Of a DNA stretch of 64,000 nucleotides, positions 1 through 64,000 are shown piece after piece (within the stretch, counting starts at the first letter, position 1; each line of letters starts with the position of its first letter). The position numbers and the translations under genes were made by a program. The notes beneath the pieces were generated by a model. That model was not told the origin of the DNA, did not search any database, and worked only from the letters and a program-made list of their open reading frames with translations. The DNA is from Gelidibacter salicanalis (GTDB lineage Bacteria; Bacteroidota; Bacteroidia; Flavobacteriales; Flavobacteriaceae), in assembly GCF_007997285.1 (NCBI RefSeq), contig NZ_VORX01000004.1, forward strand, positions 353,209-417,208, read 5' to 3'.

Positions 1-1
1 T

Positions 2-1906
2 GAAAGAGGCGTTCGTAAATCTTACGGTTTTGCCAAGTATTTACACGATTCCTTGCCTAATGCCACCTATGTTGGTTTTACAGGAACACCAATCGATAAA
101 ACCTTGGATGTGTTTGGAGATATTGTGGATGCCTATACCATGTTAGAGTCGGTCATTGATGAGATTACAGTACGATTGGTTTATGAAGGACGTGCAGCAC
201 GTATCAATTTAGATAGCAATAAAGTTCAAGAAATAGAAGATTATTACGAACAATGTGTGGCAGAAGGCGCTTCAGAATATCACATTGAAGCCAGTCAAAA
301 AGCCATTGCTAAAATGGAAGTAGTTTTGGGCGATTCCGACCGTATTAAAGCCATTGCAAAAGATTTTGTGACCCATTATGAAGGACGAATTGACGAAAAA
401 GCGAGTGTAGCCGGTAAAGCCATGTTTGTTTGTGCTTCTAGAGAAATTGCCTATAAGTTATTTCAGGAAGTGGTTTTCCTCAGACCAGAATGGAACACCC
501 CACAGATGGACGAGAGTTTGTCGGACGAAGAAAAGAAAAAGATCAAACCGATTGAGCGGATCAAAATGGTGATGACGCGCAATCAAGATGATGAACTTGA
601 ACAATACAATTTATTAGGTACAAAGGAAGATCGTAAGGAGTTAGACCGTCAGTTTAAGGAACGACATTCTAATTTTAAGATTGCCATCGTTGTAGATATG
701 TGGCTCACAGGATTTGATGTGCCATTTTTGGATACGATTTATATTGATAAGCCTTTACAGACACATAATTTAATTCAAACCATATCACGTGTGAACCGTA
801 AGTATGAAGGAAAGAACAAAGGTTTGGTGGTCGATTATATCGGCATTAAAAAGAATATGAAGCAAGCCTTGGGAATGTATAACCAGTATGCAGAGGATGA
901 CTTTGAAGATGTTGACAAAGCCATTATTTTGGTAAAAGATCAAGTGGATTTATTAAGTCGTTTCTTTCATAAATTTGATTCTACAGATTATTTTAATGGC
1001 TCAGCTTTAGAACAGCTCCATTGCTTAAACCGAGCCGCCGAGTTGGTGCTGATGAATGAAAAGTCAGAACAATTTTTTGTTGAAGTCACTAAGAAACTAA
1101 AATCGGCTTATAATTTATGTTGTAGTGCCAACGCATTCACAACCGATGAAGTTGATGAGATTCACTTCTATTTTGCCATTAAGTCTATAGTTATAAAGTT
1201 GACCAAAGGCGAAGCTCCCGATACCGAACAAATGAATTTGAAAGTGGCTAAAATGGTAGAAGAAGCGATTCTGTCGGAAGGCGTGGAGGAAATCTTTAAG
1301 TTGGATGATGAAAAGGCAAATGCCATTGATTTGTTTAGTGATCAATTTATTAATCGAATCAATGCATTGGAATTCCCGAATACGAAGATTAAAATTTTGG
1401 AACGCTTATTAAAACAAACCATTGAAGATTTCAAGAAAGTCAATAAAATCAAAGCGATAGCGTTTGGTGAACGCTTACAAAGCATCGTTCAACAATACAA
1501 CGAACGGAGCGAAGTGGACTTATTAGACTATCAGAAAATCACAGAGCAGACTTCGGAGCAAATGTTAGATTTAATTTTTGCTCTGCGTCAAGAAATGGAA
1601 TCTTTTGAAGGTTTGGGAATCGATTATGAAGAAAAGGCTTTTTATGATATTTTAATTGCGGTAAGAGAGCAATTTCAATTTGAATATACTGATGATAAAA
1701 CATTAGAATTGGCAAAAGAAATTAAGGCCATTGTAGACGATAAGACGAAGTACACGGATTGGAGTGAACGTGAAGATATCAAAGCTGAATTAAAGATGGA
1801 TATCATCGTTAAATTGGCTGAGTGTGGATATCCGCCAGTAACTATGGAAGCTGTTTATAAAAATGTGTTGGAACAGGCTGAGAATTTTAAGAGGAATAGG
1901 AGGTAG
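2..1906 (+). CDS. hsdR: Type I restriction endonuclease subunit R (HsdR), 3' part only
   Basis: The open frame runs in from the left window edge, so the N-terminal nuclease domain and first helicase motifs are missing. The visible part starts within the SF2 translocase: a SYGFAKYL segment, then GFTGTPI near nt 80, a motif typical of HsdR. Later FDVPFLDTIYIDKPL and QTISRVNRKYEG give the second RecA-like domain with motif VI. The last ~300 residues are the helical C-terminal part that contacts the methylase/specificity core. HsdR cuts DNA after ATP-driven translocation when HsdS/HsdM meet unmodified sites. HsdM and HsdS are not in the window and should lie upstream. The adjoining mobile mystery genes and Wadjet set fit a defence island. 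The frame ends in a normal stop, with no sign of decay. Confidence 0.9.
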   Translation, partial: ERGVRKSYGFAKYLHDSLPNATYVGFTGTPIDKTLDVFGDIVDAYTMLESVIDEITVRLVYEGRAARINLDSNKVQEIEDYYEQCVAEGASEYHIEASQKAIAKMEVVLGDSDRIKAIAKDFVTHYEGRIDEKASVAGKAMFVCASREIAYKLFQEVVFLRPEWNTPQMDESLSDEEKKKIKPIERIKMVMTRNQDDELEQYNLLGTKEDRKELDRQFKERHSNFKIAIVVDMWLTGFDVPFLDTIYIDKPLQTHNLIQTISRVNRKYEGKNKGLVVDYIGIKKNMKQALGMYNQYAEDDFEDVDKAIILVKDQVDLLSRFFHKFDSTDYFNGSALEQLHCLNRAAELVLMNEKSEQFFVEVTKKLKSAYNLCCSANAFTTDEVDEIHFYFAIKSIVIKLTKGEAPDTEQMNLKVAKMVEEAILSEGVEEIFKLDDEKANAIDLFSDQFINRINALEFPNTKIKILERLLKQTIEDFKKVNKIKAIAFGERLQSIVQQYNERSEVDLLDYQKITEQTSEQMLDLIFALRQEMESFEGLGIDYEEKAFYDILIAVREQFQFEYTDDKTLELAKEIKAIVDDKTKYTDWSEREDIKAELKMDIIVKLAECGYPPVTMEAVYKNVLEQAENFKRNRR

Positions 1907-2427
1907 GGAGTAATTAAAACTAAGGTGAAATTCCATTTATCTAGATCTCTTAAAATCAGTTTTTGATTGACCAATTCGTCAAATAATTCACGACTTGAAA
2001 TATTTAAAATTTTTCAAAGTTTTGTTGTGCTTATTTTATTCATTTTTATTAAATTTTGTAAAAATACATTGTGGAAATAACTCTATTTTACTACAAATCT
2101 AATAGTGTTTTAACAAAAGTCAAATTATTTTAGCATTTGATATCTGATAAAACGCATTACATCGATTATTTGATTTGTAATTCTCATATTATGAGCTAAC
2201 GATGAGTACTAATATTTATTTTTTTTACGGAAAAATTTGATATAAAATCTCTGAAATAATATAATATTAGGATTACATTAAGGTATTAAAAGAGGTCGAA
2301 GATCATACCATAGCAATGGCTGAAATGGTACAGGATTTTAAGTTAAATACTTCTAAGAATCTAAAGGTTTAAATATTACTTCTATACAAAACATTTCTCG
2401 TCAAATCGTATGATATCATAATTCATT
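1907..2427. other. Intergenic, AT-rich, with a short coding-like scar
   Basis: No gene is recognised in these 520 bases. A + strand stretch at 2277-2372 reads 31 codons to a TAA (IKVLKEVEDHTIAMAEMVQD, then about 11 more residues) without a usable start upstream. It looks like the 3' end of a lost gene, but I cannot name the family. The rest is AT-rich spacer between hsdR and the operator array of the next operon. Confidence 0.4.
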
Positions 2428-2544
2428 ATCAGGGTATAACCTGACGATTTATTCAGATTAGTCAGCCTATAACCTGACAAAACACTTGGCTATGTCAGGT
2501 AATAACCTTACTTTTGATGTACGCCTGTCAGGTTAAAACTTTAT
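2428..2544 (+). promoter_or_regulatory. Four phased 18-bp palindromic operators upstream of mobile mystery protein A
   Basis: Four copies of an 18-base palindrome lie at 2428-2445, 2461-2478, 2494-2511 and 2527-2544. The starts are exactly 33 bases apart and the three spacers are 15 bases each with unrelated sequences. The ideal palindrome deduced from them is GTCAGGTTATAACCTGAC. Copies 1-3 have two differences each and copy 4 has four. Spacing of about three helical turns puts all sites on one face of the DNA. The last copy ends four bases before the ATG of the HTH gene, so binding would block its own promoter or start. The likely ligand, inferred from position, is the HTH protein encoded next. 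Confidence 0.75.
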
Positions 2545-2547
2545 GTT

Positions 2548-3006
2548 ATGAACAAGAAAAGATTGCAAATAGAACAATTAGACCGAAAACTAAAAGGATT
2601 TAGAGAAGCAGTTCAAGTCACACAACCGACTATTGGCTGGCTCAAAACGGTAAGGGTCTCCATAGGAATGTCGCTGCAGCAAGTCGCAGATAAATTAGCA
2701 ATTACCAAACAAAGTGTTCAGGAAATCGAAATAAGGGAAAAGGAAGGTAGTATTACACTAAACAGTCTAAAAGAAACAGCAAATGCACTGGATATGCAAC
2801 TCGTATATGGATTGGTGCCCAAGGATGGTACTGTAGACGATTTAATAGAACGAAAAGCGAAAGAACTGGCACTGCGTATTGTTTCTCGAACCTCCAACAC
2901 CATGAAGTTGGAAGATCAAGAAAACTCTAAAGAACGTATTCAAAAAGCCATCGAAGAACGCAAGGCCATCATTAAAAACGAAATGCCTAAATCTTTATGG
3001 GATTAG
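2548..3006 (+). CDS. Mobile mystery protein A, HTH transcription regulator
   Basis: This 152-residue protein matches the mobile mystery protein A type in size and layout. A basic N-terminal arm (NKKRLQIEQLDRKLKGF) is followed by a Cro/C1-type helix-turn-helix at roughly residues 30-90 (GMSLQQVADKLAITKQSVQE), then a charged tail. The family is found almost only in mobile contexts, paired with a Fic-domain mobile mystery protein B, as here: the next gene starts 10 bases before this stop. By analogy with toxin-antitoxin regulators it probably represses its own operon through the four phased palindromes directly upstream. Whether it also neutralises the Fic protein cannot be read from sequence. 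Start at 2548 is supported by the operator array ending just before it. Confidence 0.85.
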   Translation: MNKKRLQIEQLDRKLKGFREAVQVTQPTIGWLKTVRVSIGMSLQQVADKLAITKQSVQEIEIREKEGSITLNSLKETANALDMQLVYGLVPKDGTVDDLIERKAKELALRIVSRTSNTMKLEDQENSKERIQKAIEERKAIIKNEMPKSLWD

Positions 3007-3593
3007 ACTTAGAATATATCGATGGGCAAACCCCAATTGATGAAGAGGAAAAAGAGGGCTTATTAATCGAGACCATTGGTACAAAGGCTGAACTGGATGA
3101 ATTTGAGCAACTCAACATAGAAGAGGCTTTACAATGGGTGTTCGGAAAAAAATTTAAACCCGAACAAGTGTTTACTGAGAAGTTTATTCGTAACCTACAT
3201 AAACGTATGTATGGCAATATATGGGCTTGGGCAGGAACTTTTAGAAAATCTGATAAAAATATTGGCGTAGATAAACACCAAATTCCTATGCAACTTAAAG
3301 TGCTTTGCGATGATGCTTTGTATTGGATAGAAAACCACACATTTTCTCCTGAAGAAATAGCTATTCGTTTCAAACACCGTTTAGTAAGCATCCATTGTTT
3401 TCCTAATGGAAATGGTCGGCATAGCAGGCTAATGGCCGACATAATTATTGAAAAACTGTTTAATAAAGAACTCTTCTCTTGGGGCGCAAGCAATTTTTCT
3501 AAAGCTACCGAAACTAGAACAGCATATCTGCAAGCGGTTAAACAGGCCGACCAGAATAAGTATCAACCCCTGCTGGATTTTGCATCTTCCTAA
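2997..3593 (+). CDS. Mobile mystery protein B, Fic-domain protein
   Basis: This 198-residue protein has a complete Fic core, HCFPNGNGR at residues 133-141, with the catalytic His133 and the GNGR phosphate-binding loop. Upstream is the beta-hairpin region (WAGTFRKSDKNIG) usual in Fic enzymes. Fic domains mostly transfer AMP, or other phosphate-containing groups, onto hydroxyl side chains of target proteins. The target here is unknown. The gene overlaps the HTH regulator by 10 bases, so the two are co-translated and form the known mobile mystery A/B pair. Its position between a type I restriction subunit and a Wadjet system suggests toxin or defence use (inference). No obvious inhibitory (S/T)xxxE(G/N) helix is seen. 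Confidence 0.87.
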   Translation: MGLDLEYIDGQTPIDEEEKEGLLIETIGTKAELDEFEQLNIEEALQWVFGKKFKPEQVFTEKFIRNLHKRMYGNIWAWAGTFRKSDKNIGVDKHQIPMQLKVLCDDALYWIENHTFSPEEIAIRFKHRLVSIHCFPNGNGRHSRLMADIIIEKLFNKELFSWGASNFSKATETRTAYLQAVKQADQNKYQPLLDFASS

Positions 3594-3907
3594 TTGTTCG
3601 TTTCAGCTATTTAAGTTATTGACAAGATGAGAGTTATAGGTGACATAGGAGAGGAGGAAAGTTAGGTTTTATTTTTTATCGAACGACTAAGACTCCAATC
3701 GTCTAAATTCATAAAGGCATATATGGACAAACTTGGCTGACATTAAAGGTAAGGATGGTTTAAGTTGCAGTAAGTCTTCCAATTTTTTAAAGCGTTTTAA
3801 GGAGAATTGTCCTTTCCTTCAGAGATTAATTTTTGTTCTGAAAAGAGCTAGTAAATCTGCTCAAATTCATAATTTGATTCTTCCTAAATATTCTTAAATT
3901 TAGCGCC
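3594..3907. other. Intergenic with a possible promoter for the Wadjet operon
   Basis: No gene is seen. At the right end TTG (3874-3876), 18 bases and TAAATTTA (3895-3902) resemble the Bacteroidota promoter with one mismatch in the -7 box. It ends only five bases before the ATG at 3908, so a transcript from it would be leaderless or nearly so. Confidence 0.35.
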
Positions 3908-5110
3908 ATGGACATTCAATCTTTCAATGATATCAAGGAATTGCTCACTGCTCTAAAAAGGGAAGACAGACTTTTTTATGAAATGTTTGGAAAGCGAAAG
4001 TCGTTGGAGTTTAAACTTTCTTATGCTCTGGAACTGGTAGATTATGATGAAGCGCGCATAGATTATCTAGTCAAAAAGTCGGTGTTGCGGGAAAACGGAG
4101 GGCTGTTGGAGATCGATGGTCTATTTTTGGAGTTTTTTGAGCAAGTCCTTGAAGTGAATGAGGAAATTAATTTGGCCTCCATTGATGAAAATATCAAATC
4201 CATTCAGGAAAATATTGTTTACTTTTTAAATGAAAATAGCGAGCATAGAAGGCATGCCTATCTACGAGAGATAAAAAGAACTTTTCGTAAAATAGGCGTT
4301 GTAACCATCCGTAGCGTTATTGACCTGAGACGTAAAGTTGACAATACCTTTAAAAATGAGCCGAATTTTAAAAACAAGCAACTCAAATTAAAACATCTTG
4401 ATGAGAAAAGAGTGATGGTAAAAAAGCTGAGTGGCCAAGCTCTTGATCTTATCAATGAAAACCAGCCCGTCTTTTTTAAAACCTCCCAAGATGAGGAATT
4501 GAAACGGATCATTACAGAGTTGAAGCTTCAGCTGAATGAATGTTCCCATAACTTGATCGAAATTGAAAAACAGATTATTGATTATCTGAATCAGATTAAG
4601 CACCAAGGCTTGTTTTTGGAGAAGCTTCGTAAATTAAAATATCTAAAGGATCATTTTACCATTGAAGCAGAAACGGATATCAAACAGCACTTAGCAAAAA
4701 GCAATTCCTTAATTTTTGAACGAAGATTGGGCGAACCTCTTAATCTTTCATTGGATTTTATTCTCAATGAAGAAAGGGCTTTTGCATCCATTAAGAAAGT
4801 TGCTAAAAATTATAAATCCAGAACACACATCGTTCCCGAGCTTGCAGAAACTATTGCAACCGATTTTCTTGAAAATAATGTGGAGCAAGAAATCATGATC
4901 AATCTGGAGGAGGTACGAAATCATTTTTTGGCCACAGGCGATAATCTGTTCAACTTTATCGTAAACTACAACTTTAACAAGGAGGTCGGTTTTGAGGAAC
5001 GGGTTACAGTATATTGTCAACTTGTGTCCATTTATGATCAGGAATTCATGATTACCAATGAATTTGAAAATTTTAATGGTGTGGAATACGCTATGGTTTA
5101 TCCTAAATAA
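3908..5110 (+). CDS. jetA: Wadjet JetA-like (kleisin/MukF-like) subunit
   Basis: This 400-residue, mostly helical protein starts a four-gene set in the order of Wadjet systems (JetA, JetB, JetC, JetD). The assignment rests mainly on that order, on length and on the pattern: a winged-helix-like N-terminus (residues ~1-90, with SYALELVDYDEARIDYLVKK), a long helical middle and a C-terminal winged-helix-like end. JetA is the kleisin-type bridge that closes the JetC SMC ring. The complex finds small circular DNA by loop extrusion and hands it to JetD for cutting. The gap to the next gene is six bases. Sequence alone does not show the subtype, and I cannot identify a Pfam family with certainty. Confidence 0.75.
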   Translation: MDIQSFNDIKELLTALKREDRLFYEMFGKRKSLEFKLSYALELVDYDEARIDYLVKKSVLRENGGLLEIDGLFLEFFEQVLEVNEEINLASIDENIKSIQENIVYFLNENSEHRRHAYLREIKRTFRKIGVVTIRSVIDLRRKVDNTFKNEPNFKNKQLKLKHLDEKRVMVKKLSGQALDLINENQPVFFKTSQDEELKRIITELKLQLNECSHNLIEIEKQIIDYLNQIKHQGLFLEKLRKLKYLKDHFTIEAETDIKQHLAKSNSLIFERRLGEPLNLSLDFILNEERAFASIKKVAKNYKSRTHIVPELAETIATDFLENNVEQEIMINLEEVRNHFLATGDNLFNFIVNYNFNKEVGFEERVTVYCQLVSIYDQEFMITNEFENFNGVEYAMVYPK

Positions 5111-5116
5111 ATAAAG

Positions 5117-5686
5117 ATGAAAACAAAATACACCTCCGAAATTTTTGAAGTGCTTCGCCGTGGTCGGTTTATATGCTCCAATAGTCCCGACGATCGTATA
5201 AAAATGCTCTACAACATTCTTGAGGAGGAGGAGACATTTTACGAGTTGCAAAATTATTTCGCCCACATCAATTACAATTTAGAACACGGAAACGAATATT
5301 TCTATTTTAGTCGCTTGGAAAGCAATACGGATCTGGATAGGAAACTTAATAAGGCCTTTGGCTGGATTGATTTGCTGGACTTTTTAAAAACATTTGACAC
5401 TTCTTTTGACGTGGGTTTTAGGTTTTCGCCGGCAGAAATTGTCAATCAACTAAAGAACAATGCCGATTTAAAAAATAAATTGGACAATCTAAAAAGGCTA
5501 GGCGCCGATAAAAAGAATTATTCCGAAAGAGTTAAAAAAATAATCGAGCAATTGGTTAAGGACGATTTTGTGGCCTTAGAAAATGAAATGTCCGAAACCT
5601 ATAAAGTGCTTACCTCATTCAATTATTTAAAAGACTTGGTTACCGCTATTAATATTCCTGAAGAAATAGAGCATGAGATACCTTAA
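5117..5686 (+). CDS. jetB: Wadjet JetB-like (KITE/MukE-like) subunit
   Basis: This 189-residue protein sits between the JetA-like and SMC-like genes and has the usual length of JetB (a DUF4194/MukE-type KITE protein of tandem winged helices that dimerises on the kleisin). The N-terminal part (SEIFEVLRRGRFICSNS) and a central LNKAFGWIDLLDFLK segment resemble this class. It overlaps the SMC-like gene by 14 bases, so translational coupling is likely. The call depends on context as well as on sequence. The protein has no enzymatic motif. Confidence 0.72.
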   Translation: MKTKYTSEIFEVLRRGRFICSNSPDDRIKMLYNILEEEETFYELQNYFAHINYNLEHGNEYFYFSRLESNTDLDRKLNKAFGWIDLLDFLKTFDTSFDVGFRFSPAEIVNQLKNNADLKNKLDNLKRLGADKKNYSERVKKIIEQLVKDDFVALENEMSETYKVLTSFNYLKDLVTAINIPEEIEHEIP

Positions 5687-8600
5687 TAAAATTATTTTTA
5701 TAAACAGCGCATCGGTGGCCTATGCTGAGATTGAGCTTGACGGTAACGTGCATTTGATTGGCACCCAGGGTGTCGGAAAAAGCACACTTTTACGTGCCAT
5801 TTTGTTTTTTTACAATGCCAACAAGGTCAAACTTGGAATTCCACGTGAGAAAAAAAACTACGACGATTATTATTTTCCTTATCAAAACTCCTATGTCATT
5901 TATGAAGTGATGAAAGATGGCGTTCCATTTTGTGTGCTTAGTTACAAAGTGAACGGCAAAGTAGCGTTTCGGTTTTTTGACTCTGGGTATGAGCAACAGC
6001 TTTTTATTGACCATCAGAATCGGGCATTTGAGAACTGGGAGCAGATTCGTCAGGCTTTTGGCAAATCAATTTATTATACGTCTATCATTTCAAGTTATGA
6101 TGAATTCCGAAGGATTATTTATGGCGATAATAAATCCCTGAAACCTGAATACAGAAAATATGCGATTATAGAAAGTAGGCAGTATGAAAATATTCCACGT
6201 ACTATTCAAAATGTGTTTTTAAACTCCAATCTGGAAGCTAAATTCATCAAGGACACCATCATTAATTCCCTTAATGAGGAAGAGTTTACCATCGATCTGG
6301 AGAATTATTCCAAAAACCATCTCCGTGAATTTGAGAGTCAAATTAATGATATCACTATTTGGTCCAAAGCAAATAGGAAAGGAGAAGTGCCTATCAGAAA
6401 ACAGGCGGATAGCATCATTGACCATTACCGTATTCATAATTATTTGAATCGGGAGAAATTGGAATTATTTCGGAATTTGTTGTCGCGAATGGATTATGTA
6501 GAAAAACAAAAGCCACTACTTCAGGTCGAGATTTCGGAAGAAAGACAAACAAAGGATCGGTTTTATAAAGAATTTGAAAATCTAATAGATTTACATCAAA
6601 AACGGGAACAAAAAATAATTTCTGAAATAGATTATTTCAAGAAACAGATTGCGGAAGCACAGAGGAAACAACAGGAATATCAAAGAATCGAAATTGATAT
6701 ATTAATTTCCAAGGTCGAGGAGAAAGAATCCTTGCAACAGGAAAGTGGCGCATTGGCTGAAGAAAAAAACCTGCTCACTTCAAGATTTGCAGATATCAGG
6801 ACGAAATATGAAAACTTGATCCGGCAAATCGAAAATGAAAAGCAAGCTTACTTAAACACCAAAACTTCAGAAATCAATCAACTGGAGCAGCAGTTTGGAA
6901 ATACCAAAATGGAACTTTTTACCAGCTATCAAAAAATAGTTAATGACATTAAAATCAATTCCGAAGTAGAAAAAACAAATGCGGTAGATGAGATCGAAAG
7001 ACTTAAGAATGAGAAACACAGTCTCGATAATCAAAAATCAGAATTAAAATATCAAATCTTTTTTGAAAGTGAAATAGGAGCGGGCAAACAAAATCAGGAG
7101 CAGTTGATTGCCAAGATTTCTGCTGGTAACTCCACGATTACGGATTCAAAGCACCAAATCAAAAATGCTAGAAAAGAATGGGAACTTGAAACTGAAAAAA
7201 TAGACGCTCGATTTGAAGTTGAAACGGCAAAGGCGAAAGATCAAAGCGCTGAAGCTGAAAACGTGATAAAGGAAATTGAGTCTAAACTATTCCAGAGTGA
7301 AGATTCCTTTTATAGCTGGTTAAATAGAAATGTTTCGAACTGGGAAAATACTATTGGGAAAGTCATTGATGAAAATGTTCTTTTTTACTCGGATCTTGAA
7401 CCAGAACAGTTTGAAAAGGAAACGGAATCCTTATTCGGTGTCCGCGTTAATTTGGAAGTTCTCGAGAATAAAATCAAAAGTGTTCAAGAATATCGGAAGG
7501 ACATAGAAAGATTGAAAAAACAGCTGGAGCAAATCCAAAAAAATAGTCTTCTGATAGAGGCTGAAAAAGAAACGGAACAAATTAAATTGAAGAGCGGTTT
7601 CACCAAAAAAATCAAAAGTTTAAATGATTTAATTGCAAAAGAAGACTATCAGTTAAATCAGAATGAGGAAAAACAGAAGATCAATAGTGTCCAATTGAAA
7701 GAATGGGTTGAAAAATCAGAAACTGAAAAGAAAATCAGAGCCACCGAAATTGAAAAGAAGTTAGAAAATAGTTCTTATGAACTTTCAAAAGCAACAAATC
7801 AGTTAGTGGCGGTTAAGAAAAATATTTCTAGAAGGATTTCATTAAAGGAAACGGAACGGGATAAAAAGACTGCTGATTTAGAAGCAAGTAAAAACGAAAA
7901 AGTGTCAACCTTCCAGTCTTATATTAACAATCACAAGGAGCAATCCGACCTTCGCATTGAAGTACTCCGCAAAAATCAGATGGATGAATTGGAGGATAAA
8001 GGTGCAGACAGAAAACGATTGGAAGAAATAGATGGGAAATTGTCTACTATAATAAGTTCCTTGGGATTTATAGCGCAAAATGAAAAAACTGTCATCGAAT
8101 ACCAAAAAGATAAACGAGAGTTATTTGACCTTCTTCCGCAATGGAAAACAGATAAAATTACGCTAGAAAAACAACAACTTCATAGTGCTGACACCCACAA
8201 GATTGAACTTTCAAAGTCCCATCAAAAGCTAAGCCATCAAACAGAAAAGATGAAATCGCTTGAGCATAAGTTTTCTATTTTCGAAATTGATATTTCAGAA
8301 TTTGAAAAATTTAAAAAATCCGTAGCTTTTGCTGGTATGGAAGCCGTTTTGGAGGATTCTTCTGATAAAGAAGAACAGGATAGTTCAAAAAAGGCGTCGC
8401 TTCTTATTTCTGAAATCAATGACAAATACTATAAAGGAATTGGTAAGTTTCAAGAACTTCAGCGTTCCATTAATGGCTTTGTTAGCAACTTTAATGAAGC
8501 GAATGTGTTTCAATTTAAATTACAATTTGGTACTGATGAAGATCATCTCAATTTCGCCCTAAATCTCAAAGAATTTATCGAGGAAGATAAAATCCAAGAG

Positions 8601-9374
8601 TATCAGAAACGCGTTAACGAACGCTTTGGAACTATTATTAATCAAATAGGACGGGAGACCACGGAACTGACGTCTAAGGAAGCTGAAATTGAGAAAACAA
8701 TCAAAAAAATCAATGATGATTTTCTACATAAAAACTTTGTGGAAGCCATAAAGGAAATGGAAATGCGTACGCAGAAAAGTTCCAATCCTATTGTATCCCT
8801 TCTTTTGGACATAAAGGATTTTAATGAGGAGCACAGTCTACAATTGGGACAGATAAACCTTTTCAGCACTTCAGAATCGTCCTCAAAAAACCACCGTGCC
8901 GTGGAATTGGTCAAACAGTTAATAAAAGAACTGGAACGGGCCAAGACATCCACTTTAACCTTATCTGAATCCTTTGATCTGCAATTCCGTATCGTTGAAA
9001 ATGACAACGATTCCGGCTGGGTGGAGAAGCTTTCAAACGTGGGTAGTGAAGGAACGGACGTTTTGGTAAAAGCGATGATAAATATTCTACTTCTTAACGT
9101 ATTTAAGGATAGTGCCTCAAGAAAAATAAAAGACTTTAAATTGCATTGTATGATGGATGAGATCGGGAGATTGCACCCCAATAATGTGAGGGGAATTTTA
9201 AAATTCGCCAACGAGCGAAATATCCTGCTCATCAATGGTTCTCCAACAAGTCAAAACGCGACGGATTATAAATACACCTATAAATTGGCTAAGGAACAAT
9301 CGAAAAGCAATCCAAAAAGATATTTGACCAAGATAAATCGATTGATAAAAGTGACTACAAAAATTTCGAATTAA
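5673..9374 (+). CDS. jetC: Wadjet JetC-like SMC/MukB-type ATPase
   Basis: The 1233-residue protein has the two-ended ABC ATPase of SMC proteins. Walker A is GTQGVGKST at residues 30-38. A signature-like SNVGSEGTDVLVKA lies ~50 residues before Walker B. Walker B is HCMMDEIGRL, with Asp1162 and Glu1163. Between them are about 700 residues of coiled coil very rich in Glu, Lys and Gln, broken in the middle by a hinge. This is the motor that extrudes plasmid DNA loops in Wadjet. Start 5673 overlaps jetB by 14 bases and puts Walker A at the usual distance from the N-terminus. The stop and the jetD start share one base (TAATG). Confidence 0.88.
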   Translation: MRYLNKIIFINSASVAYAEIELDGNVHLIGTQGVGKSTLLRAILFFYNANKVKLGIPREKKNYDDYYFPYQNSYVIYEVMKDGVPFCVLSYKVNGKVAFRFFDSGYEQQLFIDHQNRAFENWEQIRQAFGKSIYYTSIISSYDEFRRIIYGDNKSLKPEYRKYAIIESRQYENIPRTIQNVFLNSNLEAKFIKDTIINSLNEEEFTIDLENYSKNHLREFESQINDITIWSKANRKGEVPIRKQADSIIDHYRIHNYLNREKLELFRNLLSRMDYVEKQKPLLQVEISEERQTKDRFYKEFENLIDLHQKREQKIISEIDYFKKQIAEAQRKQQEYQRIEIDILISKVEEKESLQQESGALAEEKNLLTSRFADIRTKYENLIRQIENEKQAYLNTKTSEINQLEQQFGNTKMELFTSYQKIVNDIKINSEVEKTNAVDEIERLKNEKHSLDNQKSELKYQIFFESEIGAGKQNQEQLIAKISAGNSTITDSKHQIKNARKEWELETEKIDARFEVETAKAKDQSAEAENVIKEIESKLFQSEDSFYSWLNRNVSNWENTIGKVIDENVLFYSDLEPEQFEKETESLFGVRVNLEVLENKIKSVQEYRKDIERLKKQLEQIQKNSLLIEAEKETEQIKLKSGFTKKIKSLNDLIAKEDYQLNQNEEKQKINSVQLKEWVEKSETEKKIRATEIEKKLENSSYELSKATNQLVAVKKNISRRISLKETERDKKTADLEASKNEKVSTFQSYINNHKEQSDLRIEVLRKNQMDELEDKGADRKRLEEIDGKLSTIISSLGFIAQNEKTVIEYQKDKRELFDLLPQWKTDKITLEKQQLHSADTHKIELSKSHQKLSHQTEKMKSLEHKFSIFEIDISEFEKFKKSVAFAGMEAVLEDSSDKEEQDSSKKASLLISEINDKYYKGIGKFQELQRSINGFVSNFNEANVFQFKLQFGTDEDHLNFALNLKEFIEEDKIQEYQKRVNERFGTIINQIGRETTELTSKEAEIEKTIKKINDDFLHKNFVEAIKEMEMRTQKSSNPIVSLLLDIKDFNEEHSLQLGQINLFSTSESSSKNHRAVELVKQLIKELERAKTSTLTLSESFDLQFRIVENDNDSGWVEKLSNVGSEGTDVLVKAMINILLLNVFKDSASRKIKDFKLHCMMDEIGRLHPNNVRGILKFANERNILLINGSPTSQNATDYKYTYKLAKEQSKSNPKRYLTKINRLIKVTTKISN

Positions 9375-10237
9375 TGAAGTTGACTCCCAAAATAGCACGG
9401 ATCCTTTTAAGGCTTACTAAAGGTGAAACGATACCTGCCAGTGCTGCCAAAAGCCCGGTGGTTAGCGAATTGATTGCTGAAAACATTCTCCTTCAAAAAG
9501 GGAAACACCGAAAAACCCTAACGCTCAGCAATCAAAAAGCGCTTTTCGTATTTCTTTCTAACCAATTGCAAATCCATAATTTGGAGGATTATATTACTGC
9601 ACTTGACAATGAGGAGTCCAGCCGTGCTGACTTTGTTAAGGTGGCAACCGACTCAAAAACGTCGAAGGAAAGAGCCTTTAAGGGTTTTTTGATCAATGCC
9701 TACGACCACATTAATGCCACTTTAAACGCCAAGGAATATCCTATTTCTCCCCATAATGGCAGTTTTGCATTTATCTATGATTATGAAAACTTCCGCATTC
9801 CGGAGGATATCACGATTGTAGGTGTGGAAAATGCGCGAAATTTTCGTCACATTCAAGAACAGCGTTATCTCTTTAAAGATATCAACCCGTTATTTATTTC
9901 GCGCTATCCACAAAGCCAACACAAGGATGTGATTTCCTGGTTAAAAATAATTCCCAATCGGTATCTGCATTTTGGAGATTTTGATCTGGCGGGAATTGGA
10001 ATTTATCTCAATGAATATAAGGTTCATCTTCAGGACCGATCCCAGTTTTTTATACCTTCCAATATTCAGGAATTGATACACCAATTCGGCAATCGTCAAC
10101 GGTATAACAACCAAATCCGAAATTTTGATGTTGAAATTGCAACTGAACCGCTTCTTGACCATTTGCTAAAGATCATTGAAACGGAAAAGAAGGGTTTGGA
10201 TCAGGAATATTTCATTCAAACATTGAAGAAGTTATGA
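9374..10237 (+). CDS. jetD: Wadjet JetD-like TOPRIM nuclease
   Basis: The 287-residue protein carries the JetD-type TOPRIM catalytic set: a VEN motif with Glu152, then GDFDLAGI with Asp202 and Asp204, which would bind the metal ions used for DNA cleavage. The N-terminal ~100 residues look like a winged helix (ARILLRLTKGETIPASAAKS). The length is short compared with the roughly 380-400 residues of well-studied JetD, so part of the N-terminal arm domain appears reduced. JetD cleaves circular DNA trapped by the JetABC motor. It is the last gene of the operon and is joined to jetC by a one-base overlap. Function as plasmid defence is inferred from the family. Confidence 0.82.
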   Translation: MKLTPKIARILLRLTKGETIPASAAKSPVVSELIAENILLQKGKHRKTLTLSNQKALFVFLSNQLQIHNLEDYITALDNEESSRADFVKVATDSKTSKERAFKGFLINAYDHINATLNAKEYPISPHNGSFAFIYDYENFRIPEDITIVGVENARNFRHIQEQRYLFKDINPLFISRYPQSQHKDVISWLKIIPNRYLHFGDFDLAGIGIYLNEYKVHLQDRSQFFIPSNIQELIHQFGNRQRYNNQIRNFDVEIATEPLLDHLLKIIETEKKGLDQEYFIQTLKKL

Positions 10238-10569
10238 TTTAAAAATATTTGCTCTCTAAGATATCATTGCAAGGGACCCAAAAGACCGTGATTGCGCTGA
10301 GCGAAGCCAAAGTGCGAATATTTTAACGACATTACAGTGCGACGAAGTAAACACGGAGTATTCACGATTATAAAAATCGAAATAATAAGGAATGAGGAAT
10401 CCCATAATCTTTAGAACAAATACTTATAAAAACTTTTAGATAACAAATTGACGGCTCTAGAGGGTGGTTTATGGGCTATATAAACACTTGTTTCAACCGG
10501 ACTCGTCAATGATGTACAAAACTCTGGAATATTCTGATGGGGAGGGAAAACTGCAGCGAGTAGAATAAC
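10238..10569. other. Intergenic between convergent Wadjet and HipBST operons
   Basis: 332 bases without a recognisable gene, RNA or repeat. It lies between the 3' ends of jetD (+) and hipT (-). I see no clear terminator hairpin with a T-run. Confidence 0.4.
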
Positions 10570-11502
10570 TTATTCGAACATCTCTATTCTAGTTCTCAAT
10601 AGGTTCAAATACTTTTCTTTCATCTCATCTGAAAGGAAAGAAATTTCAAGCAGTTCTTTCCATTTTGGGGTTGCCTTTTTTAGTTGTTGCAGTGTAGTAG
10701 CTATCGTTTTTTCGTTGAGCAGGAGTCTTTCTTTGGCATAATAGTCTATAAAGTCAGATGCTTTTAAATTACTTTTTTTCCCTTTCAATGTCAGTGCAAT
10801 TTCTTCTTCTGGATTTTTAATTGCTATCGTGGTATTTAAGTAATCATATATAGGAGTAAGCGTTACTTTATCATTTTTGGTAATTAGGGAAAAGTTTTTC
10901 AAATGCATATCTTCATTTCCAGTAATATAACAAAAAAGAACTCTTTTGAAAAAATCGGCTTTTTCAATAGCGGGAAATGAACAGTATTCGTCAAGTACGG
11001 GAATGAGTTTCTCCATTGTAAAACGGTATTTTGTGTCTCTTGAATTTCCTGTTAATTGAGCAAAATCTTCGGTTGCCAATTTCTTTCCTTTTCCGTAGCG
11101 ATCAAAACGCTTAATGAAATAGGATAAACTTCCGTCTTTCCCATAAAGCATCCCGTGAAATGGCACGTTTAAACCAAATACTTTAGCCATTCGCATCGTG
11201 ACATCTTCATTTTCTGGTAATTCTGGAAACAAATCATTTTGTGGCTTTATAATGTAGGTGCCAAATTGATCCACAATTTTAAATTCTTGATCAACTATTG
11301 AAATAGCCGCGCTAAGCTTTGGTTGTACTCCTTGAATGGAAAGCTTTTTAGCTCTGTTGGCGGCTTCCTGTCGAAGTTCGGCAGCCGTGTATGGTAAATC
11401 ATTTAAATGAGTAAGCTTAGGAGCTATCACTCGGAGTCCTTTTGCACTATATCTATCGGTACCACATAATTCATAAGTAATAGGACATCTATTCATAGTC
11501 AA
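10570..11502 (-). CDS. hipT: HipT-type Ser/Thr kinase toxin of a tripartite HipBST system
   Basis: The 310-residue protein is the kinase core of HipA without its N-terminal domain, which is a separate gene here. Visible motifs: a Gly-rich loop SIQGVQPKLS at residues 55-64, Lys86 in YIIKPQ, the catalytic GNEDMHLKN with Asp198 and Asn203, and metal-binding Asp220 in IYDYLNT. In HipBST systems HipT phosphorylates tryptophanyl-tRNA synthetase in E. coli O127. The target here is unknown. The loop has one serine (SIQ) instead of two, a recognised HipT variant that may change autophosphorylation control. It overlaps hipS by 14 bases; the ATG six bases further in (MNRC) is also possible. Confidence 0.88.
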   Translation of the reverse strand: MTMNRCPITYELCGTDRYSAKGLRVIAPKLTHLNDLPYTAAELRQEAANRAKKLSIQGVQPKLSAAISIVDQEFKIVDQFGTYIIKPQNDLFPELPENEDVTMRMAKVFGLNVPFHGMLYGKDGSLSYFIKRFDRYGKGKKLATEDFAQLTGNSRDTKYRFTMEKLIPVLDEYCSFPAIEKADFFKRVLFCYITGNEDMHLKNFSLITKNDKVTLTPIYDYLNTTIAIKNPEEEIALTLKGKKSNLKASDFIDYYAKERLLLNEKTIATTLQQLKKATPKWKELLEISFLSDEMKEKYLNLLRTRIEMFE

Positions 11503-11803
11503 CCAATTTAACCGTTACTGAGCCTACTAAATCATTTCCAGTAGCAATCAGTTGAGAGAAATAATCTTTTTTATCAATTTTCCCTATACGTAATAACCCT
11601 TCTAACATTACACCTTCAGGTAATAGACCTTCAAAAAATGGAGGAAAGGATGTATAACTATATTTTTTGTGATTTGTTGGCATGGTCAATGAAACCGCAG
11701 CATCTTGATAATTTTCATCATAATCAAAATTATAGTTATTAGCAGATACTTCTGTTAAAATTCCAGCTCTTTTCCCGTGGACATATACGATTGCTTTTCT
11801 CAT
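11489..11803 (-). CDS. hipS: HipS, stand-alone HipA N-terminal domain (antitoxin)
   Basis: This 104-residue protein equals the N-terminal domain of HipA on its own. It has the AGILTEV start of the fold, the conserved FPPFFEGLLPEG and the closing GNDLVGSVTV. In the studied HipBST system HipS is the antitoxin that inhibits HipT, while HipB mainly boosts it and represses transcription. Gene order hipB-hipS-hipT, with a two-base gap before and a 14-base overlap after, matches that system. The split is real: hipS ends in a normal stop and hipT has its own start, so this is not a broken hipA. Confidence 0.85.
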   Translation of the reverse strand: MRKAIVYVHGKRAGILTEVSANNYNFDYDENYQDAAVSLTMPTNHKKYSYTSFPPFFEGLLPEGVMLEGLLRIGKIDKKDYFSQLIATGNDLVGSVTVKLVDYE

Positions 11804-11805
11804 AA

Positions 11806-12015
11806 TTATTTAGTTAAAGGGCTTTTGAATTCTATCTTGATATTTAAAACTTGAAGTACTGCCAATAGATTATTGAAACGAACTGTTTCTTTGTTTTTTT
11901 CAATATCAAAAACAGTTGTCTTTCCTATACCCGCTAAGTCGGCTAACTGAAGCTGTGTGAGTCCTGCTTTTTTTCGGTGGTCTTTAATAAAGACGCCTAA
12001 ATCAAGATCATTCAT
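11806..12015 (-). CDS. hipB: HipB-type HTH regulator
   Basis: The 69-residue protein is a single Cro/C1 helix-turn-helix (residues ~9-60, KKAGLTQLQLADLAGIGKTT) with a short tail, as in HipB. It heads the hipBST operon. The palindromes TTACTG-N6-CRGTAA just upstream, one touching the start region, are likely its operators, giving autorepression. In HipBST, HipB alone does not fully neutralise the toxin. The start is fixed by the operon layout and the nearby first operator. Confidence 0.85.
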   Translation of the reverse strand: MNDLDLGVFIKDHRKKAGLTQLQLADLAGIGKTTVFDIEKNKETVRFNNLLAVLQVLNIKIEFKSPLTK

Positions 12016-12018
12016 TAT

Positions 12019-12177
12019 ATACTGTTTTAACGGTAAAAATACACAATTTAGTTGTATATGTATGTTGAAATAGTGAAAACATTTAAATGTTACTGTTAAG
12101 GCAGTAATTCGATGGGTTTAGTCATCAAAAGTTTACTGTTTTGAGAGTTAAACGCGTAATTACTGTGATGACGGTAA
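12019..12177. promoter_or_regulatory. HipB operator cluster (TTACTG-N6-CRGTAA palindromes)
   Basis: Four related 18-base dyads lie upstream of hipB: 12019-12036 (ATACTG/CGGTAA), 12090-12107 (TTACTG/CAGTAA, perfect), 12133-12150 (TTACTG/GAGTTA, weak) and 12160-12177 (TTACTG/CGGTAA). All have a six-base centre. The first starts four bases from the hipB start codon, so binding would block expression. Binding by HipB is inferred from position; the motif differs from the TATCC-N8-GGATA operator of E. coli HipB. Confidence 0.65.
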
Positions 12178-12286
12178 ATGTTATACATGTATAAAAGATT
12201 TATACTAGTTTTGGATTTGGCATTTAAGAAGGCCATTTCAAAACATACAATAAATATCTAAGTCCAGCTTATAGTTCGCTATCAAA

Positions 12287-12486
12287 TCAATTTACAAAAA
12301 TCAATTTATAATTTTCTTCTATATCAGCTATTTCAGGAGGTGATAGTTGTTTGAATTCTTTTTCTTTGGCTGGATTTGAGAATACGCCATTATTTTTTTC
12401 CAAGAATCTAACCAATAAAGCAACCATATCATCTGGCATTTCGAATACATTATCCAAATACGACTTAAATTCTTCATGTTGAGTTT
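12287..12486 (-). pseudogene. Decayed C-terminal fragment, probably of a Fic-family protein
   Basis: The minus strand keeps about 65 codons of good coding sequence (HEEFKSYLDNVFEMPDDMVA, then LLVRFLEKNNGVFSNPAKEK and FKQLSPPEIADIEENYKLIF) ending in TGA at 12289-12287. An in-frame TAA stands directly upstream (around 12487-12489) and there is no start. From memory, the pattern 'MPDDMV.LL.RFLEQN.G.LS..A..KEF..L' is typical of the C-terminal tail of certain Fic-family proteins, but I cannot confirm it. It is the remnant of a lost gene next to hipBST. Confidence 0.45.
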
Positions 12487-12544
12487 AATAAAAACAAATT
12501 GTACGTGGTTTTCATAATTGCTAATTAGAACGTTGTTGTGGAGT

Positions 12545-12652
12545 AACAGGTGTTTTTTAGTAAAAACAGGTAAAAAGATGGCATATTCTGTGAAAATAGG
12601 TATGAGGTTGGAATAATAGGTATAAAATCATGAAATATCGGAATAATAGGTA
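12545..12652 (+). repeat. Iteron-like A-rich AGGT repeats with 20/30-base phasing
   Basis: Five copies of an A-rich motif ending in AGGT occur, with the AGG ending at 12550, 12570, 12600, 12620 and 12650. The intervals are 20, 30, 20 and 30 bases, all multiples of about two or three helical turns. The last two copies share GGAATAATAGGTA. Such arrays often bind integrase/excisionase arm domains or initiator proteins, but none is encoded beside it and the role is unknown. Confidence 0.4.
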
Positions 12653-13145
12653 GAAATGAATATTGACAATATAAACCACTTGGGAAAAAGTTGACATTTG
12701 AAATTTATCATCTTCACAATAAATTCCATATCATGTTATTTTATTATGAATTTATTTTTTTTTATTACCCCTTAGTTTCTCTTTAAAATCCTGTTTTGTG
12801 CTACATATGTACTACATAACCTCTGTAAACCCCTATAAACGCTAGGTTCTAAAATACTGCATCGGCAAATAGAATGTGTTTCCCTTAGCAGTATATGTTG
12901 TCTTTTTTCTACTTGAATCTCAGTTTATTAGATTTATTTTTTGTTTTTCACTATTGCCTTTTTTGTATATTTGTTTGGAAGAGGATATCAATAAACACTT
13001 CAAAATTAAGGAAAATTCAATATAAAGAACATCTTAGAGATCTATTATCTTTGCAATAATACCTCCATATACTCTGAACTAGGGTGATTTATTATCATTT
13101 TGTTTAAAAATTTTATTTTATATACTAGAATTTTTCCTTCATATT
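12653..13145. other. Intergenic, very AT-rich
   Basis: About 490 bases with no gene found. A short near-repeat (GCTACATATGTACTACAT) lies near 12806-12823. A TATATTTG box near 12965 could be a promoter element, but it is about 200 bases from the next gene. Confidence 0.35.
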
Positions 13146-13166
13146 ATGAGAAAACAAGAAATTATT

Positions 13167-13835
13167 ATGAAAAAGGAGGAAATTGTTATTTTCGGTGCTT
13201 CCGAACATGCTAAATATACCATTGATATCCTAGAGAAGCAGAACCTTTATAAAATCCTTGGTATCATTGATATTAAACTTCAAAAAGGCACAACATATGC
13301 TGGTTATAAAGTTTTATGTAATTTTGACGATTTCCCTCAATTTGTTGAGGAATTCAACGTTAAAAAGGGTATTATTGCTATAGGGGACAATTTTACACGA
13401 TATAAAAAAGCTGAAAGTATTAAAACGTTAGTTCCAGATTTTTCCTTTGCTACAGCAATTCATCCAAATGCTGTTATCGGCAAAAATGTAGTAATTGGTC
13501 AAGGAGTGCTCATAATGGCCGGTGTTATTATTTCTAATGATAGTACCGTAGGAGACCATTGCTTTATAGCATCTAGATCGCTTTTGTCACACGACTCCAT
13601 AATGAGTGATTGTTCTAGTCTTAGTCCGGGAGTTACAATGGGCGGAAATAATAGTTTAGGCACATGCTCTATAATTGGTATGGGTGCTATCATATTACAA
13701 AGAATTCGCATCGGTAATCATTCTGTAATTGGTTCAGGAGCCTTAGTTTTAAAAGATATTCCAGATAATACTGTGGCCTATGGAGCACCTGCTAAAGTGA
13801 TTAAGACTCGAGAAAACACTGACAAATATTTATAG
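13167..13835 (+). CDS. NeuD/PglD-like sugar O-acyltransferase
   Basis: About 222 residues in two parts. Residues ~1-85 form the Rossmann-like PglD-type domain (EEIVIFGASEHA, GIIAIGDN), which binds the amino-sugar nucleotide. The rest is a left-handed beta-helix of hexapeptide repeats (IGKNVVIGQGVLIMAGVII, through IGMGAI and IGSGALV) ending in the VAYGAPAKVI cap common to the family. Such enzymes acetylate nucleotide-linked sugars for sialic-acid-like or bacillosamine-like glycans using acetyl-CoA. The start at 13167 (MKKEEIVIFG) gives the usual distance to the first strand; an in-frame ATG at 13146 would add seven residues. No other surface-sugar gene is nearby, so it is an orphan and the substrate is unknown. 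Confidence 0.8.
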   Translation: MKKEEIVIFGASEHAKYTIDILEKQNLYKILGIIDIKLQKGTTYAGYKVLCNFDDFPQFVEEFNVKKGIIAIGDNFTRYKKAESIKTLVPDFSFATAIHPNAVIGKNVVIGQGVLIMAGVIISNDSTVGDHCFIASRSLLSHDSIMSDCSSLSPGVTMGGNNSLGTCSIIGMGAIILQRIRIGNHSVIGSGALVLKDIPDNTVAYGAPAKVIKTRENTDKYL

Positions 13836-14206
13836 GTATTACGCTTTACACTACTTTTTATTGACTTATTAAAATAGATTCTGGTTACTCCATAATGTGT
13901 TTTTATGAGAATATATAAACTATTTTTAGCACACCGGGTTACAATTTTCTATTACACAACAAAAGAGATCTCCACTCTTTTATTTCTATATCAAAATTCA
14001 AGATGACTTCATTTTTATCATCATGAATGCAGTTAAAAATCATAAGTAAAATTACTTAGTTTTGAAACGTACTTAAATGTGTGGCTGTAATTTGAATAAA
14101 GTGATATCGAAGCGATGGAACTATTAATTTGGTCGCCGTGCAGTGATTTTTTTCGTTATATTTTTCTGCTATTGGATAACGAAGGGATGCAACCTAGTAT
14201 AAAAAT
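13836..14206. other. Intergenic
   Basis: About 370 bases with no recognisable gene, between the acyltransferase and MITE copy A. Its last nine bases (14198-14206, TATAAAAAT) are the left target duplication of that MITE. Confidence 0.4.
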
Positions 14207-14429
14207 CATTGTTGTCCGATAAAGAATCAAGACCGCTGCGCTGTTAGAATAAAGAATAAAGACTTGTTTGCAACTAGCTGACAAACAACGATCATTTAAA
14301 TTAAAATCGCACATTCCCTCTCGGTAGAAACAGTTTCTAAAATGCAAGGTCTCATTTCGGAAATATTCTAATGTCCCTTGCTTTAAATGAGTTTGTTAAT
14401 TTATTATTTATTTTTATCGGACATTAATG
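14207..14429 (-). mobile_element. MITE copy A (223 bp)
   Basis: A short non-coding element present four times in the window, here inverted relative to the other three. The ends are inverted repeats CATTGTTGTCCGATAAAG and CATTAATGTCCGATAAAA (facing inward). It is flanked by an exact 9-bp duplication, TATAAAAAT, at 14198-14206 and 14430-14438. No transposase is encoded; the open frame of about 63 codons inside is not coding. Terminal repeats plus a 9-bp duplication are compatible with mobilisation by a DDE transposase, for example of IS4-like type, supplied elsewhere (inference). Confidence 0.9.
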
Positions 14430-14494
14430 TATAAAAATATATGCTAGGGTTGGACTCCTTAACTGATTATCTAAAACTTATCTGTAACTCTTTT

Positions 14495-17068
14495 TTATTT
14501 CCATTCAAAATCTCCATTTTCTATCGTCCAATCATTCCCAAAAAAGCCCGCATATTTCACTGCATTTGTACCTTGATTTAACAAATTGTTGTCAAACATA
14601 ATCACATCGGGAAAAGTCGTGCCATTTACCAGATAATGATTGGCATAGGCTGCTTTCATGCCCAGTTCTCCTGTTGCGGTAATGACGCCTATGGTCGCCA
14701 CATCACTATCGGTTCTAGGTATGGTGTAATATAGTCCCCATTGATTTCCTGATAGTGTTTTATCGCCAATACGCACTTCATTGTTAGTAACCTGAATTGG
14801 ACTGTCTTTCAACAGAACCTTCCAGGCAGTATTATTGTCTTTATTCCCATAAACGATAACATTTCTATCAGCGTATTTTTCCAGTGAAAAGTCTGTGTCT
14901 TTAATCATATCAACATTGCCATTGGCACGATAATAAAAGGTTTCAGCATCAAAAAGTGCTTTATGATAATACCAATCGTTCTCTATGGTAGAACCATTAG
15001 TGGCATAAACGAAAACTACATTATTTCTAAAGGCATCTTTGAACCCACCATTTCTATGGGGCCCTTTTTCCTTTAAGGACGGTTTAGAGGTCTTGGCCCA
15101 GTTATTTTTATCCTTTTTAAAGAAATTTTTAAGGTTTGAAGACACTTTTAACGTATCGCCGTCAATAGTAATCTCATTTATACTTTCATTTAATTTCGAT
15201 AAATCAACTTCCAATAAAACCACGTTATTTGTGTTGATATCGAAACCTTTCTCTTTAGAGAAATCAAAAGAACTGACCTCGAAAGGCTTTTCTTGTTGAT
15301 ATATGGTCATAAAATGAGATGTTGCAGAAACTCCTGGTGATCCCGTAAAAAACTCTAATTTTTTGACTGTTGAATCCTTAGGAATAGTTCGCTGTTTAAA
15401 AAAGTCGAAAATTGGTTGCCAATCTACACTGTGGTTGCCGTACCAATGTGTACCATCAGGATACTCGTAATACGTGAAGTCATTGTGGAATTTACCAAGA
15501 CGTTCTCTCATTTCCCTTGCAATAGCAGTCGGAACCACATTATCTTTTTCACCATGCAAAACATAAACTCCACTTTGTAAATAATTGCGTTCCAGTTTTA
15601 AGGTTCTACTTGGTGTACCTGCTCGTTCAATAATGTTATGTAGAGGCGTATTAACGGGTTCCCACTTCATACGTTCCACAGTTTTTATTGAAATGCCTCT
15701 TTCTTCTAATTGTTCTGATGTCATTTCTAACACTGTTCTAGAAAATCCATCGCGATACGCCAATAAATCAGGGTAACCTGCACAAGGCGCTATTGCAGCA
15801 AATCGGTCAGGATACGTGGCTCCCAAGTACCAAGTACCGTGACCTCCCATGGAGTGTCCAGTAAGGTAAATTTTGCTTTCATCAGGTTGATAAATAGTTT
15901 TTGCATCTGCCAAAACTTCCAAAGCATCCAATCTACCCCAATCTTCCCAAGCAAATCCGAACGGACGGCGATTGGTGGGTGCAACCAAAGTGCCCCAATC
16001 TTTTTGAGCATATGCATTGGCTTGGTTTACCGCCTCAACTGAAGCTCCGTGAACAGATAAAAATAAAGCTTGAGACGCTTCTTTTGTTGTTGACGGCGCC
16101 ACACTATAATATTGTACACTTCCATCTATAGCACTGACAAACGTCTTTTTATGATGCTTGTATTTTGATTTTACCTCTAAGGGTACTGTTTGATTGTTTA
16201 TATGCGTTCCTTTGTTGTCTTTTAAGTTTAATTGTAAGTCAACACCTTCTTTTGAGGTATCCACAGCGTTTATATTAAAGGAAAATGGAACTTTTTGGAC
16301 GGATAACGGTGGAATATTGGCAATTACCGTAGTTGTAATATTATCAGCTATTTTGGCTTCAATTATAGCATCCTTAATCCAATACTCCGTTGCATTTACC
16401 ACTCTAATTGCACCTTGGTATGGTTTGCTTTCTTCCTGCAGAATATTGGGCATGGTCATATCTCTTGTTGTAAATTGGACACCAGTAGAGGGCGTAATCA
16501 ATCTTGCTCTAATTCGGGGGAAACGCCCCACTTTTAGTACAAAAATATTCTCTCCCTTTTTTAGTTTTATAGGAATAAGACTGTAACCAAAATCGTAGTG
16601 GTCGCCTTCGTGAGGGAATCCATTGACTAAAGCAACAGAATGCCCGGACGCTTCAAAAAGCACAGTCTGCTCTGAATTGGAGGTATAGGTTAGCTGAACA
16701 TAAGCCGATCTTAAGTAGCGGCCAGAAAAACTGCTCGTACTATCAATTTTTATGGATTGCCACTGTGATGAATTTCCTAAAAAATCAATATCAAAAGTTG
16801 ATTCTTTGGTGGCTCTGTATTTAGTGTCGTTTAAAAACCGATTAAAAACGGGGTCGTTAGGAAAGGAGGAGGATTCGAAGCTAAGATTCTGCATTTGTAA
16901 TGCCAAACCAGTTTTAAAAACATGTAACACATTACCTTCACTTACCTCGTTGATTTTTTCCTTACCGAAGTATTCAACGATATTACCAGTTTTCTGAGCA
17001 TTAATAGTATGCGTAGAAACACCTACGAGGAATAGAATTACACAGAATAATTTTAAATTGTTACACAT
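14495..17068 (-). CDS. Secreted alpha/beta hydrolase (prolyl oligopeptidase-like esterase/peptidase)
   Basis: A Sec signal peptide (KLFCVILFLVGVS, then INAQ) begins at the ATG at 17068. A longer frame from 17101 would bury the signal under 11 polar residues, so 17068 is preferred. The N-terminal ~300 residues are beta-rich. The alpha/beta hydrolase domain has nucleophile motif GHSMGGHG (its Ser is residue 406 from this start), an acidic residue in LHGEKDNVVP and a histidine in DGTHWYGN. The last ~290 residues form another beta-rich module. The length, about 857 residues, is large. The substrate is unknown, perhaps a peptide or ester released from a polymer outside the cell. It is monocistronic, with MITE copy A just past its 3' end. 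Confidence 0.8.
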   Translation of the reverse strand: MCNNLKLFCVILFLVGVSTHTINAQKTGNIVEYFGKEKINEVSEGNVLHVFKTGLALQMQNLSFESSSFPNDPVFNRFLNDTKYRATKESTFDIDFLGNSSQWQSIKIDSTSSFSGRYLRSAYVQLTYTSNSEQTVLFEASGHSVALVNGFPHEGDHYDFGYSLIPIKLKKGENIFVLKVGRFPRIRARLITPSTGVQFTTRDMTMPNILQEESKPYQGAIRVVNATEYWIKDAIIEAKIADNITTTVIANIPPLSVQKVPFSFNINAVDTSKEGVDLQLNLKDNKGTHINNQTVPLEVKSKYKHHKKTFVSAIDGSVQYYSVAPSTTKEASQALFLSVHGASVEAVNQANAYAQKDWGTLVAPTNRRPFGFAWEDWGRLDALEVLADAKTIYQPDESKIYLTGHSMGGHGTWYLGATYPDRFAAIAPCAGYPDLLAYRDGFSRTVLEMTSEQLEERGISIKTVERMKWEPVNTPLHNIIERAGTPSRTLKLERNYLQSGVYVLHGEKDNVVPTAIAREMRERLGKFHNDFTYYEYPDGTHWYGNHSVDWQPIFDFFKQRTIPKDSTVKKLEFFTGSPGVSATSHFMTIYQQEKPFEVSSFDFSKEKGFDINTNNVVLLEVDLSKLNESINEITIDGDTLKVSSNLKNFFKKDKNNWAKTSKPSLKEKGPHRNGGFKDAFRNNVVFVYATNGSTIENDWYYHKALFDAETFYYRANGNVDMIKDTDFSLEKYADRNVIVYGNKDNNTAWKVLLKDSPIQVTNNEVRIGDKTLSGNQWGLYYTIPRTDSDVATIGVITATGELGMKAAYANHYLVNGTTFPDVIMFDNNLLNQGTNAVKYAGFFGNDWTIENGDFEWK

Positions 17069-17101
17069 CGTATCTGAATTTTGAAAGTCATTTATCTCCA
17101 A

Positions 17102-17680
17102 TAATAAGCATTACAGTCTGATTTTATTATATTATTAGACCAAGGACAATTCTACGTCGGCTAAGGAAGGAAATTCATTCATACTTGTTAGGTTTAACTG
17201 TAAGCATAAAAAAGCTACATTAAACAATGCCCAGATTTCATGAAATCACTTTTTGTTATACTACATTTTCTATCTGTAAGGATTTTGAGTTTCAATTATA
17301 TTTTCAATGTTTTAAAATTACTAATAATCAGAATATCTGCTTTTGAAACCTCAATAAAGCTAAGTGCAATTAAATTTCATTGTTGATAACCCAAAATAAC
17401 ATCCCAACAGGCTGTTTTCCCATTGTTTTAAAATGTATGATTTAGTGCCATATGATGGCATTGGGAATTAAATAAAATCCCCGTCAAATTATTTATCTTC
17501 ATTTAGTTTAAATTGTTGGTTAATAGGTTGTTGTGTATAAATTTGATCGATTATTTTTCCTATCAACAGCTTCTTTTTATATTTTTATTTCCATCATTCC
17601 ATAAGGGAAAACAAAAGCGCTTTTGTTCACATTAATCATTAAAAATTTTAAAGAAGAACACTGTATTATTAATTGAACGA
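17102..17680. other. Intergenic between divergent genes
   Basis: About 580 AT-rich bases hold the promoters of the divergent hydrolase (-) and HTH gene (+). I see no RNA gene and no repeat, and cannot place promoters with confidence. Confidence 0.35.
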
Positions 17681-17941
17681 TTGGATGGTTTAGAAAAATT
17701 GATGGTCGGACAAAAAGAAGTTTTGACCTTTAACGAAGCCTGTGATTATACAGGTATATCCCGAAGCTATCTCTACAAACTGACCTCTTCAGGGAAAATA
17801 TCACACTCCAAACCCAACTGCAAAATGCTCTTCTTTGAGAGGCGCAAGCTTGTAGAATGGTTACTTCAAAACAAGCGACAATCGCAACACGACATAGAGA
17901 GTGAGGCATTAGCCTATTCTTTGAGGAATAAGCGAATATGA
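17681..17941 (+). CDS. Small excisionase-type HTH (HTH_17) DNA-binding protein
   Basis: The 86-residue protein is a MerR-like winged helix of the excisionase family: LTFNEACDYTGISRSYLYKL, then the wing segment SSGKISHSKPNCKMLFFERR and EWLLQN. Bacteroidota use such proteins as Xis-like factors or control genes of mobile elements, but no integrase lies nearby, so it may be a leftover. It ends 62 bases before the 3' end of the large phosphoesterase gene on the opposite strand. An internal ATG at 17702 (MVGQKEVLTF) is another possible start. Confidence 0.8.
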   Translation: MDGLEKLMVGQKEVLTFNEACDYTGISRSYLYKLTSSGKISHSKPNCKMLFFERRKLVEWLLQNKRQSQHDIESEALAYSLRNKRI

Positions 17942-18002
17942 TCAGAAACTAGTGCTGATTCGCAAGAGTCAACTTATTTTGAATCAAATAAATAGCTAGT
18001 TT

Positions 18003-21000
18003 TTATTCTTGCAACTGAAATAAATAATAACCACCTCCTTTATCATAACTACAGAAAATCAGAAACTTTTCATCTGGAGAAACACCTATTCCTCGTGGTT
18101 CAGCTCCTTGGACTTCTGGTAAGTCCAAGGTCCACATTTCCTTATTTTTTTGGTTACGGTAATGAAAGGACGAAGGTGTAATCCCGCTCGATCGCACTGC
18201 AGCATAAACGGCTTTATCTAGAACTTGTATCGCACTGGAGCCTCCGTTTAAACTTTTTATATCAACTCCTTTTTTATAAGTTTTGCCATCTTTGCTGTGA
18301 TACATTTGGATTATCCCACTACCGGGATCTGGAAAGTAGAACGTCCGTCCGTCACCACTCATATCAAAGGTTCGAGATAGGATGCGACCTTCCAATGCTA
18401 CCGTATTAATAAGGTCAAAACTAGAGCCATTTTGTCTTAATATATAATTAGGATCATCTCCAAATAATGACATTGCAAAAACAGACCCATCGTCAGCGGC
18501 TCTTGGGCTTGTAATGGCTCTTTTTCCTTTGGGTACTTCCCATACCGCAATGCCCTGACCAGTATCTGCGTCAATTTTAATGAGGTGCCTGTTGATGCTT
18601 ACCAATATATTGCCGTCCAGATCCTTTCCAATACCATTTACAGGGTGCAGTGCATAATGCCTTCCTTCAATATCCACAGTGGTAAGCGGTGAGAACTGTG
18701 CCGAATCTCCATTGGAATTTTTAATGTGCAACCCAGTAGTATAGTCCGCCAGCCAAATTTTGTGATCATTATCCCATAGCGCGCCATAACCGGCACCGGT
18801 GCTGAGTATTTTTTCCTTGAATTTATAATTTGGAGGTGCCACTTCTGCGAAGTCAGTTAATTTTTCGTCAGACTTGAGTAATGTTAATTGTAAACTATCT
18901 GAACTTATAATATGACTGCCATCAGTGGCCAACACCCGATGATAAAATGTTTTTGTTTGGCCGATTTTCAAATCTTGAAGCAACTGAAACCATTTCTTTT
19001 CTTCAATTTTTAATTTTGAATTACGACCTGTTTTTTCTTGATATACCACTTTTGAAAATGCGTTATCTAGCGCTATTTGATATATGAAGGTTACAAAATC
19101 ACCGTCTGGATCTGTGGCATTACTCCATTTTACGGAACTTAGTACATTTATGTCCCGGACCCCATAAGTATTCTGCGGTAGGTGAGAGGTAATGAAAGGC
19201 TTTTCAGGAGGTTTATTATGTGACGGATAAAGTTGTCCGCGCAAACTATCAATCGTCGTCGTAATGTTAATATGGACAGCTCCAACCGCAAGTAAATCTT
19301 CCAGTGTTTCGGTAAGTGGTGTTGTTCCCGAGAAATATGTTTTTCCTTTTTTCATCTTCCCTTTTTTCAACTTTTGTATCAGGGTTCCAGATTCGTGATG
19401 TCTTCCTGAAAAAATTCCAATCTCTATAGTTTGATATTTCCGGGATTTCGGAAGCTTAAAATTTCCAGATATTTGTAATTCTTTCTTTTCAATTGTTGCC
19501 GTAAATTCGCCGTAATTTGCAAGGTTATCCTCTTCATTGATCGAATGTAGCTTACCTTTTCCTTCTTTAAATTTTTTAAGATCACTACGCAAAATATATC
19601 CATTCACTCCAAAAATAATTGAGGGTAATTTTCGAATATCAAGAACCTCCATGTCAGAAGCTTTTTCTTTTTTGATATCATAGGTGGTATAGATGATTTC
19701 ATTGTTTTCATAAAAAACATCCATGATCGTAATTGTGTTGATGGGTGGCATCTCCTGTGTAAGCCATGAACGTGCCCCAGACCCTGCAGCTCCCGAGTTA
19801 AGCAGTTGAAGTTTTCCGCGTTTTCCCGGGTAAAAAGCATGCTGATGCCCACTTAGGTAAGTGTGCACTTTATAGCGTTCCAGAAGTGCTCGTAATTTTT
19901 CAGGATGTTCTAGTACATCACCTTTTGAGTCCCGTTCTTGTGCAATGCTATACAAAGGCATATGTCCCACTACAAAACGAAATTTAGCATTCTTTGCTTC
20001 AGGATTTTGGAATTGTTGTTCCATCCACTCCAAATTTTCCTCAGTTATAATAGAAGAGGAGGCTTCCCACGAAACAAAAAACAAACCGTCTTTTTTGAAC
20101 GAATAATAATTAGGAAAATGACTGTCATCTACAAAATCTAGTTTGGGTTTATTGGAATTTTCTTTCCAATAAGCCTTCGTAAAATCATGTTCTACTTTAT
20201 AATTACGTGGTCCATCATGGTTGCCTAATGTGAAAGCGAATGGAATGCCTAATTTGTGTAGTGGTGTTACAATATGCTTTGAAAATCCATCCCACATCTT
20301 TTGCAAATGATCAGTTTCTGAAATTCCCATGCCTGCGACCAAATCACCACCAGATATTACTAAATCTGGATCCCAAATATTAGGAATCCTCTGAATTATA
20401 CTATCAACCTGCCATTCGTAATTAATAGCACCAAGTCCGGAGTTAAGATCAGAAATCACGGCAATTCGGAAATCTCCTCGTTTAGGAACTTCTGGAATAT
20501 CCTTGATGGGAACCAATCGAATGGCATCGCTAATAAACTGCTGGCTATTAGTGCTGCGAATCTCTAACGAATCTCCTGATTTCAATTGAAAGTGGCCTAA
20601 AACAGTCCATTTACCTAAATTATCGAGACTTGACTGATCAACTCTTATGGTATCAATTATTGCTGAACGGTGCAGAATGTACTTCGTTTCATCGGAATTG
20701 TCTGAAGTATTTATACTAAACCAAGCGCCTAATTGATATTCTTGAGGACTAATGTTGTTGAATTTGTGAACGGCACTGTTCATTGAGTTCGATACGGCAA
20801 CTCGCGAAACCGAATTTCCATAATAATTTGATAACTTGCTGTCTTTCCAAATACCAATTTCATAATACGTTGCCGCTTCCGTATCAAAATGAATCGGTTT
20901 TTCTAATCTTGATGGAACATTTTCTGAAATAATGAGAGCCCCGGCATTTCTGCGTAGATTATTGCGATCACCACCCGAAATGTTTACAGGCACATTGACG

Positions 21001-21821
21001 ACTTCATTGGAAGCTATGAGGGTCGATGAACCGCCTCCATCTAAGTTAACCGCTGATGTCGTTCCTAAGTTTTTCATTATTCTGGCTAGTTCTTGAATGG
21101 TTACTCCAGAACTAGCTTCCTGTCTGCCATCAACCACCAAAATTATGATTGTATATTCGTTTTTATATCCAATGGCCGACCGTGGGTGACGAATGGTATG
21201 GCTATTTGCAAAACCTTCTTCACTGGCGGTCATTTGTAATTGACCATTTAGGAGCAATACAGGACCACCGCCGACGGCTTGCGTAGCTGACCATTTTTCA
21301 CTAGGATTTTCTTCATCGATAGTATTTAATTTGTATACGAAATTTCCATTTGATGCTGGTTTAGTCCAAGTCACTTCTGGCTTGCCGTTTCTGATTCCAA
21401 ATGCACCTCGAGGTTTGGTGTGCAAACCTTTTGAAATTACCTCTCCATCTTCAATAATGAGACTTACCGAAGAATTACTGGTAAAATAGCCTCCGTTTAT
21501 CGCTAAAATTGCGTTGCCTTTTTGATAGGTTTCTGCAGTGTTTTCTCTATAGCTATTACTCCCTATAGATCTGAACTTTAAATTGTTGTCATTGAGATCT
21601 ATTTCTGCATACATTGCTCTAAGGGGTTCACCATCGGGTAATCTACCATAAGTTTCATAAACTTTGATGGAAGAGGGTAAACCGGAATTGATATCTTTTC
21701 GAGGTTTCCATTGAAGATCGATTTCTTGACTTTGCGCTAAACCACCCCAGCAAATAAAAAGTATAAAGACCAAAGGTTTGGAATAATATGAGAAATGTAG
21801 AGATGGTTTTATAATACGCAT
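18003..21821 (-). CDS. Secreted multidomain phosphodiester glycosidase-metallophosphoesterase-CHRD fusion
   Basis: A 1272-residue exported protein (signal KPLVFILFICWGGLAQSQ) with several modules in order. Residues ~60-310 are a phosphodiester glycosidase (NAGPA-like) domain with AINGGYF and NLDGGGSSTL. Residues ~310-450 are a golvesin/xly-like beta module ending in SDAIRLVP. Residues ~460-720 are a calcineurin-like metallophosphoesterase with the metal motifs ISDL, GGDL, GNHD, VGHMPL and SGHQH. A CHRD-like domain follows (VHINITTT, LRGQLYP), then a fibronectin-like part and a C-terminal beta-propeller. NAGPA domains remove GlcNAc from phosphodiester-linked glycans and the second enzyme could remove the exposed phosphate, so the fusion may strip sugar-phosphate decorations stepwise (inference). 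The EEP gene lies 132 bases upstream in the same direction. Confidence 0.85.
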   Translation of the reverse strand: MRIIKPSLHFSYYSKPLVFILFICWGGLAQSQEIDLQWKPRKDINSGLPSSIKVYETYGRLPDGEPLRAMYAEIDLNDNNLKFRSIGSNSYRENTAETYQKGNAILAINGGYFTSNSSVSLIIEDGEVISKGLHTKPRGAFGIRNGKPEVTWTKPASNGNFVYKLNTIDEENPSEKWSATQAVGGGPVLLLNGQLQMTASEEGFANSHTIRHPRSAIGYKNEYTIIILVVDGRQEASSGVTIQELARIMKNLGTTSAVNLDGGGSSTLIASNEVVNVPVNISGGDRNNLRRNAGALIISENVPSRLEKPIHFDTEAATYYEIGIWKDSKLSNYYGNSVSRVAVSNSMNSAVHKFNNISPQEYQLGAWFSINTSDNSDETKYILHRSAIIDTIRVDQSSLDNLGKWTVLGHFQLKSGDSLEIRSTNSQQFISDAIRLVPIKDIPEVPKRGDFRIAVISDLNSGLGAINYEWQVDSIIQRIPNIWDPDLVISGGDLVAGMGISETDHLQKMWDGFSKHIVTPLHKLGIPFAFTLGNHDGPRNYKVEHDFTKAYWKENSNKPKLDFVDDSHFPNYYSFKKDGLFFVSWEASSSIITEENLEWMEQQFQNPEAKNAKFRFVVGHMPLYSIAQERDSKGDVLEHPEKLRALLERYKVHTYLSGHQHAFYPGKRGKLQLLNSGAAGSGARSWLTQEMPPINTITIMDVFYENNEIIYTTYDIKKEKASDMEVLDIRKLPSIIFGVNGYILRSDLKKFKEGKGKLHSINEEDNLANYGEFTATIEKKELQISGNFKLPKSRKYQTIEIGIFSGRHHESGTLIQKLKKGKMKKGKTYFSGTTPLTETLEDLLAVGAVHINITTTIDSLRGQLYPSHNKPPEKPFITSHLPQNTYGVRDINVLSSVKWSNATDPDGDFVTFIYQIALDNAFSKVVYQEKTGRNSKLKIEEKKWFQLLQDLKIGQTKTFYHRVLATDGSHIISSDSLQLTLLKSDEKLTDFAEVAPPNYKFKEKILSTGAGYGALWDNDHKIWLADYTTGLHIKNSNGDSAQFSPLTTVDIEGRHYALHPVNGIGKDLDGNILVSINRHLIKIDADTGQGIAVWEVPKGKRAITSPRAADDGSVFAMSLFGDDPNYILRQNGSSFDLINTVALEGRILSRTFDMSGDGRTFYFPDPGSGIIQMYHSKDGKTYKKGVDIKSLNGGSSAIQVLDKAVYAAVRSSGITPSSFHYRNQKNKEMWTLDLPEVQGAEPRGIGVSPDEKFLIFCSYDKGGGYYLFQLQE

Positions 21822-21953
21822 TTTAGAGATTATGTATAATATATTAATAACCAGAACAGTTTAAGGATTTTCAATTATAATTTTCTATAATAAAAAGGAC
21901 ATACTGAACAAACAAAATTGTTCCATTCGACTTATTGCTCAACTGGCTAAATG

Positions 21954-23009
21954 CTAATCCTGTCCTATCATTTTATTATTAGAAATTTCTTGTGCTCCTC
22001 CCGTGGCCTCTGGTAGATTGGATATGATTACCAATTCCACATAAATTGGAAAATGGTCTGATCCAATTTTTGGTAGGCGTTCCAATTTCTTCAAACGAAA
22101 TTCTTCAGTTACTAAAATGTGATCTAATGGCCATCTCATAAGAAAATTCTCTGCGTTAAAACTGTTGAAGAAGCCTCTACCAACTCTAACATCATAAAGG
22201 ACGTTTTTTGTTCCAGTTAATTCATCTATATATGACCATACTGCGTCATTTAAATCTCCAGCCACAATGGTCGGGAATTTTCTTCCTTCAATTACCTTTC
22301 CTAATTTTTTTAGCGCATTTTCTTGTTGACCTGCATTGTCAGGTAAATTCTTAAAGTGTGTTGGTGGAACTGGATGGACAGTATGGAAACCTATAGTCTT
22401 ACCTTCGCCAAGGTTAATAGTACTTTCAAAAGAGGGCACGTTCTGATTCGTTAAATAATTGACTTCTACCTTTTCTAAGGGGAACTTACTGTATAAAACC
22501 ATGCCGTACGTAACGTCATTGATGGTATGTTGAGAATATGGATAGTCATTTTCCAAGACTTTTAGTTCTGTGTCCCACCATGTATCTACTTCCATAGCCA
22601 AAATAAAATCTGGGTTTTTAAGTTCTATTAATTTAATTAATGGCGTTACTTTTCTATTTGTCATTTTAACATTTGACAATAATATACTGAATGCTTGGTC
22701 AGAAGTTTTCACATCTTTTGCCGTTGATACTTCTACAGCAACAAGACTTGTGTAATTAATTAGAAATGTGCTGTTTATAAATAACCCACTTAAAAGACCT
22801 ATAATGAGTATATAATTATATAATTTCCATTTCTTTATAAATATAAAAAGACCTATGATGCAGATAATTGATATGATAAAAAATTGGATGCGTGGGAAAT
22901 CAAGCATTTTCATATATCGAATTTCCGAATTTCTGAATATGGAAAGTATAGAAAAAAGTGCCACACATACTGAAATCACGTAAAAAACGATAGTTAGAAC
23001 CTTTTTCAA
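21954..23009 (-). CDS. Membrane-anchored endonuclease/exonuclease/phosphatase (EEP) family protein
   Basis: The 351-residue protein has three N-terminal membrane helices (residues ~5-25, 42-58 and 65-85), then an exported EEP domain. Catalytic landmarks are AMEVDTWW (metal-binding Glu), VAGDLNDAVW, PLDHILV and the final GSDHFPIYVEL. EEP enzymes cleave phosphodiester or phosphomonoester bonds in nucleic acids, phosphoinositides or sphingolipids; the outward-facing layout suggests scavenging rather than DNA repair. It precedes the large NAGPA/phosphoesterase gene in the same direction. MITE copy B has inserted 27-35 bases before the start codon, so its present promoter is probably not the ancestral one. 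Confidence 0.82.
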   Translation of the reverse strand: MKKVLTIVFYVISVCVALFSILSIFRNSEIRYMKMLDFPRIQFFIISIICIIGLFIFIKKWKLYNYILIIGLLSGLFINSTFLINYTSLVAVEVSTAKDVKTSDQAFSILLSNVKMTNRKVTPLIKLIELKNPDFILAMEVDTWWDTELKVLENDYPYSQHTINDVTYGMVLYSKFPLEKVEVNYLTNQNVPSFESTINLGEGKTIGFHTVHPVPPTHFKNLPDNAGQQENALKKLGKVIEGRKFPTIVAGDLNDAVWSYIDELTGTKNVLYDVRVGRGFFNSFNAENFLMRWPLDHILVTEEFRLKKLERLPKIGSDHFPIYVELVIISNLPEATGGAQEISNNKMIGQD

Positions 23010-23044
23010 ATATTCTTAAATTTTTAAGTGTTTATATTTTATAT

Positions 23045-23260
23045 CATTAGTGTCCGATAAAAATAAATAATAAATTAACAAACTCATTTAAAGCAAGGGA
23101 CATTATAAGATTTCCGAAATGAGACCTTGCATTTTAGAAACTGTTTCTACCCAGAGGGAATGTGCGATTTTAATTTAAATAATCGTTGTTTGTCAGTTAG
23201 TTGCAAACAATTCTTTATTCTAACAGCGCAGCGGTCTTGATTCTTTATCGGACAACAATG
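23045..23260 (+). mobile_element. MITE copy B (216 bp)
   Basis: Same element as copy A. It begins CATTAGTGTCCGATAAAA and ends TTTATCGGACAACAATG. An exact 9-bp duplication ATTTTATAT lies at 23036-23044 and 23261-23269. It is slightly shorter than the others through a deletion near its right part (AACAATTCTTTATTC where others have AACAAGTCTTAATTC plus more). It lies directly upstream of the EEP gene. Confidence 0.9.
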
Positions 23261-23269
23261 ATTTTATAT

Positions 23270-23863
23270 AATAAGAACTATCAATTATTTTATGGTGTTC
23301 TTCTTGCTTCTGAAAGCCATTTGTCATCAAATCTTTCAATCAGATCGAATTTGCTATACATCCAGGGCATATTCCTTATTAAACATTGTTTTTTTTAACT
23401 GCATCAATATTGTGCATAAAGGGAGGGGGAATCACTTGTTTGAGCAGCACTAATAGATGTATAAATGTTTTATTAAATGTACTGAAAATTAAAGGGTGGT
23501 CAAAATTCGTAATATATTTTGTTATCATCGGGCAAATCTGATTATTACTATAAGAATGATATAGTCAAAAATTAGTGGGTTCTTACTTCGTTCATATCTT
23601 AGTCCTACTTATGTTTATAATACAGTAATATTCTCTTAGAATTTTGCATTAGTAAACTTCTTTCATTACGGAGATTCAATCTTCTTATTTCAATATTATT
23701 CTATTAACCCCTTTTCCAATTAAAAAAACACCGCTTATTTACTTAAAAAAGATAGTATTATTGTCGCTCGTTTAAAATAGAAGAGTTGTATTTTTTTTCT
23801 TTTCTATACATATAGAGATTTCCATTAGCTGAAACTTGAGTAATTAAAAAAGTTAATTTTTTC
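23270..23863. other. Intergenic
   Basis: About 590 bases with no gene recognised, between MITE copy B and the promoter of the TonB receptor gene. Confidence 0.4.
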
Positions 23864-23894
23864 TTGTCGTGGTAATTTGCAGTATTTATATTTG
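23864..23894 (+). promoter_or_regulatory. Bacteroidota-type promoter of the TonB receptor gene
   Basis: TTG at 23864-23866, 20 bases, and TATATTTG at 23887-23894 fit the Bacteroidota sigma factor consensus (TTG, 17-23 bases, TAnnTTTG). The ATG of the receptor follows 32 bases later, a normal leader length. Confidence 0.6.
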
Positions 23895-23926
23895 CTCACT
23901 ATTTTTAACTAATCTAAATAAGAATA

Positions 23927-26311
23927 ATGAAATACTGTTTATTGACTGCACTTCTATTAATGTCTTTAAAAACATTTTGCCAGTCTACCCTTAATGGACA
24001 AATTACAAGTGAAGCAATGGAACCAATCCCTGGTGCAACTATATATGTCGAAGAATTAAAAAAATGGACTACATCCGATCTTGATGGATTCTACACCTTA
24101 TCAGACATTCCAGAAGGAACCTGGACAGTAACAATAAGGATGATGGGATACAATACGAAAAAGGAAAAACTAAATTTCTCTGCCGATGGGTTGATAACCT
24201 TCAATTCTATTTTAAAGGAGAATTTCGGTAGTTTGGACGAAGTAATCATTTCTGCCAGTAGGCAAACAGAATATCTGTCCGAAATTCCAGCATCTGTAAC
24301 CGTCGTAAATTCGGTAAAACTTGAAGAATTTGCACAGCTTACATCCAATATTAATGATATCCTCGCATTTACCGTTCCTGGATTGGGCGTGAGCACAGGG
24401 ACTTTTTCCAATTGGGGACAAACCTTAAGAGGTCGATCTTTATTGGTAATGGTAGACGGAATTCCTCAATCAACTCCCCTGCGAAATGGACAATTGGGAA
24501 TTAAGAGTATTAACCCGAATGATATAAGTCGGGTTGAAGTAATAAAAGGAGCAACTTCAATATTTGGTAACGGAGGAAATGGTGGCTTTATCAACTATAT
24601 TACTAAAAACCCGAATACTGCTGAAAAAATAAGCGGAACTACCAATATTTGGGGCACCTCTCAACTCTCTAAAACAGATGAAGCACTGGGTTATGGAGTA
24701 TATCAATCCCTTACGGGTCAAATAGATAAATTTAATTACTACGTTAGTGGAAGTGTAGAACAAACCGGAAACAAATATGATGCAAAAGGGGTTCCACTTC
24801 TTCCAACTTACGGTTTTGATAATACAGATATTTATAGTACTTATGGTAAACTAGAATATGCACTTGCTGAAAATCAAAAATTAACCCTCAATGGCAATTT
24901 TTACAAATCACTTCAAGATTCTCCTTTTATCCCTGTATTTGCAGAAGTTTCGGTATTAAATAAAGAAGGAGACTTCCAATTAACTCCCGGATATGGTGTG
25001 GCAGGATCCATTCCTGGAGAAGAACCTACAGGTTCCCAATTGATAAACGGAAGGTTAAAATATAATTTAAATTCAATATTTTCTGGAACTACAGATTTTG
25101 AGACCGATCTCTATTATTCAAAAGCCAAAAGTATTTTCTTTTATTCTGATAAATTTGAAAATGGAGGTCAATCTGTAATCAATTCAGAAAAATATGGCCT
25201 GAGACCAAATTTTAATACCAGATTCAATTTTAACAATGTTATGAATCTTTCATTTATCTACGGTCTTGATTTATTAAAGGACAAAACTAATCAAGGATTA
25301 TTAGATGGCAGGCTGTGGGTGCCAAACATAGAACTTATGGGCGTGGCTCCTTATTTACAGACGACCTTGAAGGTGCATCAAAAATGGGTTTTTAAAGTAG
25401 GAGTACGGTATGACGATTTAAAAATGGATATTGTAGATTACAGCACGTTACCATATTCTCCTAAAGGCGACGGTAAATTTAATCCTTCCATAGCCGTTCA
25501 AGGTGGGGCGCTGGCGTTTAATAATATAGCTTTTAATTTAGGGGTCAGGTATATAGAACACCAGGGGTTTATTCCGTACATCAGTTATTCCCAAGGCTTC
25601 TCCATTGCCGATTTGGGTTCTATCCTAAGATCTGCGGTAGCTGAAAACATTAACAATATTCAATTGGAACCGGCTGTTACCAATAATTATGAATTTGGGT
25701 TTATTTCTAAATTCAATAATCTCCGCCTAGAAGCGGTGGGGTACTATAGCACTTCAAATCTAGGTACCGGTGTTTCATTTAGTGATGAGTTAAATTCCTT
25801 TGTACCGTCTGAGCAGCCTCAAAAAATATTTGGTGGGGAATTGTCAATAGAATATAAGTTTCTAAATAATAAATTGATAATAGGGACATCATATTCCTAT
25901 GTAGAAGGACTAAAGAATTCTAAAGGAGATGAAAATAACTTGAGCTATGTTGGTGGAGATGTTATTTCTGCTCCTAAGTTAACCGCCTATGTTACATGGA
26001 AGCCAGCCAGCAAGTTAAGTGCTACTTTGAATGTGATCAACTTAAGTGATCGAAAAAGATTTGATCCATTTCAGGATGCAGCTGGGAATTATGCTTTTAG
26101 ACATACTGAATTTCCTGTAAATGGCTACACCTTGGTCAATCTCTCGGCGCGCTATGAAATAATGGATAATTTAGATATTTCTTTAGGTGTAAACAATCTG
26201 TTTAATGAGTATTATTTGCCAGCGAGATCGCAGTGGGCTGCACCATTAAGATCTTTTACCGCAGTAGGGGAAGGCGCGAATGCCAGAATTGGGATCACAT
26301 ATAATTTTTAA
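23927..26311 (+). CDS. TonB-dependent outer-membrane receptor (siderophore type)
   Basis: The 794-residue protein starts with a signal peptide (YCLLTALLLMSLKTFCQ). A carboxypeptidase-regulatory-like domain follows (residues ~20-95, GQITSEAMEPIPGATIYVEE), common in Bacteroidota receptors. The plug domain is next (ASVTVVNSVKLEE, LRGRSLLVMVDGIPQ, VEVIKGATSIFGNGGNGG). The rest is a 22-strand beta-barrel ending in an aromatic residue (IGITYNF), the usual outer-membrane signal. The plug resembles ferric-siderophore receptors of the FecA type. A PepSY protein follows 68 bases downstream, which is typical for siderophore-iron uptake and reduction. The substrate itself cannot be read from sequence. 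Confidence 0.88.
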   Translation: MKYCLLTALLLMSLKTFCQSTLNGQITSEAMEPIPGATIYVEELKKWTTSDLDGFYTLSDIPEGTWTVTIRMMGYNTKKEKLNFSADGLITFNSILKENFGSLDEVIISASRQTEYLSEIPASVTVVNSVKLEEFAQLTSNINDILAFTVPGLGVSTGTFSNWGQTLRGRSLLVMVDGIPQSTPLRNGQLGIKSINPNDISRVEVIKGATSIFGNGGNGGFINYITKNPNTAEKISGTTNIWGTSQLSKTDEALGYGVYQSLTGQIDKFNYYVSGSVEQTGNKYDAKGVPLLPTYGFDNTDIYSTYGKLEYALAENQKLTLNGNFYKSLQDSPFIPVFAEVSVLNKEGDFQLTPGYGVAGSIPGEEPTGSQLINGRLKYNLNSIFSGTTDFETDLYYSKAKSIFFYSDKFENGGQSVINSEKYGLRPNFNTRFNFNNVMNLSFIYGLDLLKDKTNQGLLDGRLWVPNIELMGVAPYLQTTLKVHQKWVFKVGVRYDDLKMDIVDYSTLPYSPKGDGKFNPSIAVQGGALAFNNIAFNLGVRYIEHQGFIPYISYSQGFSIADLGSILRSAVAENINNIQLEPAVTNNYEFGFISKFNNLRLEAVGYYSTSNLGTGVSFSDELNSFVPSEQPQKIFGGELSIEYKFLNNKLIIGTSYSYVEGLKNSKGDENNLSYVGGDVISAPKLTAYVTWKPASKLSATLNVINLSDRKRFDPFQDAAGNYAFRHTEFPVNGYTLVNLSARYEIMDNLDISLGVNNLFNEYYLPARSQWAAPLRSFTAVGEGANARIGITYNF

Positions 26312-26379
26312 AAAAGATAGGCAGTTTCCTATACCTCATTGTATAAGCAACAACTCCCTAATACAACTAAACTTAACAC

Positions 26380-27462
26380 GTGAAGCTTTTCTCAAAAATA
26401 GCCAAGAAAATACATCTTTATTTAGGGTTGTCATGTGGTCTTATAGCATCTATATCAGGACTCACCGGTGCTTTGTACGTATGGCAGCCTGAGATAACGG
26501 CCACTTTAAATCCAAAATTACTCCAGGTAGATGCTATCAATACTATTTCGGAAGCATCAATTATAAAAACTTCACTGACACTTTATGAAAACCAAAAGGA
26601 TTCCGTAGCTAAAATTTTTCTCCCTTATCGGGAACAGCAAACAATTTCCATTGTCTATAATGATGGTAAAACCTTTTATTATCATCCAGAAAATGGAACA
26701 GTTTTAGGTCAAAAGTCTGTTTCAATATCCTTTTTCGAAGATTTGTTAAATATCCATCGAACACTAGGCATTCCTGAAGTAGGTAAATATATTGTGGGTG
26801 GAAGTGCTCTTTTATTTTTCATTTTCCTTCTCACGTCTGGAATGTTTATGTGGTGGAAAAAATATAAAAAAAATATAAAAAAAGGGATAAAAATTAAATG
26901 GAAACGAAATAAGAAACGGTTTAACTATGATCTACATAAGACCTTCGGATTTTTCTTTTTTATGCCTTTGCTCCTCATGGCTTTTTCTGGTGGGTATTTT
27001 ACTTATAACACTTATTATAAAGAGGGTTTCAAGTTGATGGATGGCTTAGCGGAAAACACTAAATCTGAAAAAAAAATGAAGACTGGCAATATTTTGGATC
27101 TGCAATACTTATTGGAGAATCCGGACAAAAACTATGCACTCCGTGCCATCTACGTTCCACAAGATGCAAATGGAACATATCAATTTAGGTATATCAAGGA
27201 TCGGTTTATTGTTCCCGGATTTAGAAGAACTAAGGAATTAAAAGTAGATCATAATGGTAAAGTCATTAACGCTACCTCTTTTGACAGCGACCCACATAGC
27301 GAACAAATTGCAGCACAAATGTATCCTGTCCATACTGGAGAAGTGGCCGGATTGCTGGGGAGAATATTGGTTTTTATTTCAGGATTTGTTCCAGTAATTT
27401 TATTTGTAACGGGTTTAAGATTTTACTACTTCAGAACGTGTAAAAAAAATAAAGACCATTGA
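26380..27462 (+). CDS. PepSY-associated transmembrane protein (iron-uptake reductase type)
   Basis: The 360-residue inner-membrane protein has the PepSY_TM layout. The first helix begins at residue ~12 (IHLYLGLSCGLIASISGLTG), a periplasmic PepSY region follows, then helices near residues 135-155 (GGSALLFFIFLLTSGMFMWW), 190-205 and 330-352. Histidines at conserved places in the helices (IHLYLG, NIHRTLG, DLHKTFG, YPVHTGE) would bind heme for electron transfer, as in siderophore-iron reductases of this group. It uses a GTG start, since the frame opens just before KLFSKIAKKIHLYLG and no ATG fits. It forms a unit with the upstream TonB receptor. A small hairpin (27455-27477) covers the stop codon. 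Confidence 0.83.
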   Translation: MKLFSKIAKKIHLYLGLSCGLIASISGLTGALYVWQPEITATLNPKLLQVDAINTISEASIIKTSLTLYENQKDSVAKIFLPYREQQTISIVYNDGKTFYYHPENGTVLGQKSVSISFFEDLLNIHRTLGIPEVGKYIVGGSALLFFIFLLTSGMFMWWKKYKKNIKKGIKIKWKRNKKRFNYDLHKTFGFFFFMPLLLMAFSGGYFTYNTYYKEGFKLMDGLAENTKSEKKMKTGNILDLQYLLENPDKNYALRAIYVPQDANGTYQFRYIKDRFIVPGFRRTKELKVDHNGKVINATSFDSDPHSEQIAAQMYPVHTGEVAGLLGRILVFISGFVPVILFVTGLRFYYFRTCKKNKDH

Positions 27463-27650
27463 TCATAGTACAATGGTTATAATTATTCATGCTTAGCATT
27501 ACTTTGACATCTTAATCTAGATGATTTTTTTAATCTGTGAATAGTTCAATTTTCTTAAATCACTCAGCCAATTCCTTCTGAATTCTTAATCTCTAATTAT
27601 AAAGGAAGTCCGTATGTTTTCCTCCTTCGAGATAATAATCCATTTTCATA
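27463..27650. other. Intergenic
   Basis: A 188-base gap at the convergent ends of the PepSY gene (+) and the GDPD-side genes (-). No clear terminator, only the weak hairpin at 27455-27477. Confidence 0.35.
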
Positions 27651-27860
27651 TTACATGCAGCACATTGCCTCTTCATTTCCCAAAAGCTCCATTTCGGGCA
27701 TGGCGCTTCCTGAAGGTCTTGGACACATTCCCCAATTTTGGCTGTCCATTTCGTTAACCCTTCTCGCTACTCTGGGTCCGCGCACTTCATTACCGAGCCA
27801 AAATCGTGAATAGCGTCCGCTTGATAAGAATTCCATTTTATCATTTGGTACCGCTTCCAA
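27651..27860 (-). pseudogene. Unrecognised short coding-like fragment, 69 codons
   Basis: The minus strand has a 69-codon frame from a TTG at 27860, closed upstream by a TGA at about 27875-27873. It has higher GC than its surroundings and a biased composition: MEFLSSGRYSRFWLGNEVRG, then GPRVARRVNEMDSQNWGM and MCPRPSGSAMPEMELLGNEE, ending AMCCM. It reads like the C-terminal end of a real protein, but I do not recognise the family. It could be a fragment left after a deletion, or chance. No ribosome-binding site is visible. Confidence 0.3.
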
Positions 27861-27937
27861 TGTTTTTATACTTCAGAAAACCCCTTATTATCAGGCCTGA
27901 TGATAACGGTGTGACTTTGGAAGCAATTATTATATAA

Positions 27938-28849
27938 TTATTGTAATGCTTTCAAAACGCGTTCCGGATAATCAGTTATAATTCCATCGACATTTAAGAG
28001 GATCATCTGGTCTATATCTTTTTCGTTATTGACTGTCCACGGGATAACTTTCATTTGTAGAGATTTAATGGAGTCTATTATTTTTTGAGTTTTGAGCAGT
28101 TTGAAGTTTGGACTGTAAATTTGAGGTTTAAAATTTAATAGACCCATATTTTTCTGAATTCCTGCATTTGAAACGAGATATGCAATTTCAATTCGAGGAT
28201 GCTTTTGATGAACTATATTCAGTAGGAAAGGATCAAACGACTGAATGGTTATCTGATCTTCCAAATGGTGGTCATAGACAATCTGCATAACTAGTGAAAC
28301 AAAATCTTCAGGTAAGGGTTGATATATGCCATAAACTTTTTTATTTGATTTAAGCTCAATGTTATATTTTACTAGCGGTAACCTCTTTTCCTTAATTTCA
28401 TTTTCTATGGTATTTAAGACATCACTTAATAACGGCTTAAAGGTTTTTAGATTTTTTTGGTCTGGAAAGTTAATATTTCCTCTACTGCCACTATCAAAAG
28501 ATTTGATGCTGTCATAGGTCATCTGAAAAAGGTTATAGCTGAGCTCTTCAGTCTTTAAAACAGGATCGCCAGATGGTTTGGACATGTATAAAGAAGACAT
28601 GTAGGGCTCATGGGATACAACTACTTTGCCATCTTTACTGATAACTACATCAAGTTCGATGACATCTACCCCTTTATGAAGTGCGCTTAAAAATCCTTCG
28701 AGAGTATTTTCAGGCACATTTCCGCGATCTCCACGATGGCCTTGGACTTCCGTTTTCTGTGTTTCTAATGGTAATTCTTTATCACTATTTGATTTACAGC
28801 CTATGGTGAATATTATGAGTAAGACAATTAGTTTATGAAGTGTTTGCAT
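27938..28849 (-). CDS. Glycerophosphodiester phosphodiesterase lipoprotein
   Basis: The 303-residue protein has a lipoprotein signal (IVLLIIFTIGCKS), so it is anchored in a membrane outside the cytoplasm. The GDPD barrel shows the whole catalytic set: GHRGDRGNVPENT (catalytic His and Arg; Glu of the ENT motif), ELDVVISKDGKVVVSHE (metal Glu/Asp and second His) and IELKSNK. It hydrolyses glycerophosphodiesters to glycerol-3-phosphate and an alcohol. It follows the calcineurin-type phosphoesterase gene by 67 bases in the same direction, so it is probably the last gene of the SusC-SusD-phosphoesterase operon, acting on imported or surface-bound phosphodiesters. Confidence 0.88.
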   Translation of the reverse strand: MQTLHKLIVLLIIFTIGCKSNSDKELPLETQKTEVQGHRGDRGNVPENTLEGFLSALHKGVDVIELDVVISKDGKVVVSHEPYMSSLYMSKPSGDPVLKTEELSYNLFQMTYDSIKSFDSGSRGNINFPDQKNLKTFKPLLSDVLNTIENEIKEKRLPLVKYNIELKSNKKVYGIYQPLPEDFVSLVMQIVYDHHLEDQITIQSFDPFLLNIVHQKHPRIEIAYLVSNAGIQKNMGLLNFKPQIYSPNFKLLKTQKIIDSIKSLQMKVIPWTVNNEKDIDQMILLNVDGIITDYPERVLKALQ

Positions 28850-28916
28850 CTGATAAAATTATTAAGGTGTACTCAACCCGGTTAGAATGAGCACCCCTTG
28901 GTTTTTTAATTATGTA

Positions 28917-30494
28917 TTATTGTTTAGGATTTTCCAATCTATAAGAACTGCTGGCTCTATGTTCTTTGCCAAACATGTCCGTGGCTTTAATGTCAATACG
29001 GTGTACGCCTACTTCAAGTTTTGTAGGTATAGAACCTCGCCATAAATGCGTGCTGATAATGGGGTTTGAGGAGCGTCTACCAGCCATTAGATTAGGATTG
29101 GTATCCCATTCCTTAACTAATGCTGCGTATGAAGGATCATAGTCAAGAACGTAGGTCATAGGTTTCCATTCGCCATTATCAATTCTATACTCTACAACAT
29201 CTCCTTCTTTACCCATAAAAAAATTGGCATATATGCCTGCTTTTGTGTTTCTGCCTTTAGCTACGACTTGGGGAGCAAAAACCTCTATTTGATATGCTTT
29301 AGGTTTTCCAGCAACTTTATATTCAACAGTGTAATTGCTATTCTCAAAATGGATAAATGCATATCCCTTTGGCGTACCATCTCTCATCGTTGAAATAGGA
29401 ACTCCAAATTCATCTAGTTTTCCAGAATACCAATCACCAGACGTAGTACCTACATTGTATTCATGATGTGGTTTTTCTCTTAACCAACCATCCGATTTGG
29501 TAAAAAAGTTCTGCTTTTGAATGTGTGTGTGTGCAGAAAGTGACAAGGTGTTAGGATAGTCTTTTAATAAACGAAAAAGTTGGGCTCTATCTTCATCCCT
29601 AAAGGAATCGCCATCTGGTTCACTTAGTGGGATATGAAAGGCCAAAACAATTAAATGATCTTTAGGGACATATTTTAAATCGTTAGCTATAAAATTTAAT
29701 TGATCTGCGCGAAATCCTCCCCAATAGCCTTTAGAATCTCTAGGGTCAGGGTACAAAACATTGTCGAGAACAATAAAGTGCACCTTACCATAATTGAAAG
29801 CATAGTTGGCAGGTCCAAAATGGGCTTCATAGGTTTCATCACTCATTTTGTCTGTTGTAGCATCAAAGTTAAGATCATGGTTTCCTAACACGTTGTACCA
29901 CGGTATACCAATTCTTTTTACGGCGGTGAGATAGGGCTCAAACAGACTCAGATCATCACCAACCAAATCACCTAAACTAATGCCGAAACGAATATCTTTG
30001 ATCCCTTCAAGCCCTGAAATAATGCCTTTTTTGAAATACTCTATTTCTTCAAGGGTATAAGCTTGTGGGTCACCAAACACCAGTGCGCTGAAATTAGTAG
30101 GTTCTTCAGTTTCGATCAATCCAAAATCTAATGATTTAGGTGGTCTTCCGGTAGGTGAAACCCCTTCAAATTTTGATTTTGGAGAACCATTCGGTTTGTA
30201 ATTATAGAAAAACTGCGGAAGATTATTTTCATCGGTTGCAAAAGTATATCCTGCCGGTTTTATAACTGAGATGATATTATCGGTACCTAATGGCAATTCA
30301 TACATTCCATTTTCATTGGTCAATACTACCTGCTCGCCATTGGTAACGGCAACATTTTCAATCCCTTTTTCCCGTCGTTCCTTTTTGCTGTTTTGGTTAA
30401 GGTCATGATACACATAACCAGAGATCCTGTTTTGTGCAGAGACAGCTAAGGTTAATAGGGTTGTACTTAGAATTATAAAATATGTTTTCATCAT
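28917..30494 (-). CDS. Secreted calcineurin-like phosphoesterase with N- and C-terminal beta domains
   Basis: The 525-residue protein has a signal peptide (TYFIILSTTLLTLAVSAQ). An N-terminal SdrD-like module follows (GYVYHDLNQNSKKERREKGI, residues ~25-105), as in the MetallophosN type. The phosphoesterase core has FGDPQ, LGDLVGDD, GNHDLNFD, AFHIPL and SAHTHIQ with all metal ligands. The C-terminal beta domain (residues ~360-520) is the MetallophosC type. In Bacteroidota such proteins sit in SusC/SusD loci. Here the start is 12 bases after the SusD stop, firmly in the operon. The substrate is probably a phosphate ester taken up by the neighbouring receptor; this is inference. Confidence 0.87.
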   Translation of the reverse strand: MMKTYFIILSTTLLTLAVSAQNRISGYVYHDLNQNSKKERREKGIENVAVTNGEQVVLTNENGMYELPLGTDNIISVIKPAGYTFATDENNLPQFFYNYKPNGSPKSKFEGVSPTGRPPKSLDFGLIETEEPTNFSALVFGDPQAYTLEEIEYFKKGIISGLEGIKDIRFGISLGDLVGDDLSLFEPYLTAVKRIGIPWYNVLGNHDLNFDATTDKMSDETYEAHFGPANYAFNYGKVHFIVLDNVLYPDPRDSKGYWGGFRADQLNFIANDLKYVPKDHLIVLAFHIPLSEPDGDSFRDEDRAQLFRLLKDYPNTLSLSAHTHIQKQNFFTKSDGWLREKPHHEYNVGTTSGDWYSGKLDEFGVPISTMRDGTPKGYAFIHFENSNYTVEYKVAGKPKAYQIEVFAPQVVAKGRNTKAGIYANFFMGKEGDVVEYRIDNGEWKPMTYVLDYDPSYAALVKEWDTNPNLMAGRRSSNPIISTHLWRGSIPTKLEVGVHRIDIKATDMFGKEHRASSSYRLENPKQ

Positions 30495-30506
30495 TTTTTT
30501 ACTTAT

Positions 30507-31940
30507 TTAGTTATCCCACCAAACGGTAGTATTAATATCATCAGGGCCACCTAACATTTCAATAGCTTTTCCATAATTAGAAGCATTGTTGATTTGAACA
30601 TTGGTAGGGTAGTAGAAACGCGCGGGCATCACTTTGTCGTTTAACATCGCATCTGTAGTAGGTAATTTGGGCAAACCTGTACGTCTATATTCAAACCATT
30701 GTTGGTAGTCAACAAAGTAAAGCGCATAATATTTTTGAAGCATGATCTGTGCTAAAGTACCATCATATTTAACTGCTGCGTTATCGAAGTATGTTGACGA
30801 CACTTCAGTATCATATTGATTTATAGCCGCAGTAATGCCTTTCTTATAGTGTGTTTCTGCTCCCGTTAGATAACCTCGTTGTGCCAATTCTGCTTTTATA
30901 AATTCTACTTCGGCATACGTTAAAATGAAAATTTGCATTGGGTTTTCTACTTGATCAATATTTAATGTGGACGCATTAAATTCAAATTGCGATTCTGGGC
31001 CATTATAACCGCTTGGGATGCCTTTGTAGCCTATATCAACATTGTCATTATCTTGAGCTTTTGTCGCTATAAAAGGGAGTCTTGGATCTTCAAGTGTTTT
31101 TAGGTTCTCGATAAAAAACTCTCCTATTTTTACGCTCAAGCGAAAATCTTGAGGTCTGCCCCATGGCGATACGTTAGGTGTCACTCCTGTAACTTGTAGC
31201 ATCGCTGATTCTTCATTATTTTCGAAAACAGGATAGACATCAGGGTTGTTAATCATGTTCGTCATTTGCTGAAAAGCGTTGGTTTCTGATCTATTAGATA
31301 CACGAAGTAATAGTCTCAAATGCAATGAATTTGTGAATTTCTGCCACTTTTTTACGTCATTTTGAAACAGAATATCATCGGCGTAGGACAGATTTTTTGT
31401 AGTGTCATATAATGTATTGGCTTTTTCAAGATCGGCCAAGATGGTTTTGTAGATAAATTCTTGTGTATCAAAGGCTGGATAAAAATTACCTTCATCACCC
31501 TTGACAGCTTCAGTCATTGGAACGGGCCCAAACATATCCGTTAAATTAGCATATACCATGGCGTTAAGTGTCAAAGCGATGGCTTCGTAATTCTTGTCTT
31601 CCGCATTAATGGCTGCTAAGTGCATTTGTTTAATGTTATTAAGCCATTTATAGTAATTGTACCATGATGAATTTCCTATGTTTTGACTAACATCATAGCG
31701 ATGTAACCCCCCTGATACACTAGGAAACGGTACAGAAACTTGCATTAAATCGAAGGTAATGCTGGCACTTCTGTTGACGTTGTGTGTGGCCAAGCCATAA
31801 ATGATTGGATTAATCAATGTTCCAGGACTGATTTCGTTAATACGATTGGGGTCTTCATTGGTTTCAGCAAAATTGTTTGTACATGATGTTAGCATGTTAA
31901 AACAATATATGGTACAAATTATATATTTTAATGTTGTCAT
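30507..31940 (-). CDS. SusD/RagB-type surface lipoprotein (SusD-like-2)
   Basis: The 477-residue lipoprotein (lipobox LTSC at residues ~17-20) has the N-terminal NEDPNRINEISPGTLI stretch of the SusD-like-2 group and TPR-type helices (YTEAVKGDEG-like region PMTEAVKGDEG, and FILTYAEVEFIKAELAQRG). The C-terminal YYALYFVDYQQWFEYRRTG is characteristic. SusD proteins form the lid over a SusC channel and bind the nutrient at the cell surface. The start is 11 bases after the SusC stop. The SusD-like-2 group often goes with nutrients other than plain polysaccharides, which agrees with the phosphoesterase genes downstream. Confidence 0.9.
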   Translation of the reverse strand: MTTLKYIICTIYCFNMLTSCTNNFAETNEDPNRINEISPGTLINPIIYGLATHNVNRSASITFDLMQVSVPFPSVSGGLHRYDVSQNIGNSSWYNYYKWLNNIKQMHLAAINAEDKNYEAIALTLNAMVYANLTDMFGPVPMTEAVKGDEGNFYPAFDTQEFIYKTILADLEKANTLYDTTKNLSYADDILFQNDVKKWQKFTNSLHLRLLLRVSNRSETNAFQQMTNMINNPDVYPVFENNEESAMLQVTGVTPNVSPWGRPQDFRLSVKIGEFFIENLKTLEDPRLPFIATKAQDNDNVDIGYKGIPSGYNGPESQFEFNASTLNIDQVENPMQIFILTYAEVEFIKAELAQRGYLTGAETHYKKGITAAINQYDTEVSSTYFDNAAVKYDGTLAQIMLQKYYALYFVDYQQWFEYRRTGLPKLPTTDAMLNDKVMPARFYYPTNVQINNASNYGKAIEMLGGPDDINTTVWWDN

Positions 31941-31951
31941 TTTATCTGAAT

Positions 31952-34900
31952 TTATAAGTTTACTTTTAAGTTGATCCCGTACGATGCCGGGGAAGGTAAT
32001 TGTCCCATTTCGATTCCTGGTAAAATAGTATCACCGTTTAAGGCCGCAGTTTCAGGATCATAAATTGGGAAATCTGAAACAGTCGCCAAGTTCCTTCCGA
32101 ATAAAGAAATATTTAAACCTGAAATACCAGTGTTCTTTAATGTCCTTGTGGAAAAATTGTATTGAATACTCAATTCTCTCAGTTTTAAGAACGACGCATC
32201 AAAAGAATTCGACTCCACGTTAGCACGACGGTAATAGCGGTTATACCAATCTGGAGTGATTACTTCTTTAGTGTTCATGGTGTAGGTGCCATCAGTATTT
32301 AAGACGACCCCGTCACCAATTATAACACCCTCTTCTCGGCCCAGATAGGTTGATGTTAGTTTTCCTTGCTGCACACTTTTATGGTGCGTTTGCGAATAAA
32401 TAATACCACCATATTGCCCATCCAAAAGCACATTAAATGTGACATTCCCGAAACTAAAACTGTTGTTTAATCCAGCTTTCCAATCTGCACTGGCATCACC
32501 AATATATTGTATTTCATCAGGGTAGGCAGGAAGTCCAGCAGTGTCATAAACTATTTTACCCTCAGGAGAGCGTTCAAATCCATAACCGTAGATAGCAGTC
32601 GTTGTGCCTCCAACTTTGGCTAATAAGGTTGCATTTCCTCCTGATCCGATTTCTTGTTGACCGTCTATACCGTCTGCAAGTTTCATGACCCTATTCCAAT
32701 TTCGGGCCCAGGTTAGGGTGCTTTTCCATTTGAACGTCTCACCATCGATAATTTTTGCGCCAATTGAGAATTCTACCCCACGATTACGCACTTCCCCAGA
32801 ATTCAATACACCAGAACTATACCCTGTAGTAATATCTAACGGCACGGAGATAATTTGGTTCTTGGTATTGGTTTCATATACGGTGGCGTCCAAATTGATT
32901 TTATTGTCAAATAGGCGCGCTTCTATGCCGGTCTCATAACTGGTTGTGATTTCTGGTTTAAAGTTGGCATTGTATAAATTGGTGGAAACTGAGGCCGAGC
33001 TAGGAAATGCATTTTGACTGTAATAATTGCTTGTTTTGTAGGGATCTGTGTCGTTACCCACTTGTGCATATGAAAAACGGTATTTTAAATAGTCCATAGC
33101 TTTGGGTAGACTGAAAATTTCAGTCATGATAAAACTCACATTTGCTGACGGATAGAAGAAGGCGTTATTCTGTGCTGGCAACGTGCTCGACCAATCGTTT
33201 CTACCAGTAACATCTAAGAAGATTTTATTATCAAAGCCTAACGAAAAGAGGCCGTATAAACTGTTAACCTTTTTGTTTTTATCATAAGTCTGAACTAAAG
33301 GATTATTGACGCCATTAGCTAATTTATAAACGTTAGGAACAACCAAACCATCAACAAAAGCATCAGTTCTCCTGTATTTATAATCCATGGAATTACCCCC
33401 AACAGATGCCGATAGTGATACTAGAGCACTAAGGTCTGTTTCATAACTTAATAAGAAATCAGTATTGACTTCTTGTTTCCAAATATCTTGAGTTTCATAA
33501 TAGCCTTGTTTATAACGGTTAATGCTATAAGGTCTTTTCTGCTCCCGTTCTTGATAATACGTGTTTAATGAAGTTCTTAACATTAATTCCAACTGAGATG
33601 CCAATTGAATTTTCCCAAAAACATTTCCTGTAATTTGATTACTCGCTAAACTATTGGTGGCTTCATAGGCAATTAAATAAGGGTTGTCAATGTAGGAACT
33701 AAAGGGTTGAATTTGTTGAATTTGATGTTGTCCCTGCTGCCAAATATTTCGGTACCAGTCCAAATCAACATTCGGGTTCTGAAAAATCATAAAGTATGAA
33801 ATAGAACCATTGTTGTATCCTGTACTTGGTAAATTATCACTGCTTCTGTTATTGTAATTGACTACCGAGCCAATTTTTACATGGTCTGAAATTTGATAGT
33901 TGGAATTTATGGAAGCTGTTACCCTTTCAAAACCTGTATTTGGCATAATCCATTCGTTTTTTGAATGTCCGACGGAAAGTCGCATAGAACCTTTTTCATT
34001 ACCACCCTGAATGGATATATTATTTGTGGTTGTAATCCCGGTACGCCAGAAGTCTTTGCGGTTGTCTTTAAAGGGTTGCCATAATTGAGGCTCTAAAGAT
34101 TGTCCTTCTAAATTCGGGTCGTATTGGTAATAATACTGGTCATTAAATTCTGGGCCCCATGCACTACTGGTTCCACCCGTGCTACTGCCATCTTCTGATG
34201 CACCATAAGAATAATAGGGATTCCCTGCTTTATCAAAACTTTTACCCGTTCCTTGACCGTATTTATATTGCCAATCTGGCCATCGTTGAATGATGTCTAG
34301 GTTGATACTTGAATTGAAGGTAATTCCCAATCCTTTAGACTTTTTGCCAGATTTTGTGGTAATAATTAAGGCACCATTGGCAGCTCGACTTCCGTAAAGC
34401 GCAGTTGCCCCAGGTCCTTTTAAAACGGTTACGTTTTCAATATCATCCAAATTAATATCTGAAATTCCATTTCCGTAATCGATTGGAGAATCTTCACCAA
34501 TATAGGCGTTGGATGATCCTGATGTCGTCATTTCACTATTTATAGGAACACCGTCTACAACAATGAGAGCATTATTTCCATTGGCATTTAGCGAGTTATT
34601 ACCTCTAAGGGTTATTTGTTGCGAGTTCATTGGCCCAGAACCAGACGATAGTATGTTTAGACCAGCCACTTTTCCTATTAATCCAGAGGACCAATTGTTA
34701 GGACTAGTTTGGGCCAAACTTTCACCATCAACGGTAGATTGGGAGAACCCTAATCTTTTTTCTTCCCGTTTAATCCCCAATGCGGTAACAACTACTTCAT
34801 TTAAACCATTGATGTCCTCTTGTAGCATAATTTCCAGTACAGTATCGGTATTCGCTAATACCGTCTTAGTTGTGAATCCCATATAAGAAACAGCTATACT

Positions 34901-35224
34901 GGTGTTTTCTGCTGTCAAGGTTAATTGAAAATTACCGTCGATATCTGTTATAGTGCCATTGATTGTACCTTGTTCAATGACAGTTGCTCCGGCCAAAGGG
35001 AAACCAGACGAATCCATTACTTTACCCCTTATAACTATTTTTTGTTTTGATGAAAAACTGTGGAATGGTGGCGCAATCTCCGCGGCTAGTGTTTTGTGTT
35101 TAAATTCAGAGCTTTTATTAGAGATAATAGTTGAAGCTGTGGTACTTAGTGTAGATGATAAGCATAATATATAAATTGACTTTTGTAATAATTGACTTTT
35201 AAGAAAGAGAATTTTGTTGTTCAT
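31952..35224 (-). CDS. SusC/RagA-type TonB-linked outer-membrane transporter
   Basis: The 1090-residue protein has a long N-terminal export region, then the carboxypeptidase-regulatory-like domain (RGKVMDSSGFPLAGATVIEQ, residues ~65-145) and the SusC plug. The plug begins with the TonB-box-like NEVVVTALGIKREEK and contains GLIGKVAGLNI and VTVLKGPGATALYGSRAANG. A large beta-barrel ends with SYGINLKVNL. It imports nutrients captured by its SusD partner. It is the first gene of a unit SusC-SusD-phosphoesterase-GDPD with very small gaps. An ECF sigma gene 447 bases upstream in the same direction may control it. The annotated start gives an unusually long pre-signal segment, but LLQKSIYILCLSSTLSTTAS works as signal. 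Confidence 0.92.
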   Translation of the reverse strand: MNNKILFLKSQLLQKSIYILCLSSTLSTTASTIISNKSSEFKHKTLAAEIAPPFHSFSSKQKIVIRGKVMDSSGFPLAGATVIEQGTINGTITDIDGNFQLTLTAENTSIAVSYMGFTTKTVLANTDTVLEIMLQEDINGLNEVVVTALGIKREEKRLGFSQSTVDGESLAQTSPNNWSSGLIGKVAGLNILSSGSGPMNSQQITLRGNNSLNANGNNALIVVDGVPINSEMTTSGSSNAYIGEDSPIDYGNGISDINLDDIENVTVLKGPGATALYGSRAANGALIITTKSGKKSKGLGITFNSSINLDIIQRWPDWQYKYGQGTGKSFDKAGNPYYSYGASEDGSSTGGTSSAWGPEFNDQYYYQYDPNLEGQSLEPQLWQPFKDNRKDFWRTGITTTNNISIQGGNEKGSMRLSVGHSKNEWIMPNTGFERVTASINSNYQISDHVKIGSVVNYNNRSSDNLPSTGYNNGSISYFMIFQNPNVDLDWYRNIWQQGQHQIQQIQPFSSYIDNPYLIAYEATNSLASNQITGNVFGKIQLASQLELMLRTSLNTYYQEREQKRPYSINRYKQGYYETQDIWKQEVNTDFLLSYETDLSALVSLSASVGGNSMDYKYRRTDAFVDGLVVPNVYKLANGVNNPLVQTYDKNKKVNSLYGLFSLGFDNKIFLDVTGRNDWSSTLPAQNNAFFYPSANVSFIMTEIFSLPKAMDYLKYRFSYAQVGNDTDPYKTSNYYSQNAFPSSASVSTNLYNANFKPEITTSYETGIEARLFDNKINLDATVYETNTKNQIISVPLDITTGYSSGVLNSGEVRNRGVEFSIGAKIIDGETFKWKSTLTWARNWNRVMKLADGIDGQQEIGSGGNATLLAKVGGTTTAIYGYGFERSPEGKIVYDTAGLPAYPDEIQYIGDASADWKAGLNNSFSFGNVTFNVLLDGQYGGIIYSQTHHKSVQQGKLTSTYLGREEGVIIGDGVVLNTDGTYTMNTKEVITPDWYNRYYRRANVESNSFDASFLKLRELSIQYNFSTRTLKNTGISGLNISLFGRNLATVSDFPIYDPETAALNGDTILPGIEMGQLPSPASYGINLKVNL

Positions 35225-35671
35225 TTCAATCGGTTAACATTAGTTGATAGTTTAATACTACTTTTAAATAGTGGTACCATTTTCTTTAGCAGTGAATGGG
35301 TTGTTGATAAGTGTTGGTTTTGATTTTTTCTTATAGTGTTATGTTTTTTAGTTGTCATTCTTCAATTGGCGCAAATCAGTTTCTGGCTTAAGTGTCACTC
35401 ACTTCTCAAGTTGTAGATGAGGTTTCTGAAAATTTTTCTTCATAGGGATATGCTATGTTGAAGGATTCAATAGGTCTTTATGATGTGACAGAAATATTTG
35501 TGCATTTGTTAGATAAGTGGATAAAGTGTTCTTCTTATAAAATGATGTCGTTTTATAGCAAGTCGCATTTCTCGAGGTTATCACGTAGTGAAGAAAGTGA
35601 GGTTAATGATTTCTTAAAATTGCAACTCTCTACTTTGCATAAAAGAAACATAGTCTTAACCTAGGAAGTTT
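35225..35671. other. Intergenic between ECF sigma gene and SusC gene
   Basis: 447 bases without a credible gene. A 69-codon + strand frame at 35455-35664 has no coding character. An anti-sigma FecR gene would be expected here in many Bacteroidota loci and is absent. The promoter recognised by the sigma factor should be near the SusC start, but its sequence is not known to me. Confidence 0.4.
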
Positions 35672-36217
35672 TTAATTGAGATGTAAAGAGGATTTTAGTT
35701 GTTTGATGGCGTCACTGATATGTTTTTCTACAGTACGGATAGAGATATTAAGTTTTATTGCAATTTCATTGTTTGATAAATACTCAAATCTACTCAGTAA
35801 AAAAACGTTTTTACATTTTGGGGTGAGTTTGTCAATTTCTGAAAGTAAGTTAGTTTCCAACTCTAAATACTCTATATTTCTTTCAGACGATTCTAATTGA
35901 GGTGTTTTTTGATCAGTAATTAATTGGTTGGATATATATTTTAGTCCTCTAATATGTGAAGATATTTTATATTTTATCGCCCTAAAGAGGTAGGCTTCAA
36001 TGTTTGTTAATTCTACAGTCTCGTATTTTTCCCAGAGACTCATAAATACTTCTTGGACGATATCTTCACAGATTTTTTCCTCATTATACAAACTGTTAGC
36101 ATAACCATAAAGAGATTTCCAAAAACGTTTATAGATTTCATTAAAAACGTCTTTATCACCTTCGTTTAGCAGTTTTTGAAGGGTTTCGTTTGATAAGTTT
36201 ATATAGTTGATTTTCAT
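35672..36217 (-). CDS. ECF-type RNA polymerase sigma-70 factor (Bacteroidota SusCD/FecI-like family)
   Basis: The 181-residue protein has region 2 (residues ~20-90; EIYKRFWKSLYGYANSL, ICEDIVQEVFMSLWEKYE) and region 4 (residues ~125-175; LTPKCKNVFLLSRFEYLSNN, IAIKLNISIRTVEKHISDAI). It is the type that normally works with a FecR anti-sigma to switch on SusC/SusD genes in response to nutrient. No FecR gene is next to it. Its place upstream of, and in the same direction as, the SusC operon suggests that operon as its target. TACATTTG about 20 bases upstream of the start may be its own -7 box. Confidence 0.88.
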   Translation of the reverse strand: MKINYINLSNETLQKLLNEGDKDVFNEIYKRFWKSLYGYANSLYNEEKICEDIVQEVFMSLWEKYETVELTNIEAYLFRAIKYKISSHIRGLKYISNQLITDQKTPQLESSERNIEYLELETNLLSEIDKLTPKCKNVFLLSRFEYLSNNEIAIKLNISIRTVEKHISDAIKQLKSSLHLN

Positions 36218-36410
36218 ATACAGCTGTTTTCAACAAATGTATATTTTATTGACAGTGGGAAGCGGATAGGGAGATTATGATAAGGTTAAAGTTGATCAGG
36301 ATTTAGGTTTATTAATCAAATTGATGAGGCCTATAAAGAAATGATAACAGATAGGCCAAGGTCAATATTTCGGTCTTATTTCATTTCAAGATAAAGAAAA
36401 GTACAATAAT

Positions 36411-36440
36411 TTGGTAGAAGTAAATATTTCATTAAGTTTG
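36411..36440 (+). promoter_or_regulatory. Promoter of the thiamine operon
   Basis: TTG at 36411-36413, 19 bases, and TAAGTTTG at 36433-36440 match the Bacteroidota consensus. It ends 11 bases before the riboswitch, exactly where a start for this leader would be expected. Confidence 0.6.
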
Positions 36441-36451
36441 TCCTGTAAACT

Positions 36452-36530
36452 TTAGGGGTGTTCTAAATATGTAGAACTGAGAAAAACCCTTTGAACCTGA
36501 TCCGGTTAGTACCAGCGAAGGGAAAAGTAA
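36452..36530 (+). promoter_or_regulatory. TPP riboswitch (THI box)
   Basis: The leader carries the conserved THI elements in order: AGGGGTG at 36454-36460, CTGAGA at 36477-36482, ACCCTTTGAACCTGATCCGG at about 36486-36505, TTAGTACCAGCGAAGGGAA at about 36506-36524. These form the P1-P5 arms that bind thiamine pyrophosphate. It precedes an intact thiamine operon, which TPP would shut off. Confidence 0.95.
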
Positions 36531-36536
36531 CAAAAT

Positions 36537-36566
36537 CCACAACTTAATGTGTGGACCTACTTTTTA
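36537..36566 (+). terminator. Probable riboswitch-linked terminator hairpin
   Basis: CCACA (36537-36541) and TGTGG (36550-36554) form a small stem seven bases after the riboswitch core, followed by a T-run (36560-36565). It could be the expression platform that ends transcription when TPP is bound. The stem is short, so support is moderate. Confidence 0.5.
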
Positions 36567-36659
36567 TAATTGTACGCCATCTAAGGCTGTACTTTCATTT
36601 CAAATTGATCCTTTCTCGAACCTTTAAATTTTACAGCATATTTAAAAATATACTGTACT

Positions 36660-36863
36660 ATGATTAAATTACTGGTTAATGAGAAATCTATAGAAGTCAG
36701 CAACGATTTCAACATCCTTCAATTACTTCATCAGATAAAATCTCCACAAGATGGTATAGCTGTCGCAGTTAATAATACCATTATTTCAAAAAATTCTTGG
36801 GCGACTAAAATGTTTCATGAAAATGACACTGTTTTGATTATTCAGGCCACTCAAGGAGGGTAA
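36660..36863 (+). CDS. thiS: ThiS sulfur carrier protein
   Basis: The 67-residue ubiquitin-fold protein ends in the required Gly-Gly (QATQGG). ThiF adenylates that tail, it then becomes a thiocarboxylate and donates sulfur to the thiazole made by ThiG/ThiH. It is the first gene after the riboswitch and about 45 bases before thiC. Confidence 0.93.
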   Translation: MIKLLVNEKSIEVSNDFNILQLLHQIKSPQDGIAVAVNNTIISKNSWATKMFHENDTVLIIQATQGG

Positions 36864-36895
36864 TTACTTCATTCAACACTAACATATTTACTTAA

Positions 36896-38767
<1,872 letters not shown>

Positions 38768-38780
38768 TAATTTGGAAGTT

Positions 38781-38873
38781 CCAACGCTTTAAAAAAAGCG
38801 TGGTCGGGCTTTCCGTTTTATCTTTTGCAGAAAATGCAATAGGATGTCACTGCAATCCCTAACTCAGAAACAT
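38781..38873 (+). repeat. Intergenic segment resembling a widespread flavobacterial repeat
   Basis: The gap after thiC contains a hairpin, ACGCTTT (38784-38790) with AAAGCGT (38795-38801), then GTGGTCGGGCTTTCCG and, further on, CACTGCAATCCCTAACTCAG. From memory this GGGCTTTCCG...CAATCCCTAAC pattern recurs between genes in many Flavobacteriaceae genomes. Its role is unknown, and only one copy is in this window. Within the operon it could serve as a transcript-processing or attenuation site. Confidence 0.4.
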
Positions 38874-38921
38874 TATTTCACACAAGTTTTAGCAACTTAT
38901 TATAAAAAACAATAATCTATT

Positions 38922-39506
38922 ATGATAATTCTAATAGCTCCAGAGAAAGATACCGTTAACGAAATAGAAATTCTACATCAATTATTTGAAGAGGGATTAG
39001 AGTGGTACCATCTTAGAAAACCGTTTAAAAATTACGATGAGCATGTGACGTATTTAAATGAAATAGATAAGAAATACCATAACCGAATTGTTGTGCACAA
39101 TTTTCATGAATTAATAAATACCTTCAATTTAAAGGGCATTCATTTTCAAGAACAAATGAGAAAAGATACTATCGACAATCCCGGACGGTATTTTAAAAAC
39201 TTGGAAATGTATGGTAAAACTATTAGCTCCTCCTTTCATGAACCGGAAGCTATAGAAGAGTGCTATTTCGAGTTTGATTATCATCTTTTAAGTCCCGTGT
39301 TTACATCCCTATCCAAACAAGGTTATAAAGGTCGTGGCTTTGATGTGAATCATATTGATAAAACCATTATCGGAATGGGCGGTGTAAGTTCAGGAAACAT
39401 CGAATCTTTTAAAACTTTAGGTTATAAAGGTGTGGGTGTTTTAGGAGGGGTCTGGAACAGCGCTCATCCTGTGGAGGCTTTTAAAGACATAAAAAAACTA
39501 TTTTGA
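38922..39506 (+). CDS. ThiE/TenI-like protein (second, divergent copy)
   Basis: The 194-residue TIM-barrel protein is related to thiamine phosphate synthase but lacks key residues. The usual GVHLGQxD is GIHFQEQM and the pyrophosphate-binding GPIFxTxTK is LSPVFTSLSKQGYKG, while GMGGVSSGNI is kept. This degeneration is typical of TenI-type proteins, which aromatise the ThiG thiazole product (thiazole tautomerase), so that role is likelier than a second coupling enzyme. A canonical ThiE is encoded two genes on. The stop overlaps the thiD start by four bases (TTGA). Confidence 0.75.
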   Translation: MIILIAPEKDTVNEIEILHQLFEEGLEWYHLRKPFKNYDEHVTYLNEIDKKYHNRIVVHNFHELINTFNLKGIHFQEQMRKDTIDNPGRYFKNLEMYGKTISSSFHEPEAIEECYFEFDYHLLSPVFTSLSKQGYKGRGFDVNHIDKTIIGMGGVSSGNIESFKTLGYKGVGVLGGVWNSAHPVEAFKDIKKLF

Positions 39507-40267
39507 GCAAACACAAATTCATACTAACCATTGCCGGGCATGATCCTAGCGGCGGTGCAGGGATTACTTCAGATATCAAAGCCTTTGAAGCTCATGGGGT
39601 TTATGCTTTGTCAGTTTGTACGGCAGTCACCGTTCAAAACGATATTAAATTTAAATCTTGTAGCTGGGTGACTACTGATATTGTTATGGCTCAAATTGAC
39701 ATCCTCTTTGAGCAATTTGAAATCCTAGTAGTCAAAATCGGAATTATCGAATCGTGGCAGTCTTTACTACTTGTTTTAGAAAAACTACATGCCCATAACC
39801 CTGAAATAAAAGTCGTTTTAGATCCCATTCTTACAGCAAGTGCGGGATTCGATTTTCATTCCAATGAAGAACAGAGTGTGCTGGATAATATTTGGCAACT
39901 TTGCTATATCATAACGCCTAATTATGATGAAATTCAGAATTTATATCCTGAAATGACCATTGAAGAAACACTTAACCACATCAGTAATTTGACAAATGTC
40001 TATCTGAAAGGTGGGCACAGGGCGTATAAAAAAGGATGGGATGAACTGTATCACAGTAGTATTGTGGTTGTCAATATACCGCCTAATACAGCTGAGGTTT
40101 TTGAAAAACATGGAAGCGGTTGCGTCTTTTCCTCCGCTTTGGCCAGCAATATTGCTTTAGAAATTGAATTGGAGGATGCTTGTAGAAATGCTAAACTTTA
40201 TACAGAACAATTTTTGAATTCTCACACTTCGCTACTAGGAATACACCATAAAACAGTATTAACATGA
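39503..40267 (+). CDS. thiD: Hydroxymethylpyrimidine/phosphomethylpyrimidine kinase ThiD
   Basis: The 254-residue ribokinase-fold enzyme has the N-terminal TIAGHDPSGGAGITSDIKAF and the C-terminal anion-hole motif KHGSGCVFSSALA with the general base region. It phosphorylates HMP-phosphate to HMP-pyrophosphate. A TTG start is used: the TTGA overlap with the previous stop and the exact fit of SKHKFILTIAGHD support it. It overlaps thiE by four bases. Confidence 0.93.
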   Translation: MSKHKFILTIAGHDPSGGAGITSDIKAFEAHGVYALSVCTAVTVQNDIKFKSCSWVTTDIVMAQIDILFEQFEILVVKIGIIESWQSLLLVLEKLHAHNPEIKVVLDPILTASAGFDFHSNEEQSVLDNIWQLCYIITPNYDEIQNLYPEMTIEETLNHISNLTNVYLKGGHRAYKKGWDELYHSSIVVVNIPPNTAEVFEKHGSGCVFSSALASNIALEIELEDACRNAKLYTEQFLNSHTSLLGIHHKTVLT

Positions 40268-40917
40268 TATCAAAATTACAGTATATATCACAGGGCGATA
40301 GTTTAAAAGAGCATTTGGATAATATTACAAATGCATGTAGATCAGGTGCCGACTGGGTGCAGTTGCGTCTAAAAAATTTGGAGTATGAAACGCTTCTAAA
40401 AACAGCAGAAAAAGCTAGGGAAATCACCAATCAGTATCAAGCCCGATTCATCCTTAATGACCATTATAAAATAGCCAAAACGGTAAAAGCGGACGGGGTG
40501 CATTTAGGAAAGACAGATGCTTGTCCTATGGTGGTCAGGGAGCATTTATACAGTTGGCAATTCGTTGGGGGCACAGCAAATACCAGTCAAGATTGTAAGG
40601 AAATTATAGATAAAAAAGTAGATTATATAGGATTGGGACCTTTCAGATTTACAAAAACGAAAACTAATTTAAGTCCTGTTTTAGGCTTGGATGGCTATAT
40701 AAACGTACTACAATCTCTTAGAATCGAAATTCCCATGATTGCAATTGGAGGAATAACCCTAAATGATGTTCCTGAAATTATAAAAACCGGTGTTTATGGT
40801 ATTGCGGTATCTCAAGAAATCACCCAAGATTTCAACCAAATTAAATCATTTCAGAAGCTTCTAGGAATTTCAAAATTTCAAGAAGACCTATGGAATACAA
40901 ATCAAAATTCAATATGA
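40264..40917 (+). CDS. thiE: Thiamine phosphate synthase ThiE
   Basis: The 217-residue TIM barrel has the canonical sites: [35 protein letters not shown], then [15 protein letters not shown] for pyrophosphate binding and [11 protein letters not shown]. It couples HMP-pyrophosphate to thiazole phosphate. ATGA overlaps tie it to thiD before and thiG after. Confidence 0.93.
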
Positions 40918-41687
40918 TAGATGTGCTAAAAATAGCCGATAAAACCTTCAATTCCAGATTATTTACTGGGACGGGTAAATTCAGTAGTTCGCAAGTAATG
41001 CAAGAGGCTATTGTTGCTTCTGAAAGCGAATTAGTTACGGTGGCCTTAAAAAGAGTAGAATTAGAAAATGAGTCTGATGATATTATGATGCATCTCAAAG
41101 CAAAACACCTGAATGTGTTGCCAAATACCTCCGGAGTAAGAACCGCTAAAGAAGCTGTTTTTGCTGCGCAATTGGCCAGGGAAGCTTTAGGAACACATTG
41201 GATAAAATTAGAGATTCATCCAGATCCAAAATATTTACTACCAGATCCCATTGAAACTTTAAAAGCCGCTGAAGCGTTAGTAAAATTAGGTTTTGTTGTC
41301 ATGCCTTATATCCATGCCGATCCGGTTTTATGCAAACGTTTAGAAGATGTAGGAGCACAATGTGTGATGCCATTAGGGGCTCCAATAGGCAGCAACAAAG
41401 GAATTATGACTCGAGATTTTTTAGAAATTATTATAGAGCAAAGCAATGTTCCCGTAATCGTGGATGCTGGAATTGGAGCACCCTCGCACGCAGCGTACGC
41501 CATGGAATTGGGTGCTGATGCGGTTTTGGTCAATACCGCTATTGCTGTCAGTCAAAACCCCATTCAAATGGCGAAAGCCTTTAAATTAGCTGTACAAGCA
41601 GGTAGAATGGCTTACAAAGCAAAACTGGCCTCTAAAAAACAATATGCAGAAGCAAGCAGTCCTTTAACATCCTTTTTGAATGCGTAA
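40914..41687 (+). CDS. thiG: Thiazole synthase ThiG
   Basis: About 257 residues, with [20 protein letters not shown], the catalytic-lysine strand [56 protein letters not shown] and [11 protein letters not shown]. It makes the thiazole from DXP, dehydroglycine and ThiS-thiocarboxylate. The start at 40914 was chosen because it gives an ATGA overlap with thiE and normal length; an in-frame ATG at 40890 would add eight residues. It overlaps thiH by eight bases. Confidence 0.94.
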
Positions 41688-42801
41688 TTTTAAAAATACT
41701 TTCGATTTATACGATTGGGATACCCTAGAACAAGACATTTATAATATTTCTTCAAATGATGTTCAGCGCGTATTAGGAAAAGAGAAGATCACATTGAAAG
41801 ATTTTAAAGTGTTGATTTCTCCGGCCGCTAAACCCTTTATTGAACAAATGGCACAGCGTAGTCAAGCGCTCACAAAAAAGCGTTTTGGCAATACCATCCA
41901 GATGTATCTTCCTATGTATCTTTCTAACGAATGTCAAAATATTTGTACCTACTGTGGATTTAGTATGACAAATAAAATAAGAAGGAAAACTCTTTCTGAT
42001 AAAGAAATTCTCGAAGAAGTAGCCCACATTAAACGCTTGGGTTATGATCATATTCTTTTAGTTACTGGCGAAGCCAATAGTACGGTTGGTGTTTCCTATT
42101 TAAAAAATGCCATCGGTTTAATTAGAGAACATTTCTCAAATATTAGTATTGAAGTGCAACCTTTAGATCAAGAAGACTATGAAACTCTTATTGAAGAAGG
42201 TCTGTATGCGGTTTTGGTATATCAAGAAACCTATCATAAAGCAACCTACAAAATACATCACCCAAAAGGTAAGAAATCAAATTTTGATTATAGGATGGAC
42301 ACTCCAGATCGTTTAGGAAAAGCGGGGGTTCATAAAATTGGAATCGGCGCTTTGTTTGGTCTGGAAGACTGGAGAGTCGATAGTTTTTATACCGCATTAC
42401 ATTTAAAATATTTACAGAAGACCTATTGGAAGACAAAATATTCCATCTCATTTCCAAGACTGCGTCCGCACGAAGGCAATGTGCAACCAAAAGTTGAAAT
42501 GACAGATGCTGATTTGGTGCAATTAATTTGCGCTTACCGCATGTTGGATGAAGATGTAGAATTGTCCATGTCTACACGTGAAAGCGCAAAATTCAGAAAT
42601 AATATAATCAAGCTCGGAATAACCTCTATAAGTGCCGAGTCTAAAACTAACCCAGGCGGTTATGCCGTTGCTCCAGAATCATTGGAACAGTTTGAGATTT
42701 CAGATGAAAGAAGTACCGAAGAAATTAAACAAATGATACAATCTCAAGGGTATGAAGTTGTATGGAAAGATTGGGATGAAACATTTTCAAAATCAGTTTA
42801 A
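41680..42801 (+). CDS. thiH: 2-iminoacetate synthase ThiH (radical SAM)
   Basis: The 373-residue protein has the radical-SAM cluster motif [10 protein letters not shown] (CxxxCxxC) and the ThiH-specific parts [20 protein letters not shown] and [11 protein letters not shown]. It cleaves tyrosine to give dehydroglycine for ThiG. The presence of ThiH rather than glycine oxidase fits an enzyme set able to work with little oxygen. The ThiF start lies two bases after its stop. Confidence 0.95.
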
Positions 42802-42802
42802 A

Positions 42803-43876
42803 ATGAATTTATCCAAAGGGGAACAAGAACAATATAGCAGACATTTACGACTTGATGAGGTCGGAAAAGCTGGCCAATTAAAATTAAAACACGCAAAGGT
42901 GTTGGTCATTGGTGCCGGCGGACTGAGTTGTCCTATTTTGCAATATTTGTCAGCAGCAGGGGTGGGGACGATTGGTATTGTAGACGATGACATTGTTGAA
43001 CAATCAAATCTTCAGCGTCAAATACTTTACACCCATAAAGATCTTGGCAAATGTAAAGCAGTCACTGCTGTTGAACGATTGAAAGGGTTAAATCCATATA
43101 TTCAATTTAAGACCTATCCAACTAGACTAAAAAAGGACAATGCTCTTGAAATATTAGAGCCCTGGGATATTATAGTTGATGGAACAGATAATTTTCCTAC
43201 GCGATACTTAATTAATGATGCTGCTGTATTGCTAAATAAACCCATAGTATTTGGATCCATTCATAAATTTGAGGGGCAGGTGTCCGTATTTAATTTTAAT
43301 AATGGGCCAACCTATAGGTGTTTATATCCAACACCACCAAAACTAAACGAAATTCCAAATTGCTCAGAAATCGGCGTTTTAGGTGTCTTGCCTGGTATTA
43401 TTGGAAGTTTACAAGCCAATGAAGTTTTAAAAATAATCTTAGGTCTGGGAAATATAATGTCAGGGCAACTTTTAACTTTTGATGCACTGTCCTTAAAGCA
43501 AACATTGTTATTTGTTGAAAAGAATATATCGAGTAACATCACAACTTTGGAAGATGATTACCAAGCATTTTGTGGCATTCCAAAAGATATCGAAGAAATT
43601 AGTTACCAGGTTTATGAAGAACACCCGACAAGTTTTAATTTACTTGATGTGAGAACCCAAACGGAAAGAGATGCATACTACATTAAGAGCATTCATATTC
43701 CTTTGGATGAATTGTCCAAACGGTTCCATGAAATTCCTGATAATAAGAAGTTGTTGGTATGCTGTCAATCTGGAATCCGCAGTAAATTGGCGATTAAAAT
43801 ATTGCAACAAAATAAATTTAGAAGAGAGCTGGTGAATCTAAAGGGCGGTTTAAAGAGTATAATATCAAAAGCTTAG
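42803..43876 (+). CDS. thiF: ThiF/MoeB-type adenylyltransferase with C-terminal rhodanese domain
   Basis: About 357 residues. The E1-like domain has GAGGLSCPILQYLSAAGVG (nucleotide loop), DDDIVEQSNLQRQILY and the zinc/catalytic region RCLYPTPP and NCSEIGVLGVLPG. A rhodanese domain (residues ~270-357) has active-site Cys in LVCCQSGIRSK. It adenylates ThiS, and the rhodanese part can supply the sulfur, making a separate ThiI rhodanese unnecessary. It may also serve MoaD. The start at 42803 (MNLSKGEQEQYSRH) follows the thiH stop; an upstream in-frame ATG would lie inside thiH. Confidence 0.9.
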   Translation: MNLSKGEQEQYSRHLRLDEVGKAGQLKLKHAKVLVIGAGGLSCPILQYLSAAGVGTIGIVDDDIVEQSNLQRQILYTHKDLGKCKAVTAVERLKGLNPYIQFKTYPTRLKKDNALEILEPWDIIVDGTDNFPTRYLINDAAVLLNKPIVFGSIHKFEGQVSVFNFNNGPTYRCLYPTPPKLNEIPNCSEIGVLGVLPGIIGSLQANEVLKIILGLGNIMSGQLLTFDALSLKQTLLFVEKNISSNITTLEDDYQAFCGIPKDIEEISYQVYEEHPTSFNLLDVRTQTERDAYYIKSIHIPLDELSKRFHEIPDNKKLLVCCQSGIRSKLAIKILQQNKFRRELVNLKGGLKSIISKA

Positions 43877-44259
43877 GATGTGTTTTAAACTTTATGTCGG
43901 TCATAAACGGTTTTAACTTTAGATTGGGTGTTCAGATTGTTGATATAAAAAACGTTAATTCCGCACTCAATGTGATTACTAATCGAGTTCCAAGAGCTAA
44001 AACCTCCATTGACCGTGAAAATTTCTGCAAGCATTATTTAATCTCCTTTATAGTAGGACTTGATGATACACAAATTGGATACGCTCTTCACCTCCTATGT
44101 AGAGAAACGTTTTATTAGCGCAGATATTTACTCTCAATGATTTATATGATAGAAACATGCCACAGGCCATGCTTTTTTATAAAATATATTCTTATTCCTG
44201 AAAATACCTAATTGTAAAAAGTATATTGATGGACAGGGTGAGCGTAAATTATTTTCCCA
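43877..44259. other. Intergenic after the thiamine operon
   Basis: A + frame of 74 codons (43894-44118, MSVINGFNFRLGVQIVDIKN onward) opens 18 bases after thiF. I recognise no family, codon use is unconvincing, and I treat it as doubtful. A possible terminator is given separately. Confidence 0.3.
44156..44178 (+). terminator. Possible terminator of the thiamine operon
   Basis: CATGCC-ACA-GGCCATG can fold into a short stem with a bulge and is followed by CTTTTTTAT. It lies 280 bases after thiF. Confidence 0.4.
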
Positions 44260-44658
44260 TCACCCAAGTATATTAATAAGTTTGGCTTTATTAAGTGGTT
44301 TTTCTATAAACCCTGAAACTAAATGATTTGCTTTCGCGAAGTTTATGTCACTAAGATTAATGGACGACGAGAGGATATAAATAGTGTATTGCTCCTTTAC
44401 TGAGGCGTCCAAAAGCTCAAACGCTTCAAGAAATTCCCACCCCGAAAGAGTGGGCATATTGATGTCCAAAAAGAGTATTGTTTTTGTTTTGGTATCGTTT
44501 TTTGCTCCTTCAAATTTTAGAAATTCCAATCCGTCTTCTGGTACAATAAAGTCATGAACGCGTATTTCTCCAAATGTTTTTTTCAGGATCATCTTTGTCA
44601 GGAAGTTGTTTAGAGGATCATCATCAACTAAGATGAACCTCCTTATTGTTTGTGTCAT
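44260..44658 (-). CDS. Single-domain response regulator
   Basis: The 132-residue protein is one receiver domain: acidic pocket VDDDP near residues 11-15, phosphoacceptor Asp in LFLDINMPTLSGWEF, and conserved Lys in FIEKPLN. There is no output domain, so it acts by protein contact or as a phosphate relay. It begins 12 bases after the giant kinase stop and is its likely partner. RRs of this kind (LVDDDPLNN) are common next to PAS kinases in Bacteroidota. Confidence 0.9.
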   Translation of the reverse strand: MTQTIRRFILVDDDPLNNFLTKMILKKTFGEIRVHDFIVPEDGLEFLKFEGAKNDTKTKTILFLDINMPTLSGWEFLEAFELLDASVKEQYTIYILSSSINLSDINFAKANHLVSGFIEKPLNKAKLINILG

Positions 44659-44670
44659 TTCAATGTAAAT

Positions 44671-47600
44671 CTAAATTTCTAATTCTACCGTAAATTCTGT
44701 TCCTTTATTGGGTTCACTTGTGAAAGTTATTTTCCCACCTAGCGCTTCTACCTGTGATTTCACCATGAATAATCCCATGCCTTTTCCTTCAACATGCGAA
44801 TGGAAGCGATTGTAAAGTCCGAAAATTTTATTGCCTTTTTTGTCCATGTCAATACCCAATCCGTTGTCTTTAAAAGTCAGGAATAGTATTCCATTTTCTT
44901 TTTTACTTTTTATTTCGATACGTGGTGGTTCTTCTGGCCTGCCATATTTTATGCTATTGCTAATGAGGTTATGGAAGATACTATAAATGTAAACCTTGAG
45001 CGAATAAATTTCGTCTACATCTGAAAAATCGGTTATGATGCGTACACGATGTTTTGCCAAAAGATTGCCTATACTTAACATAATATCATTTACAAGTTTT
45101 GAAAAGATAATGATTTCCTTTTTCTCATGATCATCACGTTTACTTTGTAAAATAGTATTGATATCTTTGATGACTGTGTCTAGTCCTACTACAGATGCTG
45201 AGAGCCCTTGCAAAAGTTCTTTTTGTTCCTTCGGGTTGATGGTTTCTTCTTGCAAAATTTCTGCAAAACCTATGATGTTTGCTATAGGTGCTCGGAGATT
45301 GTGCGAAACGATATATGAAAATTGTTCGAGATCGCCATTACGTTGAACAATATCAGAAATCATTTTAAGACGTTCGCTCTCTGCTTGCTTTTCTTTTGTG
45401 AGGTCTCTTAAAATTCCGTGAATGTAAATAGGGTTTTGATGGGAGTCAAACTCAACTTTCCATTCCGATAATGCGTATCCTGTTTCACCATTTGATTTTA
45501 TGAAACGGAACTGAAATGATGAATTTGTATATAGAGATAGCGCTTCCTTTATCGTATTTACGGCCATAGCCCTGTCATCTGGGTGAATATAAGAAACGAA
45601 GACCTCACTAGAGGGTTTTACAGTTTCATTAATTCCTAAAATGCTATAAAATTCATCAGACCAACTGTGCTCCTTGGTCACCATATCAATCTCATAACTA
45701 CCCACACGAGCTATGTGTTGCGCTACTTTTAGCTTTGCTTCGTTTCTGATGACTTTATCTGCTGCTATTTTACTTTCCGTAATATCTTGGCAAGTACCAG
45801 CTGCAATTATAGGAGTGCCCTTTTCATCATTGGTTACCGACCAATTTTCTTCAACCCATTTCTCTATACCTTGTGTGGTAACGATTCTGTGTTCCAGTGT
45901 ATTTGAACCCCTTTTATTGAGTGAAGACTTAAAGGCCGCATCTACTTTCTCTCTGTCTTCAGGGTGAATAAAATTCATGAATGCTGTATGGGATGCTTCA
46001 AAGTTTTCAGGAGTGGATCCGAAAATACGATATGTTTCGGCAGACCATTTTACTTGAAAAGTTTTCAAATCTGTTTCCCAACTGCCAACTTTGGCCACAG
46101 TTTGCGCTTTGACGAGACGAGTTCTTTCAATATCTAATTCTGAAGCAATTTTTCGATATTTTTGTTCACTTTCCATTAGTAATTTATCAGCCATCAGCCT
46201 CTCTGTAATATCGGAGACCATTAATAATGAACCTCCATAAGCTCCTGTATCATCAAAAATCGGGTTGGAAGATATTTGTGTCCATATCTGTCTTCCATTT
46301 TTTGTCATGAAAGAAGCTTTATAAGTTTCGCTTATGCCTTGTTTTCTTCTCTCCAGATTATTAATGGCAATCCGCAAATCAGTTTCATCTTTAAAGAAGA
46401 AATATGTTTTACCAATCATTTCTTTAAAGGAATAGCCAATAATCTCGCACATTTTCTGATTGACAAAAGTTGTTTCATTGTTTTCGTCTAACATCCATAT
46501 ACCTTCCTGTGCAGTTTCTACTATTTGTCGGTATTGAAACTCACTTTCCTTTATTTTTATCTCAGCGTTTTTAAGTTTGTCAATATCTTGGAAGCTCCCA
46601 TGAATCTTTATACAGATACCATTTAAGAATTCTCCTTCTCCTTTTGTACGCACCCATTTATCATTTCCTTTAAAAGTGATGATCTTTAATTCTTCATCCC
46701 AAGGCGTACCATTTTCAATACATTCCCTAATCTTTTGGCTGATTATATCTTTATGACCATCCTCAAAATAACTTATTCCAACATCCAAGGTTGGAACAAA
46801 ATCTTTGTCCACCTCACGTATCTCCTTTGTGATATCTGACCAATAGACTGTTCCTTTAACGACATCAATTTCCCAGCTGCCAACTGCTGCAAGCCTGTTG
46901 GATTTTTCTAAAAGTTTTACTAAATGTTTTTTTTCTGTAATATCTGAAACCATTCCCAATGATCCTTTAAAACACCCAAGATCATCAAGAATAGGAGTGG
47001 CTGAAACCTTAGTAAGGATATGTTTTCCATGTTTTGATATAAAACCGATTTCCATATTTTCGGCTATTCCTCTTTTTCTTCTCTCTAATGCAGCCGGAGC
47101 TTTTTCCTTGCTATCGGCATTCATAAAGAAAGAGTTCTTTTTACCTATTAATTCATCTTCATGGTATTCAAGAAGCTCACATATTTTTTTATTTACAAAG
47201 GTTGTCCTGCTGTTCTCATCAATAAGCCAAATACCTTCTTGGGCAGTCTCTACTATCTGACGGTATTGTTTCTCGCTTTTTTCTATATTTTTTCTAGATT
47301 GTATGTGTTCTGTGATATCATTCATAAAAAAGAAAACGCCCTCAATCTTTCCTTCACCGTTTCTGTAAGCCTGATAAACGAAGTTTATATAAATATTGGT
47401 CATTTCTCCGTTTTCATATTTATCTATTTTAACTAGTTTTTCAGTGCCGGAATAGGTGGTGCCAGTTTGGTAAACATGATCCAAAATACCAATGAATCCT
47501 TGAACAATAACTTCTGGAAGCACTTCAGCTACTGTTTTACCTATAATATCAACTTTGCCAATCATTTGTAAATAATTAGGATTGACCATTTCAAATACAT

Positions 47601-49611
47601 GATTATCACCTTTCAACATTCCAATGGCTGAGGGAGCTTTTGAAAACATATCGTAAAACTGATCTCTTTCATTTTTCATGGCTTTTTCCAAACCTTTTTT
47701 CTCGGTGACATCTTTCGCAATGCAAAACATCAATTGTAGATTTTCATCCCAGTTAATGGACCAAAGTAGTGGAACTATTTTACCATTTTTGTGCACATAG
47801 CTATTTTCAAAGAGTGGAATCTGTTTGCTTATATGAATTTTTTTAGCGGCAATAGAGGTCTTGGCCACATCTTTATCATTCACAAGTTTGATATATTTGG
47901 TACCAATTAGTTCTTCCGGTGTGTAGCCCCAAACCTGTTCTGAGGCAGCGCTGACATTTACGAATTCCCCGTCAGCATTGATTGTACAAATAACATCTAA
48001 TGAGAAATCAAGTATCTTATGATGTTCAGAAAGTGTTTTTTGAAGCGCCTCTTTAGTTTCCTCAAGCCTAATTTCAGCGATCTTTCTTTTGGTAATATTA
48101 TGATGTGAGATTACAATTTTTGAATCGTCTTCACTAAATTTAGTAACAGACAAATTGAACCATCTTTGCTCAACTAAAGAATGGCATGGATATTCAAGTT
48201 CAAAAATTTCTGCTTCCTGATTGAATACTGATTGAATACCCTGTAATACTTGACCCGCTAAAAGATCTCCCGCGGCCATTGATTTTTTGCAAACTTCAAA
48301 ATAGTTGCAACCAATAGAAACTTCTTTGACTGTGTCAGCACCGTTGGAATTTGCAAAATCATCCCATGCCTTGTTGGTAGTAATTATATTACCTGTTTGA
48401 TCTATAACGACAATATGCGATGGAAGTGATGCCAATATTTCCCTAGTAAACTGTTCGCGGTTTTTTAGGAGTTGTTCTGCATGTTGTTTTTCACTGATAT
48501 CCCTGACAATCATTGAGGTCCTCTGTTCGCCATTAGCATCTTTATAAATAACAGAGTTAAGCTCCCCAGGAAATCGCTCTCCATTTCCACGAATTAAGGT
48601 CAGTTCTGCTGTCGCTTTACCAGTACGTTGTCTTTCTTCAACAGCTGCAGCTACCCTAGGATCTGTGTTATCCACTAATCCAAATCTGCCTGCATTACAA
48701 ATTTCTTCCTCACTCATTTTAAACATGGTACATGCTGCAGGATTTGCCGCAAGTATTTTGCCATCAGTTTCTGTAAGCAGGATACCGTCCATACTATTTT
48801 TAAAAAGTGAATGGTATTTCTCTTTGCTCTCAATTATTATCTTTTCCGCATTTTTTCTGTCGGTAATGTTATAGGCTATCTTTATCGCTCCAATAATTTT
48901 ACCATCGCTGTCTTTAAGTGGAGCGATTGTAAGGGAGACATTCACTAGGGTTTTACTTTTGGTAAATCTTTCAGTTTGAAAATGCTTTACAGATTCGCCT
49001 CTTTTAATAATAGCCATAAATTCTGACTCTTCTGTGAGCAAATCAGACGGGATAATGGATGAAATGTTTTTGCCAAGGATTTCTTCTTCTGTATAACCAA
49101 ACAGGTTTGTAGCGCCTAAGTTCCAACTGGTTATTATGCCATCCATTCTATGTCCAATGATGCTATCATTGGAAGCGTTAAGAATTGTAGTTAGATTTGC
49201 AGGATCATAAATTAATTGCATTTCTTCTTTTTCAATTCTAGATTTTTCAATTGCGTTTAGTACGACCTGTGGCAAATGGTGCAAGCTATTTTTGAGAATA
49301 TAATCATCTGCTCCAGCCTTTAGGAATTCAACGGCATATTCTTCAGTATTAGTGGATGCCACAAATATAAAAGGGATTTTTAGTGCTTTTTGTTTAATGA
49401 TTTCTATGGCTTCCGTTGAATCAAAGGAATCAAGTTTGTCTCCGGAGATGATGATATCTGGTGTGAATTCTTTGAGCGCATTCTCAAAAGCATCTTTATT
49501 GTCAACAACCATTTTATCAATTTGAATATTTCCTTTTCTTAATTCTTTCTCCACTAAATTGATATTAGAAAGGGTGTCTTCAAGATGAAGTATTTTAAAT
49601 TTAGTTTTCAA
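44671..49611 (-). CDS. Hybrid histidine kinase with N-terminal pseudo-receiver and ten PAS domains
   Basis: The 1646-residue protein begins with a receiver-like domain (residues 1-125; HLEDTLSNINLVEKEL). The expected phosphoacceptor Asp is Gly57 (PDIIISGDKL), so it is probably not phosphorylated in the normal way. Ten PAS repeats follow. Two include EGIWLIDEN/EGIWMLDEN starts that are near-duplicates and two VGSWE-type PAS_3 units. The kinase end has the H-box FSYIVSHNLRAPIANIIGFAE, N-box NLISNSIKYG, and G boxes DNGLGIDM and GKGMGLFMVK. No membrane helix is seen, so sensing is cytoplasmic. The signal is unknown. The next gene is its response regulator. Confidence 0.92.
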   Translation of the reverse strand: MKTKFKILHLEDTLSNINLVEKELRKGNIQIDKMVVDNKDAFENALKEFTPDIIISGDKLDSFDSTEAIEIIKQKALKIPFIFVASTNTEEYAVEFLKAGADDYILKNSLHHLPQVVLNAIEKSRIEKEEMQLIYDPANLTTILNASNDSIIGHRMDGIITSWNLGATNLFGYTEEEILGKNISSIIPSDLLTEESEFMAIIKRGESVKHFQTERFTKSKTLVNVSLTIAPLKDSDGKIIGAIKIAYNITDRKNAEKIIIESKEKYHSLFKNSMDGILLTETDGKILAANPAACTMFKMSEEEICNAGRFGLVDNTDPRVAAAVEERQRTGKATAELTLIRGNGERFPGELNSVIYKDANGEQRTSMIVRDISEKQHAEQLLKNREQFTREILASLPSHIVVIDQTGNIITTNKAWDDFANSNGADTVKEVSIGCNYFEVCKKSMAAGDLLAGQVLQGIQSVFNQEAEIFELEYPCHSLVEQRWFNLSVTKFSEDDSKIVISHHNITKRKIAEIRLEETKEALQKTLSEHHKILDFSLDVICTINADGEFVNVSAASEQVWGYTPEELIGTKYIKLVNDKDVAKTSIAAKKIHISKQIPLFENSYVHKNGKIVPLLWSINWDENLQLMFCIAKDVTEKKGLEKAMKNERDQFYDMFSKAPSAIGMLKGDNHVFEMVNPNYLQMIGKVDIIGKTVAEVLPEVIVQGFIGILDHVYQTGTTYSGTEKLVKIDKYENGEMTNIYINFVYQAYRNGEGKIEGVFFFMNDITEHIQSRKNIEKSEKQYRQIVETAQEGIWLIDENSRTTFVNKKICELLEYHEDELIGKKNSFFMNADSKEKAPAALERRKRGIAENMEIGFISKHGKHILTKVSATPILDDLGCFKGSLGMVSDITEKKHLVKLLEKSNRLAAVGSWEIDVVKGTVYWSDITKEIREVDKDFVPTLDVGISYFEDGHKDIISQKIRECIENGTPWDEELKIITFKGNDKWVRTKGEGEFLNGICIKIHGSFQDIDKLKNAEIKIKESEFQYRQIVETAQEGIWMLDENNETTFVNQKMCEIIGYSFKEMIGKTYFFFKDETDLRIAINNLERRKQGISETYKASFMTKNGRQIWTQISSNPIFDDTGAYGGSLLMVSDITERLMADKLLMESEQKYRKIASELDIERTRLVKAQTVAKVGSWETDLKTFQVKWSAETYRIFGSTPENFEASHTAFMNFIHPEDREKVDAAFKSSLNKRGSNTLEHRIVTTQGIEKWVEENWSVTNDEKGTPIIAAGTCQDITESKIAADKVIRNEAKLKVAQHIARVGSYEIDMVTKEHSWSDEFYSILGINETVKPSSEVFVSYIHPDDRAMAVNTIKEALSLYTNSSFQFRFIKSNGETGYALSEWKVEFDSHQNPIYIHGILRDLTKEKQAESERLKMISDIVQRNGDLEQFSYIVSHNLRAPIANIIGFAEILQEETINPKEQKELLQGLSASVVGLDTVIKDINTILQSKRDDHEKKEIIIFSKLVNDIMLSIGNLLAKHRVRIITDFSDVDEIYSLKVYIYSIFHNLISNSIKYGRPEEPPRIEIKSKKENGILFLTFKDNGLGIDMDKKGNKIFGLYNRFHSHVEGKGMGLFMVKSQVEALGGKITFTSEPNKGTEFTVELEI

Positions 49612-50713
49612 TATAGAATTATTTAAGCTTATTTAGATTTGGGATGGTTTAATCGCAGCTACTATAAATGAAAGGATGAAATTGTCACTCTGCATGGTTA
49701 TTTTTAATTATAACTATGGGCTGGTTTTTTAACAAATTATCTGTTAACATTTTTAAAATGCCTCTTTTCACCTTTTCAACGCTTCTTCAGCTCCGTTAAA
49801 ATACAGGAATTTTACAATACATTTTTTATTTTGTCCATTTAGATGAGCAAAGTCATTCGAAGAATTGTAGGTTTTATTAGTTTGATGTATCATTGAATAA
49901 TAATTCTCTTAATACAACTCCAATTTTTTATGAAGGAAGTCTTAAATTAAATTTATATATGATATGAGGGTGCGCAAAGATATTTATTATAAATTATTTT
50001 ATTGATATAATAACCATAAATATTCCCCTTTAAAGATAAGTTTGTCTGTTGGAAATCAATGGGGAGGAAGAAAAGTCAATATGACATGAGATCGGTAATA
50101 GTTCCAATAATTTCGGAGTGTTTAATTTGCTTTGGTGGAATTGATACCAATGTTTTTAAGTCGGTCTAGTGGTCATTTATCCCTTCTAAAATATGCATGG
50201 GTAGCGAATTAAAACTATCGTCTATGTAAGCAGTCCTCGCTGAATATTCCTGAAAACAACAATATTTTGCTGAAATCGCATGATATAAATGGTCTTGGAC
50301 CCCGAATTCAAAGCTTCATTTTCCGCATCATCTGACTGCTTTTTTGCTGTAAAAGAGTAGGAAATCGATCAAACTTAATCCTATATTTCTAGCTTGAACG
50401 TTAAGGCCGCTGAAATTCTACTTCGATAAAATCATCCATTTTCAAAATATCTATAGTAGTACATTGCCATTTAATTCTGCTCAATGCCTTATAATGGACA
50501 ATGCTCTTTCTTGGCTCCCATGCAAACGATAACAGTGTACCAATTCATTGCAAATCCCATAAAAATATTTACTATAGTTCTAAAACCAACTGCACCTCTA
50601 AGTTTGATGCTAAATGTGGATTCAACGCTAATAAATAAGCAAAAACAATTGAGTGAGAAGGAAGTTTAGTTTAAGGATTTATTATTAGTGATTATGATCA
50701 TTGGGAGGGCGTA
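49612..50713. other. Long intergenic region, AT-rich, possibly decayed
   Basis: About 1100 bases with no credible gene. A 61-codon + frame at 50484-50669 has a doubtful short reading (MQTITVYQFIANPIKIFTIV) that I cannot assign. The upper part contains the promoter of the kinase gene, but I cannot place it. The region may be decayed coding DNA. Confidence 0.35.
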
Positions 50714-51413
50714 TTATTGACTATATTTTTTCCTTTTATCCCACCAAATATAAACCCCAAAAATAATAAGACTCCCGACTGAGCCCCATAAAAGTCCATA
50801 TTTCAGCGAATCGATATTCTTACCCGTTATGGCAATCAATACTATTAAAGGTGCAATTCCTAATGCACTTGAACTAATAAATTTGAAATAATTCATTTTC
50901 AGAATTCCGGCAACAAAGCTTATGGCATCGTTAGATAAAAAAGGATTGATTCGGGTTATGACAACCCCCCCCAAATCCGTAATTTTTAACAAACGAAATA
51001 ACTTTTTTGGTAGTTTTTACACCTAATAATCTATCAATAAATGAGGGGCCCACATAATTTCCAATCATATAACCCACCGACGAAGCAATAATTACTGCGA
51101 TAAAAATTATAAGGTTTCCCCAGAGAGGACCGTAAGCAAGTATTGCCACTATCATTAATAAAATTGTGGGAATTACAAGTAAAAACATTTGAATGATCAT
51201 CGCCAAAATGATCACAATGGGACCCAGCCACCCAAACCCATCAATCCATTTTTTTATGCGTGCCTCTTCGTCACTAGTCAGGACATTCCAAGCTTCATCA
51301 AAAAAGATTTTTACAGAGGGAATTGTAAAATAACACCCGACTAAAATGGTCAGTAAGAGAAGAGAAAGATAGAGAGGTAATTTGCTTTTTTTTGGGGAGG
51401 ATTGTTTTTTCAT
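50714..51413 (-). pseudogene. TVP38/TMEM64-family membrane protein, split by a G8 frameshift
   Basis: Two overlapping frames together make one TVP38/TMEM64 (SNARE-associated, DedA-related) protein of about 230 residues. The first (51413 to about 50966) has helices near YLSLLLLTILVGCYF, IVIILAMIIQMFLLVIPTIL and LIIFIAVIIASSVGYMIGNY. The second (50992-50714) continues with FGGVVITRINPFLSNDAISF, the family's central motif, and two more helices. They are joined at a run of eight G on the coding strand (eight C at about 50965-50972). With seven G the frame restores FGGVVITRINPF exactly. So this is a one-base insertion in a homopolymer: a null allele, a slippage on/off switch, or a sequence error. 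Confidence 0.85.
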
Positions 51414-52220
51414 AGGTTATTCTTATGTTCAAATTATAGCATGTGGACCTTTTATTGGTGTCTTCATTGAGAAGCGAATGTCAGATTCAATGTCTGATTT
51501 TAGGTACTACTTGCCACACTTTCCATTACGGGTTTTTTCATCCTTAAAAACTGTAAATTTTCAATTGATGTTTTGATAACATTTTTAATGATGACATCTT
51601 CTGGGTCAGCCCACTTTCTCATTCGATATTCTAATTGCACCAGGATCCATGCTCTAAAAGTATGTTTTATCAATCTTATATATCTGTCAATTCGCCCCAT
51701 GATTGAATAGCGTATGAAGACCGACCTTGTCGAGCCCTTAACTAATTTCGTAGGAATGATAAAAAAATTCCCATTGTACCTCACCAATACGGGCAAAATA
51801 ATTTTTGATCGTGCATTTTAGTATTGCTAAAACCTCCGGCTATACAGAATCATCTTAGGGAGAATACTTAGGGTCATAAAAAGTAGCATAAATAAAATAA
51901 TTACCATGTTTGACATTGCTGTTTCAAAAATGTGACTTAAATCTGTAATGATTTGGGAAATCTCGTCAGCGAAAAATTGGAATGAAATTTACCGTGAAAA
52001 TGTGTTGATTTTCTATAAACCATATTTCGAACTATACGTAAATTTTTCATCGAAGCCTTGTTCACAAGAGTGCAATGGTACACGACTTTAACTTTCAGAT
52101 AATTTGGAGAGTATTTCACCAAAATACACGGTTTAGATGACAGCAGGAGAAGGGAAGAGGACTGTTGAGTTTAGAAAAAATAAATCGGCTTAAGTTCAGC
52201 GATTATAAAAGCCATAAATT
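51414..52220. other. Intergenic, with one doubtful minus-strand frame
   Basis: About 800 bases. A minus frame at 51500-51796 (98 codons, containing MGRIDRYIRLIKHTFRAWIL and EYRMRKWADPEDVIIKNVIK) has some protein-like character, but no family is recognised and there is no clear ribosome-binding site. I leave it unassigned. The rest shows nothing. Confidence 0.3.
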
Positions 52221-52257
52221 AAAAAGAACAGGTGCAAACTATGTTGACCTGTTCTTT
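52221..52257 (-). terminator. Terminator of nrdBA
   Basis: An 11-bp perfect stem, AAAGAACAGGT (52223-52233) with ACCTGTTCTTT (52247-52257), has a 13-base loop. On the minus strand the stem is followed by a T-run (TTCTTTTTAATTT). It lies 41 bases after the nrdA stop. Confidence 0.8.
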
Positions 52258-52297
52258 ACTATATTCGATAGCTTATTATTTGCCTATTTCGAAACCA

Positions 52298-54088
52298 CTA
52301 CGCCTCACAACTTGCACAGTCTTTTTTCTGAGCAAATTTTTGGGCAGCATTCATACTATGTTGGTAGTAGAGCGATTTTAATCCGAGTTTCCAAGCGGTA
52401 ACGTGAATTTTATTGATTTCTTTAACTGGCATTTGTGGATGTACAATAATATTTACCGATTGGCCTTGATCAATATGATTTTGCCGATTAGCTGCTTGGT
52501 ATATAAGGTCTAACTGATCAATTTCAGAATAGGTTTTAAATACGTCTCTTTCGTTTTCTGTTAAGAACTCAAGATGCTGTACGGAACCATCATTGTCACG
52601 AATATCTCGCCAAACCTCAGGCGTGTTTTTACCTTTTTCATCCAGCAACTGTTCTAGATATGAGTTTTTTATGGTTGTTTTTATCTTGGCAATATCTTTT
52701 ACATACACATTGGACCAGATTGGTTCTATGCCTTGAGAAACCTGACCTAAAATAAAAGCTGAAGACGTGGTTGGAGCAATTGCATTTAGTGTGGCATTGC
52801 GTCTTCCGTACCCTTTAAGAACTGCTGGTTCTCCAAATTTATCAGCCAGCTCTTCTGAAGCTTTATATGATTTTTCTTGAATGACTTTAAATATCTCGCT
52901 GTTTAAATCATATGCTTTTTGGCTGTTTAAAGGAAGCATTTTTGATTGCAATAAAGAGTGCCAGCCCAAAACGCCTAAACCTAAAGCACGATTGTCTTTG
53001 GCAAAGTTATAAGCGCGTTCCATAAACAGGAAAGTTTGCCTGTCTTCTCGACGATCTGAGTCGCGATATTCTTCCAATTTATCAATAAACTCAGTAATAA
53101 CAGCATCTAGGAAATAGACCATGGTTTCAACCGCGTCGCTATCTTTCCATTTATCGTAATGCAATAGGTTTACTGACGAGAGAACGCATACAAAGGACCA
53201 ATCGTCATTTGATGGCAACATAATTTCGGTACATAGGTTACTGGCGTAAATAGGTAAATCTTTATCCTTATAGACATCTGCGGCCCCATTATTGGCATTG
53301 TCTTTAAAGAAAATGTATGGGTACCCCATTTCTCCTCTTCGCTGTAGTACTTTTGCCCAAATAGCACGCTTTTTTTCATCGCCGTCTATCATCTCCTGCA
53401 TCCATTGGTTGGTAACCGTTACACCGTGGGTGAGTTCCTGAATAGGATTTCCTTCCGTACCAATTTCCAAAAATTCCATAATATCTGGATGTTCAACTGG
53501 TAAATACGGTGAAAAACGGCCGCGTCTTACTGATCCCTGACTCACAACATCCACCATGGATTCAAACAACTGCATAATATGGACGGCACCTGAAGCTTGC
53601 CCGTTGTTTTTTACTTCTGCACCACGATGGCGAATCTTTCCAAAATATCCTGAAGTTCCACCTCCAAGTTTAGACATCATTCCCACTTCTGATTGTGTGT
53701 AAAGGATGTTGCCCATATCATCCCCAATATGCGACCCAAAACAACTGATAGGAAGGCCTCTCTCTTTTCCGAAATTTGACCAAACCGGAGATGCCAGTGA
53801 GTAATAACCTTCAGACATGTAGTTGTAAAACTTGTCTGCATAGCCCGGGATGCCCAATATGTGTTCGGCTCTATCTGCTATTTCGCGAATGCGTACCTCT
53901 GCAGCCACGCCCGGTGATAGATACCCTGATGCTAAAAAGTTTCTACTATGCTCATTAAGCCATTCGAAGCCTTTTGGTTCCTTTTCTTCCGATTGATGAA
54001 GCGCCTCTTTACGGGCGTTTACCAAGTTGTCAGTTTCGGAAATTGTTTTTGAAGTCTGTGTGTCGAGAGTTGGATTTTGTTCGTTCAT
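52298..54088 (-). CDS. nrdA: Class I ribonucleotide reductase alpha subunit, without ATP-cone
   Basis: The 596-residue large subunit contains all catalytic parts: PISCFGS (first redox Cys), ASNLCTEIMLPS (the N-x-C-x-E active site), SLYYQHSM (double Tyr for radical transfer) and the C-terminal CASC redox pair. It is much shorter than E. coli NrdA (761 residues) because the N-terminal ATP-cone is absent. The ATP-cone sits instead on the partner NrdB, a setup known from flavobacterial NrdAi/NrdBi-type enzymes. It reduces NDPs to dNDPs. It starts directly after the nrdB stop (no gap) and the pair ends in a strong terminator. Confidence 0.93.
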   Translation of the reverse strand: MNEQNPTLDTQTSKTISETDNLVNARKEALHQSEEKEPKGFEWLNEHSRNFLASGYLSPGVAAEVRIREIADRAEHILGIPGYADKFYNYMSEGYYSLASPVWSNFGKERGLPISCFGSHIGDDMGNILYTQSEVGMMSKLGGGTSGYFGKIRHRGAEVKNNGQASGAVHIMQLFESMVDVVSQGSVRRGRFSPYLPVEHPDIMEFLEIGTEGNPIQELTHGVTVTNQWMQEMIDGDEKKRAIWAKVLQRRGEMGYPYIFFKDNANNGAADVYKDKDLPIYASNLCTEIMLPSNDDWSFVCVLSSVNLLHYDKWKDSDAVETMVYFLDAVITEFIDKLEEYRDSDRREDRQTFLFMERAYNFAKDNRALGLGVLGWHSLLQSKMLPLNSQKAYDLNSEIFKVIQEKSYKASEELADKFGEPAVLKGYGRRNATLNAIAPTTSSAFILGQVSQGIEPIWSNVYVKDIAKIKTTIKNSYLEQLLDEKGKNTPEVWRDIRDNDGSVQHLEFLTENERDVFKTYSEIDQLDLIYQAANRQNHIDQGQSVNIIVHPQMPVKEINKIHVTAWKLGLKSLYYQHSMNAAQKFAQKKDCASCEA

Positions 54089-55363
54089 TTAAAATAGGTC
54101 ATCACTGGTTATACTTTGGGTTCTTTTACTGTAATTGATAGAGCGTTTCACGAAGAAGTCACCGTGCTTGGTGCCAATAATTTCATCGTCAAACCATTCG
54201 GTTTGTGCCAAAAGGGTTTCGTCTATCTCAAATATTTTTTCTATTCCTATACTTTCAAGAGAATTGTTGAAGCGGTTTTTAATAAATTCATTAACCACAT
54301 TTTTAGGTAAAAAGTCAAGCTCTCCTTCCTCAAAAATCCAATCTACAATCCTACTTTCAGATACAAAAGCTTCGCGACATACTTCTTGGATTATGCCATT
54401 GTAACTTTCATCAAACCATTCTGGGTTTTCTTGTTTGATGATTTTAATAATATCAATTCCAAAATCGCCATGGATTTGCTCTTCCTTGGATGTGGCTTCT
54501 ACAACATTTGAAATGCCCTTAAGCATATTTTTATGTTTATTGAAAGCCATAATGATCAAAAATTGAGAGAATAGCGAAACGTGTTCTATAAAAAGGGAAA
54601 ATAAAAGAATGGATTCTGCATACTCTTTATTGTCTTCACTTTTGGCGTTTTTAAGGGCCGTTTCTAAATACTGCACTCGCATCATAATAGCAGGCTTTTT
54701 CTTGAGTTCCTTAAACTCTTCATTAAGTCCTAATATTTCAAGTAAGTGCGAATAGGCATCATGATGGCGAACTTCACTTTCTGCAAATGTGGCACCCACA
54801 GAACCAATCTCTGGTTTTGGCATTCTGTGATAGATATCTCCCCAAAATCCCTTTACCGCAACTTCAATTTGTGAGATGGCTAGCATGGTGTTTTTAATGG
54901 CGCTACGTTCAACTTCTGAAAGACGGGTTTTGAAATCCTGAATATCACTCGTGAAATTGAATTCGGTATGGATCCAATACGAATGTCGAATTGCAGGAAC
55001 ATACTCGTATAGTGCTGGATATTCGTAAGGCTTTAAATTAATTCGCTTCTCGAAAATGTTCAGCTTTCGTTTTTGGGTCTGTTGATTACGGAAGAGGATA
55101 TACCCTTTAGCCACATCAAAAAAACCGCTTTCCATTAATTTTGTTTCTACAAAATCCTGAACTTCTTCTACGGTAGGAATATAATTGGCATCCAATTGTT
55201 TTCTTTCTAAAAGTGCTTTATGGACGTTCTCAGAAATGCGCTGCGCATCTTCAACTTCACCATGGTTTGCAGCGCTCATGGCCTTTAATATGGCATCTGT
55301 AATCTTTTGTAAATGAAAGGGTTTTGTGCTAAAATCTCTTTTTAAAACGCTGATGATTTCCAT
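54089..55363 (-). CDS. nrdB: Class I ribonucleotide reductase beta subunit with N-terminal ATP-cone
   Basis: The 424-residue protein joins an ATP-cone (residues ~1-95; KPFHLQKITDAILKAMSAAN, VEEVQDFVETKLMES, AKGYILFRNQQ) to a ferritin-like beta subunit. Metal-site motifs are visible: AIKNTMLAISQIEVAVK, AESEVRHHDAYSHLL and TSKEEQIHGDFGID, each giving Glu/His ligands. In the characterised Leeuwenhoekiella enzyme the NrdB ATP-cone binds dATP, forms inactive beta tetramers and gives overall activity control, and the cofactor is a manganese pair; the same is likely here. The gene is first in the nrdB-nrdA operon. No convincing NrdR box was seen upstream. Confidence 0.92.
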   Translation of the reverse strand: MEIISVLKRDFSTKPFHLQKITDAILKAMSAANHGEVEDAQRISENVHKALLERKQLDANYIPTVEEVQDFVETKLMESGFFDVAKGYILFRNQQTQKRKLNIFEKRINLKPYEYPALYEYVPAIRHSYWIHTEFNFTSDIQDFKTRLSEVERSAIKNTMLAISQIEVAVKGFWGDIYHRMPKPEIGSVGATFAESEVRHHDAYSHLLEILGLNEEFKELKKKPAIMMRVQYLETALKNAKSEDNKEYAESILLFSLFIEHVSLFSQFLIIMAFNKHKNMLKGISNVVEATSKEEQIHGDFGIDIIKIIKQENPEWFDESYNGIIQEVCREAFVSESRIVDWIFEEGELDFLPKNVVNEFIKNRFNNSLESIGIEKIFEIDETLLAQTEWFDDEIIGTKHGDFFVKRSINYSKRTQSITSDDLF

Positions 55364-55739
55364 TGGAATAGGGAGTAATAATTATGAATTGATTTGAAAT
55401 GTAAAGTTGTAAATAATATCCATGTCTTTTGATTGAGACTATAAATTTTTGTCAAATGGTTATTAACAATTCAGAAAAATCTGGAACGTGTTGAGTAGCT
55501 GCAAGTTTATAAAATGAGATGAATTTTTTTTTATTTAGACCTTATTAATCCATTGGAAATTCTCTCTGCTGCAGATTGTTTTACCATCTAATTCACCAAT
55601 TATTTGTACAATATCGATGCGACGATCAATTCGGTTTTAAGATATGTCGTTGCCAGATACTTAAATTTTCTTGTTAATATATTTATAATAATATGTATAA
55701 CAGTAATGGAAATGGGAGAGGGGTGTTCATGAAAGTTAT
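55364..55739. other. Intergenic upstream of nrdB
   Basis: About 375 AT-rich bases that must contain the nrdBA promoter. No NrdR-box pair or RNA is recognised. It ends at the left target duplication (55731-55739) of MITE copy C. Confidence 0.35.
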
Positions 55740-55967
55740 CATTAGTGTCCGATAATAATAAATAATAAATTAACAAACTCATTAAAAGCAAGGGACATTA
55801 GAAGATTTCCGAAATGAGACCTTGCATTTTAGAAACGAAACTGTTTCTACCGAGAGGGAATGTGCGATTTTAATTTAAATGATCGTTGTTTGTCAGTTAG
55901 TTGCAAACAAGTCTTAATTCTTTATTCTAACAGCGCAGCGGTCTTGATTCTTTATCGGACAACAATG
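55740..55967 (+). mobile_element. MITE copy C (228 bp)
   Basis: The longest of the four copies. It begins CATTAGTGTCCGATAATA and ends TTTATCGGACAACAATG. The flanks GAAAGTTAT (55731-55739) and GATAGTTAT (55968-55976) are a 9-bp duplication with one mismatch, so it is probably the oldest insertion. It carries a small duplication (GAAACGAAACTG) absent from the others. Confidence 0.88.
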
Positions 55968-56368
55968 GATAGTTATATATTAAAAACTTTCTCTGCACAT
56001 TTCCACCACTCCTCAAAAAACCCCATTTAAGGCAAAGCGCCGCAATGAAAAATCTTGGATCCAATTTCTTAGTTTCTGACTTCCATGTCACTTGGAGCAC
56101 TTCACTTCAACTTAACTCAGCGCAGGCATTATCTAGCCAAATTAGACTTCCAAGATTATAGAAAACTATGTAGATAAGGAAAAAATTTTACGCTGTAAGG
56201 ACTCATACGTAATTTGAAATGTCATTTTATACGATTGATTTAGAAATTATAGAGACCCCTAATAAGTGGTTATAAAAAAGATTTATAGAACCACTTTTGC
56301 CACTGTATAACTTAAGAAATTCAAATGGAAAGAGACAGTTTTAAGGGGCATAGTTGTGACACCAAGAA
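55968..56368. other. Intergenic
   Basis: About 400 bases with no gene recognised, at the 3' end of the YczE-like gene. Confidence 0.4.
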
Positions 56369-57010
56369 TCAATAGCTTTCCTCTAATCTTGAACGCAGAC
56401 GCGTAAAGAACTTTAATGAAAATTGAAAAATTGGACTCAAGAGTAAGGTATAGATAAAAGTCACCCAAAAAACCGGACCGCCAAGTAGAAATCCAATAGC
56501 CAGCACGATGAGTTCAACCATGATTCTTGCTTTTACTACCGATAATCTGAATCGTTCTGACATGGAAAGCATGAATCCGTCTCGTGGCCCAGCACCTACA
56601 CCTCCTGAGACGTATAAACCACCTCCTAATCCTGTCAGCGAAATCCCCACAAGTAGTAAAAGGTAGTCTGTCCAAGTATTACTGGCATCTGGCAATATAC
56701 CTGACCAAAGAAATAGATCCATAATGGGACCTATTAGTAAAGCATTTAGAAATGTCCCGATATTGACATATTTCTTGCTTACCAACAACGAGATGCCAAT
56801 GAGCACAAAACCCACTATAATACTCCACGTGCCAATACTTAAACCAAAATGATCAAATAGTGCTACATTCAAAACATCCCATGGATGTAATCCCAAATAC
56901 TTCACCTTAACAGAAAAAGCTACTCCAAGTCCGAAACATATCAGACCGATAAAATAAAAGGTGTATCGAATACTCTTAGAGTGTACTGCTTTTACGCTAT
57001 GAACTTCCAT
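56369..57010 (-). CDS. YczE/YitT-type integral membrane protein
   Basis: The 213-residue protein has five to six membrane helices, starting at residue ~15 (FYFIGLICFGLGVAFSV), and the family's conserved LGLHPWDVLNVALFDHFGLS and GVGAGPRDGFMLSM segments, two related halves. It is a YczE/YyaS-type membrane protein of unknown transport role. It is monocistronic, placed between MITE copies C and D. The start is well supported by the first helix. Confidence 0.85.
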   Translation of the reverse strand: MEVHSVKAVHSKSIRYTFYFIGLICFGLGVAFSVKVKYLGLHPWDVLNVALFDHFGLSIGTWSIIVGFVLIGISLLVSKKYVNIGTFLNALLIGPIMDLFLWSGILPDASNTWTDYLLLLVGISLTGLGGGLYVSGGVGAGPRDGFMLSMSERFRLSVVKARIMVELIVLAIGFLLGGPVFWVTFIYTLLLSPIFQFSLKFFTRLRSRLEESY

Positions 57011-57219
57011 TAAATAACTTTGAAAAAAATTAAGCTTGCAAACTACGAAAAATGAGAGGGATTGAGGAATTCAATTTTATATTTCTGAATAAAAATACGC
57101 CACTAAAACATGTTGAATAACACCTTTAAGGCAACCAATGAAGTCATGTAAAATGGTTATTCTTTAAAATTTATAAGTAAAGCTGTATTTTCGGCGGTTC
57201 TGCTCATTACAAATCTAAT

Positions 57220-57442
57220 CATTAGTGTCCGATAAAAATAAATAATAAATTAACTAACTTATTTAAAGCAAGGGACATTAGAAGATTTCCGAAATGAGAC
57301 CTTGCATTTTAGAAACTGTTTCTACCGAGAGGGAATGTGCGATTTTAATTTAAATGATCGTTGTTTGTCAGTTAGTTGCAAACAAGTCTTAATTCTTTAT
57401 TTTAACAGCGCAGCGGTCTTGATTCTTTTTCGGACAACAATG
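57220..57442 (+). mobile_element. MITE copy D (223 bp)
   Basis: Same element as copies A-C. It begins CATTAGTGTCCGATAAAA and ends TTTTCGGACAACAATG, with one change in the right terminal repeat. An exact 9-bp duplication AAATCTAAT lies at 57211-57219 and 57443-57451. It sits at the edge of the traN remnant. Confidence 0.9.
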
Positions 57443-57500
57443 AAATCTAATATAAAAATCAATTCTAATTTAATAACTCAGTTAGAGCAGAAACTATAAG

Positions 57501-57792
57501 TTAATAAGTTCTATGGCTTTCACCATCTTTTTCGTTCAGTTCTAAAATTACCCTACGATCATTGGATAGTGAGAATTTTGGTAATACATATACAAACCTA
57601 GCCGTTTCATTCTCTTTTATTTTGGAAGGCAGATTGTATTATATAGTGGTTCATGATACAAACGTTGTAACGATTTTCTTTTTCCCTTCTGTTTCGTTTC
57701 AACCGAAAGTTTTAAGAAATTCAAATCATAATCCCAAGTAGAATTATTCTTAATCTCAACAACGAAATAAAGTTCTTCCGTATCAAAAACAA
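57501..57792 (-). pseudogene. traN: Fragment of conjugative transposon protein TraN (DUF4138)
   Basis: The minus strand reads NIVFDTEELYFVVEIKNNST and YDLNFLKLSVETKQKGKRKS, then, after a one-base shift near 57617-57620, ENETARFVYVLPKFSLSNDR and VILELNEKDGES to a stop at 57503-57501. This is the C-terminal half of TraN (DUF4138), a protein of Bacteroidota conjugative transposon transfer machinery. The 5' part is missing: the homology stops at about 57792 where the transposase fragment begins on the other strand. The frame break is at an A-run, where one A is missing. It is a relic of an integrated conjugative element. Confidence 0.75.
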
Positions 57793-57808
57793 TGTTTTCG
57801 ACACTCCC

Positions 57809-58441
57809 ATGGCTCTGGATGCCAAAGAACTCCTGGGAATGGAAGGTATGGACATCCTTACCGACAAGGGATACACCATCGCCAAGCATCTGGAAATCTG
57901 CACCAAGAACGGCATCACGCCCTACAGCGCTCCGAAGGACCACTCATCGCTCCATAACGGACGCTATCCAATGGTCTATTTCAAATATGACAGCATACAC
58001 GACACCTATACTTGTCCAGCAGACCAAGTGTTGACTACCAATGGAAGCATCTACGATAAAGCTGGCCACATGGTCAAGCACTACAAGAACAGAGAGGCCT
58101 GCAAGGTATGCCCTGTGAGAGATCTGTGCACCACCAATAAAAACGGACGCTTCATAGAACGCTCCATTTATCAGGAGGCTCTGGACGAAAACCAAAAAAG
58201 AGTGGAAGATAAACCGGAATATTACCGGCTCAGGCAAGAGGTCACCGAGCACCAATTTGGTACACTAAAAAGACAAAGGGGATTTACATATACATTGATG
58301 AGGGGAAAACAAAATGTACTCTCTGAGGTAAATCTTATGATGATTTGTTACAACTTGACTAGAACTTATGTCCATTCTTGGGCCAGAGGTGTTGAAAAAC
58401 AGGCTAAAAGGCTTTGCCTCACTATTTGCGACCATATTTGA
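57809..58441 (+). pseudogene. IS1182-family transposase, C-terminal part only
   Basis: The 210-codon frame holds the last part of an IS1182-type DDE transposase: MDILTDKGYTIAKHLEICTK, the cysteine-rich CKVCPVRDLCTTN and the final catalytic Glu in TEHQFGTLKRQRGF, followed by LMMICYNLTRTYVH. The N-terminal half with the first Asp residues is missing, so it is inactive. The left break at about 57800 adjoins the traN fragment. No terminal inverted repeat could be identified downstream. GC content is higher than in the surroundings, consistent with recent transfer. Confidence 0.82.
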
Positions 58442-58647
58442 AGAAGTTTTAGCCTATATGGGCAACTTTTATTTATTTGGAATACGAACCTGTATTTCAA
58501 AAGCAACAAAAAATACTGCCGTAACTGCTCTCTAAATGTTAATCCATTCATTAGCTTTAGTCAAAATTGAGTTGATGCACAGACTCACGTTGGCAACAAT
58601 TTGTAAGTGATGCATATTTGATGTATTTTTACATCAAAAAATAAATT

Positions 58648-58887
58648 ATGTCTAGACAAAGTATATCATTTACTAAGCCAAACGACGAATGGTTAAAAAA
58701 TCAAGTAGATAATAAAGAATATACAAGTAAAAGTGAACTTGTAAATGACTTGATTAGACAAGCTAGAAAGCAACAAGTCGAAATTGACTGGATTCGTACC
58801 AAATTGGATAAAGCTGAAAATAGCGGATTTTCGACTGACAGCAAAAATGAAATTTTAGCGCAATCAAAGTCTTTACTGAATGGCTAA
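58648..58887 (+). CDS. parD: ParD-type antitoxin
   Basis: The 79-residue protein has a ribbon-helix-helix N-terminus (SRQSISFTKPNDEWLKNQVD, SKSELVNDLIRQARK) and a disordered C-terminus that would bind the toxin. It overlaps the parE gene by eight bases. ParD represses the operon and blocks ParE. A promoter is not clearly visible. It lies just before the cassette array and is itself not flanked by matching end tags. Confidence 0.88.
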   Translation: MSRQSISFTKPNDEWLKNQVDNKEYTSKSELVNDLIRQARKQQVEIDWIRTKLDKAENSGFSTDSKNEILAQSKSLLNG

Positions 58888-59167
58888 ATATAAATTAAGT
58901 AACGAGGCTAAAGATGACTTAATTCGGATTCACCATTATGGAGTAAAAAAATTTGGAATACCTCAAGCGGATAAATATTTCGAATCATTTTTTGAATATT
59001 TTGACATGATCTCCAATAGACCTTTTTCATTTGAGTCGGTTGATTATATAAAAAAAGACTATAGACGCTGCGTTTGTGGTTTTGACAGCATTTATTTCAA
59101 AGTAAATGAAAATGTTGTAGAAATAATGGCAATAATAGGTCGACAAGATTTGACTGAAAAATTGTAA
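58880..59167 (+). CDS. parE: ParE-family toxin
   Basis: The 95-residue RelE/ParE-fold protein (KYKLSNEAKDDLIRIHHYGV, FFEYFDMISNRPF, YRRCVCGFDSIYFKVNENVV, AIIGRQD) ends with the ParE-type IIGRQD strand. Chromosomal ParE toxins poison DNA gyrase; this target is assumed from the family. It overlaps parD by eight bases. Such pairs stabilise neighbouring mobile or cassette DNA. Confidence 0.88.
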   Translation: MAKYKLSNEAKDDLIRIHHYGVKKFGIPQADKYFESFFEYFDMISNRPFSFESVDYIKKDYRRCVCGFDSIYFKVNENVVEIMAIIGRQDLTEKL

Positions 59168-59489
59168 CTGGAAATTATAAAAACGTGTTACAATAACTAA
59201 GAAGTACTCGGCTCGCCGATTAGTCCCTTCGGTCATGAGTATATTGACTAGAGTAGCATATTGTGTTAACGCATCCGATAGGTTTGCCGTCTATGGGTAA
59301 AACGTTTGGTTGAGGGTAGGGGTATTTTGAAGTTGTGCTGTGATTGATTTGGTCAAGTGTGTACATGCGTAGTGGTTACTTATAGGAAAGTGTCTTTTCT
59401 CATTTTGTTGGCATTATAAAATAAAAAGTGCTTTGGTTAAATTGTATCCTATCCTTAAAAGTAATATTTTTGATAAGGACATATAATAA
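59168..59489. other. Intergenic between parE and the cassette array
   Basis: About 320 bases. An inverted pair, ATTGTAAC at 59161-59168 and GTTACAAT at 59187-59194, spans the parE stop and may be a small hairpin. The remainder shows no gene, RNA or repeat and may contain the left edge of the array. Confidence 0.35.
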
Positions 59490-59524
59490 ATATAGGCGCA
59501 ATTGGTTGCGTCTATATATTTGTT
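59490..59524 (+). other. Left-boundary hairpin and first box of the cassette array
   Basis: ATATAGGCGCAA (59490-59501) pairs with TTGCGTCTATAT (59506-59517) around a TTGG loop, and GTT at 59522-59524 follows as in the other sites. It differs from sites 1-6: it is short, has no AAC box, and its one non-Watson-Crick pair is a G:T on the top strand. It may be an end site, a degenerate site or an attI-like sequence. Confidence 0.45.
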
Positions 59525-59562
59525 AGCAAATATTAAAAAAAACCTTCAAACTAAATATAAAA

Positions 59563-60234
59563 ATGAGTTTTTTAAAAAAATTATTCGGAAAAGATACTAA
59601 TCCTGAAAAAGAGAAATTTAAATATAGCGGAGGAAATAATGACCCTGAAAGGAATAGCAAATTTGAGGCAGACTTAAACAAAATAAAAGCAGGTGAAATT
59701 GATAAAATATTCCCAATACTTAAGCCTGGAGATTGGGTTGGGATAAAGGCAGGAGCTTTAAGACAAACCATTATTGGAGATAAAGAGAATCCAAAACTCG
59801 TAGTTGGATTTGGCTATGATGCGCCAAACAATTTTGTGTTTCTAAATTACTCTGACTACCAAGAAAGAGAGAAACTTGAAAAAATGGTTGAACAAGCCTA
59901 TGATAACTTATATAAATATGAAGTTACATTCAACGAAGTTGTTCCTAATAAAGTAATAATTATAGATGGTCAAGATTTTTGCAGTGAAAAAATTCTGGAT
60001 ACAAAATTTATGGAAGCTTTACAGAACAAAATGGGTGGAGAAAAACTGGTAGTTTCAATTCCAAGAAGAAGATGTATGATGGTTACAAACTCATTTGAGG
60101 ATGAAGCAATATTTGAACAATTTATATCAGTACACAATAGTACTTGGAATAATGATGCTTATGGAAATCCTCAAATTATGAATTCATTGTTTGTAGTTAA
60201 AAATGGTGAAATTGAAATGGTGAAAGACTTATAA
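59563..60234 (+). CDS. Hypothetical protein, cassette 1
   Basis: The 223-residue soluble protein begins FLKKLFGKDTNPEKEKFKYS and is rich in charged residues, with a central GDWVGIKAGALRQTII and FGYDAPNNFVFLNY and a later PRRRCMMVTNSFEDEAIFEQ. It has no signal peptide or membrane helix. I do not recognise a family; part of the pattern recalls DUF1444-like proteins, but this is uncertain. It lies in an array unit whose 13 terminal bases at each side (59522-59534 and 60237-60249) are complementary except position 11, like an integron gene cassette. ATG and stop fill most of the unit, as in cassettes. No promoter of its own is clear. Confidence 0.7.
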   Translation: MSFLKKLFGKDTNPEKEKFKYSGGNNDPERNSKFEADLNKIKAGEIDKIFPILKPGDWVGIKAGALRQTIIGDKENPKLVVGFGYDAPNNFVFLNYSDYQEREKLEKMVEQAYDNLYKYEVTFNEVVPNKVIIIDGQDFCSEKILDTKFMEALQNKMGGEKLVVSIPRRRCMMVTNSFEDEAIFEQFISVHNSTWNNDAYGNPQIMNSLFVVKNGEIEMVKDL

Positions 60235-60246
60235 TTAACATTTGCT

Positions 60247-60370
60247 AACACGGTATATAAAAAATAGCGGGTTTAGTGCTAAATCGAAAGTATGTGCATA
60301 TTAATAAACATTAGTGATAAACCGAAAATTAATGCATTTTTAGCCGCTACTTTTCATATACCCAACCGTT
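60247..60370 (+). repeat. attC-like site 1 (124 bp)
   Basis: It starts with AAC (60247-60249) and ends with GTT (60368-60370). An 18-base stem GTATATAAAAAATAGCGG (60253-60270) pairs with CCGCTACTTTTCATATAC (60344-60361). The only mismatches are A opposite C at stem positions 7 and 12. The spacers between box and stem are 3 (ACG) and 6 bases. The apical part differs from the other sites. The stem covaries with the other five sites. Confidence 0.8.
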
Positions 60371-60379
60371 GGCAATAAT

Positions 60380-61000
60380 ATGACTCAACACAACGACAAA
60401 ACGAACGAATTGAATAAAACTGAAATTCTGACAAATCTATTGTAGACAGCATTCGGAATTATTGGCGGAATAAGTTATTATTCAAAATCGGAATATTGGA
60501 TTTGCGGAATTATGTTTTTAATCGGAAGTTTTATACGCTTACAAACTGATAAAATCAATAGTGGGAAAATGAAAAAAATACATTTTGGGAATTTAGAAAA
60601 AAAAGGACGTTGGATAATAATAGTAATAAGCATTATTGGATTATTACTTATCATAAATGGAGCATTTGAATTTATAGAATTTGAAAACCAAAAAACGAAT
60701 AAATATTTAAATGCAATCGGATTTCTAATCGTTTTCGCAATTAGTAGCCAAATGTTCTGGTATCAGAATTATGTTCAATGGAACAAAAGAGGAATCTTAA
60801 TCAGAATAAAATCGTTCTTTGGGAAAAACATAAAATTCAAAGAAATAAAATCATCTGAATTGAATGACAAAAAGTTGATTATAACAGAAACGTATGGAAA
60901 TAAAATTGAGATTGATTTAAGTCACATAATAGAATCTGACGTTGAAAAATTAATGGATATAATAAACAAAAATACTATTGCCAACAACGTGTATAATTAA
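60380..61000 (+). pseudogene. Membrane protein gene of cassette 2, interrupted by a TAG
   Basis: From the ATG at 60380, 12 bases after the cassette's GTT, the frame reads MTQHNDKTNELNKTEILTNL, then a TAG at 60443-60445, then continues in the same frame without another stop to 61000 (TAFGIIGGISYYSKSEY, GIMFLIGSFIRLQ and more). TAG is one change from TGG (Trp) or TTG, and only the full reading gives a complete first membrane hairpin. A shorter reading from the ATG at 60512 (162 residues) would lack it. Two further helices appear (IIIVISIIGLLLIINGAFEF, IGFLIVFAISSQMF). The stop codon lies inside the downstream attC-like site. It is either a nonsense mutant or reinitiates at 60512. Confidence 0.65.
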
Positions 61001-61105
61001 TGGCTGGTTTTAGCTTGCTTACGAAAATCCTCGCGGATTTTCTATTCGTTTTTTATTTGCTAAATTAGGTGCTTAACCACGCCACTAATCATACACAAAC
61101 ACGTT
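60983..61105 (+). repeat. attC-like site 2 (123 bp)
   Basis: AAC at 60983-60985; GTT at 61103-61105. Stem GTGTATAATTAATGGC (60989-61004) pairs with GCCACTAATCATACAC (61081-61096), mismatched only as A:C at positions 7 and 12. The spacers are 3 (AAC) and 6 bases. The apical hairpin is GAAAATCC (61023-61030), TCGC, GGATTTTC (61035-61042). Confidence 0.88.
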
Positions 61106-61121
61106 GTGCGTAAGTTAACCA

Positions 61122-61655
61122 ATGAACTCTAAAAAGATAATTACATACGGAATTGGACTTTTAATCCTTGAAATAACATTTTTAGGATTATGGACTTACC
61201 AAATGGAACCTGACCCGAGTGTTTCACTTGGAATTATTATCATTGTCCCTTTTCTATTCGTTTTAAATATAATTATCGGAATTCTTTTCTATATATTTAA
61301 AAGCAAACTATCGAGTCTTTTTTTTATAAATTCCATTGTCTGTCCTTTATTATTTTTCGGAATCTGGAATTTGTGGTATATGAATTATCAAGACCGAATA
61401 TCAGAGCGGTTTGAATTTGTAATCGGAGAAAAAAACTATGAAGTCAGTTTATCGAAAAAGTCAGAATACTTCTCTATTTCGGATATGACAAACCAACAGA
61501 ATGGTACGACTACTGGACTTTATTTCGGCAAATATGAAAAAAAAGCTGATAGCATAAAATTAACTGATGGAGAAACTAAAATGTATATAGTTAAAAAGAA
61601 ATTAATCGGATTTCCAGAAAAACCAAATGAAATTAAATTAACCGAATCGGAATAA
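61122..61655 (+). CDS. Hypothetical membrane protein, cassette 3
   Basis: The 177-residue protein has three N-terminal membrane helices (residues ~6-25, TYGIGLLILEITFLGLW; ~38-58, IIIIVPFLFVLNIIIGILF; ~63-85) and then a soluble tail ending IGFPEKPNEIKLTESE. The end GFPEKPxEI also occurs in the protein of the next cassette, so the two tails may be related. No family is recognised. The ATG is 17 bases after the unit's GTT. The unit's 14-base ends (61103-61116 and 61658-61671) are complementary except position 11. Confidence 0.75.
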   Translation: MNSKKIITYGIGLLILEITFLGLWTYQMEPDPSVSLGIIIIVPFLFVLNIIIGILFYIFKSKLSSLFFINSIVCPLLFFGIWNLWYMNYQDRISERFEFVIGEKNYEVSLSKKSEYFSISDMTNQQNGTTTGLYFGKYEKKADSIKLTDGETKMYIVKKKLIGFPEKPNEIKLTESE

Positions 61656-61668
61656 AAAACCTACGCAC

Positions 61669-61791
61669 AACAATGTGTATAAGCAATGGCTTGGTCAGTC
61701 CTCACTTGGAAAATCCTGCGGATTTTCCAAAGCCAGTTTTTATTTGGAGAGGTTCGTACTTTAACACGCCACTGCTCATACACTAAACGTT
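61669..61791 (+). repeat. attC-like site 3 (123 bp)
   Basis: AAC at 61669-61671; GTT at 61789-61791. Stem GTGTATAAGCAATGGC (61675-61690) pairs with GCCACTGCTCATACAC (61768-61783), A:C mismatches only at positions 7 and 12. The spacers are 3 (AAT) and 5 bases. The apical hairpin is GGAAAATCC (61708-61716), TGC, GGATTTTCC (61720-61728). Confidence 0.9.
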
Positions 61792-61823
61792 GTGCATAAT
61801 GTCCAAAAAACCGCAGAAAATAA

Positions 61824-62423
61824 ATGAAAAACCTGAATGGAACTTGGTTAAAGATTAAAACAGGAGATGACTATTGTCGACCAGAATTTATTGAATTCAA
61901 TAACGACCAAATCAACCATTTTGACATTGAATTAAAAAGCGGAAATGAATTATCAAAAGTCCGAACTGAATGGAGCGAGAAACTTTCCGAATCAAAATAC
62001 GAATTCGTAAATGACAATCGAATAAGAATATTCAGAATGGGAAAAACTCACACTGTGTTGAGCGAAACCGAATTTAAAACAGAGGATACTGAATTTGCGA
62101 CTGACTATGAAAGAATCGAACCGACCAAAACAGATCTGGAATCCGAAAAAATTGAGAAGCTCGCATTTAAAGCTCAATGGCAAAATGAAAAAATCCCATT
62201 AGTGTTTAAAAAAGTTTTGGACAGTCAAGTGATACAAGAGCTGAACAAAAGAATGAAAAGAAATGGACGCAAATTAGTTTTGGAAAATTTACAAGGAACT
62301 TATTTCGCATCGATTTTCGAAAATGATGAACGAGAAACACTAATTGGCATAAAGGAAATTGATGAGAAAAAAGCAATTCTTTTCGGATTTCCAGAAAAAC
62401 CATATGAAATTAGGGCTGAATAA
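61824..62423 (+). CDS. Hypothetical protein, cassette 4
   Basis: The 199-residue soluble protein begins KNLNGTWLKIKTGDDYCRPE and looks like a beta-sandwich in two lipocalin-like halves; the second half contains LVLENLQGTYFASIFEND. It ends with AILFGFPEKPYEIRAE, the same closing motif as cassette 3. No signal peptide and no recognised family. The start at 61824 is 33 bases after the unit's GTT; an ATG nearer at 61801 is out of frame and stops early. The unit ends (61789-61802 and 62425-62438) are complementary except position 11. Confidence 0.72.
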   Translation: MKNLNGTWLKIKTGDDYCRPEFIEFNNDQINHFDIELKSGNELSKVRTEWSEKLSESKYEFVNDNRIRIFRMGKTHTVLSETEFKTEDTEFATDYERIEPTKTDLESEKIEKLAFKAQWQNEKIPLVFKKVLDSQVIQELNKRMKRNGRKLVLENLQGTYFASIFENDERETLIGIKEIDEKKAILFGFPEKPYEIRAE

Positions 62424-62435
62424 AACACTATGCAC

Positions 62436-62561
62436 AACACCGTGTAAAAATAATTGCTTGGTTCTCGCCTACTTGGAAATTCCTGCGGAATTTCCACAGG
62501 CTCGTTCAATTTTAGTATTTTAGGTGTTTATCCCACGCAACTATTCTTACACATAAACGTT
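62436..62561 (+). repeat. attC-like site 4 (126 bp)
   Basis: AAC at 62436-62438; GTT at 62559-62561. Stem GTGTAAAAATAATTGC (62442-62457) pairs with GCAACTATTCTTACAC (62537-62552), A:C mismatches only at positions 7 and 12. The spacers are 3 (ACC) and 6 bases. The apical hairpin is GGAAATTCC (62475-62483), TGC, GGAATTTCC (62487-62495). Confidence 0.9.
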
Positions 62562-63006
62562 AGCACACAGTTGACCAGAACGCAGAAAAGCCCAAATCCA
62601 CCGAAAAAAATTTGGTTTTTAAGAACAAAAAGAATTATTAAAAAGAAAATTCCGAATTGACTAACGTCGTTTAAAAACCAATACTTCTTGAACACTAACT
62701 ATAAGTCGCCTAAAAAGAAAAACCTTTGATTTACAAATCGTTGGCTTAAAAACAGAACCGACAAATAGAACGCTGAAATCCATTCTGTCAAATTAAAACC
62801 TTCCGAACTTAATCGCTTTTTTTTTGCTTTTTAAGTGCAAAATCAAATGTTTGTGTTTCTCGACCGAATCAAATCTGACCAAATAAAATTAAAAAGCATA
62901 CTCCTGAAAACTTTAACAAAGATTGATCTGAATTGACTACATTAGTCTGATAAACAACATTTCGAACGACTTAAAACTCGGACGAAAAAGTTAAAAACCG
63001 TGTGCT
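62562..63006 (+). other. Cassette 5, without an evident gene
   Basis: This 445-base unit is bounded by the same sites and its 14-base ends (62559-62572 and 62996-63009) are complementary except position 11, but it has no open frame of useful length in either direction. It is A-rich with many stops. A leader-like TTG frame at 62571 stops after about 29 codons. Candidates are a decayed gene, a small RNA or a functional non-coding cassette; integrons are known to contain cassettes without ORFs. Confidence 0.6.
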
Positions 63007-63129
63007 AACAGCGTGTATAAGTTATGGCTGGTTCGCGCCTACTTGGAAAATCCTGCGGATTTTCCTCAGCAGTTGACTGTTTGTAATTTTCCGTGATATC
63101 ACACGCCACAACTCATACACATAAACGTT
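63007..63129 (+). repeat. attC-like site 5 (123 bp)
   Basis: AAC at 63007-63009; GTT at 63127-63129. Stem GTGTATAAGTTATGGC (63013-63028) pairs with GCCACAACTCATACAC (63105-63120), A:C mismatches only at positions 7 and 12. The spacers are 3 (AGC) and 6 bases. The apical hairpin is GGAAAATCC (63045-63053), TGC, GGATTTTCC (63057-63065). Confidence 0.9.
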
Positions 63130-63138
63130 ACCCACAAG

Positions 63139-63729
63139 TTGAAAAAAACTCTACAAATACTATTTACTCTGATTTTTATTTCTTGTTTAGAGAATAAGAA
63201 AGAACTTATTCAAACGGAATTGAAAATAACGAATGAATTTAAAATTGAAATTTTAAATCAAATTTTGTCCGACACTATTGACTTAAAATTGATGCGAAGT
63301 AAAGAAATGTATTTATCTAATTACGATGGGATTCCACCTCCTGTTTTACCAATGGACACTAAAAGGTCTGGTTATAGCATTACTCATTCGGAATATATCG
63401 CCCAACAACTTGGAGTTAATGATGTAGAATTTATAAAAAAACAAATGGCTGATAACAAACGGTTTGACCTTAATAAACTTTCTGAATACGGATTTAATAT
63501 TTTAGACGTAAAAGGATATTTAGATAAAGAAATTTACTATAGTAAAATCTTGGAAAAAACCGAAAACCAAAAATATTATGGGTTTTTCACAGTAAGCATA
63601 CCGATTTTTAACAAAAGTCTTAACAAAGCTTATATAAGGACAATGGATTTTGGAGGAGAAACACTATTGTTAAAAAAAATAAATGACAAATGGTTAATCG
63701 ACAAAAAGATTGACAGTTGGATTGATTAA
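63139..63729 (+). CDS. Hypothetical lipoprotein, cassette 6
   Basis: The 196-residue protein starts with TTG and has a lipoprotein signal (KKTLQILFTLIFISCLENKK; Cys in FISC). The mature part has no recognised domain; it shows YDGIPPPVLPMDTKRSGYS, a helical centre and a beta-rich end (YYGFFTVSIPIFNKS, YIRTMDFGGETLLL). The TTG is ten bases after the unit's GTT and gives the signal peptide its full basic start. The unit's 14-base ends (63127-63140 and 63731-63744) are complementary except position 11. Confidence 0.75.
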   Translation: MKKTLQILFTLIFISCLENKKELIQTELKITNEFKIEILNQILSDTIDLKLMRSKEMYLSNYDGIPPPVLPMDTKRSGYSITHSEYIAQQLGVNDVEFIKKQMADNKRFDLNKLSEYGFNILDVKGYLDKEIYYSKILEKTENQKYYGFFTVSIPIFNKSLNKAYIRTMDFGGETLLLKKINDKWLIDKKIDSWID

Positions 63730-63741
63730 AAACCTGTGGGT

Positions 63742-63867
63742 AACACCGTATAAAATTAATTGCTTGGTTCTAGCCTACTTGGAAATTCCTTCGGAATTTC
63801 CTCTGGTTCGTTCCATTTTTGCTAAATTAGTTACTTAACCACGCAACTAACCTTATACATAAACGTT
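63742..63867 (+). repeat. attC-like site 6 (126 bp)
   Basis: AAC at 63742-63744; GTT at 63865-63867. Stem GTATAAAATTAATTGC (63748-63763) pairs with GCAACTAACCTTATAC (63843-63858); the mismatches are A:C at positions 7, 8 and 12. The spacers are 3 (ACC) and 6 bases. The apical hairpin is GGAAATTCC (63781-63789), TTC, GGAATTTCC (63793-63801). Confidence 0.9.
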
Positions 63868-64000
63868 GGCAATAATTCCTCTCTTCTCCCAAAAAAAATA
63901 ATCACTTTAAGGTAACGTTTTGTATCTTGGATAGTGCTCTTTGCAAGACCGATTTTAAATTGATGCTTATAAGCTCGAGCGTAATTCTGGTTGGAATGTA
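63868..64000 (+). other. Start of cassette 7, cut by the window end
   Basis: The next unit begins GTTGGCAATAATTC at 63865, with nearly the same tag as cassette 2 (GTTGGCAATAATAT). No ORF start is evident in the 133 visible bases. The array therefore continues past the window. Confidence 0.6.

What the first reader, a model, noticed from the sequence alone, without database searches (positions are those of the whole stretch)
59490..64000. Integron-like gene-cassette array with attC-like sites in a flavobacterial chromosome
Seen directly: six sites of 123-126 bp, all in one orientation, separate small same-strand genes. Each has AAC/GTT end boxes, a 3-base against 5-6-base unpaired spacer, a 16-18 bp stem and (in five) an apical hairpin. 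This parallels R box, unpaired central spacer, L box and terminal structure of integron attC sites. The units carry unrelated small hypothetical proteins, a lipoprotein, membrane proteins and one ORF-less unit, as integron cassettes do. Known: attC boxes normally fit GTTRRRY, which these do not (GTTGTGC, GTTACCC, GTTAGCA). Inferred: a divergent integron, or an attC-like cluster lacking its integrase, in Bacteroidota. I know of no established description of this form.
Basis: partly seen in the sequence, partly recalled or inferred. Interest (0 to 1): 0.95.

Follow-up and report, generated by a model that had tools for sequence, protein, structure and literature searches.

The report
Gene-cassette integron with Xer-type recombinase
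This flavobacterial chromosome carries rows of gene cassettes built like those of integrons, the elements known for collecting resistance genes, but the recombinase gene that heads such rows lacks the protein piece held to be essential for integron integrases, so cassette shuffling through folded DNA likely works here without it.

Summary
In detail: six hairpin sites of 123-126 bp, all in one orientation, separate small units. Each unit's two ends match: GTT+7 nt is exactly complementary to the unit's own 7 nt+AAC in 6 of 6, as in integron cassettes. An attI-like site (59492-59524) heads the array; the same site follows a 372-aa tyrosine recombinase gene on another contig of this genome. A covariance model finds such sites in 258 of 299 genomes of the family (over 100 per genome in three of four complete chromosomes), and in many Bacteroidota arrays lie just 3' of homologous recombinases. 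Four recent cassette copies, one shared by two genera, begin at GTT, carry their downstream site and end at or near the next GTT, so cassettes move as units. The recombinases lack ~42 residues present in IntI where its additional domain lies; their closest solved relatives are archaeal XerA. No IntI passed the cut-off in 299 family genomes. The R boxes do not fit GTTRRRY, and 205 of 220 sites fold better on the bottom strand. I file this as an integron-like cassette system of Bacteroidota, a new variant of a known kind. That the recombinase acts on the folded bottom strand is inferred, not shown.

The parts
59457..59516 (+). stretch 86.7% identical over 60 nt to contig C23, where it spans the last ~10 codons of the recombinase gene and most of the attI-like site; in the window only the gene's tail (..FDKDI*, stop 59484-59486) remains
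59492..59524 (+). attI-like site: inverted repeat 59492-59501 / 59506-59515, then GTT at 59522-59524
   Evidence: sequence; same layout behind other recombinases
59522..60249 (+). unit 1: head arm GTTAGCAAAT, ORF 59563-60234 (223 aa), tail arm ATTTGCTAAC
60247..60370 (+). attC-like site S1 (124 bp, without the apical hairpin)
60368..60985 (+). unit 2, ORF 60512-61000 (membrane-protein-like by eye); homologous unit in three other genera
60983..61105 (+). attC-like site S2 (123 bp)
61103..61671 (+). unit 3, ORF 61122-61655 (membrane-protein-like by eye); homologous unit in G193 (87%) and G237 (69%)
61669..61791 (+). attC-like site S3 (123 bp)
61789..62438 (+). unit 4, ORF 61824-62423 (199 aa); homologous unit in G267, G374, G021 and G329 (86-89%)
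62436..62561 (+). attC-like site S4 (126 bp)
62559..63009 (+). unit 5, no convincing ORF
63007..63129 (+). attC-like site S5 (123 bp)
63127..63744 (+). unit 6, ORF 63139-63729 (196 aa, lipoprotein-like start by eye)
63742..63867 (+). attC-like site S6 (126 bp)
63865..64000 (+). start of unit 7; the contig ends here

Best explanation
This is the cassette array of an integron-like system of Bacteroidota: units with matched 10-nt ends and a hairpin site each, headed by an attI-like site, and likely served by a XerA-like tyrosine recombinase, encoded elsewhere in the genome and lacking the IntI additional domain, that is predicted to cut and join the folded bottom strand next to GTT. Shown: the cassette boundaries, the attI-like site behind recombinase genes, the arrays 3' of them, and the recent movement of whole cassettes. 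Inferred: each cassette leaves as a circle in which head and tail arm pair with each other and complete the site; the bottom-strand hairpin is the substrate, marked by fixed G.T wobbles that are A.C mismatches on the top strand; insertion happens at attI or at another site. The window's own platform has lost its recombinase gene except for the tail, so the C23 enzyme would have to act in trans.
For: Cassette ends pair: 6 of 6 in the window; 10 nt in 60 of 85 units and at least 9 in 72 of 85 (mismatched combinations 67 and 119 of 7140); at least 9 in 69 of 84 further units (88 of 6972) and in 15 of 16 on a Persicobacter plasmid. Place: the model built from the window's six sites alone gives 54 hits in 80 recombinase loci, 52 of them 3' of the recombinase on the strand expected of codirectional cassettes; the wider model R2, partly built from nine of these loci, gives 68 of 71, in 22 of 45 Bacteroidota loci against 1 of 35 others (sorted by record title). 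The best match to the first site's tail lies 23-128 nt after the recombinase in 28 of 34 loci tested, at 8-10 of 10 nt. Complete chromosomes G157, G159 and G040 have sites 3' of every recombinase found at E<=1e-60. Movement: four pairs of near-identical cassettes begin at GTT, and gene and downstream site travel together while the upstream site differs; one pair is shared by two genera. The first cassette behind C23's attI-like site begins like one in C22's array, 127 of 127 nt. Bottom strand more stable in 205 of 220 sites, control 103 of 220. No additional domain: R-H spacing 89-90 in the array-linked enzymes against 127 and 131 in IntIs; 42 IntI residues have no counterpart.
Against: No recombination was observed and no enzyme was tested. 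Of 25 Bacteroidota recombinase loci with at least 2 kb downstream, 8 have no R2 site at E<=0.1. Sites occur in 258 of 299 family genomes, but a recombinase at E<=1e-60 in only 93 of 299; G071 and G209 have none at E<=1e-30, and in G294 it is not near the listed sites. Of 13 further sites of the own genome, only one had a full matching head within 3.5 kb; several have a shifted or missing AAC box, among them the site that ends the C22 copy of the C23 cassette. In older homologous cassettes the site core is not conserved although gene and arms are. Six of 34 first-cassette heads lie 209-2463 nt from the recombinase. In one search, pairs without GTT at both boxes were left out beforehand, and two units were counted twice.
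Confidence: 0.84

Rival explanations
1. A classical integron or CALIN: cassettes placed by a true IntI that has been lost or sits elsewhere.
For: Anatomy is integron-like, and IntegronFinder 2.0 reports one complete integron in Bacteroidetes, Salinibacter ruber M1 (passages of PMC9024848).
Against: TIGR02249 over its cut-off in 0 of 299 family genomes (at most 7 candidates scored per genome; its 14 control genomes also gave none, so the positive control is, where two IntIs score 508 and 491 bits). Recombinases lacking the domain sit at array heads. R boxes do not fit GTTRRRY.
Confidence: 0.05
2. The host's XerC/XerD act on the sites, as with elements that exploit Xer, and the linked recombinase serves something else.
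For: The linked enzyme is Xer-like. Use of host Xer by an ssDNA hairpin is known for CTX phage (section 21 of PMC7790495).
Against: The linked recombinase directly precedes the first cassette in 28 of 34 loci; no R1 hit in the 13 kb around one of the two own Xer-like genes (L053; the other stretch was not given to that call).
Confidence: 0.06
3. The hairpins are a transcribed RNA, terminator or REP-like repeat family that merely separates genes.
For: Strong conserved stem-loops between same-strand genes.
Against: No Rfam family reaches gathering. The structure is better on the strand opposite to the genes. Matched unit ends and movement that starts at GTT are not explained.
Confidence: 0.02
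4. Each unit is a small transposon-like element with its own terminal inverted repeats.
For: Most units have a 14-nt imperfect inverted repeat at their ends.
Against: The downstream site moves with the unit and the upstream one does not. The repeats differ between units, no window unit matches a transposase family in Pfam, and arrays have one orientation and start at a recombinase.
Confidence: 0.03

Closest known systems
Sedentary chromosomal integrons with IntI (for example the Vibrio superintegrons)
   Same: Arrays of single-gene cassettes in one orientation, R-spacer-L hairpin sites with a boundary at GTT, attI-like site beside a tyrosine recombinase, bottom strand favoured, up to more than 100 sites per chromosome
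   Different: Recombinase without the additional domain and below the IntI cut-off; R box GTTRNNN with 10-nt arms; L stem mostly without bulged bases; fixed G.T wobbles on the bottom strand
Archaeal integrons (PMC9668308, passages read)
   Same: attI immediately downstream of the integrase gene
   Different: Archaeal IntIs have the IntI-specific domain according to that paper
XerA recombinases of archaea (4a8e, 5hxy)
   Same: Best sequence and fold matches; R220, H309, R312, H335 and Y344 invariant in the 33 aligned (that these are the catalytic ones is recalled)
   Different: XerA is known as a dimer-resolution-type enzyme (recalled); here an N-terminal extension of ~90 residues in many members, and linkage to cassette arrays
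Integron-like subgroup of tyrosine recombinases (PMC8138268, passages read)
   Different: It calls the insertion essential for integron function; the passages I read mention no cassette arrays for members without it

Membership tests
Integron (IntI type) | IntI integrase with the additional (I2) domain | tested here: not met
   R-H spacing 89-90 against 127 and 131; 182-215 bits against cut-off 265 for seven array-linked recombinases; 0 of 299 family genomes over the cut-off
   0 of 6 in the window; across 84 heads position 4 is always a purine, position 5 in 33 of 84, position 6 in 43 of 84
Integron (IntI type) | attC architecture R-spacer-L-loop-L-spacer-R as an imperfect inverted repeat | tested here: met
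Integron (IntI type) | bottom strand folds preferentially | tested here: met
   205 of 220 sites, control 103 of 220
Integron (IntI type) | extrahelical bases in the L stem | tested here: inconclusive
   106 of 122 sites show no bulge in the L stem, but the sites were found with a bulge-free model
Integron (IntI type) | attI beside the integrase gene | tested here: met
   first-cassette head 23-128 nt after the recombinase in 28 of 34 loci, with an inverted repeat before it in many
Integron (IntI type) | cassette = gene plus downstream attC with defined boundaries, mobile as a unit | tested here: met
Integron (IntI type) | single-strand recombination by the linked enzyme | not testable with these tools
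   needs a bench assay
XerA-type recombinase (NF040815) | score over the 220-bit cut-off | tested here: inconclusive
   P0001 205 bits; of six other array-linked enzymes three pass (234.9, 232.1, 226.4) and three do not (208.5, 202.5, 196.1)

The most novel reading that the evidence does not exclude
Bacteroidota run their own integrons, a second solution to cassette capture in which a Xer-like recombinase without the I2 helix recombines bottom-strand hairpins whose polarity is set by fixed G.T wobbles and an uneven spacer instead of extrahelical bases; it stocks most flavobacterial chromosomes with cassettes, some with over a hundred, and has handed single genes on to other bacteria.
Probability: 0.62. 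Interest if true: 0.96.

Novelty: new variant of a known kind. Interest (0 to 1): 0.93.

Why it matters
The integron literature holds that the I2 helix is necessary for cassette capture, is found in no other protein, and that joining single- to double-stranded DNA is unique to IntI (PMC7790495, sections 3 and 21 read). A widespread cassette system headed by recombinases without it makes that claim testable. It also suggests a large, overlooked pool of mobile small genes in this family (258 of 299 genomes; the family is Flavobacteriaceae by the titles of named loci), likely missed by tools that look for IntI and GTTRRRY. Searches of the open paper library found no description of it (listings, with passages of six papers).

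Tried and rejected
Core-swap idea: because homologous cassettes in other genera keep gene and arms but not the site core, I thought hairpin tips might be exchanged between sites. Recent copies carry their own downstream core at 95-100%, so this is not needed; why old cores change faster than arms stays unexplained.

Other sites of the own genome: 13 were tested for a matching head within 3.5 kb. One (C22:1654) had the full match; the six isolated ones had none, so they may be decayed, and the C8 cluster and C22:11898 have a shifted or missing AAC box, for which this test is poor.

Rfam gave nothing above gathering. Phages: no DNA match to site S2. The AlphaFold model has pTM 0.49, so I use it only for fold neighbours.

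One search was a script of mine that failed on a motif; one search repeats it corrected.
Full report
WHAT IS THERE. The six sites are confirmed. The window is the right end of contig C19 of a 3.78-Mb draft genome in 24 contigs, so the array runs off the contig. Each unit begins GTT+7 nt and ends with the exact reverse complement, 7 nt+AAC, 10 of 10 nt in 6 of 6 units; off-diagonal pairs share 3-7 nt, except that the unfinished unit 7 has the head of unit 2. The next position is A at the head against C at the tail, and further positions then pair. Among 145 sites of this and other genomes AAC is at the expected place in 135 and GTT in 140. Of 86 consecutive-site units with GTT at both boxes (others were left out), 85 are under 3.5 kb; 60 pair over 10 nt and 72 over at least 9. 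Combinations of heads with other units' tails reach 10 in 67 and at least 9 in 119 of 7140. Position 11 is A/C on the top strand in 75 of 85. Two of these units were counted twice (L104 lies in the same genome as L145), and five are the window's own. A second set gave 69 of 84 with at least 9 nt (12 of 96 units with longer gaps left out, none for its boxes; null 88 of 6972) and the A/C in 76 of 84. Units that fail are partly long ones that may hide a missed site and partly ones with a shifted box.

STRAND. Inside the stem two positions are A.C on the top strand and G.T on the bottom strand in 6 of 6 window sites. In the 122-site alignment (119 distinct rows) one of these wobbles holds in 117 of 119 and the other in 104 of 119. 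With DNA parameters the bottom strand is more stable in 205 of 220 distinct sites of 130-150 nt; in random stretches one strand wins in 103 of 220. The spacer is 6 or 5 nt on one side (95 and 27 of 122) and 3 on the other (120 of 122). The L stem shows no bulge in 106 of 122, but the search model itself has none.

attI AND RECOMBINASE. On contig C23 a 372-aa tyrosine recombinase gene (L052:163-1281, minus strand) is followed by a stretch of which 60 nt are 86.7% identical to window 59457-59516. They span the last codons of the gene and an inverted repeat that ends just before GTT. The window therefore holds a platform whose recombinase gene is reduced to its tail. On C23 the first cassette equals the start of a unit inside the array of C22 for all 127 nt up to the contig end, from GTT on, with different upstream sequence. 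127 is a common assembler overlap (recalled), so this is either two copies or two arrangements in the culture. The site that ends the C22 copy has no proper AAC box and does not match its head, so that copy is not a clean cassette.

DISTRIBUTION. Model R1 (six window sites) finds 21 sites at E<=1e-3 in the own genome and sites in 258 of 299 family genomes. Model R2 (122 sites) finds 125, 148, 106 and 14 sites in four complete chromosomes and sites in 105 of 395 genomes of the phylum. Relatives of the recombinase were fetched from named genomes (80 loci). R1 gives 54 hits at E<=0.1 there, 53 on the strand expected of codirectional cassettes and 52 of these downstream of the recombinase. R2, built in part from nine of these loci, gives 71 hits, 70 on that strand and 68 downstream. 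With R2 at E<=1e-4, 18 of 45 Bacteroidota loci and 1 of 35 others have a hit; at E<=0.1, 22 of 45 and 1 of 35 (sorted by hand from record titles; one 'bacterium' among the others). Fifteen of the 45 stretches end within 1 kb of the stop, as the own contig C23 does. Named cases with sites include Algibacter onchidii, Polaribacter vadi, Planktosalinus lacus, Cellulophaga sp. and Flavobacterium odoriferum. In 34 of the 37 recombinase loci with an R2 hit (two places occur twice; L137, L138 and L143 were not tested) I looked for the best match to the first site's tail; it lies 23-128 nt after the recombinase in 28, at 8-10 of 10 nt, preceded in many by an inverted repeat such as GATAAACGCAATTGCGTTTATC (in 14 loci the distance is from the end of the matched part, not from the stop codon). 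In G157 the recombinase at 2129339-2130439 is followed by listed sites from 2131292 to 2184056; in G159 each of three recombinases has listed sites on its 3' side, one set running across the chromosome's numbering origin. More distant recombinases in G013, G014, G113 and G121 have listed sites about 0.7-16 kb 3' on the expected strand, the one in G294 has not, and G071 and G209 have no such recombinase at E<=1e-30.

MOVEMENT. The window array compared with 397 family genomes (at most two places scored per genome) gives matches that cover single units in other genera: unit 4 in G267, G374, G021 and G329, unit 2 in G209, G009 and G071, unit 3 in G193 and G237, among others. Ten such pairs were tested. 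In seven of the ten, head (14 nt) and tail (12 nt) are both 100% identical; genes are 69-89%, and the neighbouring gene and site cores are 45-72%, near the background of such alignments. Four pairs of near-identical cassettes show the boundary: identity starts at GTT (6-13 of 30 upstream bases equal) and runs for 1533 (two cassettes), 713, 654 and 550 nt with 0, 10, 1 and 0 mismatches. It ends at the next GTT in the first and last pair; in the 713-nt pair, between G159 and G193 of another genus, it ends about five bases before that GTT, inside the spacer; in the 654-nt pair the end is blurred because the two next heads resemble each other. Gene and downstream site travel together (site core 95-100%); the upstream core differs (45-70%).

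THE ENZYME. NCBIfam: XerA-like NF040815 205 bits (cut-off 220), integrase_gron 203 (cut-off 265). The alignment to Vibrio IntI (2a3v) breaks: IntI residues 205-246 have no counterpart; that this is the region of the additional domain is recalled. Spacing between catalytic Arg and the HxLRH His is 89-90 in P0001 and in the 18 Bacteroidota enzymes with a site at E<=1e-4; among the IntIs that the same scan brought up it is 131 in three (identical in the compared part) and 127 in one, and 131 is among the possible values in four more. Positive control: two of those IntIs score 508 and 491 bits against integrase_gron, and six array-linked enzymes 182-215. In a quick tree (63 rows, SH-aLRT only) nine IntIs form one clade (99) and 24 array-linked enzymes lie on one side of a branch (90), with rows of unknown linkage among them. 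The fold search ranks archaeal XerA first, IntI next (model pTM 0.49).

WORKING MODEL (inferred). The bottom strand of a site folds, with the G.T wobbles and the uneven spacer telling it from the top strand. The recombinase joins it to attI or to another site next to GTT. In the excised circle head and tail arm of the same cassette lie on either side of the core and pair over 14 positions, which completes the hairpin. In the array two foreign arms meet, and only AAC/GTT are sure to pair.

STANDING. By tested features it is not an IntI integron: the enzyme and the R-box consensus fail. It works like one in the anatomy and movement that could be tested. Literature seen: passages of PMC9024848, PMC2426708, PMC9668308, PMC8618304, PMC8352920 and PMC8138268; abstract and sections 3 and 21 of PMC7790495. 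No report of such a system was found in the searches listed under Why it matters; the library holds open-licence papers only.

Noticed in passing
L273 (plasmid pHH1107, FJ012881) 5052-7225: A shortened relative of the recombinase (annotated TnpF, 51.7% identical over residues 127-360) is followed by an attI-like inverted repeat and then tet(X3); arms around tet(X3) agree at 11 of 14 positions, counting the A/C wobble (5 of 2000 shuffles as good). R2 finds no site there at E<=1. It suggests that this resistance gene left Bacteroidota as such a cassette.
   Followed up: partly
L274 and L275 (plasmids of Chryseobacterium sp. SNU WT5 and Persicobacter psychrovividus): The arrays also sit on plasmids: in L274 behind a gene annotated site-specific tyrosine recombinase/integron integrase, in L275 17 sites in 12 kb.
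   Followed up: partly
window 58648-59164: ParD/ParE-like toxin-antitoxin pair just left of the attI-like site, without a recognised site of its own.
   Followed up: no
window 60380-60445: The first frame of unit 2 (ATG 60380) meets a TAG at 60443; the listed ORF starts at 60512.
   Followed up: no
L254 (G157) 6323-10085: One stretch of the array carries a KAP NTPase and a GmrSD-type restriction gene, so cargo includes likely defence genes.
   Followed up: no
L030 5072-13981 (contig C8): A cluster of sites, three of which share nearly one tail sequence and do not pair as the others do; it holds a HigB/HigA-like pair (my reading of the ORFs).
   Followed up: partly
array-linked recombinases such as P0001 residues 1-90: Conserved N-terminal extension of unknown role, absent in some array-linked members such as L117 and L202.
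   Followed up: no
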